Shown in pieces: positions 1 to 35,406 of a stretch of DNA of 35,406 nucleotides. The position numbers and the translations under genes were made by a program. The notes below the pieces were generated by a model, which saw nothing but the letters and a program-made list of their open reading frames with translations, was not told where the DNA came from and did no database searches. Numbering within the stretch: position 1 is the first letter of the stretch; each line of letters opens with the position of its first letter. The stretch spans positions 1 through 35,406 of the forward strand of contig CALXOZ010000019.1 of the NCBI GenBank assembly GCA_944390195.1, in the 5' to 3' direction. This DNA comes from an uncultured Alphaproteobacteria bacterium (GTDB lineage: Bacteria; Pseudomonadota; Alphaproteobacteria; CAAGCB01; CAG-977).

Positions 1-360
1 GCAACAGAAGGATCCATACGCCGTCTTTCTCTTTCTTCTTTAATTGCTTCCGGATCCAATGGCGCACCTTTGAAAAAATCACGTCTATGATGTTTCGGGA
101 ACGGTCTTGCCGCTTCTTTCAGATCGTCTTCAGGGGCAACAGAAGGATCCATACGCCGTCTTTCTCTTTCTTCTTTAATTGCTTCCGGATCCAATGGCGC
201 ACCTTTGAAAAAATCACGTCTATGATGTTTCGGGAACGGCCTTGCCGCTTCTTTCAGATCGTCTTCAGGGGCAACAGAAGGATCCATACGCCGTTTTTCT
301 CTTTCTTCTTTAATTGCTTCCGGATCCAATGGCGCGCCTTTGAAAAAATCACGTCTGTGA
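1..360. repeat. 135-bp in-frame tandem repeat, at least 2.6 copies
   Basis: Copies begin at 1, 136 and 271, each with GCAACAGAAGGATCC. The third diverges after about 360. Copies differ at only a few bases, for example a C/T at the 'ccgtctttct' versus 'ccgtttttct' site. The 135-bp period equals 45 codons, so copy number can change without breaking the frame of the minus-strand gene. The array continues beyond the left edge. Confidence 0.95.
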
Positions 361-1058
361 GGCAAAACTCTGTCATGGTGTCCTGCATAGGGAGGTGGAG
401 GAGCGTAACGACCGTGATATCCGAATGTGAAACAGTCCGGTTTCATTTTATGATGACACGGAGGATATGGCATCCTTGCGCAAGGAGGATACATCATAAA
501 ATCGTGTCTTGGAGGAAAAGTGCGATTGAAGTGTCGAGGCATATCTTCGGGGACCGGATTTTCCGGTCGGTCGTAACGGTGATTGAAAGAAAAGCGGTTT
601 GAATGTTTATTCCGGCTTTTGGGATCAGGTTTTTCCTGTGGAGAAAACTTGTCTGCAAAACGTTGACGTTCTTGTGGTGTCATTTTTGACAGGATATCCG
701 TCATATTTTCTTGTACGGCGATATCAATCTGATTGCGAATTGAAGACGCTTTTTGCAAGGCGACTTTGAATTGTTCGATATCGAACGGTTCAGTTCTTAA
801 TGCGTCTTGCATTTCTTTGCGAGCGTCGGTCATGTCTTGTTTGTGATTCTTGAGAGCGCTTTTAAAAGCCTTTTTAAAAAATATCTTGTCCTGAATATCG
901 ACAGGATTTTCAATACGTTCCTGAGGAATAAAACGGGGACGTTCCGCAGGAATGTCATTGAAATCGGGTTGATATATGACTTTCGCGGTTTCAAAGCCGA
1001 TCAAAACAAAATTTGCGGCCAGTGAAATTCCAAGAAGAATAAGGAGTTTTTTGTTCAT
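1..1058 (-). CDS. Periplasmic heavy-metal-sensor-like protein with C-terminal tandem repeats (3' end outside window)
   Basis: Reading frame open from the ATG at 1058 to the window edge, 352 codons with no stop, so the C-terminus is missing. The ATG at 1058 is preferred over the one at 1064 because AGAGG lies about 8 nt upstream. Residues 5-23 form one hydrophobic segment (LLILLGISLAANFVLIGF), a signal anchor. Residues 55-140 are helical and charged and contain MTPQERQRFADKF, the pattern of CpxP/CnrX-like Metal_resist proteins. Residues 185-230 are rich in His, Cys and Pro (YPPC, PYPPCHHKMKPDC, GHH), which suggests metal binding. From residue 234 a 45-residue acidic/basic unit beginning HRRDFFKGAPLDPEAIKEE repeats. 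It follows an ECF sigma gene and a putative anti-sigma gene on the same strand, matching the logic of CnrH-CnrY-CnrX. A role as sensor partner is inferred; a simple envelope stress chaperone is the alternative. Confidence 0.7.
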   Translation of the reverse strand, partial: MNKKLLILLGISLAANFVLIGFETAKVIYQPDFNDIPAERPRFIPQERIENPVDIQDKIFFKKAFKSALKNHKQDMTDARKEMQDALRTEPFDIEQFKVALQKASSIRNQIDIAVQENMTDILSKMTPQERQRFADKFSPQEKPDPKSRNKHSNRFSFNHRYDRPENPVPEDMPRHFNRTFPPRHDFMMYPPCARMPYPPCHHKMKPDCFTFGYHGRYAPPPPYAGHHDRVLPHRRDFFKGAPLDPEAIKEEREKRRMDPSVAPEDDLKEAARPFPKHHRRDFFKGAPLDPEAIKEERERRRMDPSVAPEDDLKEAARPFPKHHRRDFFKGAPLDPEAIKEERERRRMDPSV

Positions 1059-1082
1059 ATTCATTACCTCTTGTTTTTTTGA

Positions 1083-1463
1083 TTATTGAAAGGTGATGTC
1101 GTTAAAAAGGGTTGTGAAGTAGCTTTGTGTGTTAATATAATCTTGTTGTGTTTGATACCAGCCCAGACAAAATCCGCCGATCATAAATAAAAAAGAAAGC
1201 AGTGTCGAATAACGTAAAAACAAAAAAATCTGACGTTGCGTCATTTCATTCATAACGGCGTTATAAATTTTTTCACTTAAAAACGGGCAGGCGGGCGGCT
1301 GTAACAAATCCAGATATCCGTCAATTTTTTTTTGCTCTTGAATGAATGTTTTTCCTTGTTCACAGTCGATCCAGTCGACGGCTGATTCCAGATCAGTTGT
1401 TTCCCAGCGGCAAGGTGAGGCGCCGAAGGTTTGAATTATTGTTTTAAAACGGTCAAAATCCAT
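1083..1463 (-). CDS. Putative anti-sigma factor, single-pass membrane protein
   Basis: 126 aa. The N-terminal half is soluble and carries FGASPCRWE near residue 14, like the 'YGAdPxRWP' signature of small proteins encoded next to ECF sigma genes in alphaproteobacteria. One hydrophobic segment (about residues 82-102, LFLRYSTLLSFLFMIGGFCLG) gives an N-in, single-pass topology with a short periplasmic tail. The start ATG has AAGGAGA a few bases upstream. It lies 15 bp downstream of the sigma gene and 24 bp upstream of the periplasmic sensor-like gene, so the three are probably co-transcribed. Binding to the sigma factor is inferred from position and topology. The usual zinc-binding HxxxCxxC anti-sigma motif is not seen. 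Confidence 0.6.
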   Translation of the reverse strand: MDFDRFKTIIQTFGASPCRWETTDLESAVDWIDCEQGKTFIQEQKKIDGYLDLLQPPACPFLSEKIYNAVMNEMTQRQIFLFLRYSTLLSFLFMIGGFCLGWYQTQQDYINTQSYFTTLFNDITFQ

Positions 1464-1478
1464 AGGCGTTCTCCTTGA

Positions 1479-2018
1479 TCATTCTTTTGGCAACAGTTCT
1501 TTCAATGCTTGTCTTGCGCGAAACAGTAAAGCTTCCACAGCACCTTGCTTTATCCCCAGAATTTCAGCGGCTTCTTTGGCTTTCAATTCTTGGTAATAGC
1601 ATAAAATCAAAGCTTCCTTTTGACGTTGCGGCAAATTGTTTAAAGCTTTTTGAACATCTTGGGCAAAACGTTTTTTTAAAAGGGCTTGTTCCGGTGTATC
1701 CCCATGGAAACAGATGTCTTCCGACAGGTCTTCCGGTTTTGTTTTTATTTGCCTCCGTGTATCAATAAACAGGTTGTATAAAATTCTGTACAGCCATGTT
1801 TCCAATTTTGATTGCGGTTGCCATGTTTTTGCATTTCTCCACACCCTTAAAAAAACCTCCTGAGTCAAATCTTGAGCTTCCGTCTTGTCGGAACAAAGGT
1901 GCCAAGCAAGCTTATAAACTTTTTGATCGTACCGGTTTAACAATTCTCGAAATGCGTCGGCATTTGATCTTGCAATCCCATACATCAACTCTTCATCTGT
2001 TAAATCGGCTACAATCAT
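1479..2018 (-). CDS. ECF-family RNA polymerase sigma factor
   Basis: 179 aa, a normal length for an ECF sigma factor. The N-terminal half is a region 2 domain: FRELLNRYDQKVYKLAW, then the DLTQEVFLRVW motif that contacts core polymerase and the -10 element. The C-terminal half is a region 4 helix-turn-helix: LNNLPQRQKEALIL, then AAEILGIKQGAVEALLFRAR. Regions 1 and 3 are absent, as expected for the family. The ATG at 2018 was chosen over a TTG three bases upstream; GGAAAG lies about 8 nt before it. It is the first gene of a sigma, anti-sigma, sensor cassette on the minus strand. The inducing signal is probably envelope or metal stress, inferred from the third gene. Confidence 0.93.
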   Translation of the reverse strand: MIVADLTDEELMYGIARSNADAFRELLNRYDQKVYKLAWHLCSDKTEAQDLTQEVFLRVWRNAKTWQPQSKLETWLYRILYNLFIDTRRQIKTKPEDLSEDICFHGDTPEQALLKKRFAQDVQKALNNLPQRQKEALILCYYQELKAKEAAEILGIKQGAVEALLFRARQALKELLPKE

Positions 2019-2087
2019 CAATGTCTTTCCGTAAAGCTTACACAGTATTAAACGGGATTATGAAAAAAAACATACGCCGGAAAATAA

Positions 2088-2118
2088 AAAATCCCTTAAT
2101 TTTTTTAAGGGATTTTTT
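2088..2118 (-). terminator. Intrinsic terminator after the amidohydrolase gene, bidirectional
   Basis: An inverted repeat AAATCCCTTAA / TTAAGGGATTT with a short T-rich loop has runs of T on both strands. It lies 18 bp past the stop of the minus-strand amidohydrolase gene and separates it from the sigma cassette. Confidence 0.8.
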
Positions 2119-2135
2119 TCTTGAGGTTTTTATCA

Positions 2136-3023
2136 TCACCTTTTGTTTGCAAAGAAAAGATCATAAGCGTTCTGATAAAACAAACGGTGGATCAATTCTG
2201 CCGCTTCCTCTTCTTCAAAGGCTTCGGCAATGGCGGATTTGACTTCGCTGACACGTTCGGGATAAACGTCCGGATCTGAATAAGGACCCAAGGGAATGTC
2301 TGTGCCGAACATCAAATGATAAATCGTTTCCTCTTCTGCACGTTGTAACATGGCAACGATCGTACCCGCATTCAGCCAAGAAACATCTGCATACAGATTT
2401 GCCGTTTGAGACTTTAACGCGCTTTGCAAGATACCGAACGTGTACCAGTGATTGTTTTCATCGCCCATACCCATATGCGCTAATATGACCGGAACGTCCG
2501 GAAATTTCAAAGCGGTTTCATAAATGTACAAAGGATCTGAAAAATCATCTTGAGAATGGAACAATACAGGCAAATGATATTGCTGTGCGACTTCCATGTA
2601 AGGTTCGTACAAAGGGTCGTTAGCATATAACTGTAAAGTGTTCGGATGTAATTTTATGCCGTAAATGTCATCTGTGTACTCTTCAATCAGTTGTGCCAGA
2701 TTTTCCGCATTGCCATAACCGGGTTGACCGACAATCAAAGTTTTTAATTTTGGATTGGCGGCGGCAATTTCCAACATTTCCGCATTTGCTTCGATCTCGT
2801 CTATTTTTGGAGACCCGTCGGGCAGTTGATCGATACCGCTCATATTGGAAACCATGACATGAACGACTTCGTTTTCTTCCTCTTCATCGTTGATAAAAAC
2901 TTTAAAAGGGTCGTCAAAGGCAGCGTTTAATGTTTCTTCGGTAAAATCTGCGTTATCCGCACTCCATGTACCAATATGCGCGTGCGCTTCGATAATTTTG
3001 CCATAATCTTCTTCATTAATCAT
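2136..3023 (-). CDS. Amidohydrolase family 2 (TIM-barrel metal-dependent hydrolase)
   Basis: 295 aa, cytoplasmic, no signal peptide. The metal site residues of the amidohydrolase-2/TatD-like barrel are all recognisable in order: HAH at 14-16 on strand 1, KLH with H126, H156 in LPVLFHSQ, H183 in ILAHMGMG, and the strand-8 Asp in FGTDIPLG at 242. The overall pattern resembles 'predicted metal-dependent hydrolase of the TIM-barrel fold' proteins. Substrate is unknown. An unusual acidic stretch (DEEEENE, about 46-52) and another near the C-terminus (FEEEEAAE) are present. It is followed by its own terminator, and 114 bp separate it from anmK upstream on the same strand. The start has only a weak AAAGGC ribosome site. 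Confidence 0.85.
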   Translation of the reverse strand: MINEEDYGKIIEAHAHIGTWSADNADFTEETLNAAFDDPFKVFINDEEEENEVVHVMVSNMSGIDQLPDGSPKIDEIEANAEMLEIAAANPKLKTLIVGQPGYGNAENLAQLIEEYTDDIYGIKLHPNTLQLYANDPLYEPYMEVAQQYHLPVLFHSQDDFSDPLYIYETALKFPDVPVILAHMGMGDENNHWYTFGILQSALKSQTANLYADVSWLNAGTIVAMLQRAEEETIYHLMFGTDIPLGPYSDPDVYPERVSEVKSAIAEAFEEEEAAELIHRLFYQNAYDLFFANKR

Positions 3024-3137
3024 TTTTTTGCCTTTTCTTTCAAAGATCTGTAAAAAAATACGGAAAGTGTTTATTCCCTTTTTTCAAAAGGGTCAAGAGT
3101 ATTGTCGGAGGCAAAACTAAAAAAGATATTTTTTTAA

Positions 3138-4274
3138 TTACCAATCGCTTTTTTTCTTTTTCAATCTGTCAGGGACGGTGTGCAACATTCCTCCGCACAT
3201 GGAATGAGAAACGCCTGTCGTAGAGGGAAATGAAATCGGCAGACCGAATAAAGAACGCACAGCCAGAAAGGCGTATCCTTGCGCTTCCAGAAAATCCGCG
3301 TTCCAATGCACATCATTGGCATTTAAAATTTCTGCGTTAATTCTTTGGCGTAACATACGAATTAATGTCGGATTGTGTGCTCCTCCGCCGTAAACGATCC
3401 AGTGTTTCGCAGGCTTTGGCAGAAAATCATTTGCCGCACAGGCAACGGCTTGCGCTGTAAATGCCGTTAAAGTCGCCGCGCCGTCGGCAACATTTTCTCC
3501 GGCGAGCTGTTCCGAGATTTTTTCTGAAAACTCATTCCTGTCCAAAGACTTCGGAGGCTTCTTTTGAAAATAAGGCTCTTTCATAATTGAGGAAATGATT
3601 TTTTCATTAACCGTTCCGCTGGCTGCCATACTACCGTCAAAGTCCATGTTGGTGCCATTTTTTTTCATCATCCAATCATCAATCAACGCATTACCGGGAC
3701 CTGTATCAAACGCGAGGAGCTCTCCGTTTTCACCGATCCATGTTAACTTTGCCACTCCGCCGATATTAAGAATGACCAATGGCTTTTCCATATCGCGAGC
3801 CAAAGCGGCATGGTAAGATGCCATCATCGGTCCGCCTTGTCCTCCGTTGGCAATGTCGGAATTGCGGAACCGGTTGACAACAGGGATTTGTGTTTGCTTA
3901 GCCAACAAATCGCCGTCTCCGATTTGAACGGATATTTTTTCATCGGGTTTATGAAATACGGTATGACCGTGAAAACCGATGATATCAATATCTTTGTTTG
4001 TCAAACCCGCTAGATCGAGCAGCTCTGAAACAACGTGAGCATGAAATAAAGTGATTTTTTGTTCAACTTCTTTTATTTCTTCGTCTTGCCCGTCAACCGG
4101 ACGCCCTATGACAGAACGCAATTGCGCACGCATATCCATATCGTACGGGCGATTTAAGGCGGAACCGAATTTGAAAATATCTATGCCGTCGGTTACCAAT
4201 AAAGCCGCATCAACACCGTCCATGGATGTTCCGCTCATAAGCCCGAGAGCTGTCAATGGCTTGATGACGTCCAT
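3138..4274 (-). CDS. anmK: Anhydro-N-acetylmuramic acid kinase
   Basis: 378 aa, about the family length. It carries the N-terminal ATP-binding signature GLMSGTSMDGVDAA (12-25) and the later FDTGPGNALIDDW and YGGGAHNPTL motifs of AnmK. The enzyme phosphorylates and hydrolyses 1,6-anhydroMurNAc to MurNAc-6-phosphate in peptidoglycan recycling. In many alphaproteobacteria anmK lies divergent from tyrS, and that arrangement is seen here with 90 bp between the two starts. The ATG is preceded by GAAGGG. The protein appears complete. Confidence 0.95.
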   Translation of the reverse strand: MDVIKPLTALGLMSGTSMDGVDAALLVTDGIDIFKFGSALNRPYDMDMRAQLRSVIGRPVDGQDEEIKEVEQKITLFHAHVVSELLDLAGLTNKDIDIIGFHGHTVFHKPDEKISVQIGDGDLLAKQTQIPVVNRFRNSDIANGGQGGPMMASYHAALARDMEKPLVILNIGGVAKLTWIGENGELLAFDTGPGNALIDDWMMKKNGTNMDFDGSMAASGTVNEKIISSIMKEPYFQKKPPKSLDRNEFSEKISEQLAGENVADGAATLTAFTAQAVACAANDFLPKPAKHWIVYGGGAHNPTLIRMLRQRINAEILNANDVHWNADFLEAQGYAFLAVRSLFGLPISFPSTTGVSHSMCGGMLHTVPDRLKKKKSDW

Positions 4275-4292
4275 ATTTTCCCTTCTTTATTA

Positions 4293-4321
4293 TTGAGTTC
4301 GCCTGTATTTACTGTTAATAA
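4293..4321 (+). promoter_or_regulatory. Candidate sigma-70 promoter for tyrS
   Basis: TTGAGT, 17-bp spacer, TAATAA, located in the anmK-tyrS divergent region with its -10 about 43 bp before the tyrS start. Matched by eye to the consensus. Confidence 0.5.
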
Positions 4322-4364
4322 TTTAACCGTAATAGTTTAATAAAATCCAAATGAGGCGGTTTTT

Positions 4365-5612
4365 ATGACACAATTCAAATCAGAATTTTTGCGTATCTTG
4401 GAAGAACGCGGCTTTTATAATCAATGCACTGATGAAAACGGTTTTGACAATTATCTTTATGAATGTGAAAAAACGTCTGTACCGGTTGTCGCTTATTTGG
4501 GATCCGACCCGACAGCGGACAGTTTGCATGTCGGGCATCTTGTTCCGGTGATGATGATGCGCTGGTTTCAAAAACTTGGCAACAAACCGATCATGCTTGT
4601 CGGAGGAGCCACCGCACGCATAGGAGATCCTTCCGGAAAAGATAAACTTCGTCCGTTTCTGTCTGCGCAAACGATTGCTGAAAACATAGCCGGATTGAAA
4701 AACTCTTATCAAAAATTCATCCGTTTCGACGATACTCCTTCCGGAGCCGTTATGGTGGATAATTACGAATGGTTTAAAGAGATTAATTATTTGGATTTTT
4801 TACGGGACGTTGGAACATATTATTCCGTGAACCGGATGTTGACGATGGAAAGTGTTAAAACGCGTCTGGAACGAGAACAGCAAATGACTTTTCTGGAGTT
4901 TAATTATCAGTTGTTACAGGGGTATGATTTTTGCCGTTTATATGAAAAATTCGGTTGTCGCGCTCAAATTGCAGGGTCGGATCAGTGGGGAAACATTACA
5001 TCGGGTACGGAGCTGGGAAGAAGAAAGCTCAATGTGGAACTGTTTGGCTTTACCAGCCCCATTTTGACGGATTCCGCCGGAAGAAAAATGGGAAAATCGG
5101 AAGGAAACGCCATCTGGATAAATGATGAAAAGTTGTCCGCTTATGACTATTATCAATACTTCCGTAATATCGGAGATACTGAAGTCGGTAAATGCTTGCG
5201 TGTTTTCACAGAGGTGCCTATGGACGAAGTCAGACGGTTGGAGGCTTTGAAAGACAAGGAAATCAATGAAGCTAAAAAGATATTGGCTTTTGAAGCAACT
5301 AAGTTGTGTCGCGGAGAAAAAGCCGCCTTGGAAGCTGCGCAAAGTGCCAAGAAAACATTTGAAGATGGTCAAGCGGGATCCAGCTTACCGACAATTCCTT
5401 TCCGAGAAAACATACCGTTGACCGAAGCGCTGGTGTCTTTGAAATTGACGGCAAGCAAAGGAGAGGCAAAGCGTCTGATTGCTCAAAACGGGGTGAAAAT
5501 TAACGATGTCGTTGTAAATGCGGAAAATGTTGTTTTGAGTGAGGCGGATATGAAAGACGGACGGATCAAACTTTCCGTCGGTAAGAAAAAACATGGTATT
5601 GTCCAACAATGA
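4365..5612 (+). CDS. tyrS: Tyrosyl-tRNA synthetase
   Basis: 415 aa class I aminoacyl-tRNA synthetase that charges tRNA-Tyr. The HIGH motif is HVGH (55-58), and the KMSKS loop is KMGKS (241-245). GSDQWGN (205-211) is the expected tyrosine-pocket segment. The C-terminal S4-like RNA-binding domain (about 345-415, with LTASKGEAKRLIAQNGVKIN) is present. The start has GAGGCGG about 6 nt upstream. It is a single-gene unit ending in a strong terminator. Confidence 0.97.
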   Translation: MTQFKSEFLRILEERGFYNQCTDENGFDNYLYECEKTSVPVVAYLGSDPTADSLHVGHLVPVMMMRWFQKLGNKPIMLVGGATARIGDPSGKDKLRPFLSAQTIAENIAGLKNSYQKFIRFDDTPSGAVMVDNYEWFKEINYLDFLRDVGTYYSVNRMLTMESVKTRLEREQQMTFLEFNYQLLQGYDFCRLYEKFGCRAQIAGSDQWGNITSGTELGRRKLNVELFGFTSPILTDSAGRKMGKSEGNAIWINDEKLSAYDYYQYFRNIGDTEVGKCLRVFTEVPMDEVRRLEALKDKEINEAKKILAFEATKLCRGEKAALEAAQSAKKTFEDGQAGSSLPTIPFRENIPLTEALVSLKLTASKGEAKRLIAQNGVKINDVVVNAENVVLSEADMKDGRIKLSVGKKKHGIVQQ

Positions 5613-5616
5613 AATG

Positions 5617-5646
5617 ACAGCTCCGGAAACGGGGCTGTTTTTTTTG
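5617..5646 (+). terminator. Intrinsic terminator of tyrS
   Basis: ACAGCTCC, loop GGAAAC, GGGGCTGT (8 bp with one G-U pair) followed by eight or more T residues. It begins 4 bp after the tyrS stop. Confidence 0.92.
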
Positions 5647-6622
5647 ATGCGTTTTTATTGCCGACATATGAAAAATAAAAGAGGATCTTTTGTGCCGTTT
5701 TAGAATATGAACGATCAAAGTAATCTTCAGCGGATTGGATATGCTTAGATCATTTTGGTAAAAAGAAATATCTTAATGTCTTTGAATTATAAAAGAGCTC
5801 AAAAATAAAGTTTAGGTATTTGAAAATAAAAGTATAAATGAGTTTTCAAAACATAATTTATGTTTTTAAACAGTCTTTGAATGAGAAGACTATGTAGCCA
5901 TAAAGACGCGGGTGTTTCATGCTTGAAATAATGAGGGACGGTTAAAAATGCTTGGTTTGCCGGATATTGATAAAATCAAAATAAAATACAGATATAGGGT
6001 AAGAAACGATGTGACATTTAAATTGTTTGATGGCGGAACGATGATATAGTTTTACAAAAATGTTTGGAGTTGTTTAAGAAAATGAAGCAATTCCGTCATG
6101 TGCGAAAGACGGTGAAATATACACGAGCAAATCGGTCGCCATTAAACCGGAAGTTCCGGACTGGTATTGAAAACGATTTACTTATGTCTGATTGATTGAA
6201 GATTATTCAGTCAGCGTAGCAATAAAAATGGCTTATATACGGGAACTTTTCTGTAAATCGGATCAAGCGCAATTAAAAAGCAATAAAAGGAGCCTCTTAA
6301 CGGTTTTCTGTTGTTTCCGATGCTCTTTACCCCTGTTTTACCTTGTGTTGTTCCGTGTTATTTATTTATCTGTTTAATAAATCCGTCCAATTCGGGACAG
6401 GAATTGAGAGTGCTGATCAGAGGTCTAAGAATTTTTTATGAGATAGTTTGAAAAAATTTTTCTGTTTTATGTTGTCGACAGATGTTTGAATTTTTTCTTT
6501 GCAACGGAACAATCTGCTTTTTATTGCTCGTGATCATTTTTGTAAAAGTTGTTTTTATATTGGTGTTTTTTTGATAACAGTTCGGTGAAAAAGTTTTTCA
6601 GATTATTTGTAAAATTGAAGGC
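5647..6622. other. Gene-poor AT-rich intergenic stretch (about 1 kb)
   Basis: No reading frame here is convincing. Base composition is visibly more AT-rich than the flanking genes. Two short stretches look weakly coding. The first is a 33-codon frame at 5948-6049, with a GAGGGA ribosome-site-like sequence upstream. The second is a stop-bounded frame at 6078-6170, reading EIYTSKSVAIKPEVPDWY near its end. They are in different frames, so they could be the remains of a decayed gene or chance. The 61-codon frame at 6192-6377 has a basic, low-complexity translation and no ribosome site. The stretch lies between the ends of two convergent genes, each with its own terminator. Confidence 0.6.
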
Positions 6623-6650
6623 AAAAAAATCCCCCGTCAATACGGGGGAT
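6623..6650 (-). terminator. Intrinsic terminator of glgP
   Basis: On the minus strand, ATCCCCCGTATTGACGGGGG closes a GC-rich hairpin followed by a run of seven T residues. It starts 9 bp past the glgP stop. On the plus strand the downstream sequence is only weakly T-rich. Confidence 0.9.
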
Positions 6651-6658
6651 TCTCTTTA

Positions 6659-9115
6659 TTATAAAACCGGTTTGATATTCCAAATATCTTTTGCGTATTC
6701 CGCAATCGTCCGGTCTGAGGAAAATTTTCCACTGTGAGCAACATTCAAAATTGCCTTCTTTCCCCAAGACGCTTTGTTTAAAAAGTCTTTTCCGACTTTT
6801 GCCTGTATATCGATATACGATCCGATATCAGCTAAAAGCAGATAATAGTCAGAAGTCATGATGTTTTGGAAAATCGGTTTGAAAATCCCCGCTTCGTTCG
6901 GAGAGAACATATTGGAGGATAACGCGTCCATAATACGGCGGATGCGTGTGTCGGCATTATACAAATCCCATGGTTTATGAGAACCGTCTTTATGGATTTT
7001 TTTGACTTCAGGAGTTGTCAAGCCGAACAAATAGAAATTTTCTTCTCCGACTTCTTCACGGATTTCGACGTTTGCTCCGTCCAAAGTTCCGACCGTTAAC
7101 GCTCCGTTGAGCATGAACTTCATATTACCTGTTCCCGAAGCTTCAAATCCGGCGGTTGAAATCTGCTCGGAAACGTCGGAAGCAGGGAAAACGCGTTCTG
7201 CAATGGATACTTTATAATCTGGGATGAAAACAACTTTCATTTGGTCTTTGACACGCGGGTCATTGTTGATGACATATGAAAGATTGTTAAACAATTTAAT
7301 AACCAGTTTTGCAAAATCGTAAGATGGAGCCGCTTTTCCACCCAGAATAAACGTACGAGGGCAGGGCAGGGAAAATCCGTCTTCGGTAATTTGCAAATAA
7401 TTATAAATAATGTTCAACGCATTTAACAACTGGCGTTTATATTCGTGCATACGCTTGACTTGGACATCAAACAACGAATCGGTATCAACGATGTTTCCGG
7501 TTGTGTTGAGAATGATTGAAGCCAGTTTTTCTTTATTGGCTTTTTTGATTTGGAAAAATGAACGCACGAAATCGGGATCCGTTGCATAAGGGGCGATTTG
7601 TTGCAGTTTATCCAAATCCGTAATCCAGTCTTTTCCGATTTTAGAGGAAATTAAGGCAGCCAATTCCGGATTGGCACTTAACAACCATCTGCGCGGTGTG
7701 ATGCCGTTTGTTTTGTTGTTGAATCGATCCGGCCACATTTCATAAAAATCCGGAGCCAAATTGTGTTTTACCAATTCGGAATGGATTTCCGCTACGCCAT
7801 TGATCGAATGAGATCCGACGATTGCCAGATTTCCCATGCGTACTTTTTTTGTATCGCCTTCTTCGATAATGGACATGCGAGAAAGTTTTCCGACATCATT
7901 CGGGTATTGTTTTGAAATTTTTTTCATCAACCTGTCATTAATGTCGTAAATAATCCCCAGATGACGGGGAACGACCCGTTCCAACAACGGCACAGACCAA
8001 CGTTCCAAAGCTTCCGGTAACAAAGTGTGATTTGTGTATCCCATCGTTTTTTCAGTGATTTCCCAAGCCGTATCCCAATCCAGCCCGTGAATATCCATCA
8101 AGACGCGCATTAATTCGGGAATAGCCAGTGTCGGATGTGTGTCATTTAATTGAATTGCTGTTTTTTCGGGGAAATCCCGTAGATCCGTATTTGTTTCCAA
8201 AAACCGGCGCATGATATCGCTGATGGCGCAGGAAACAAAAAAGTATTGCTGAATCAGACGTAATTCTTTACCGGCTTCGACGGCATCGGAGGGGTAGAGC
8301 ACTTTTGAAATGGTTTCCGATTTGATTTTCTTTTCAACGGCTTTGATATACCCGCCTTCGTTGAAGGTTTTTATATCAAGCTGACTGTCGGAACGTGCAG
8401 AGAACAATCTCAGATAGTTAACGGTTTTTCCGCCGTAGCCGACGATCGGCATGTCATACGGCAGACCGACGATTGTTTCCGTATCGACCCAATGCGGTCT
8501 ACGTTCTCCATTGATTTCTTCATAGACGACACGTCCGTAGATAGGAACGTTGCAGGTACGGTCGGCGCGTTCGATTTGCCATGGAGAAGAGCGTTCCATC
8601 CAAGAATCTGCGAGTTCTTTTTGATACCCGTTTTCAAAGACTTGTTTGAACAGACCGAATTGGTAATTCAAGCCATAGCCGTATCCGGGCAAGCCCAGCG
8701 TTGCCATCGAATCGATAAAACAAGCGGCTAAACGTCCCAATCCGCCGTTACCTAAAGCCGGATCATATTCACAATCTATAACATCCCGCAAAGGAATGGG
8801 GTTGTCCAATTTCACTTGGTCAAGCAGGTCGTGAATTCCCAGATTGTCCAAGTTATTGACTAAAGAGCGCCCGAGCAAGTATTCAACAGACAAATAGTAA
8901 ACACGTTTCGGATTTTTTTGAGCATAGCGATTGGCTGTTTCATACATCCGGTCTACAGCTATTTCCCGGACGGCCAAAGCCAAAGCGGTAAACAAATCTT
9001 CTTTAGAAGCTTCGCGTACTTGTTTGCACAAAGAATATTTCATCAGACGTTCGATTTTTTCAGCAATCATTTCAGCCGTTACTTTCGGCAATGGTGTTAA
9101 GTTGCTTTCAGTCAT
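6659..9115 (-). CDS. glgP: Glycogen/alpha-glucan phosphorylase
   Basis: 818 aa from the ATG at 9115. A GTG at 9133 would add six residues but has no ribosome site. It is a pyridoxal-phosphate enzyme that releases glucose-1-phosphate from alpha-1,4-glucans. Visible signatures include RVYYLSVEYLLGRSL near the N-terminus, ALGNGGLGRLAACF in the substrate region, IQLNDTHPTLAIPELMR, and the PLP-lysine segment EASGTGNMKFMLNGALT followed by GTLDGANVEI. Length matches the roughly 815-830 aa bacterial family. No other glycogen gene lies next to it, so it is a single-gene unit with its own terminator. Confidence 0.97.
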   Translation of the reverse strand: MTESNLTPLPKVTAEMIAEKIERLMKYSLCKQVREASKEDLFTALALAVREIAVDRMYETANRYAQKNPKRVYYLSVEYLLGRSLVNNLDNLGIHDLLDQVKLDNPIPLRDVIDCEYDPALGNGGLGRLAACFIDSMATLGLPGYGYGLNYQFGLFKQVFENGYQKELADSWMERSSPWQIERADRTCNVPIYGRVVYEEINGERRPHWVDTETIVGLPYDMPIVGYGGKTVNYLRLFSARSDSQLDIKTFNEGGYIKAVEKKIKSETISKVLYPSDAVEAGKELRLIQQYFFVSCAISDIMRRFLETNTDLRDFPEKTAIQLNDTHPTLAIPELMRVLMDIHGLDWDTAWEITEKTMGYTNHTLLPEALERWSVPLLERVVPRHLGIIYDINDRLMKKISKQYPNDVGKLSRMSIIEEGDTKKVRMGNLAIVGSHSINGVAEIHSELVKHNLAPDFYEMWPDRFNNKTNGITPRRWLLSANPELAALISSKIGKDWITDLDKLQQIAPYATDPDFVRSFFQIKKANKEKLASIILNTTGNIVDTDSLFDVQVKRMHEYKRQLLNALNIIYNYLQITEDGFSLPCPRTFILGGKAAPSYDFAKLVIKLFNNLSYVINNDPRVKDQMKVVFIPDYKVSIAERVFPASDVSEQISTAGFEASGTGNMKFMLNGALTVGTLDGANVEIREEVGEENFYLFGLTTPEVKKIHKDGSHKPWDLYNADTRIRRIMDALSSNMFSPNEAGIFKPIFQNIMTSDYYLLLADIGSYIDIQAKVGKDFLNKASWGKKAILNVAHSGKFSSDRTIAEYAKDIWNIKPVL

Positions 9116-9282
9116 TTTTATCGTCACTCTCACTCATTAATGGTATAAATGGTCTAAGCGGTTGCATAGCATAATTTATAAAGTCAGGTAAAGAAAAAAC
9201 AAGGCTGGAGTGAGATATTTTTTGAATATTTTGGAAATATTGACGGAAAGGTCAGAGATGGGGATGTTTTTTCAAAAAAAAC

Positions 9283-9312
9283 TTGCCGTTCTGTCCAAAA
9301 TGATGGTATAAA
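9283..9312 (+). promoter_or_regulatory. Candidate promoter for the SF1 ATPase gene
   Basis: TTGCCG, 18-bp spacer, TATAAA, with the -10 hexamer 37 bp before the ATG at 9349. It lies in the 233-bp divergent region between glgP and the ATPase gene. Confidence 0.5.
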
Positions 9313-9348
9313 AAATAAACAGAAGACTTTGCAAGTAAAGGATAAGGC

Positions 9349-11316
9349 ATGAGCAGACAGGCGGAAATGAAACAGGCAAAAAAGTGGTTGTATGACAATG
9401 CTGAATTTGCCGCGCAATGGGCGATTCAAACTGCACAGGATTTGACGGTTTCGGGAGCTTTTTATACAAAAGAACAGCTTTATGGCGCCTTAGAAGATAC
9501 ATTAATGCTTTTAACGCCTGAACGCACGGGGCGTCAGGACATTACGCCATTGCCGCAAAGCGATTTCGCCAGAAGAATGATTGTTGCAAATGTCGCGTAT
9601 GCCGTTACCAGAAATTCGATTTCCCGTGATTTTGAAACGCCGCATGGCATGGAAACACGGTATACGACGGATGAATTGTTGCAAGCGGAACAAACGATTT
9701 TCAAACAAGCCACTGAAATGGCGGTCACATCCAGTGAAGGTCAACCTTATACGGATTTGGGAAAAATTAAAAGTGCTGTGGCGGAGATGGTTCATGTTAT
9801 AGATATCGGAGTTAACTACGCTTATGATATGCCGTCCGATTTTTTAAAAGTTTTTGATGATTTTTTAAAACCTGGAAATTTACGGATAGCTAACGGGCCT
9901 CCGGGGTCTGGGAAATCGACGTTGGCTCAAGGATTGTTATACGCTTTAACAAAAGATGCGGTTGAAAACGGAGGGCGGGTTCCTGATTTTTATGCGGGGG
10001 CTCCGTCAGAAAAGGCGGCAGCCGATATTGTGAACGATATGAATCTCATGAAGGCTTTTTCCAGTTTGGCAAGACGTGATGAAATAGCTGAAAAGATGCC
10101 GGTTGTTCAAGGTTTTTCATCTTTGGATGAAATGATACGGACGTTGCAATCCGGAAAAGTGAAAAAAGGATCTGTCGTCGTTATTGACGAAGCGGGTTTG
10201 ATGGGGTCAAAGCATATGGCATCTTTGCTGGCGGCGGCGAATAAAAGCCAAGTCCGTTTGTTTATGATGGGGGATAATCTGCAAATTCCTCCCAAGATGG
10301 CAGGAAACGGATTTGACTTGCTTTTGCAAAATAGGAATGAGTTGGGAGTTGATGTCTGTGAATTAGATGTCATTATGCGCCAGAAATCAAAAGGCGAAGC
10401 ACAATGGACGATGGATATCCGTAACGGGGATCCGTTGAAGGCGTTGAAAGGCTATGCGAACCGGCGCTATACATATGATCTGTCGAATCCTTGGAAGCCC
10501 GGCTTTTTATTTTCCGATCAAAGAAAGGAAGGAATGCCGGGATTGCAGATGCAAGATGATAAAAATGCCGTGTATGAACGTTTGACGCAGGATTTCATAG
10601 AGTATATCACCAAATGTCCCGGAGGATCTTATGTCGTCATGGGAACCGATGAAAGTTCTGCCGAAGAGTTAAATTTATATATGCATCAAAAAATGAAAGA
10701 AGCCGGAGTGATCCAAGATGTTATTAACTATGGTACGCCCGACAAACCGTTCGAAATCGGTAAAGGAGATACGTTAATTTTAAATACGCCTTTAAAAATG
10801 CAAGACGCTCAAGCCGGAGAGCAGGTTGAAATTTCTGCGGGAACCCAGTTGATGGTTACAGGCACGGCAAAAGATGTCTTGAGCGTTCAAAACGGCGGTC
10901 GGAGTTTCCAATGCAGTTCAAAGGAATTATGCGCCAGCTCGAAATACGGTTTGGTTCTACCATTGTATCAGGCTCAAGGACAATCGAAAGACCGCTCGTT
11001 TTTGGCAATAGACAAAAAAGGGTGCATGGATAAAGTGTACGGAGGTGTCGCTTTTTCGCGCCATGTCCGCCAGATGTCCGCCTATGTATCAAAACAGGCT
11101 TATCCGACGCTTGATTTTTTAGGAGCGGAGATGTCAGTGTTTAAAACACGTCAACCGTTGTTGTCGGATAATTTGGGACAGGGGATTTTAAAAGAAAATC
11201 CCAAGCAGACGCGAGAAAAGGTTGTTTCTTTCTTTCAACAAGGCTATAACTCTGATAATACAGACCGAAGCCGGGCAATTAATGCCAAGTTAATTCATGC
11301 CCGAAAAGGTCGCTAA
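9349..11316 (+). CDS. Orphan superfamily 1 helicase-like ATPase related to TraA/RecD
   Basis: 655 aa. Walker A GPPGSGKS is at 183-190. Walker B VVVIDEAG has D280-E281 and continues LMGSKHMASLL. Next comes MMGDNLQIPP (motif III, like 'GDxxQLxP' of TraA/TraI/RecD), and near the C-terminus LYQAQGQSKDRSF and AFSRHVRQMSAYV stand in for motifs V and VI. The N-terminal 130 residues contain METRYTTDELLQAE, resembling the 'yTTrelLalE' segment before the helicase domain in TraA relaxases, but no relaxase domain with a His triad is present. It is therefore a stand-alone helicase half of a mobilisation-type protein. It is followed at 15 bp by a small gene and then another, probably one operon. No signal peptide or membrane segment. 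Its function is not known; helicase activity is inferred from motifs. Confidence 0.75.
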   Translation: MSRQAEMKQAKKWLYDNAEFAAQWAIQTAQDLTVSGAFYTKEQLYGALEDTLMLLTPERTGRQDITPLPQSDFARRMIVANVAYAVTRNSISRDFETPHGMETRYTTDELLQAEQTIFKQATEMAVTSSEGQPYTDLGKIKSAVAEMVHVIDIGVNYAYDMPSDFLKVFDDFLKPGNLRIANGPPGSGKSTLAQGLLYALTKDAVENGGRVPDFYAGAPSEKAAADIVNDMNLMKAFSSLARRDEIAEKMPVVQGFSSLDEMIRTLQSGKVKKGSVVVIDEAGLMGSKHMASLLAAANKSQVRLFMMGDNLQIPPKMAGNGFDLLLQNRNELGVDVCELDVIMRQKSKGEAQWTMDIRNGDPLKALKGYANRRYTYDLSNPWKPGFLFSDQRKEGMPGLQMQDDKNAVYERLTQDFIEYITKCPGGSYVVMGTDESSAEELNLYMHQKMKEAGVIQDVINYGTPDKPFEIGKGDTLILNTPLKMQDAQAGEQVEISAGTQLMVTGTAKDVLSVQNGGRSFQCSSKELCASSKYGLVLPLYQAQGQSKDRSFLAIDKKGCMDKVYGGVAFSRHVRQMSAYVSKQAYPTLDFLGAEMSVFKTRQPLLSDNLGQGILKENPKQTREKVVSFFQQGYNSDNTDRSRAINAKLIHARKGR

Positions 11317-11331
11317 TCAGGGAAATGACAG

Positions 11332-11760
11332 ATGTCGGAAGAAACCCGCATTTATAATTTTGAAAATTATGTAACGTCATCGCAAAATATTGCAGAAGTT
11401 TTTTTCTATTTAAAACAAATGCAAGCTCAATGCGCCGTTTTACCGGCGGAAACGCACAAGTCTTTGGTTGAAAAACAAATGGCGGTTTCCGGTTTTGCCT
11501 CCCGTATCAAAGTTTCGTTAAAACAATTCATGCAAGAGGCGTATCAAGCGGATCCAAATCAAATTTCCCAAAAAACGAATGCAAATCAGGTGATGACAGT
11601 GTTGGATGAAATCAAAGCGACAACATTTTATTTACATGAAGCCGCTTTACATTTGTCAGAAGAACAGTTAAGAAGAAACCTTCACCATGCAGCTGTTTTA
11701 TCAGCAAAAATACCGGCTATGGTGGCGGCTTTGGATGCCGGTGAAGATGAAGTGAAATAA
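11332..11760 (+). CDS. Uncharacterised small helical protein
   Basis: 142 aa, not recognised. The sequence is predicted-helical throughout, with no membrane segment or signal peptide, and ends in an acidic tail (DAGEDEVK). Its start is 15 bp after the SF1 ATPase gene with AGGGA upstream, and its TAA overlaps the ATG of the next gene by one base (TAATG). Tight spacing suggests translational coupling and a role linked to the neighbours, but no function can be assigned. Confidence 0.65.
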   Translation: MSEETRIYNFENYVTSSQNIAEVFFYLKQMQAQCAVLPAETHKSLVEKQMAVSGFASRIKVSLKQFMQEAYQADPNQISQKTNANQVMTVLDEIKATTFYLHEAALHLSEEQLRRNLHHAAVLSAKIPAMVAALDAGEDEVK

Positions 11761-12119
11761 TGCCAAAAGAGGAAATGATGGTCGAAAAGCAAACAGGACC
11801 CGAACAAGAAGGCTTTTATGATATTTTGCAAAACGGAGCGGGGGATTTATTAATTTCGATTCGCGCCCGTGCCGGAGAACCGGATCATCCGCAAATTGTT
11901 TATGACGGGGGAAAACATGCCCTGTTATATCGTCAGCACGGGTTTTCAATTACATTGGATTTCATTCATCCAGATGCAAGGGCTCCGTTAGCTCAAGCGG
12001 ATTCCGTTTTGATCGTGGAATTTGAAGGCGGGGAGTTGATGAGAGAGTATCAAGTTCCTGTCAGATGTGTTAAAAAATTGCCGTTATCTCCTGAAAATCT
12101 GCCGGCGTTACCACAATAA
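11760..12119 (+). CDS. Small uncharacterised protein, paralogue of the 34655-34948 gene
   Basis: 119 aa, soluble. The core aligns almost without gaps to the product of the gene at 34655: both contain EG[FY]YD-like starts, then IRAR[AT]GxPDHP, xYDG, a mid segment, and end in [RK]KLP[IL]. The family is not recognised. An alternative start is the ATG-ATG pair a few codons in; the first ATG is favoured because it couples to the upstream stop (TAATG). It is the last gene before the nuo operon, with 50 bp between them. Confidence 0.65.
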   Translation: MPKEEMMVEKQTGPEQEGFYDILQNGAGDLLISIRARAGEPDHPQIVYDGGKHALLYRQHGFSITLDFIHPDARAPLAQADSVLIVEFEGGELMREYQVPVRCVKKLPLSPENLPALPQ

Positions 12120-12169
12120 AACGTTTATTAGTCATTGATTTAAAACAGCGTTTGTTGTAAACCATCTGT

Positions 12170-12547
12170 ATGGAAAATGTAACGCATGCTTATTTTTATT
12201 TTTTGATCTTTTTTATGGCGGGGCTTTTATTTATAGCCCTGTGTTTGAAGTTGGCTGCTATGTTAAGTGCCAAGCTGTTCAAATGTCATAAGGAAGTTGT
12301 AAAAAATGATGGTTATGCCGGCGGATTTTACGTTCTTTCGGCTATGACGGATCGTTTTCCTGTGCGGTTTGTTTTTTTCGCGCTGTTGTTTGTTTTATTT
12401 AATGCCTCTTTTTTGTTGTTACTGCCTTGGACGATGTCATTACATATTTCAGAAGATCAAGGCTTGTTGACAGCCGTCTTGGTCATATTCTTTTTGGCAG
12501 TCGGCTATTTCTATGAGTATAAAAAAGGGGCGCTGGAATGGAAATAG
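12170..12547 (+). CDS. nuoA: Complex I subunit NuoA, lacking conserved acidic residues
   Basis: 125 aa membrane subunit with three hydrophobic helices. Identity is secured by the ending YFYEYKKGALEWK and by its place at the head of the nuo operon. The conserved FDLEVAFLFPW motif reads FNASFLLLLPW, so the Asp and Glu equivalent to E. coli D79 and E81 are N78 and S80. The loop YECGFEP reads YAGGFYV, losing Glu and Cys. These residues line the junction between quinone cavity and membrane arm in known enzymes. The start has no clear ribosome site. A weak TTGATT-17-TAAACC promoter-like sequence at 12135-12163 would give an almost leaderless message. Overlaps nuoB by 10 bp. Confidence 0.85.
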   Translation: MENVTHAYFYFLIFFMAGLLFIALCLKLAAMLSAKLFKCHKEVVKNDGYAGGFYVLSAMTDRFPVRFVFFALLFVLFNASFLLLLPWTMSLHISEDQGLLTAVLVIFFLAVGYFYEYKKGALEWK

Positions 12548-12996
12548 CACGAACCGGTTGGCTTGACAGGCTGAAAACGCAAGGATTTGTTGCTGTAACG
12601 TTTAAAACATTGGCTTCTTGGGCGTTTTCAAACGCTTCCAAAGGATTGACGGTTTCTACGGGATGTTGTTGTTCGCCTCAGATGCAGTCAGGGCTGGACA
12701 GTTCGTTTAATCCGCATCATGCCGATGTTTTGATCGTCAGTGGCGCCCTGAGTGTTAAAGCCGCTTTCGTCGTGCGCCGTCTTTATGATCAGATGCCTTC
12801 TCCTAAATATGTGATGGCTTTTGGCAATTGCGCTATTAATGGCGGTGTTTTTGCGTCTTCTTATGCCATAACAACGGCGGCGGATATTTTACCGGTTGAT
12901 ATCAATGTGCCCGGTTGCCCGCCCGATCGCGAAAAAATAATGCAAGCTGTCGAAAAATTGCGTGACTTGATACGTTGTAGAATATGGGAAGGTTAA
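12538..12996 (+). CDS. nuoB: Complex I subunit NuoB (cluster N2)
   Basis: 152 aa. The four N2 ligands are present: the CC pair at 44-45 (GCCCSPQM), C98 in GNCAINGG and C127 in VPGCPP. YDQMPSPKYVMAFGNCA and PVDINVPGCPP match the family. The CCAVEM motif of canonical NuoB reads CCSPQM, so the conserved Glu is Q48 (CAG at 12679). The Arg-rich quinone-site segment before DVLIVSG is altered (HHADVLIVSG). N2 normally passes electrons to quinone; the ligands imply the cluster is still built. Directly abuts nuoC. Confidence 0.92.
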   Translation: MEIARTGWLDRLKTQGFVAVTFKTLASWAFSNASKGLTVSTGCCCSPQMQSGLDSSFNPHHADVLIVSGALSVKAAFVVRRLYDQMPSPKYVMAFGNCAINGGVFASSYAITTAADILPVDINVPGCPPDREKIMQAVEKLRDLIRCRIWEG

Positions 12997-13578
12997 ATGC
13001 AAGGCTTCGTCTATAAAACACAAGAGGAATTCGGACAATATGTCAGCTTGCATTTTGCCAAACAGGACATTCTTGAAAACAAAGTTGAATTTTCAATGTT
13101 GTCTTTGCATGTGTTGCGCGCTTCGATTTTGCGTGTCGCCCGCTTTTTGCGAGATGATACCGCGTGCCGCTTCACCCAGTTAAGTGATATGACGTGTGTC
13201 CACTATCCCAAACGGCAAGACGGATTTACTTTGGTTTATCATTTGTTAAGCCCGTTGATGAATCGCAGAATACGTTTGTTTTTAACGACGGAAGAGGATT
13301 TGCCTGTATTGTCTTTGGTTTCCGTTTTTCCCAATGCTTCATGGTATGAACGTGAAATCAGGGAAATGTTCGGGGTGTCGTTTGAAGCCCATCCCGATTT
13401 GCGCCGTTTGTTGACGCATGACGAGGCGGGTTTTTATCCCTTGCGTAAAACGTTTTTTGAATCGGGGACGCAAAAATTGGTCTATGACGAAGCAAAAGAA
13501 CAGTGCGTTTATGTGATGCGACCGCCTGAAAAGGAAGCGTGCTTTTTTGGCGCGGATCTTAATCAGGACAGTAAATAA
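12997..13578 (+). CDS. nuoC: Complex I subunit NuoC
   Basis: 193 aa, 30-kDa-type peripheral subunit. It contains the family signature WYEREIREMFGVSFEAHPDL (116-135), then RRLL and YPLRKTF. It is a stand-alone NuoC, not fused to NuoD. NuoC scaffolds the connection between NuoD and the N-module side. It begins immediately after the nuoB stop, and two bases separate it from nuoD. This is one of the better-conserved subunits here. Confidence 0.95.
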   Translation: MQGFVYKTQEEFGQYVSLHFAKQDILENKVEFSMLSLHVLRASILRVARFLRDDTACRFTQLSDMTCVHYPKRQDGFTLVYHLLSPLMNRRIRLFLTTEEDLPVLSLVSVFPNASWYEREIREMFGVSFEAHPDLRRLLTHDEAGFYPLRKTFFESGTQKLVYDEAKEQCVYVMRPPEKEACFFGADLNQDSK

Positions 13579-13580
13579 TC

Positions 13581-14735
13581 ATGTTTGATAACAGCTATTT
13601 CATGAATATAGCTCCCGAACCTGCGAATGCGATGGGTATGTGCCGGTTGGTCGTTGAATTGGATGGAGAAACGGTTAAACGTGTTGACCCTCATATCGGG
13701 TTTTCGCATCGCGGTATTGAAAAGATAATAGAAAATAGAAATATTTTACAAAGTTTGGTGTATGTAGACAAAATCAACCGTCTCACTCCGTTTTTGTGTT
13801 GTCACGCTTTTGTATTGTCGGTTGAAAAATTACTGGCGGTGAATATTCCGAAAAGAGCTTCTTATATTCGCGTTATGCTTGTTGAAACGGCACGGATTTT
13901 ATCACACTTGCGTGCGATATCCAATTTGGCTTTGGAAACGGGAAGCCGGTTGGTCGGCGCCATCGTAGCAAAAGAAACCGGACATATAATCGATTTGCTG
14001 GACGAGATTTGTCAACATTCCGCATTTAGCGTTTTTATCCGTCCGGGTGGCGTGAAAAATGATATTGCGCCCCAATCTCGGGAAATGTTGTTTGATTGGT
14101 TGACAAAGGAATTGCCTTCGGTCCTATCGGAAATAGAGGATTTATTGACGGAAAACGGTATTTTTAAATCCCGTACGCAAGGGATCGGAGTGATTGACGC
14201 TCAAGAGGCTTTGGCGGCCGGTTTTTCAGGAGTGAATTTACGTTCCTGCGGTGTTTCTTGGGATATCAGAGTTCATGAACCTTATGAAATTTACAACGAG
14301 ATTTCTTTTGACATACCGTTAAAGACGCAAGGGGACTGTTATGCTCGATATTTGATGCGTATTTTCGAAATTTATCAATCAATGACGATCATCCGTCAGA
14401 TTTTGGATTCCTTACCGGAAGGTGACATCATATCGGAACAATTCCATATTTCCGATCGTAATGATTTAAGCGAACTCAGCCGTCGGTTCGACTTGTATGC
14501 TAAAGGAATGACACTTCCCGCCGGTGAGGTTTATGTGCCTACGGAATCCGCTATGGGAGAATTCGGTGTGTATCTTGTTTCTGAAGGAAGGGAAACGCCA
14601 TACAGGTGTCATTTCCGTTCAGCCGGCTTTTCTGTCATGCAGGCTTTGGACATGATTATGGCTGGCTGTGATTTGGCTGACGTTCGTGTCATATTGAGTT
14701 CTCTTGATGTTTTGACAACGGAGACGGATCGATGA
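13581..14735 (+). CDS. nuoD: Complex I subunit NuoD with altered quinone site
   Basis: 384 aa, 49-kDa-type subunit that forms most of the quinone pocket. The family is clear from LVVELDGE, DPHIGFSHRGIEK, FRPGGV-like IRPGGVKND, GDCYARYLMR and GEFGVYLVS. Against the remembered consensus GPQHPAAHGVLR the segment reads APEPANAMGMCR, ungapped, so the quinone His is M18 and the earlier His is P14. RLDYVSP reads KINRLTP, so the quinone Tyr is R67 and the preceding Asp is N66. No CxxC pairs of NiFe hydrogenases are present. ATGA overlap with nuoG; nuoE and nuoF are missing here. Confidence 0.93.
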   Translation: MFDNSYFMNIAPEPANAMGMCRLVVELDGETVKRVDPHIGFSHRGIEKIIENRNILQSLVYVDKINRLTPFLCCHAFVLSVEKLLAVNIPKRASYIRVMLVETARILSHLRAISNLALETGSRLVGAIVAKETGHIIDLLDEICQHSAFSVFIRPGGVKNDIAPQSREMLFDWLTKELPSVLSEIEDLLTENGIFKSRTQGIGVIDAQEALAAGFSGVNLRSCGVSWDIRVHEPYEIYNEISFDIPLKTQGDCYARYLMRIFEIYQSMTIIRQILDSLPEGDIISEQFHISDRNDLSELSRRFDLYAKGMTLPAGEVYVPTESAMGEFGVYLVSEGRETPYRCHFRSAGFSVMQALDMIMAGCDLADVRVILSSLDVLTTETDR

Positions 14736-16687
14736 TCAATCTGAAGATCAATGACAAACCCGTTCAAGCTTTAGAGGGAAGTACCGTATTACAAGCCGCT
14801 TTGAGTGCGGGAATTAATATTGCCCATTTGTGTTATGATGAAATTTTGGGAATAAACGGTAAATGTAATTTGTGTTTTGTTCAGTTGAAAGATGTCAAAG
14901 CGCCTGTGCTTGCCTGTCAGACCGAAGTTGGCGAAGGGATGGAGGTTTTTACGCAAACCGAAGAAGTGCGGGAATTAATCCGTGAAAACGCCCAAAAATT
15001 GTTAAAAAGTCATCCTGCCGATTGTGCTCTTTGCCTGAAAGGAGGGGCGTGCGCCATTCAGCGGATATGCACGCAGTACCGACCGGAAATTGAAATAAGT
15101 TATCAAAAGGCTAACAGCGAGAACCTTAAGGAATGGATAAAAATATCTCAAGACAAGTGTATTCATTGCGGTCGTTGCCTTTCCTTTTTAAAGAAAGCCG
15201 GCGTCAAGGTGAAAAAAGAAACGACGCCTATCGAGGATTTTCCTTTTTTTCATCTTTCCGGAACCTTGACCGATTTATGTCCCGCCGGTGCTTTAAGTCG
15301 TGGAAACCTTGATCAATTGATACGTCCTTGGGAAATGAAGACGCAAAACAGCATTGATGTAACCGATGCAACGGGATCGGGTGTTGAAATAAAAACATTC
15401 CAGGGAAAAATTGTTGATGTCCGTCCACAATCTTTAGACAGATTGATTTCGGACAAAGCGCGGTTTTGTCTGGACGGTTTAAGGTATAACCGTTTGGATC
15501 GCCCGTATGTGCGTATCGGTTCCGATTTGAAAGAGTGTTCATGGACGGAGGCTTTTGTTACGATTGCTTCAAAAATAAAAGACATTCCGCCTGATAAGAT
15601 CGGTGCTTTGGTTGGAAATTATGCAGATTGTGAAAGTATGTTGGCATTAAAGGACATATTTTCATTGCTGGGGGCTTCTTCGATTGATGCGGGTATGCGC
15701 GAGATGATGACGTTTGATTTGGACAGCCGTCAGTCTTGGTTGTTTAACACGCCCTTTGATCGAATAAAAGAAGCCGACGCTCTTTTGGCAATAGGAACGC
15801 GGATAAGCGAACAGGCGCCGGGGGTTGATTGGATCATACATAATGGCAATATTCAAAAAGCTTTGATCGGAGAAGATCCGTTTTGTCCTTCCGACTATGA
15901 GCAACTGTCTGCTTCGCCGGTCATATTGCAAGAAATATTGGATGGAAACGGGCGGGGGGCATTGTTTTTAAAACAAGCCGAAAAACCGATGATCGTTGTG
16001 GGACCCGCGGTTTTACAAAGAAAAGACGCTTTAGCATTGCTGGATGTGATTTACCGTATTTGTATAAAATACGGGGTTATTCGGGACGATTGGAACGGTT
16101 ACAACTTTTTACATGAAAAAGCGACCCTTATTGCCGCTTTAGAGCTGGGAATGGTCAGTAAAAGACCTTTAAAACCGCGCTTGAAAGCCGAAGGGTTCGA
16201 GTTTGTCTATCTTTTAAACGAAGATGATATTTCTCGCGATCAATTGGAAGGTGCCTTTGTTGTTTATCAAGGGATTTTCGCTTCCTCTGCGGCACAGGCT
16301 GCTGATGTCATATTACCGTCTTTGGCTTTTACGGAAAAAAGGGCGACCTATGTCGATATGCAGGGCAGAGCGCAAAGTACGGCAATCGTATCTCCGTCCT
16401 TCGGTTTGTCTCGGGAGGATTGGAAAATTTTGCGTGCATTATCCGAACATTTGGGGATAACGCCCTTACCTTATAATGATTTGGACGGTATCAGGGATTA
16501 TCTTGCCGGAGAAAATATCATTTTTTATGAGCGCGGTGAAATTCATAAAGCCGGAAACGAACCTTTCGGTCGTAAAGGGGAAATTGATCCTGCCGCCTTG
16601 AAAATAGATGTTGATGTTTTTAATGATGAACTGAGCCGTCAATCACAGGGGGCTTTGATGTTAAAACAAGAGGTTGGGAAAAGGTGA
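14732..16687 (+). CDS. nuoG: Complex I subunit NuoG (75-kDa iron-sulfur protein)
   Basis: 651 aa, somewhat shorter than typical alphaproteobacterial NuoG. All three N-terminal clusters have ligands: 2Fe-2S at C34, C45, C48, C62; the His-Cys3 cluster at H94, C98, C101, C107 (HPADCALCLKGGAC); and 4Fe-4S at C143, C146, C149, C183 (CIHCGRC, LCPAGAL). The molybdopterin-oxidoreductase-like C-terminal part carries ISDKARFCLDGL and RLDRPYVR. The N7 cluster ligands are not apparent. In known enzymes electrons reach NuoG from NuoF FMN. With nuoE and nuoF absent from this operon the electron donor is unclear. Overlaps nuoD and nuoH by four bases each. Confidence 0.94.
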   Translation: MINLKINDKPVQALEGSTVLQAALSAGINIAHLCYDEILGINGKCNLCFVQLKDVKAPVLACQTEVGEGMEVFTQTEEVRELIRENAQKLLKSHPADCALCLKGGACAIQRICTQYRPEIEISYQKANSENLKEWIKISQDKCIHCGRCLSFLKKAGVKVKKETTPIEDFPFFHLSGTLTDLCPAGALSRGNLDQLIRPWEMKTQNSIDVTDATGSGVEIKTFQGKIVDVRPQSLDRLISDKARFCLDGLRYNRLDRPYVRIGSDLKECSWTEAFVTIASKIKDIPPDKIGALVGNYADCESMLALKDIFSLLGASSIDAGMREMMTFDLDSRQSWLFNTPFDRIKEADALLAIGTRISEQAPGVDWIIHNGNIQKALIGEDPFCPSDYEQLSASPVILQEILDGNGRGALFLKQAEKPMIVVGPAVLQRKDALALLDVIYRICIKYGVIRDDWNGYNFLHEKATLIAALELGMVSKRPLKPRLKAEGFEFVYLLNEDDISRDQLEGAFVVYQGIFASSAAQAADVILPSLAFTEKRATYVDMQGRAQSTAIVSPSFGLSREDWKILRALSEHLGITPLPYNDLDGIRDYLAGENIIFYERGEIHKAGNEPFGRKGEIDPAALKIDVDVFNDELSRQSQGALMLKQEVGKR

Positions 16688-17697
16688 AAAATTTTATAAA
16701 AACATTATTTGAAGTGGATATCCGCCCTTTTTTAAATGAATTGCTTCCCGCCGGCAGTTTGTTGTTACAGGCTTTTTTATTTTGTTTTTTCGTTTTGCTT
16801 TCAAGTCTTTGCGTTGTATGGGCAAAAGAAAGGGTTGCAGCCAGAATTGAAATGCGAGATGCAAAAAGCATGAAACAAATCGTATGCCGTTTTTTGGTTT
16901 TATTATTGAAACGTCCCGCGATACCGGAGTGTGCACAAAAAACGTTGTTTGTCGCTGCACCTTTATTTGCGTTTGTTTTCGCGTTGTTTTTCTTTTTCTT
17001 TCTGCCTGTGAACCGGCAATACTACCTTCATTCCGACTTCGGTCTGTTGTATTTGTTGTTCGCGTCAAGTTGTGTTTCTTACGCTTTTATTGTCGGAGGT
17101 TGGAGCAGTTCGACACGGTTCAGTTTCTTCGGTTCAATGCGTTTAATCGCACAAAGTTTATGTTGCCAACCGGTTTTGGCTCTTGTCATTATGACGATTT
17201 TAATGACGGCGGGGGCAAGCGATTTGGAAAATGTCGTTTTGGCACAAAAAAACATATGGTTTATCGTCCCTCATTTTCCGTTGTTTGTATTATACCTGTT
17301 ATGCGTTGCCATGTTGCTTGGGCAGGCACCGTTTGAATCGGCAAAATCTAAAAAAGAACTGGCTTCGGGAATTTATGCGGAATATAGCGGTTCCCTTTAT
17401 TTGTTGTTTTTGCTGGCGGAAGATATTTTGTTGCTGTTAGGCGGCATTGTGGGCAGCATTTTGTTTTTGGGAGGGACTATGCCCTTCGGTTCCGCAAACG
17501 GATGGGGGGCGTTTGTTTGCCTGACGTTGAAAACGCTTTTAGTGATTTTTATCCTGACATTGATTAAATACGCTTTCCCGAATTGGCGAACGGACAAGCT
17601 GTTGCAGATGACATTTAAATTATTTGTGCCGTTTGCTTTGCTCTGGCTCATAATGACAGCCGGAGCGCTGTATTTTATGCAAGGAGCTTTTGCATGA
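16684..17697 (+). CDS. nuoH: Complex I subunit NuoH with altered quinone-channel acids
   Basis: 337 aa, hydrophobic, GTG start overlapping the nuoG stop (GTGA). The family is clear from GLLYLLFASS, STRFSFFGSMRLIAQ, VVLAQ, IYAEYSGS and LLFLLAED. The conserved Glu of SYEV reads CCQP, giving Q162 (CAA at 17167). The loop AETNRPPFDLPEAESEL reads AMLLGQAPFESAKSKKEL: the first Glu is lost, the Asp becomes Glu, and two of three acids become K221 and K223. The QLRxGPN entrance motif reads EMRDAKS. In known enzymes these acids link the quinone cavity to the proton path. Confidence 0.92.
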   Translation: MKNFIKTLFEVDIRPFLNELLPAGSLLLQAFLFCFFVLLSSLCVVWAKERVAARIEMRDAKSMKQIVCRFLVLLLKRPAIPECAQKTLFVAAPLFAFVFALFFFFFLPVNRQYYLHSDFGLLYLLFASSCVSYAFIVGGWSSSTRFSFFGSMRLIAQSLCCQPVLALVIMTILMTAGASDLENVVLAQKNIWFIVPHFPLFVLYLLCVAMLLGQAPFESAKSKKELASGIYAEYSGSLYLLFLLAEDILLLLGGIVGSILFLGGTMPFGSANGWGAFVCLTLKTLLVIFILTLIKYAFPNWRTDKLLQMTFKLFVPFALLWLIMTAGALYFMQGAFA

Positions 17698-18041
17698 AAA
17701 TATTAAAAAAAATATATTCCATCCTGTTTTTAAATGTCGGGCACAGTTTTAAAGTCGTTTTGCGTTATTTGTTGAATTTTGGATCTGTACAAAAGATTGT
17801 GCCGGATAAACGGAGAAGGGCTCTGGTCGTTTTTAATGAAAACGCCTGTGTGGGGTGTAAATTGTGTATGAAAATATGTCCGTCAAAGGCAATCCGTGTT
17901 AAAGCCGGATTGAACGGGAAAAAAGAAGAAATTGATTTTTCTTTATCCGGCGATCTGTGTGTTGCTTGCGGATTGTGTGTGGAATCCTGTCCTGAACAGG
18001 CTTTATTTTTTGAAACAAAGGAAAATCATGTACGCAGTTGA
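17694..18041 (+). CDS. nuoI: Complex I subunit NuoI, shortened, two 4Fe-4S clusters
   Basis: 115 aa, against roughly 160 or more in most alphaproteobacteria. An amphipathic N-terminal part is kept. Both clusters have full ligand sets: C52, C55, C58, C62 (CVGCKLCMKICP) and C89, C92, C95, C99 (CVACGLCVESCP). The protein stops soon after the second cluster, so the usual C-terminal extension that packs on neighbouring subunits is absent. Start overlaps the nuoH stop (ATGA), and its end overlaps nuoJ by 14 bp. A generic ferredoxin is excluded by operon position and the N-terminal segment. Confidence 0.9.
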   Translation: MKILKKIYSILFLNVGHSFKVVLRYLLNFGSVQKIVPDKRRRALVVFNENACVGCKLCMKICPSKAIRVKAGLNGKKEEIDFSLSGDLCVACGLCVESCPEQALFFETKENHVRS

Positions 18042-18510
18042 ATTTTATATCTTTGCCTTTCTGGTATTGACAGCGGGATTTTTATCCGTAACGACAAAGC
18101 ATATCTTGTATGCTGTTTTTTATCAGGTTCAAGCTGTTGTAGCTGTAGCGGGGATATTGGCGGGATTGAATGCCAAATTTGTCAGTTTTGCCGTGTTGTC
18201 GATGTCTGCCGCATCGATATTGGTTTTTTTGATGTTCGCCTTGATTGTTTTTGACGGTGTCCGGGTTTCGGCACCGCCAAAGGCTTCGAAAATGGCTGTG
18301 ATGTTTTTTGTGTTGTTAAGTATGGAAACCGTTTATTTGTTATTTAAACCGCGCTGGTCTCTGGAAAAGGCGGCACCGGATTTTTCTTTGCCTGTTTTGG
18401 GAAATATTTTATATGCCGACTACGGTTTCGGTGTTTTGGTTTTTGCCGGTTTGATACTGTCTTGTATGGTTGGGATAACCGCACTATTGGTTGAAAAAAA
18501 GAGTTCATGA
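18028..18510 (+). CDS. nuoJ: Complex I subunit NuoJ, without the pi-bulge Tyr/Gly
   Basis: 160 aa, about five hydrophobic helices. The ATG at 18028, inside the end of nuoI, is chosen because the hydrophobic first helix begins there; a longer in-frame extension would overlap nuoI by over 100 bp. An ungapped match runs from YAVFYQVQA through LVFLMFALIVFD to the NuoJ consensus. In this match GAEFL is NAKFV (Glu to K50) and the VVYVGAV helix-3 motif is SMSAAS, so the conserved Tyr is S60 and the Gly is A62. In solved structures this helix carries a pi-bulge involved in coupling. Confidence 0.85.
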   Translation: MYAVEFYIFAFLVLTAGFLSVTTKHILYAVFYQVQAVVAVAGILAGLNAKFVSFAVLSMSAASILVFLMFALIVFDGVRVSAPPKASKMAVMFFVLLSMETVYLLFKPRWSLEKAAPDFSLPVLGNILYADYGFGVLVFAGLILSCMVGITALLVEKKSS

Positions 18511-18522
18511 CGGAGTTGCCTG

Positions 18523-18822
18523 ATGACAATAGACATTCCCGTGATTTTGACGGTCAGTTCTTTTCTGGTGTTTTTCGGATTGTGGGGTGTGATGAAACAC
18601 CGGTCGGATTTAATGCGTATCCTGTTGGCGCTTCAATTGATTTTTTTAGGCTCTTTATTCAATTTTTCAATGGGAAGCGCGTTGTTTTACGAAGCTACGG
18701 GATTAATCTTCTGTTTGTTCAGTTCTTGTTTGACAGGCGTCCAAATCGTTGCGTCGTTGACATTGTTTCTTGTGTATTTCAGGAAACACACCCACTTGTC
18801 CGTCGATCGTATGAAAGGATAG
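18523..18822 (+). CDS. nuoK: Complex I subunit NuoK with both channel Glu replaced by Gln
   Basis: 99 aa, three hydrophobic helices, normal NuoK length and MKG end. Ungapped alignment to the family is direct: NRKNVIVILMSIELM against HRSDLMRILLALQLI, and LFVLTVAAAEAAIGL against LFSSCLTGVQIVASL. The two membrane glutamates (E. coli E36 and E72) are Q38 (CAA at 18634) and Q74 (CAA at 18742). In E. coli the first is essential for activity. The frame is intact and the gene is packed between nuoJ (12 bp) and nuoL (6 bp). Confidence 0.92.
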   Translation: MTIDIPVILTVSSFLVFFGLWGVMKHRSDLMRILLALQLIFLGSLFNFSMGSALFYEATGLIFCLFSSCLTGVQIVASLTLFLVYFRKHTHLSVDRMKG

Positions 18823-18828
18823 CCTGAT

Positions 18829-20649
18829 ATGATTTTTGCATTGTTTTTGCCTTTGCTGGCAGGCTGTTATATCGTTATGGCGGCTTTTTTAAAAAAAAGG
18901 ACTCTGTCTTGGCAGATCGGGACAGTTGCTGTCGGATTGGCTTTTTTTAATATCGTATCTATGGCGTTCAACAGCTTTTTTCAAGGAAAGGTCTATAATG
19001 CTGTTTTAATGCCTTTTTTGAAAATAGGTGAAATCGGATACGAGTGGTGCATACGGTTGGAAACGGCTGAAATTTTTTTGGTTGTTTTCATTGTTTTTTC
19101 CGCATTAATGAGTTTGTTGTTTGTTAAAGACTTGTTAGTTCAAGTTAAAATGAACAGGTATGTCGTTTTTTTATTGGGATTGGTGTCTTGCTTGATTGTT
19201 GCCATCGGAGCGAGAAATGTTTTTCAATTTTTTGCCGGTTGGGACTTTTCCGTTATTTTCGCTTATTTATTATTGATGCTGTTTCATGAAAAGCAGGCGG
19301 TTCGCCGGTCTGGAATTAATTTTTTGGTATGGCATTTGTTGACGGACATTCCTTTGTTTTTTGCTTTTTATCTGTTGTCCCAAAAAACAGGGAGTTTTTT
19401 CATTTCCTCTTTTCCCACTGAAACTTTCGAGGTTTTCAAAGAAAACCAGAGGGTTATCTTTGCTTTGTTGGTATTGCTGGGCGTTTCGGCAAAGCTGTTT
19501 TTATTCGGGACAAACATTTTAATTTCTCAAACGGCGGGAATATTCATAGCTGCTCTTTCTTTCATAGCGCCGGCGGCATTGGGGGGATTGGGTGTTTATA
19601 TCTTATATACTTTGTTTCCGTTTATGAATGATAGTCCGGCAGTTCATATGATTTTCATTGTTTGGGGAGCTTTGACGACGTTGGCGGGATTGTTAATGGC
19701 AGCGGTTCAAACAAATATCAAAGTCTTGCTTTGCCAGCTTTTGATGAGCCAGTTCGGTTTTGTTTTGATTGTTTTTGGAATCCTTGGTCGGGATGAAGCT
19801 TTTGCGGCTTATATCAGCTTGATCATACCAATGACAGGTTTGATGTTGTGTTCGGGGACGATCAGTGAAGCTTTGCAGGGAGAGGAAGATATCTCGCGTA
19901 TGGGGAAATTAAGAAGGCATCTTCCTTTTTCTTTTTGGTCTATGCTGTTGTTTTGCCTTTGTTGTATCGGTTTTCCTCAAATCGGAAACTGCGGTGTCGT
20001 TTTAAATTTGTTCTCTGAATTTGAAAGTCGTGCCGCATTGATGGCAAAAGTCTGTTTGACAGGATACTTGTTTGCTTTGGCGTTAGTTTTTTCCCGTTTA
20101 TTGTTTCGCGTTTTTTATGCGGAAACAAAAATATCCCCGATAACGCTTGCCAAAATACGTCATCCCTCAACCATGGAATCAATACCGTTGTCCATCTTGT
20201 TGATTTTATCTTTTTTTCAAAACGAGGTTTTCAAGTATTCCATTTTACCCGAATTTTCCAATGAAATGTCGAAAGACGTTTTGTTGTCGTTGATTGTGGC
20301 AATGAGCGGATTACCTTTGGGAGTAATGTTCTTTTTCAAAAAAGAACGTGTTACGGATAAGAAAATGTTCCAAACATCAGAAAGACTTGAACGGTTTTGC
20401 CGTAACGGATTTTATCTGACTGATTTTTATCGGACTGTTTTTGTCCGTCCGTTTATGGTCTTGGCGGAATGGGCATGGCATTTTTCCGATACGGCTTTGT
20501 TGACGGAACGTTTGCCGAAAGCCATAAAAGGAACTGCGGAACGTTTGCAGGAAACACATTCGGGGAAACCGTCCGATTTTTTAATATGGTCTTTGGGAGG
20601 ATTGTTTGTTTTAATTTTTATAATCATACTTTTGCCGACAGGAAGATAA
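18829..20649 (+). CDS. nuoL: Complex I antiporter-like subunit NuoL, divergent
   Basis: 606 aa, near the family length, including the long C-terminal horizontal-helix region (FYLTDFYRTVFVRPF). Some channel residues align without gaps: D139 for the TM5 Glu (AGWDF), D173 for the TM6 Asp, K222 for the TM7 Lys and K298 in QTNIK. The strongly conserved segment after the TM7 Lys (TWLPDAMEGPTPVSALIH) is not recognisable here, and its His is A247. No Lys or His occurs between K298 and the cytoplasmic MGKLRRH, where the family has HxxxHAFFK, and the TM12 GFFSKD Lys is absent. It is the most eroded of the three antiporter-like subunits. Confidence 0.9.
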   Translation: MIFALFLPLLAGCYIVMAAFLKKRTLSWQIGTVAVGLAFFNIVSMAFNSFFQGKVYNAVLMPFLKIGEIGYEWCIRLETAEIFLVVFIVFSALMSLLFVKDLLVQVKMNRYVVFLLGLVSCLIVAIGARNVFQFFAGWDFSVIFAYLLLMLFHEKQAVRRSGINFLVWHLLTDIPLFFAFYLLSQKTGSFFISSFPTETFEVFKENQRVIFALLVLLGVSAKLFLFGTNILISQTAGIFIAALSFIAPAALGGLGVYILYTLFPFMNDSPAVHMIFIVWGALTTLAGLLMAAVQTNIKVLLCQLLMSQFGFVLIVFGILGRDEAFAAYISLIIPMTGLMLCSGTISEALQGEEDISRMGKLRRHLPFSFWSMLLFCLCCIGFPQIGNCGVVLNLFSEFESRAALMAKVCLTGYLFALALVFSRLLFRVFYAETKISPITLAKIRHPSTMESIPLSILLILSFFQNEVFKYSILPEFSNEMSKDVLLSLIVAMSGLPLGVMFFFKKERVTDKKMFQTSERLERFCRNGFYLTDFYRTVFVRPFMVLAEWAWHFSDTALLTERLPKAIKGTAERLQETHSGKPSDFLIWSLGGLFVLIFIIILLPTGR

Positions 20650-20651
20650 AA

Positions 20652-22088
20652 ATGGTCAGCTTTTCACTTCCAAGAGTTATTTTGTTCTTGCCGTTTTTAG
20701 GGGCTTTTTTCCTGCTGTTTGTACGGGGAACGCACAGTGTTGTTTCCAAGAACAGTCGTAATATCGCTTTATTAGTAACGGCAAGTATATTTTTATTGTC
20801 ATTAATGTCGGTTTTTTTATATACGAACGGTTCCGACATATTTATCGGACGTATCCCTATACGGTTGTTACAACCTGACCGGCGCATCACAGTTGATGCG
20901 CTGAGCATGATTTTTATTTTACTGATATCTTTTCTGACTTTGTTGTCCGTATCCACAGTGCGCCGGCATATAACTTTTTCGATCAAAGAATTTACTTTTT
21001 TAATTTTGATAGCACAATGTTTTATGTTGAATGCGGTTTGTTCAACGAATATGTTCCGTTTTTTTGTTTTTATGCAGTCATCCATGGTGCCTTTGTTTTT
21101 AATGATTGCAATATGGGGAACGGAAAAACGTATGTTTACTGCATATAAATTTTGTTTTTTCGATTTGATGGGCAATATCTTTTTTATGCCTGTGTTATTG
21201 ATGATTTCCCATAAAACCGGATCCGTCGATTTTTCAAGTGTGCAAATGGTTGTGTTGACGCATGCGGAACAAACGATGTTGTTCGTTTGTATGATGTTCG
21301 CTTTGGCTTTTAAAGCGCCGTTGTTCCCGTTTCATGCTTGGTTGAGTGATGCTCAATCCGAAGCGCCTGTTCCTGCTGGGATTTTATTGTGCGGTTTGTT
21401 TACAAAATTGATCTTTTATGCTTTTTTGCGTTTGGCTTTTCCGACGGTCGAAACAGTTTTACAAGAAAACAGTACATTGTTGCTGTATTGGGCTGCTTTT
21501 TGTTCCGTTTACGGTGCGTTGATTACGTTAAAGCAAACGGATATCAGAAAAATAGCGGGCTTTTCTCATTTATCTCAAGTCGGCTTTTTAGCCGCCGGAG
21601 TGTTTTGTTCGACCACAAACGCTTTGAGCGCCGTTTTGTTTTTATGTATGGCTCAAGGGTTGTCTGTAACAGCTTATATCATGTCGGCGGGGGCTTTGTC
21701 TTCAAGGTTGAAAACCGCGGAAATTAAGGATCCGACCGGTTTGATGAATCTGTTTCCTTACTTGGGGACGACGTTTTTCATTTCTTGCCTGATTGTGTTG
21801 GCAGTTCCTCCGTTAATGCCGTTTACAGGACAATTTTTGATATTTTACAATGTATTCCAGCAATCCAAGACGGTTGTATTCTTTTTATTGCTGTCCGTTA
21901 TTTTATTGTATACCGCTTTTTTCAAATTGTTTACGCGCTTATTATTTGGAGAAGCGCCTCAAAAAAATCCGTGTGTGTCTGATATGAGTTGGCGAGAAAA
22001 AACCGCGACAGTTGTTTTTGGCGTTGTCTTTTTGTTTTTATCCTTAATGCCGAAGTTGGTATTCAATCTGGTGGAAAAAGTTTGGTAG
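20652..22088 (+). CDS. nuoM: Complex I antiporter-like subunit NuoM with two Glu-to-Gln changes
   Basis: 478 aa from the ATG at 20652, two bases after the nuoL stop; a longer open frame upstream overlaps nuoL and is not used. The TM7-8 core is well kept: FALAFKAPLFPFHAWLSDA with K221, and CGLFTKLIFYAFLR with K252. The essential TM5 Glu (FFEAxLIPM) is Q142 in FMQSSMVPL (CAG at 21075). The TM12 Glu in GFVGEFL is Q394 in PFTGQFL (CAA at 21831), and the TM10-11 His in SHG is Q335 in AQG. Alignments are ungapped around each site. Confidence 0.93.
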   Translation: MVSFSLPRVILFLPFLGAFFLLFVRGTHSVVSKNSRNIALLVTASIFLLSLMSVFLYTNGSDIFIGRIPIRLLQPDRRITVDALSMIFILLISFLTLLSVSTVRRHITFSIKEFTFLILIAQCFMLNAVCSTNMFRFFVFMQSSMVPLFLMIAIWGTEKRMFTAYKFCFFDLMGNIFFMPVLLMISHKTGSVDFSSVQMVVLTHAEQTMLFVCMMFALAFKAPLFPFHAWLSDAQSEAPVPAGILLCGLFTKLIFYAFLRLAFPTVETVLQENSTLLLYWAAFCSVYGALITLKQTDIRKIAGFSHLSQVGFLAAGVFCSTTNALSAVLFLCMAQGLSVTAYIMSAGALSSRLKTAEIKDPTGLMNLFPYLGTTFFISCLIVLAVPPLMPFTGQFLIFYNVFQQSKTVVFFLLLSVILLYTAFFKLFTRLLFGEAPQKNPCVSDMSWREKTATVVFGVVFLFLSLMPKLVFNLVEKVW

Positions 22089-22092
22089 GGAA

Positions 22093-23505
22093 ATGGGCAT
22101 CATGTTTAAAGAAATCATACCGGTCTTACCTGAAACGTTGTTGTTTTTATTTACATTGCTTTCTTTACTTGCGGGGGTTTACGCCCCTTGCGCAAAAGCA
22201 AGACAAATTGCGGACAGACTTATTTATGCCGGATTGTTTTCCTCTTTAGCTGTTTTATTGTTGCCGCCAGAAAATTTTCAAAAGATGTTTCTAAATAAAT
22301 CTTTTTTTGTCGTTGACGGTTTTGCCTTATGGTTGAAAAAGATTTTGATGTTATCAGCAATAGGGGCTTTGGCTTTTGGAGCGGATTGGTTGAAATATAA
22401 AAAATATAGACGCTTTGAATACGCTTCCTTGCTGGGATTTTGCGTTACAGGAATGATGGTTACGATTTCAGCAGAAACTTTTTTACTGCAATTTCTCGGT
22501 TTGGAAATGATGCATTTCCCTTTATTGTTTTTGACGGCTTATAAAAGAAGAGGGGAACGATCCACTGAAGCAGGCACGAAATATGTCGTTATGGTTTTTT
22601 TAAGCTCTGGGCTGTATTTATTCGGTGTTTCCGTATTATATGCGTGTGTCGGAACACTGGATTTCGTAAAAATAGCGCAGGCGGAAAAAAATGAAATCAT
22701 GCCCGCCTTGTTGTGGGGATTGTCTTTTGTCGTTTCAGGATTGTTGTTGAAAATCGGTGTCGTTCCGTTTCATTCTTGGTTGGCTGATGTTTACGAGGGA
22801 GCTCCTTCCCCTGTAACGGCGTTGTTCGCCATGCTTGTCCGTTTGACTTTGCTTGCCGCCTTTGGTCGCATTGTAACTGAACCGTTTGCTGAACTTGGTT
22901 TTTATTGGCGCCCCGTTTTAGCGACGCTGTCCGTTCTTTCCATCATTATCGGCGGTTTCGGAGCCATCGTTCAAACGAATGTCAAACGGTTGACGGCATA
23001 TACGGTTATCATTCTGAACGGTTTTGCTTTATCTGCTTTGATTGTCCGCAATTTGGAATCATTAATCTTATTTTTAACGACTGATTTAATCTTGTTATCT
23101 GGATTATCGGCTGTTTTATTGTCTTTGCGTGTCGGGGACGAATTAAGCGAAGAAATCCGCGTCTTATCCGGACAAGGACAGGCAAAACCGATTAGAGGGG
23201 CTTTATTTTCCTTGATTTTTCTAGGGTTGTCAGGTTTGCCGCCGTTTGGTGGATTTTGGGCTCGTTTGGGCGTATTCAGAACGATGATTTTAAATGATAT
23301 GATGCCTTTTTGCATTCTATTAATGTTGGGAGGCTTGCTTATTATGTATGTTTATTTGAAATTAATCAGGCAAATGTATACACTGACACCAAAGGAAGAG
23401 CTGTCTTTTGCGCCGGTATCATCCAAGATATTGATTGTTTTTTCGGCGGCTTTTTCAGGATTGTCTTATTTTATTATAAACCCGTTATTGTCTTTGATGC
23501 TTTAA
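22093..23505 (+). CDS. nuoN: Complex I antiporter-like subunit NuoN
   Basis: 470 aa. It is the best preserved antiporter-like subunit. E138 is kept in FLGLEMM, K220 in LLLKIGVVPFHSW, then ADVYEGAPSPVTALFAM and QTNVKRLTAYT match the family. Conservative changes are Lys to R250 after ALFAM and Lys to Arg in GLPPFGGFWARLG. The His usually found after the QTNVKR helix is replaced. The start is either 22093 or the ATG at 22102, which is better spaced from AGGGA. It is followed at 11 bp by birA, the standard alphaproteobacterial order. Confidence 0.93.
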   Translation: MGIMFKEIIPVLPETLLFLFTLLSLLAGVYAPCAKARQIADRLIYAGLFSSLAVLLLPPENFQKMFLNKSFFVVDGFALWLKKILMLSAIGALAFGADWLKYKKYRRFEYASLLGFCVTGMMVTISAETFLLQFLGLEMMHFPLLFLTAYKRRGERSTEAGTKYVVMVFLSSGLYLFGVSVLYACVGTLDFVKIAQAEKNEIMPALLWGLSFVVSGLLLKIGVVPFHSWLADVYEGAPSPVTALFAMLVRLTLLAAFGRIVTEPFAELGFYWRPVLATLSVLSIIIGGFGAIVQTNVKRLTAYTVIILNGFALSALIVRNLESLILFLTTDLILLSGLSAVLLSLRVGDELSEEIRVLSGQGQAKPIRGALFSLIFLGLSGLPPFGGFWARLGVFRTMILNDMMPFCILLMLGGLLIMYVYLKLIRQMYTLTPKEELSFAPVSSKILIVFSAAFSGLSYFIINPLLSLML

Positions 23506-23516
23506 ATGAGGAGAAT

Positions 23517-24260
23517 ATGAATATAAAAATGCCGCCTGACTGGCAATTGATTGAAAAGCGGGAAACATCGAGTACGAATGACGAAGCTAAAAAATTGCCT
23601 GAAGGATCCGGTAAAACGGCTATTTGCGCACGGATTCAAACAGGGGGACGCGGTCGCATGGGACGCCGTTGGATAAGCCCTGAAGGAAATTTATATGTTT
23701 CTTTTTGTCTGGAACCTGTTCGTTTGGATAAAGCCGGAATATACAGCTTTTTGTCGGCATTGTCTTTGTCTCAATCGATTGAACGTCTTTGTCCTTCTTT
23801 ACAGGTTAAATGTAAATGGCCTAATGATCTGTTGGTCAAAGGAAAAAAAATATCGGGCATTTTATTGGAAACGGACGGCATAAAACGCTTGATCGCAGGG
23901 ATAGGGGTCAATTTGGTGCCATGTCCGCAAACCGGTTTGTTGTATCCGGTAACGTCTTTATCCGAAGAAGGATATCATATAACAACCTCTCAGATGTTGG
24001 AAAGTTTGCTGGAACGGTTTGATTTTTGGAATACATGTGTTGAAAAACAGGGGACGACCCCTCTTTTGGCGGCGTGGAGCGAAAAAGCCTATGGCGTGGG
24101 ACGACCGATACGGGTCAATTTGCCAAATGAACAATTGAGCGGAATATTTGACGGTCTTGATAAAGAAGGAAGCTTGTTGTTAAATAAAGACGGGGAAATT
24201 ATAAAAATTACAGCCGGAGATGTTTTTTTTGATAAAATAGGAAAAGATGCAGATGTCTGA
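23517..24260 (+). CDS. birA: Biotin-[acetyl-CoA carboxylase] ligase
   Basis: 247 aa from the ATG at 23517, preceded by GAGGAG. It attaches biotin to the carboxyl carrier protein via biotinyl-AMP. GRGRMGRRW (44-52) is the biotinyl-AMP loop, KWPND the biotin-site motif, and KISGILLE and AGIGVNL follow. No N-terminal helix-turn-helix is present, so it is a mono-functional ligase, not a repressor. Its C-terminal SH3-like domain is present. Its position between nuoN and rnj is typical of alphaproteobacteria; coaX, often found between birA and rnj, is not here. Its end overlaps the rnj start by 14 bp. Confidence 0.95.
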   Translation: MNIKMPPDWQLIEKRETSSTNDEAKKLPEGSGKTAICARIQTGGRGRMGRRWISPEGNLYVSFCLEPVRLDKAGIYSFLSALSLSQSIERLCPSLQVKCKWPNDLLVKGKKISGILLETDGIKRLIAGIGVNLVPCPQTGLLYPVTSLSEEGYHITTSQMLESLLERFDFWNTCVEKQGTTPLLAAWSEKAYGVGRPIRVNLPNEQLSGIFDGLDKEGSLLLNKDGEIIKITAGDVFFDKIGKDADV

Positions 24261-25929
24261 TAAGGATAAGCCGGATTATATAGACATCCCTGATACGGGA
24301 TTGTTTTTTGTTGCTTTGGGCGGTGTTGGCGAAATCGGTATGAACTTTTACCTGTATGCTTGCGATGGTTCGTTTTTAGCGGTCGATTGCGGCATCGGTT
24401 TTGCCGGTGACGGTTTGCCCGGAATCGATATGTTATTACCGGATCCATCTTACTGTGAAAAGATTGCTTCCCGTTTAAAAGGGCTGGTTATTACACATGC
24501 TCATGAAGATCATATCGGAGCGGTTTCTTTGTTTTGGCCTTTATTACGCTGTCCTGTATACGTTTCGGGTTTTGCAGCCGAAATGTTGGAAACACGTTTG
24601 GATGAAGCCGGATTGTTGGGGCGGGTGCCTGTTAATATTTTCCAAGAAGGCGATGCTTTGGATTTGGATCCGTTTGAAGTGGAAACGGTATCTATAAACC
24701 ATTCCATTCCCGAAGCCTCTTCATTATTGATCAAAACGAAATATGGCAACGTGTTCCACACAGGGGATTGGAGGTTTGACGAAGAACCCGTTGTAGGTAA
24801 TCCGATAAATTACAACATCTTCAAGAATCTGAAAAAAGAAAAAATACTGGCTCTTGTCGGAGATTCAACGAATGTTTTTGTTGAAGAAGACATACCTTCG
24901 GAATCGGCAGTGAGATCGGCCTTGACAGATCTGTTCTCCCGATATCAGGGGAAACGTTTGATTGTTACTTGCTTTGCTTCGAATGTCGGTCGGATAGAAA
25001 GTATTGCACAAGCGGCGGAAAAGAACGGTCGACAAGTGTGTTTGTTGGGGCGGTCGTTGTGGCGGGTTGAAGGTGCCGGACGGGCTGCCGGTTATTTTAA
25101 AGGAATTAATGTGTTTTTAACACCGGAGGAGGCGGCTGAGTACAATCCTGCGGACATTCTTTATTTGTGTACGGGGTGTCAAGGGGAACCGAGAGCGGCT
25201 TTATCGAATATTTCTTATGGGACGGGAGCCGTTAAACCGGTTAAGGGTGATGCTGTCATTTTTTCTTCACGGGTTATTCCCGGAAATGAACAAGCCATAG
25301 CAAATATCCAAAACCGTTTTATAGCAAAAGAAATAGATGTCATTACGGTCAAAGATGCCCTTGTGCATGTTTCAGGGCATTCGGGGCGTAAAGATATGAT
25401 AAAACTTTATCATTATTTGAAACCTGATATGGTTGTTCCCGTCCACGGGGAAATGGCTCATCTGTATGAGCATGCTGATTTGGCGGCATCCTGTGGTATA
25501 AAAGAAACCGTTATTATAAAAGACGGAGATGTTTTACGTTTGGACATTCGACCGGCAACTATTATCGGTCAAGTCGAAACAGGGGTTTTGGCGCGTGATC
25601 GCAAAAAAATTCTGCCTTTGAACGCAAATGTGCTTAAACAGCGCCGTCGTATGATTGATGAAGGAACGGTTGTGGCGACTGTTGTTTTGGATAAAAACGG
25701 ATTGGTTGTTGGCAATATTCAATTTTCTACGATGGGATTGATTGAACAAGACGACCCGATCATTCGGGAAATGGATGAATCCATAAAACAAGCAATCATG
25801 CAGTTGTCCGAAAAGCAACGTTTTGATGACAAGATTGTGATTGATACGTTGAAATTTTGCGTGCGTAAAGTTGTTATGCGAACCCATGGTCGACGTCCGC
25901 TGGTTGACACACATTTGGTTAGGATTTGA
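24247..25929 (+). CDS. rnj: Ribonuclease J
   Basis: 560 aa metallo-beta-lactamase/beta-CASP nuclease for RNA maturation and decay. The zinc motif HAHEDH is at 84-89 (VITHAHEDHIGAV). HTGDWRFD, GDSTN, TCFASNVGR and VSGHSGRKDM are the later beta-lactamase and beta-CASP motifs, and VPVHGEMAHL follows. Length fits RNase J of alphaproteobacteria. The first ATG is used; a second two codons later (MSDKD) is equally possible. Last gene of the nuo-birA-rnj run. Confidence 0.95.
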   Translation: MQMSDKDKPDYIDIPDTGLFFVALGGVGEIGMNFYLYACDGSFLAVDCGIGFAGDGLPGIDMLLPDPSYCEKIASRLKGLVITHAHEDHIGAVSLFWPLLRCPVYVSGFAAEMLETRLDEAGLLGRVPVNIFQEGDALDLDPFEVETVSINHSIPEASSLLIKTKYGNVFHTGDWRFDEEPVVGNPINYNIFKNLKKEKILALVGDSTNVFVEEDIPSESAVRSALTDLFSRYQGKRLIVTCFASNVGRIESIAQAAEKNGRQVCLLGRSLWRVEGAGRAAGYFKGINVFLTPEEAAEYNPADILYLCTGCQGEPRAALSNISYGTGAVKPVKGDAVIFSSRVIPGNEQAIANIQNRFIAKEIDVITVKDALVHVSGHSGRKDMIKLYHYLKPDMVVPVHGEMAHLYEHADLAASCGIKETVIIKDGDVLRLDIRPATIIGQVETGVLARDRKKILPLNANVLKQRRRMIDEGTVVATVVLDKNGLVVGNIQFSTMGLIEQDDPIIREMDESIKQAIMQLSEKQRFDDKIVIDTLKFCVRKVVMRTHGRRPLVDTHLVRI

Positions 25930-25942
25930 AAAAAGGGATATA

Positions 25943-25971
25943 TTGAATTTTAATATCGGTAAACCTATCCT
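25943..25971 (+). promoter_or_regulatory. Candidate promoter for the secreted-protein gene
   Basis: TTGAAT, 17-bp spacer, TATCCT, just after the rnj stop and 57 bp before the ATG at 26029. By-eye match to the consensus. Confidence 0.4.
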
Positions 25972-26028
25972 GAAAAAGTAAAAGGAGACAACTTGATCGC
26001 GTTTGAACATTATAAGGGGGAGAGGAAG

Positions 26029-26499
26029 ATGATAAAGATTTTCTTTTTGTTTGTCATTTTTTTCCCGACAGTGTTAATGGCTCAATCAATTCAAATCAAA
26101 GTGTCAAACAGCGATTGTCAAAAGTTGTTGTCATCTTCGGCGGATTATATTCCGGGAGTTTCCGTTACTGGGCAACAGGTCGCGCCGGCGGATCTGAACG
26201 AAAGTGGAATGTTCGCAACGACAGGGCAGGCGGTTGTTCCGGCAAATATTGACGAATCCGTGTCGGTTCCTTCGTTTGATTTGATGACATTGACATTGCC
26301 GGTTTCTTTTGATTTGGGGAAAAACCAGTCGTTTTGGAATTCAAGTTTGGGATTTGGTGATATTCCCGTTGCACAGGTTGAAATGAAAGATGGACAAATT
26401 TTCATGAATGGACGGCTTATTTACGGGAACGATCTGGCAACGTTGAAAAAAGCGTGCTTTCAAGCTGTGAACGGCGGAAGTTTAGACAAAATAAATTGA
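26029..26499 (+). CDS. Conserved secreted protein with a VxGQxVxPADL repeat
   Basis: 156 aa. The ATG at 26029 has GGGGGAGAGG just upstream and begins a signal peptide (MIKIFFLFVIFFPTVLMAQ, cleavage likely after LMA). A TTG at 25993 with AAGGAGA would add 12 residues. The mature part has SADYIPGVSVTGQQVAPADL, then a second TGQAVVPANIDES unit. This resembles the 'YxPGVDVxGxxVxPADL' pattern of short uncharacterised periplasmic alphaproteobacterial proteins, recalled from memory. Function unknown. A decayed copy of its 3' part is at 27585-27884. Its stop codon overlaps the -35 box of the promoter of the next gene. Confidence 0.8.
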   Translation: MIKIFFLFVIFFPTVLMAQSIQIKVSNSDCQKLLSSSADYIPGVSVTGQQVAPADLNESGMFATTGQAVVPANIDESVSVPSFDLMTLTLPVSFDLGKNQSFWNSSLGFGDIPVAQVEMKDGQIFMNGRLIYGNDLATLKKACFQAVNGGSLDKIN

Positions 26500-26524
26500 C
26501 AGACTTTTTCATTTTTTTTAACAT
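26496..26524 (+). promoter_or_regulatory. Promoter of the first metallopeptidase gene
   Basis: TTGACA, 17-bp spacer, TAACAT. The -35 hexamer overlaps the TGA stop of the secreted-protein gene. The same arrangement is repeated at 27881-27909, which supports it as real. Confidence 0.7.
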
Positions 26525-26557
26525 GAAAACAAGTGAAAAAGTTTGGAGAAAAAATTA

Positions 26558-27556
26558 ATGTCCGAGACAACAAGTGAATTTTTGCAAAAGTCATATAAAC
26601 GGTACGCAAACGGTCGTTCGGCTCAACAAGCTAAAAAGACTTTGGCAAATGCTTTTAAGGCTTCTTCTGAAAAAGATGCGGCAAGAGAAAAAATGTTGTT
26701 TGAAGGTATTCTTGATTCAGTTATGAAGACGCCTGAAGGTCGTAGAACTTTAATGACATTATCCCAATTTGGGTATTCCTTTGCTTTTGAAAAAGGAAAC
26801 TTTGGCGGTTTTTGTGATTCCACTAATAAAAAAATTGTCATTAATCCCTCTTTCAGTTTGGAATATATGCTTCAAACTGCCGTTCATGAAGGGCGTCATG
26901 CGATCCAGTTTTCTTTGGAAAATCCGAATGCCCCGAGTTACGAAAAAATGCAAGTGGCTTCATTGCTCAGACAGCGTCGTGCGATAGAAGCCGATGCGGT
27001 TGCTCACGAAATGGCTTTTGTTTATCAGTGTAAAAATGTTTTACCGAAAGTGTATGAAAGTGCAAAAGAACAGGGCTTGCCCATGTTTCATGCTTATGTA
27101 AATGAAATGGACAAATCGCATGATGAACGGAAGGCTATGCAGGCATGCTTTAAAGCTTGGTATGAATGTGATTATTACCGTAATTATTATGATAAATGGC
27201 ACAAAGACGGAGTAGGGCATGTTTGTGAATATGCTAAAAAGGCTAAAAATCCAGATTGCTTTTCAAAAGAATACCCTGTCGAAGATGTATTGCGGATGTG
27301 CTGTTATAAAGGGAAGCCATATATGTCTGCTGATTTTTTGAACAGCGGAAAACCGTTTTCAATTACGCCGGAAGATAAAAAAGAAATTGTCTTCATGTTA
27401 CAAGACTATGCCGATTCCGTTGCCGGAGCGAAAATGGATAAATCCGTTTTACACATGGCGGAACGAAATAAAAACGGAGAGCTTATCAAACCGGCGTCTT
27501 TACAGGAAAAACCGATCTCTTTTATTTCAACAAGATTAAGTCAAAAAGGGCGTTGA
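26558..27556 (+). CDS. HExxH metallopeptidase-like protein, paralogue 1
   Basis: 332 aa, no signal peptide, so cytoplasmic. HEGRH at 110-114 within AVHEGRHAIQF gives an HExxH zinc site. About 30 residues later, RRAIEADAVAHE supplies an E144/D146 candidate third ligand, as in gluzincin- or related minimal metalloproteases. This may correspond to the putative metallopeptidase family DUF6782. The C-terminal half (RMCCYKGKPYMSADFLNSG) is shared with paralogue 2. The ATG at 26558 has GGAGA about 8 nt upstream; an in-frame TTG five codons earlier is less likely. Substrate unknown. Preceded by its own promoter. Confidence 0.8.
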   Translation: MSETTSEFLQKSYKRYANGRSAQQAKKTLANAFKASSEKDAAREKMLFEGILDSVMKTPEGRRTLMTLSQFGYSFAFEKGNFGGFCDSTNKKIVINPSFSLEYMLQTAVHEGRHAIQFSLENPNAPSYEKMQVASLLRQRRAIEADAVAHEMAFVYQCKNVLPKVYESAKEQGLPMFHAYVNEMDKSHDERKAMQACFKAWYECDYYRNYYDKWHKDGVGHVCEYAKKAKNPDCFSKEYPVEDVLRMCCYKGKPYMSADFLNSGKPFSITPEDKKEIVFMLQDYADSVAGAKMDKSVLHMAERNKNGELIKPASLQEKPISFISTRLSQKGR

Positions 27557-27584
27557 AATAATATCGACAGGGGGGAACAGTTGT

Positions 27585-27884
27585 TCCCTCTTTAGACGTG
27601 GGTTGATTCGAAAGAGGGGTGTTTTTGTTACCGGGAAACAGATCATAAAATCTTTTTTCAGATGGCGGGTTTGTATCCATGCTTTCATCCGGAGTGATGA
27701 CATTGCCGGTTTCCTTTTTTCTTGAAAAGTTTTGAAATCAAATTCGCGCTTTGACGATATTTTCGTCGCGCAAATTAAAAAAACAGATTTCATAAAAGGA
27801 TGGTATTTTTTCGGGAACCGTCCAATATTGAAAGACGTCTGCTTTCAAGTCAGGAACAACGATAATTTGGACAGAATAAATTGA
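27585..27884 (+). pseudogene. Decayed copy of the secreted-protein gene 3' part
   Basis: The stretch resembles the 3' two-thirds of the gene at 26029-26499 with many substitutions, deletions and frame breaks. Matching islands include GTTACCGGGAAACAG against GTTACTGGGCAACAG, TGACATTGCCGGTTTC, TCGGGAAC against ACGGGAAC, TGCTTTCAAG, and the end GACAGAATAAATTGACA against GACAAAATAAATTGACA. No open frame remains, so it is a pseudogene. The left boundary is approximate. It shows that a secreted-protein plus metallopeptidase unit was duplicated as one block. Confidence 0.75.
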
Positions 27885-27909
27885 CAAACTTTTCTCCTTT
27901 TTCTAAGAT
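27881..27909 (+). promoter_or_regulatory. Promoter of the second metallopeptidase gene
   Basis: TTGACA, 17-bp spacer, TAAGAT, at the same place relative to the decayed stop codon as the promoter at 26496-26524. Both hexamers are kept although the coding sequence beside them has decayed. Confidence 0.7.
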
Positions 27910-27936
27910 GCAGCCAAATACGCGTGATGGAATTAT

Positions 27937-28941
27937 ATGGGAAGAAAGACTGTGTTCGGATCATTATTCTCAAAAAAATTACCCAAGTCTAAGAATGCTT
28001 CTAACATCCAACAAGTGAAAAAGACTTTGTCAAACGCTTTTACGGCTTCTTCCGAAAGAGATGCGGCAAAAGAAAAAATTTTATTTGAAAATATCCTTAA
28101 TTCTGTAATGAAAACGCCAGAAGGGCGCCGGACATTGATGACATTATCCAAATTTGGGTATTCCTTCGCTTTTGAAAAAGGGAACTTCGGCGGTTTTTGT
28201 GATTCTGACGCCAAGAAGATTCTGATCAATCCGAGCTGCAGTGAGGAATATATGATTCGAACGCTTGTTCATGAAGGACGTCATGCGATTCAGTTTGCTT
28301 TTGAAAATCCTAAAAGCCCGAAATATGAAGAGATGAAAGTTTCTTCGATGCTTAGGCAACGTCGTGCGCTGGAAGCTGATGCGGTTGCTCATGAAATGGC
28401 TTTTGTGTATGAATGCAAAAGTATTTTACCGGAAGTATATGAAAGCGCAAAAAAACAGGGATTACCTGTGTTCCGCGCCTATGTAACCGAGATGAACAAG
28501 TCTAATGACGCAAAAAAAGCCATGCAGTCCTCTTTTAAGGCGTGGTATGAAAGTGATTATTATCGCAAATGCTATGATAAATGGCATAAACAAGGGGTGA
28601 AAGATATTTGCAAATACGCTAAAGCCAGTCGGAATCCCAATTGTTTTTCAAAAGAGTATCCCGTTCAAGATGTATTGCGGATGTGCTGTTATAAAGGGGA
28701 GCCGTATATATCGGCTGATTTTTTAAACAGCGGAAAGCCGTTTTCAATTACACCGGAGGATAAAAAAGAAATTGTCGCCATGGTTCAGGATTATGCTGAT
28801 TCAGTTCCCAAAGCAAAGGCGGATAAGTCTGTTTTGTCCATGCCGGATCGTGATCAAAACGGAAATCTTGTCAAGACGTCGAATTTAAAGGACAAAAGAA
28901 TAGTTGTTGCCGTTGCCGGTCGTGAAAATAACAGGAGGTAA
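27937..28941 (+). CDS. HExxH metallopeptidase-like protein, paralogue 2
   Basis: 334 aa. It is close to paralogue 1 along nearly the whole length, with only the first 25 residues and last 30 clearly different. HEGRH is at 112-116, with E146/D148 in RRALEADAV. The first residues (MGRKTVFGSLFSKK) are basic and differ from paralogue 1, but no signal peptide is present. The last residues are VAGRENNRR. It is two bases from paralogue 3, so the two are probably co-transcribed. Function unknown; peptidase activity is inferred from the motif. Confidence 0.8.
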   Translation: MGRKTVFGSLFSKKLPKSKNASNIQQVKKTLSNAFTASSERDAAKEKILFENILNSVMKTPEGRRTLMTLSKFGYSFAFEKGNFGGFCDSDAKKILINPSCSEEYMIRTLVHEGRHAIQFAFENPKSPKYEEMKVSSMLRQRRALEADAVAHEMAFVYECKSILPEVYESAKKQGLPVFRAYVTEMNKSNDAKKAMQSSFKAWYESDYYRKCYDKWHKQGVKDICKYAKASRNPNCFSKEYPVQDVLRMCCYKGEPYISADFLNSGKPFSITPEDKKEIVAMVQDYADSVPKAKADKSVLSMPDRDQNGNLVKTSNLKDKRIVVAVAGRENNRR

Positions 28942-28942
28942 C

Positions 28943-29824
28943 ATGGTGGAGCAAAAATCCGATTTTGAGTGTCTGGCAAAATTAAATAATTCCATCTATG
29001 CTCAAACGGGAGCCGATCGTGAAAAATTCGCCACTCTTTTGAACATTGCCTATGAAACGCCTAAAGGGCGGGAAGTGATGAATGCTGTTGCTTTTAAAGG
29101 GTATTCTTTTACATATGATACAATGTTCGGTGTAAATGGGGCATGTGATTATGACCGTAAAGTCGTGCGTTTGGATTCCTATTTCATGCAAAAAGATCTG
29201 GCGCCGGTTTTGATCCACGAGTGTACACATATTCGTCAGATCGACCGGTTGGTTGAAAAAACGGGTCAACCGGATGTAACAGGCTTTATTGCAGGGCTGA
29301 GCGCATATGATTTTATCAAATTGAATCGGGCGTTGGAAGCCGATGCTTGTGCGCATCAAGCGGCTTTTGCGTATCAAATGAGGGAAAAATATCCTCAAGT
29401 GTTTGAAAAAGAAATGAAAACACCGATGATGCAGGCTTATGTCGCTCAAATGGATAAAACCGGAGACGAAACAAAAGCTATGCAGGCAAGCTTTGAAGCG
29501 TGGTATGGTTATAAAAATTATCAGGAAGCTTATGAAAAACAGTACCTAGCTCAAATTCAGGAAAATATTCGACAAAGGGGATCGCGACAAGTGTCTTCCA
29601 TTTCTAACGGACAAATTTCCGGATTGTGCCTGTTGAACGGGAAATCATATATTCCCCCCTCTTTTTTTGATCGGGTTGAAAACATGGCGGTTTCTGAAAA
29701 GGGAAAAGATATTTTGTCGCAAACCGGCGATCAATCAGTATCCCGTCTGCCTGTCAGAAACCGGCAAAGCAATACATTACCGCCTGTGGTATTAAAAGTG
29801 ATGCGTTCGATTCAAGGTCGATAA
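28943..29824 (+). CDS. HExxH metallopeptidase-like protein, divergent paralogue 3
   Basis: 293 aa from the ATG at 28943, which has AGGAGGTAAC directly upstream; a longer frame overlaps the previous gene. HECTH is at 92-96, and LEADACAHQAAF with E132/D134 is the same spacing class as the other two. It also shares TPKGREVMN, MQAYVAQMDK, AMQASFEAWY and KSYIPPSFF with them, but most other positions differ, so this is the older split. It ends in SIQGR, similar to the KGR end of paralogue 1. Cytoplasmic. Substrate unknown. Confidence 0.78.
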   Translation: MVEQKSDFECLAKLNNSIYAQTGADREKFATLLNIAYETPKGREVMNAVAFKGYSFTYDTMFGVNGACDYDRKVVRLDSYFMQKDLAPVLIHECTHIRQIDRLVEKTGQPDVTGFIAGLSAYDFIKLNRALEADACAHQAAFAYQMREKYPQVFEKEMKTPMMQAYVAQMDKTGDETKAMQASFEAWYGYKNYQEAYEKQYLAQIQENIRQRGSRQVSSISNGQISGLCLLNGKSYIPPSFFDRVENMAVSEKGKDILSQTGDQSVSRLPVRNRQSNTLPPVVLKVMRSIQGR

Positions 29825-29850
29825 AAAAGCGTAAAGGACGGGGTTGATTT

Positions 29851-30759
29851 TTATTTGTCTTTTAAAATTTGTACAACTCTTTGCGGGAACGGTATTTCAA
29901 TATTGTTTTCTTTAAATATTTTATGCAAGCGGATGATCATATCGCTTTTAATGGATGAACGTTGCATAATGTCTTTAATATAACAACGCAATTGAATGCC
30001 GATACTGCTGTCGTCAAAAGAGGTAACAATTGCAGAAGCGGGCGGGTCTGTAAGTATTCTGTCGTCGTTTTTCGCGGTTTCAACGGCAAGTCGCAAAACT
30101 TTTTCCAAATCGGAATCATACCCGACCCCGACGGAGATGGTTAAACGTCCTTGGGAATCCGTTAAAGTCCAGTTGGTTAATTCACCTGATATGATATCGG
30201 CGTTCGGGACAATGATCAGAGCTTTATCGAAAGTTTCTATTTCGGTGGAACGGATATTGATTTTGCGGACGATACCCTCGTTGTCATTGACAACGATCCA
30301 ATCCCCGATGCGGAAAGGGCGTTCAAATAAAATAAGAATGCCTGAAATAAAGTTGTTGACGATATGTTGCAAACCGAAACCTAAACCGACGGAAAGCGCG
30401 CTGACTAGCAAGCCGAGGCTTTTCAGGTTTACGCCTAAGACGGATAAGGCGATAAGAGCGGAAATTAAAATGGACAAATATCCCAAGATGGCGTTTGCCG
30501 AGTTTTCTGTTGTTTTATTCAGGTGGACGTGTTTGAACAAGCGCCACAAAAAAGCGTCTTTGCACCAATGCAGGACATAGTTTAATGCCAGAAAGATCAT
30601 GATGGCCAATAAAGCGCGCCGGAGCGGGACTTGCAATGAAATCAAGTAACCGTGAAAGTCCGTCCAAAGCGTTCCGTCTGAAAAGCAATAAATTAAAAAA
30701 AGCAGGACGATTGTCGGCAAGCTGAACCGTTTGATGAAAGAATAAAATTTTTGTAGCAT
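29851..30759 (-). CDS. MscS-family mechanosensitive channel
   Basis: 302 aa inner-membrane protein. Two or three hydrophobic helices precede the pore helix (LSVGLGFGLQHIVNNFISG, about 125-143), then the beta domain with ERPFRIGDWI, GIVRKINIRSTEIET and VPNADIISGELTNWT, and a C-terminal alpha/beta domain. It follows the canonical small MscS layout (E. coli MscS is 286 aa), slightly longer. It opens on membrane tension to release solutes. Start has GGAGA upstream. It lies 89 bp beyond ruvX on the same strand. Confidence 0.93.
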   Translation of the reverse strand: MLQKFYSFIKRFSLPTIVLLFLIYCFSDGTLWTDFHGYLISLQVPLRRALLAIMIFLALNYVLHWCKDAFLWRLFKHVHLNKTTENSANAILGYLSILISALIALSVLGVNLKSLGLLVSALSVGLGFGLQHIVNNFISGILILFERPFRIGDWIVVNDNEGIVRKINIRSTEIETFDKALIIVPNADIISGELTNWTLTDSQGRLTISVGVGYDSDLEKVLRLAVETAKNDDRILTDPPASAIVTSFDDSSIGIQLRCYIKDIMQRSSIKSDMIIRLHKIFKENNIEIPFPQRVVQILKDK

Positions 30760-30848
30760 ATTTTTCTCCGATCTTTTTTTGACCGATATGACTCAAGATT
30801 CTGGTTTTTTTAAGATGAAAACAATCCCTCTTTTAGGAGAGAGGTTTT

Positions 30849-31340
30849 TTAAGATGATTGATAACGGATTTTATCCAGAAAGGTTTGCAAAATCGTAGCC
30901 GCCGCGCCGGCATCAAGTTTTTCTTTTCTTTTTTTTCGGCTCATGTCATAAGCTTCGATCATAATGCGTTCGGTGCAGGCGGATGAAAATCTTTCATCTT
31001 GGAAAAAGACGGGTTTTTGATAAAAGCCGGCAATTTCCAAAGCCTGTTCGCGTGTGTATCGAGCTTGTTGTCCTTCTTCGGCATTCATTTGCAACGGCAA
31101 ACCGGCAATGAAAGCTCCTATTTCACGCCCTTTTAACAAGTTCGCCAACTCGTTCATGTCATAGTTGAAACTTTTTCTGAAGATTGTCTTTAATGGTGTT
31201 GCGGTCAACCATAATGTGTCCGATACGGCGACGCCGATTGTTTTTTTTCCGATGTCCAAACCGACCAAAGTTGTCGCTTTGGCAACGGAATTTATAAAAT
31301 CCTCTAAAGAAAATTCGGGATTGGGCTTGCTGTTATTCAT
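30849..31340 (-). CDS. ruvX: Putative pre-16S rRNA nuclease / Holliday junction resolvase-like RuvX
   Basis: 163 aa, YqgF family RNase H fold. VGLDIGKKTIGVAVSD gives the first catalytic Asp (D29) on strand 1. AGLPLQMNAEEG, FFQDERFSSACTE and DAGAAATILQTFL match the family's later motifs, with the final Asp in the last of these. An N-terminal extension of about 25 residues precedes the fold. The family processes the 16S rRNA 5' end. It is divergent from gatC with 58 bp between starts. Confidence 0.93.
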   Translation of the reverse strand: MNNSKPNPEFSLEDFINSVAKATTLVGLDIGKKTIGVAVSDTLWLTATPLKTIFRKSFNYDMNELANLLKGREIGAFIAGLPLQMNAEEGQQARYTREQALEIAGFYQKPVFFQDERFSSACTERIMIEAYDMSRKKRKEKLDAGAAATILQTFLDKIRYQSS

Positions 31341-31398
31341 GGTAAATGTTACTTTCTAAAAAGTTTGTTTTTTTAGTAATACAGGAGCAGGTATACCT

Positions 31399-31689
31399 AT
31401 GTCAATCGACAGGGAAATGGTCAAAAGACTGGGGATTCTTTCCCGTTTAAGAATTCCCGAAGAAAATATGGATGAAATGGTCGGCGAACTGACGAAAATT
31501 TTGGGGTGGGTCGATCAGCTTAAAGATGTTGATACGGATAATGTCTTACCGATGAATTCAGTCGTGGAAGATATGAAGCTTCGCGAGCGCGAAGATGAAA
31601 TTACAGACGGGAATATCCGTAACGAGATTTTGGCGAACGCACCGGAATCGATGGACGGTTATTTTCTTGTTCCGAAAGTTGTGGAGTGA
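31399..31689 (+). CDS. gatC: Asp-tRNA(Asn)/Glu-tRNA(Gln) amidotransferase subunit C
   Basis: 96 aa, the usual GatC length. Pattern: VKRLGILSRLRIPEENMDEM, ILGWVDQLKDVDTDNV, and the conserved LREREDE and FLVPKVVE endings. GatC stabilises GatA in the GatCAB complex, which amidates mischarged Glu-tRNA(Gln) and/or Asp-tRNA(Asn). It is 3 bp from gatA. First gene of gatCAB. Confidence 0.96.
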   Translation: MSIDREMVKRLGILSRLRIPEENMDEMVGELTKILGWVDQLKDVDTDNVLPMNSVVEDMKLREREDEITDGNIRNEILANAPESMDGYFLVPKVVE

Positions 31690-31692
31690 AAA

Positions 31693-33183
31693 ATGACCGA
31701 TTTAGTTGAATTGACAATTGCCGAAGCTTTAGACGGCTTGGCTAAAAAAGAATTTTCAGCGGTTGAATTGACGCAGGCTCATTTAAAAGAAATGGAAAAA
31801 GCGCGCGAGCTGAACGCTTATGTTCTGGAAACACCGGAAATTGCGCTGGAGCGTGCTAAAAAGTCCGATGAGCGTCGTGCCGCCGGAAAAGCCGGTAAAA
31901 TGGAAGGGATTCCCGTTGGCATGAAAGACTTGTATTGCACAAAAGGTGTGCGTACAACGGCGTGTTCTCATATTTTAGACGGTTTTGTGCCTCCTTACGA
32001 ATCAACCGTTTCTCAAAAGCTGGAAGATGAAGGATCCGTCATGCTGGGCAAGACGAATATGGATGAGTTTGCTATGGGAACGGCAAATTTGACCAGTTAT
32101 TACGGAGCCGTCCGCAATCCGTACAAAGATAAAACCAATCCGGATAAATTTTTAATTCCGGGCGGGTCTTCAGGCGGTTCCGCGGCAGCGGTCGCGGCAG
32201 GATTGTGTATGGCGGCAACAGGATCCGATACGGGCGGTTCGATCCGCACGCCGGCTTCTTTCTGCGGGATTGTTGGATGCAAACCGACATACGGTCGTTG
32301 CTCTCGTTGGGGGATGGTTGCTTTTGCGTCTTCTTTGGATCAAGCGGGAACAATGACCCGTACGGTGCGCGATACAGCGATCATGCTTGAAGCTATGGCA
32401 GGATTCGATCCAAAAGATTCCACTTCCGCCAATGTCCCTGTTCCAAACTATGAAAAAGCCTTAACCGGTGACGTAAAGGGGCTGAGAATCGGTATTCCTC
32501 GTGAATACAATCCGGATAAGGGATTGAACGCCGATGTCCGCCATGTTTGGGAACGAACAGCCGAAAAATTAAAAGCGGCAGGGGCGGAAATCGTTGATAT
32601 CTCTCTGCCTTCGACACAGTATGCCTTGCCGACGTATTATCTGATTGCTCCGGCGGAAGCATCTTCCAATCTGGCGCGTTATGACGGTGTTAAATACGGT
32701 CTGCGTGTTGATGGTAACAGCTTGGACGACATGTACACAAAAACGCGTACCGAAGGCTTTGGTAAAGAAGTTAAACGCCGTATCATGATCGGTACATGTA
32801 TTTTGTTGGAAGGCTATTATGAAACCTGCTATCTTAAAGCGCAGAAAGTGCGTCGTTTGCTCTGTCAGGAATTTGCCAAAGCGTATGAAAAAGTCGATGT
32901 GATTTTGGCTCCGGCGGCTCCGGAAACGGCATTCGGTAAAGACGATGATAGTACAAACGATCCGCTGAAAATGCAGCTGTATGATGTTTTCACCGTTCCT
33001 TCATCTTTGGCGGGACTGCCGGCGGTCTGTGTTCCGGCAGGGACTTCCGAAGTCAACGGTCTGCCAATCGGTTTGCAGGTTATAGGAAATTCATTTCAGG
33101 AAGAAACGATTTTGCGCGTTGCCGGAACGATCGAAAATATGTCCGGTATGCCGATCCGTCCTTTGCGCGTAGGAGGAAAATAA
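31693..33183 (+). CDS. gatA: Asp/Glu-tRNA amidotransferase subunit A
   Basis: 496 aa amidase-signature enzyme that hydrolyses glutamine to supply ammonia to GatB. The catalytic Ser-cisSer-Lys triad is visible: K78 in PVGMKDL, S159 in GGSSGGS, and S183 in TGGSIRTP. Length and motifs are typical. gatB begins one base after the stop, behind AGGAGG. Confidence 0.97.
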
Positions 33184-33184
33184 G

Positions 33185-34639
33185 ATGTCTTATATCATTA
33201 AAGGTGAAACAGGTGACTGGGAAATCGTTGTCGGACTGGAAGTCCATTGCGAAGTCATCTCGAAAGCAAAACTGTTTTCCGGTGCGGCAACGGCTTTCGG
33301 ATCTGAACCAAATACGCAAGTCAGCTTTGTCGATGCCGGCTTCCCCGGTATGTTGCCCGTGATCAATCATGAATGTGTTGAACAGGCTATCCGTACAGGG
33401 TTCGGTTTGAACGCGACTATTAATAAAAAATCCATTTTCGCCCGTAAAAACTATTATTACGCAGACTTGCCGAACGGTTATCAGATTTCTCAGTCGGATC
33501 ATCCGATTATTTCAGACGGTTATATTGATGTTGATCTGGAAAACGGGGAAACGCGCCGGATAGGGATTGAACGTTTGCATTTGGAACAAGACGCTGGAAA
33601 ATTGATGCACGATCAGCACCCCAGCAAGACGTTTGTCGACTTGAACCGTGCCGGTGTCGCATTAATGGAAATTGTGTCTCGACCGGATATCCGTTCGCCC
33701 GAAGAAGCGGGGGCTTATTTGCGTAAACTGCGTTCAATCGTGCGTTATATCGGATCTTGTGACGGCAATATGGACGAAGGGTCGATGCGTTGTGATGCCA
33801 ACGTTTCCGTGCATCGTCCGGGTGAACCGTTCGGAACCAGAGCAGAAATCAAGAACGTCAACTCGATCCGCTTTGTCATGCAGGCAATCGAATATGAAGC
33901 CATGCGTCAGGTTGAATTGATCGAAAGCGGTGGAAAAGTCGTTCAGGAAACGCGTAAATTCGATTCTGTCAAAGGTGAAACAAAATCGATGCGTTCTAAA
34001 GAAACGGCTGTTGATTATCGTTATTTTTACGATCCCGATCTGATTCCGTTAGTTTTGGACGATGCGTTGATTGAACGTTTACGTTCCGAAATGCCGGAAT
34101 TACCGGATGCAAAGAAAAAGCGGTTTATTCAAGATTATAATTTACCTGCTTATGATGCCGGACAGCTGGTTGCGGAAAAAGAAATTGCCAATTATTTTGA
34201 AGCTGCTGCAAAAGGTCATGATGCTAAGAAAGTGGCGAACTATATTATGGGTGATTTGTTTGCCGTTTTAAACAAACAAGGCAAATCCATTTCTGAAAGT
34301 CCCGTTAAACCGGAAAATCTGGGACGTATGGTCGATTTGATCAATGACGGGACGATTTCTTCGCGCATAGCAAAAGACGTTTTCATCTTTATGGTTGAAG
34401 AAGGAAAAACGCCTGATGAGATCGTTGCAGAAAAAGGCTTGAAACAAGTAACGGACACGTCCGCTATTGAAAAGATGGTTGATGATGTTTTAGCCTCTAA
34501 TCCCGATAAAGTCGCGGAATATAAAGGCGGTAAGGAAAAACTGTTGGGCTGGTTTGTCGGTCAGGCGATGCGTGCTTCGAAAGGAAAAGCCAACCCCGCC
34601 ATGTTAAATGAAATGGTCAAGAAAAAACTGGATGCTTGA
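33185..34639 (+). CDS. gatB: Asp/Glu-tRNA amidotransferase subunit B
   Basis: 484 aa kinase-transamidase subunit that binds and activates the mischarged tRNA. Motifs: [13 protein letters not shown] at the start, [36 protein letters not shown], and the C-terminal YqeY-like tRNA-binding tail ([20 protein letters not shown]). Complete and normal in length. The next small gene is 15 bp downstream. Confidence 0.97.
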
Positions 34640-34654
34640 CGAAAGGAAAAAGCG

Positions 34655-34948
34655 ATGGCTGAAAAGGAAGGTCTTTACGACGTAGTGCAAAATAAAGACG
34701 GGGAACTGTTGTTTTGTATCCGTGCGCGAACAGGCGTTCCCGATCATCCTCGCTTTTTTTATGATGGCGTGGAAACGGGCCTGTTGATGCGGGATTCTAA
34801 ACGCGCTATACTACTGGAATATTTGTCTCCGATGGCTTTGACGTCTTTGCAAAAGGAAGAAAAGGTTTTAGTCGCGGAAATATTGGATGATGAGTTGGAG
34901 CACGAATACTATGCTCCGGTTAGCAGGGTGAGGAAGTTGCCGATATGA
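34655..34948 (+). CDS. Small uncharacterised protein, paralogue of the 11760-12119 gene
   Basis: 97 aa, soluble. It shares IRARTGVPDHP, FYDG and the VRKLPI end with the 119-aa protein encoded just before nuoA, in nearly gap-free alignment. The C-terminal tail and N-terminal extension of the other copy are missing. Start follows GAAAGGAAAAAGCG. It overlaps the next gene by four bases (ATGA). Family and role are not known. Confidence 0.65.
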   Translation: MAEKEGLYDVVQNKDGELLFCIRARTGVPDHPRFFYDGVETGLLMRDSKRAILLEYLSPMALTSLQKEEKVLVAEILDDELEHEYYAPVSRVRKLPI

Positions 34949-35142
34949 CAAAATTAAGTGATAAATCTTTGGTAAAGCGTTTTGCAAAAAATGCGGCTGT
35001 GACGGTTGAACTGGGTGGAACACCGGAAAATTCGAAAATGAATCAAAAACTTCGTGATTCGATTCTACGTGATCCTGAAAAGAGATCTCTTGAAGCCGAC
35101 AGAGTATCCTCGCATTTATCCGAAGCGATGTTGCACCGTTAA
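34945..35142 (+). CDS. Small uncharacterised basic protein
   Basis: 65 aa, highly charged, no membrane segment. It starts in a four-base ATGA overlap with the preceding gene, which supports translation. Not recognised. Codon use is like its neighbours. The alternative is a non-coding tail of the preceding gene. Confidence 0.5.
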   Translation: MTKLSDKSLVKRFAKNAAVTVELGGTPENSKMNQKLRDSILRDPEKRSLEADRVSSHLSEAMLHR

Positions 35143-35208
35143 AAAAGACGGTTGCCATATCGTTTTTTAAAGGGGAAATAAAAATAACGTATTAAATTTA
35201 TTTTTCGG

Positions 35209-35237
35209 TTGACGGGACAGAAAAGTTTCGTTAGAAA
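35209..35237 (+). promoter_or_regulatory. Candidate promoter for tRNA-Ser
   Basis: TTGACG, 17-bp spacer, TAGAAA, ending 10 bp before the tRNA 5' end. Confidence 0.5.
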
Positions 35238-35247
35238 GAAAAGCGAC

Positions 35248-35337
35248 GGAGGACGGGCAGGACGGTAATGCAGCGGATTGCTAATCCGTACACGGGGTTA
35301 AACCCGTGAGTGGGTTCGACTCCCACGTCCTCCGCCA
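35248..35337 (+). tRNA. tRNA-Ser(GCU)
   Basis: The acceptor stem pairs GGAGGAC (35248-35254) with GTCCTCC (35327-35333), with discriminator G and an encoded CCA. The anticodon loop TTGCTAA carries GCT, reading AGC/AGU. The long variable arm (CACGGGGTTAAACCCGTG) is diagnostic of a class II tRNA. The T arm is GTGGG-TTCGACT-CCCAC. 90 nt including CCA. Confidence 0.97.
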
Positions 35338-35345
35338 TTTTGGAC

Positions 35346-35379
35346 AAGAACCCATTGTTTTCAACGGGTTCTTTTGTTT
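35346..35379 (+). terminator. Intrinsic terminator after tRNA-Ser
   Basis: AAGAACCC / GGGTTCTT, 8-bp stem with a 12-nt loop, followed by a T-rich run; begins 8 bp after the tRNA. Confidence 0.85.
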
Positions 35380-35406
35380 TTTATAAAACCTTCAAAAACT
35401 TACTGT

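What the first reader, a model, noticed from the sequence alone, without database searches (positions are those of the whole stretch)
26029..28941. Segmental duplication with one copy of the secreted-protein gene decayed
Seen: 27585-27884 carries many short blocks of the 26029-26499 gene, including its terminal GACAAAATAAATTGACA-like sequence, followed by a paralogue of the gene that follows the intact copy. So the unit [secreted protein, metallopeptidase] was duplicated, and one secreted-protein copy then became a pseudogene while the metallopeptidase was kept. This gives the order of events and implies the metallopeptidases are retained for their own function.
Basis: seen in the sequence. 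Interest (0 to 1): 0.65.

Follow-up and report, generated by a model that had tools for sequence, protein, structure and literature searches.

The report
Tandem duplication leaving a truncated gene remnant
A gut-type alphaproteobacterium duplicated a gene for a predicted metal-dependent enzyme together with only the tail end of the neighbouring small secreted-protein gene; both enzyme copies stayed under selection while the tail end decayed into a promoter-bearing remnant, which is an ordinary genome event.

Summary
The duplication is real. Repeats D1, D2, D3 and D5 share one offset of 1385 nt, and the 3' part of the secreted-protein gene (26290-26499) aligns with 27698-27884 at score 144 (shuffled maximum 45 of 500). 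Relatives in the genus carry rnj-sec-M-M3 once. In a tree the two metallopeptidase-like copies (M1 26558-27556, M2 27937-28941) are sisters, and rival placements are rejected, so the duplication is specific to this lineage. Two corrections apply. First, the first 262 nt of sec cannot be recognised in 27557-27697, and uniform decay of a full-length copy would have left a clear signal. The remnant is therefore 5'-truncated, perhaps from birth, and a once-intact second sec copy is not shown. Second, the remnant's 3' end includes a TTGACA-17-TAAGAT promoter-like element overlapping the sec stop codon, also present before M1, so M2 kept its promoter. The remnant has seven small deletions and no codon-position bias. 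M1 and M2 keep the HExxH motif with dN/dS about 0.2; M2 changes faster. Side finding: DUF6782 has 17-35 copies per genome in this family, most sharing a basic C-terminal tail ending in Arg. The event is ordinary; the tail is a lead.

The parts
24247..25929 (+). RNase J gene (rnj), the conserved upstream neighbour
   Evidence: PF22505 E 9.5e-33; same neighbour in relatives
26029..26499 (+). intact small protein gene 'sec' with a signal-peptide-like N-terminus; single copy in the genus
   Evidence: no Pfam or NCBIfam match
26496..26524 (+). promoter-like element of M1, TTGACA-17-TAACAT, overlapping the sec stop codon
   Evidence: relatives keep a related element at the same place
26558..27556 (+). 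M1: DUF6782 putative zincin (HEGRH), slowly evolving copy
   Evidence: PF20573 E 1.5e-39; 73% identical to the orthologues in G002 and G004
27557..27697 (+). 141 nt of unrecognised sequence at the duplication junction
   Evidence: no match beyond chance to sec's 5' part in the anchored alignment or elsewhere in the genome or relatives (best E 0.067)
27698..27884 (+). 5'-truncated, decayed remnant of the sec 3' end (sec nt 262-471)
   Evidence: score 144 v shuffled maximum 45; seven deletions, no insertions, differences 11/62, 17/61, 17/64 by codon position
27881..27909 (+). retained promoter-like element of M2, TTGACA-17-TAAGAT
27937..28941 (+). M2: second DUF6782 copy, faster evolving, HEGRH kept, C-terminal -KGR changed to -NRR
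   Evidence: PF20573 E 6.9e-41; sister of M1
28943..29824 (+). M3: older DUF6782 paralogue, conserved in the genus
   Evidence: PF20573 E 2.6e-37; next to M in G002-G005

Best explanation
A tandem duplication in this lineage copied the 3' part of sec, with the promoter that overlaps its stop codon, and the whole M gene. The result was sec-M1-(3' sec remnant)-M2-M3. The remnant carries no usable sec reading frame, since it lacks the start, signal peptide and first half, and it then decayed by small deletions. Its last bases kept working as the M2 promoter (inferred from sequence, not shown). Both M copies are kept by purifying selection; M2 diverges faster, consistent with a changing role. What M does is inferred only: an HExxH zincin-fold enzyme of a large lineage-expanded DUF6782 family, possibly exported by the genome's VirB-type type IV secretion system through its basic C-terminal tail.
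For: Constant 1385-nt offset through both M genes to their stop codons. Remnant alignment far above shuffles. Single sec-M-M3 order in G002, G003, G004, G005. M1+M2 sister at 99/98 and 96/98; the trees joining M1 or M2 to the G002/G004 orthologues are rejected (p-AU 0.003 and 0.010). M1/M2 dN 0.22, dS 1.11, ratio 0.20. The remnant lacks codon-position bias, unlike sec between genomes (0.36-0.39, 0.21-0.25, 0.53) and M1/M2 (0.24, 0.16, 0.41). A full-length copy decaying uniformly at the same rate (substitution 0.24-0.30) would give a 5' score of 154-202 on average, minimum 67, against 33 observed. Promoter-like elements at 26496 and 27881 are the only + strand matches with 10 of 12 bases in the region.
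Against: The remnant is less diverged (24% of aligned sites) than expected from neutral evolution since a duplication with 47% fourfold-site divergence between M1 and M2. Alignment bias, constraint on the promoter end, gene conversion, or a later loss of function could each account for that. A weak block at 27576-27644 resembles sec nt 92-153 (3 of 500 shuffles), which would fit a fuller copy that lost much of its 5' part later. The promoter end is not better kept than the rest of the remnant.
Confidence: 0.65

Rival explanations
1. The full sec-M unit was duplicated, and the second sec then lost its 5' part by one or a few large deletions or replacements, as the first reader proposed with an added deletion step.
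For: Weak block at 27576-27644 against sec nt 92-153 (3 of 500 shuffles). The remnant shows a deletion bias, 7 deletions and 0 insertions. Low overall divergence leaves room for a functional period.
Against: No codon-position bias in the remnant. The anchored alignment of the 5' part is not better than chance.
Confidence: 0.25
2. The remnant is not a pseudogene as such but a regulatory leader for M2 kept under constraint.
For: Promoter-like element kept with exact 17-nt spacing. Lower divergence than the neutral expectation.
Against: The promoter end is not better kept than the rest (11 of 39 against 34 of 148 sites differ). Relatives have no comparable leader.
Confidence: 0.08
3. Assembly artefact: two alleles or strains joined in tandem.
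For: The genome is a draft in 38 contigs and its nearest relatives in public records are metagenome-assembled.
Against: M1 and M2 differ at 32% of residues and are about equally far from G002 at fourfold sites. Flanking order is as in relatives.
Confidence: 0.02

Closest known systems
Tandem gene duplication with a truncated or pseudogenised neighbour (ordinary bacterial gene-family expansion)
   Same: Direct repeat in tandem, sister paralogues, deletion-biased decay of the unselected piece
   Different: Nothing essential; the retained piece happens to carry the next gene's promoter-like element
PF20573 DUF6782, putative metallopeptidase family
   Same: M1, M2 and M3 all match far above the cut-off
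   Different: Activity untested. The best fold matches are the HExxH domain of ChlB (8s5f, titled as an alpha-ketoglutarate-dependent oxygenase) and SjiH (22ob) at Z 8.9 and 8.0, then zincin peptidases at Z 6-6.7, so peptidase activity is not established
VirB/D4 type IV secretion substrates with Arg-rich C-terminal signals (review PMC10025392, citing Vergunst 2005)
   Same: Basic C-terminal tail ending in Arg; VirB8, VirB9, VirB10, VirB11-like and VirD4-like genes present
   Different: No translocation evidence; match of the tail to the published Agrobacterium motif was not tested

Membership tests
tandem duplication | two copies in direct orientation with constant offset | tested here: met
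   offset 1385 in D1, D2, D3 and D5
tandem duplication | copies are each other's closest relatives | tested here: met
   96-99/98 support; alternatives rejected
pseudogene of sec | homology to the functional gene beyond chance | tested here: met
   score 144 v shuffled maximum 45, 3' 45% of the gene only
pseudogene of sec | disrupted reading frame | tested here: met
   stops in all frames, several deletions not divisible by 3, no start or signal peptide
pseudogene of sec | derived from a once full-length functional copy | tested here: inconclusive
   5' part unrecognisable; simulation rejects uniform decay of a full copy
DUF6782 (PF20573) | match above curated cut-off | tested here: met
   129-141 bits v cut-off 27
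zinc metallopeptidase | HExxH motif and downstream acidic ligand | tested here: met
   HEGRH at 110-114 and EADA at 144-147 of M1; H110, E111, H114 and E144 at least 90% conserved in 74 sequences. That E144 is the metal ligand is inferred
zinc metallopeptidase | peptidase activity | not testable with these tools
   needs an enzyme assay
VirB/D4 T4SS substrate | C-terminal basic signal | tested here: met
   75 of 83 DUF6782 end in Arg v 38 of 244 other ORFs; net charge of last 25 residues 4.7 v 1.1
VirB/D4 T4SS substrate | translocation by the T4SS | not testable with these tools
   needs a translocation or coupling-protein binding assay

The most novel reading that the evidence does not exclude
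M1, M2 and the other 17-35 DUF6782 proteins per genome are a lineage-specific arsenal of enzymes exported by a VirB-type type IV secretion system, marked by a shared basic C-terminal tail ending in -GR or -SR. The duplication seen here is one step of that expansion, with the promoter carried along inside the upstream gene's 3' end.
Probability: 0.3. Interest if true: 0.6.

Novelty: new member of a known kind. Interest (0 to 1): 0.25.

Why it matters
As an event it is ordinary. It gives a dated example of how a large lineage-specific enzyme family grows: the copied unit carries its promoter inside the 3' end of the upstream gene, so the upstream piece can decay without silencing the copy. The wider family, with a common C-terminal tail in genomes that carry a VirB-type secretion system, is a testable lead: no paper in the held library mentions DUF6782.

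Tried and rejected
Full-length uniform decay of the second sec: rejected by simulation. Homology of 27557-27690 to the M3 start: no better than chance (187 of 500 shuffles). To the rnj end and to the M1 3' end: scores only 31, reached by 11 and 3 of 500 shuffles, so as good as the sec block and none convincing. Source of the 141 nt elsewhere in the genome or relatives: best E 0.067. A paired GACA direct repeat as a family-wide operator: 6 of 104 upstream regions against 0.03 expected, so real but in few genes; in the window's own genome the stricter pattern found 7 places against 4 for the reversed control. A Dot/Icm system: the DotH/IcmK model found nothing, but it rang in no control either; the neighbouring genes are VirB8, VirB8, VirB9, VirB10 and a VirB11-like ATPase. 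NCBIfam and PHROGs gave no meaningful matches.

Full report
Setting. The window is one whole contig (C19) of a 2.12 Mb alphaproteobacterial genome in 38 contigs. Local gene order is nuoN - birA - rnj - sec - M1 - remnant - M2 - M3 - mscS(-) - ruvX(-) - gatC. RNase J, DUF6782 and MscS were identified here by Pfam; nuoN, birA, ruvX and gatC are named from their sequence.

The observation. The duplicated DNA shows up as repeat families D1, D2, D3 and D5, all spaced by exactly 1385 nt; the two M stop codons are also 1385 nt apart. The remnant of sec is real: local alignment of sec with 27557-27884 scores 144 against a shuffled mean of 30 and maximum of 45, over sec nt 262-471 and window 27698-27884. 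That part is not supported. Against sec's first 262-272 nt, 27557-27690 gives only one short block (3 of 500 shuffles reach it), and the alignment anchored on the sure homology is reached by 58 of 500 shuffles.

What the remnant is. 187 sites align and 45 differ (24%). By codon position the differences are 11/62, 17/61 and 17/64, so no third-position excess, while sec between genomes shows 0.36-0.39, 0.21-0.25 and 0.53. There are seven gaps, all deletions in the remnant (2, 7, 1, 6, 2, 1 and 3 nt), and stops in all three frames. If a full-length copy had decayed evenly at the same rate, the 5' part would still score 154-202 on average (minimum 67) against 33 observed, and would be about 237 nt long. 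The 141 nt present there match nothing convincing in the genome or in 12 others. So the copy is 5'-truncated, and whether a whole second sec ever existed is open.

When it happened. The same-genus genomes with a detected rnj (G002-G006) have one sec directly after rnj, then M. G002-G005 have one M followed by M3. G006 has three M copies in a row with almost no spacer, so M can be amplified without sec. M1 and M2 are sisters (99/98 and 96/98). Trees that join M1, or M2, to the G002/G004 orthologues are rejected (p-AU 0.003 and 0.010). In the tree the G000 M3 row was misframed (16 stops), but the tree left M3 out and agrees. Fourfold-site divergence of M1/M2 (0.47) is just under that of M1 to G004 (0.51) and G002 (0.59), which puts the duplication soon after the split. 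One tension: the remnant is less diverged than neutral evolution since then would predict. Alignment bias, gene conversion or a later loss of function could explain this.

Selection on the copies. M1/M2 dN is 0.22, dS 1.11, ratio 0.20. Both keep HEGRH and EADA. At columns where G002, G003 and G004 agree, M1 alone changed at 4 and M2 alone at 32, and the M2 tree branch is about four times longer. So both are under purifying selection, with M2 the faster copy.

Why the end of the remnant matters. These are the only + strand promoter-like sites with 10 of 12 matches in 25800-29000, although the total number of promoter-like sites there (11) is not much above shuffles (7.1). In G002, G003, G004 and G005 a related element (T[AG]GACAAAAA..TTGAC[AT]..TAT..T) spans the sec end; in G006 it lies just after the stop, outside coding sequence, so it is kept as DNA and not only as protein. 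TTGACA is found upstream of 37 of 104 DUF6782 genes against 4.5 in shuffles (18 on the reverse strand). That it works as a promoter is inferred.

What M is. PF20573 DUF6782 is named a putative metallopeptidase family; the genomes of this family carry 17-35 copies, and most other alphaproteobacteria tested carry none. The AlphaFold2 model of M1 is confident (mean pLDDT 92). Foldseek finds no match with E of 0.001 or less. In the second look the best are the HExxH domain of ChlB (8s5f) and SjiH (22ob) at Z 8.9 and 8.0, then zincins at Z 6-6.7, including Wss1, aminopeptidases and lethal factor. Such Z values support a zincin-like arrangement and no particular activity.

Side lead. 75 of 83 DUF6782 proteins end in Arg against 38 of 244 other ORFs; 40 against 7 end in GR; the last 25 residues average net charge +4.7 against +1.1. 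Paralogy inflates these counts, but the linkers before the tail vary widely. All 13 genomes with many DUF6782 copies have a TrbI/VirB10 protein, and in this genome it lies with VirB9, two VirB8 and a VirB11-like ATPase. VirD4-like proteins are present. Arg-rich C-terminal signals are known for VirB/D4 substrates (PMC10025392). The secretion link is a hypothesis; some genomes have TrbI without DUF6782.

Verdict. A genuine but ordinary lineage-specific tandem duplication with a truncated, decayed upstream piece.

Noticed in passing
window 26558-29824 and 102 DUF6782 genes in the genomes sampled: Nearly all DUF6782 proteins share a basic C-terminal tail ending in Arg, often -GR or -SR, although the linkers before it vary greatly.
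   Followed up: partly
window 9349-11316: A protein of about 655 residues with an AAA_30 (RecD/TraI-like helicase) domain ends in -ARKGR, like the DUF6782 tails.
   Followed up: partly
L113 14080-18951 (-) and L114 1504-4695 (-): VirB-type secretion cluster with a giant VirB10-like open frame of about 2157 aa carrying beta-flower repeats, VirB9 with a SPOR domain, and two VirB8 genes.
   Followed up: partly
L052 7270-10303 (-): In G006 the M gene is tripled in tandem with almost no spacer, apparently independently of the event in the window.
   Followed up: partly
upstream of DUF6782 genes, for example in L024, L019, L017: Some have two GACAAA boxes 12-14 nt apart before the gene, which could be a shared operator.
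   Followed up: partly
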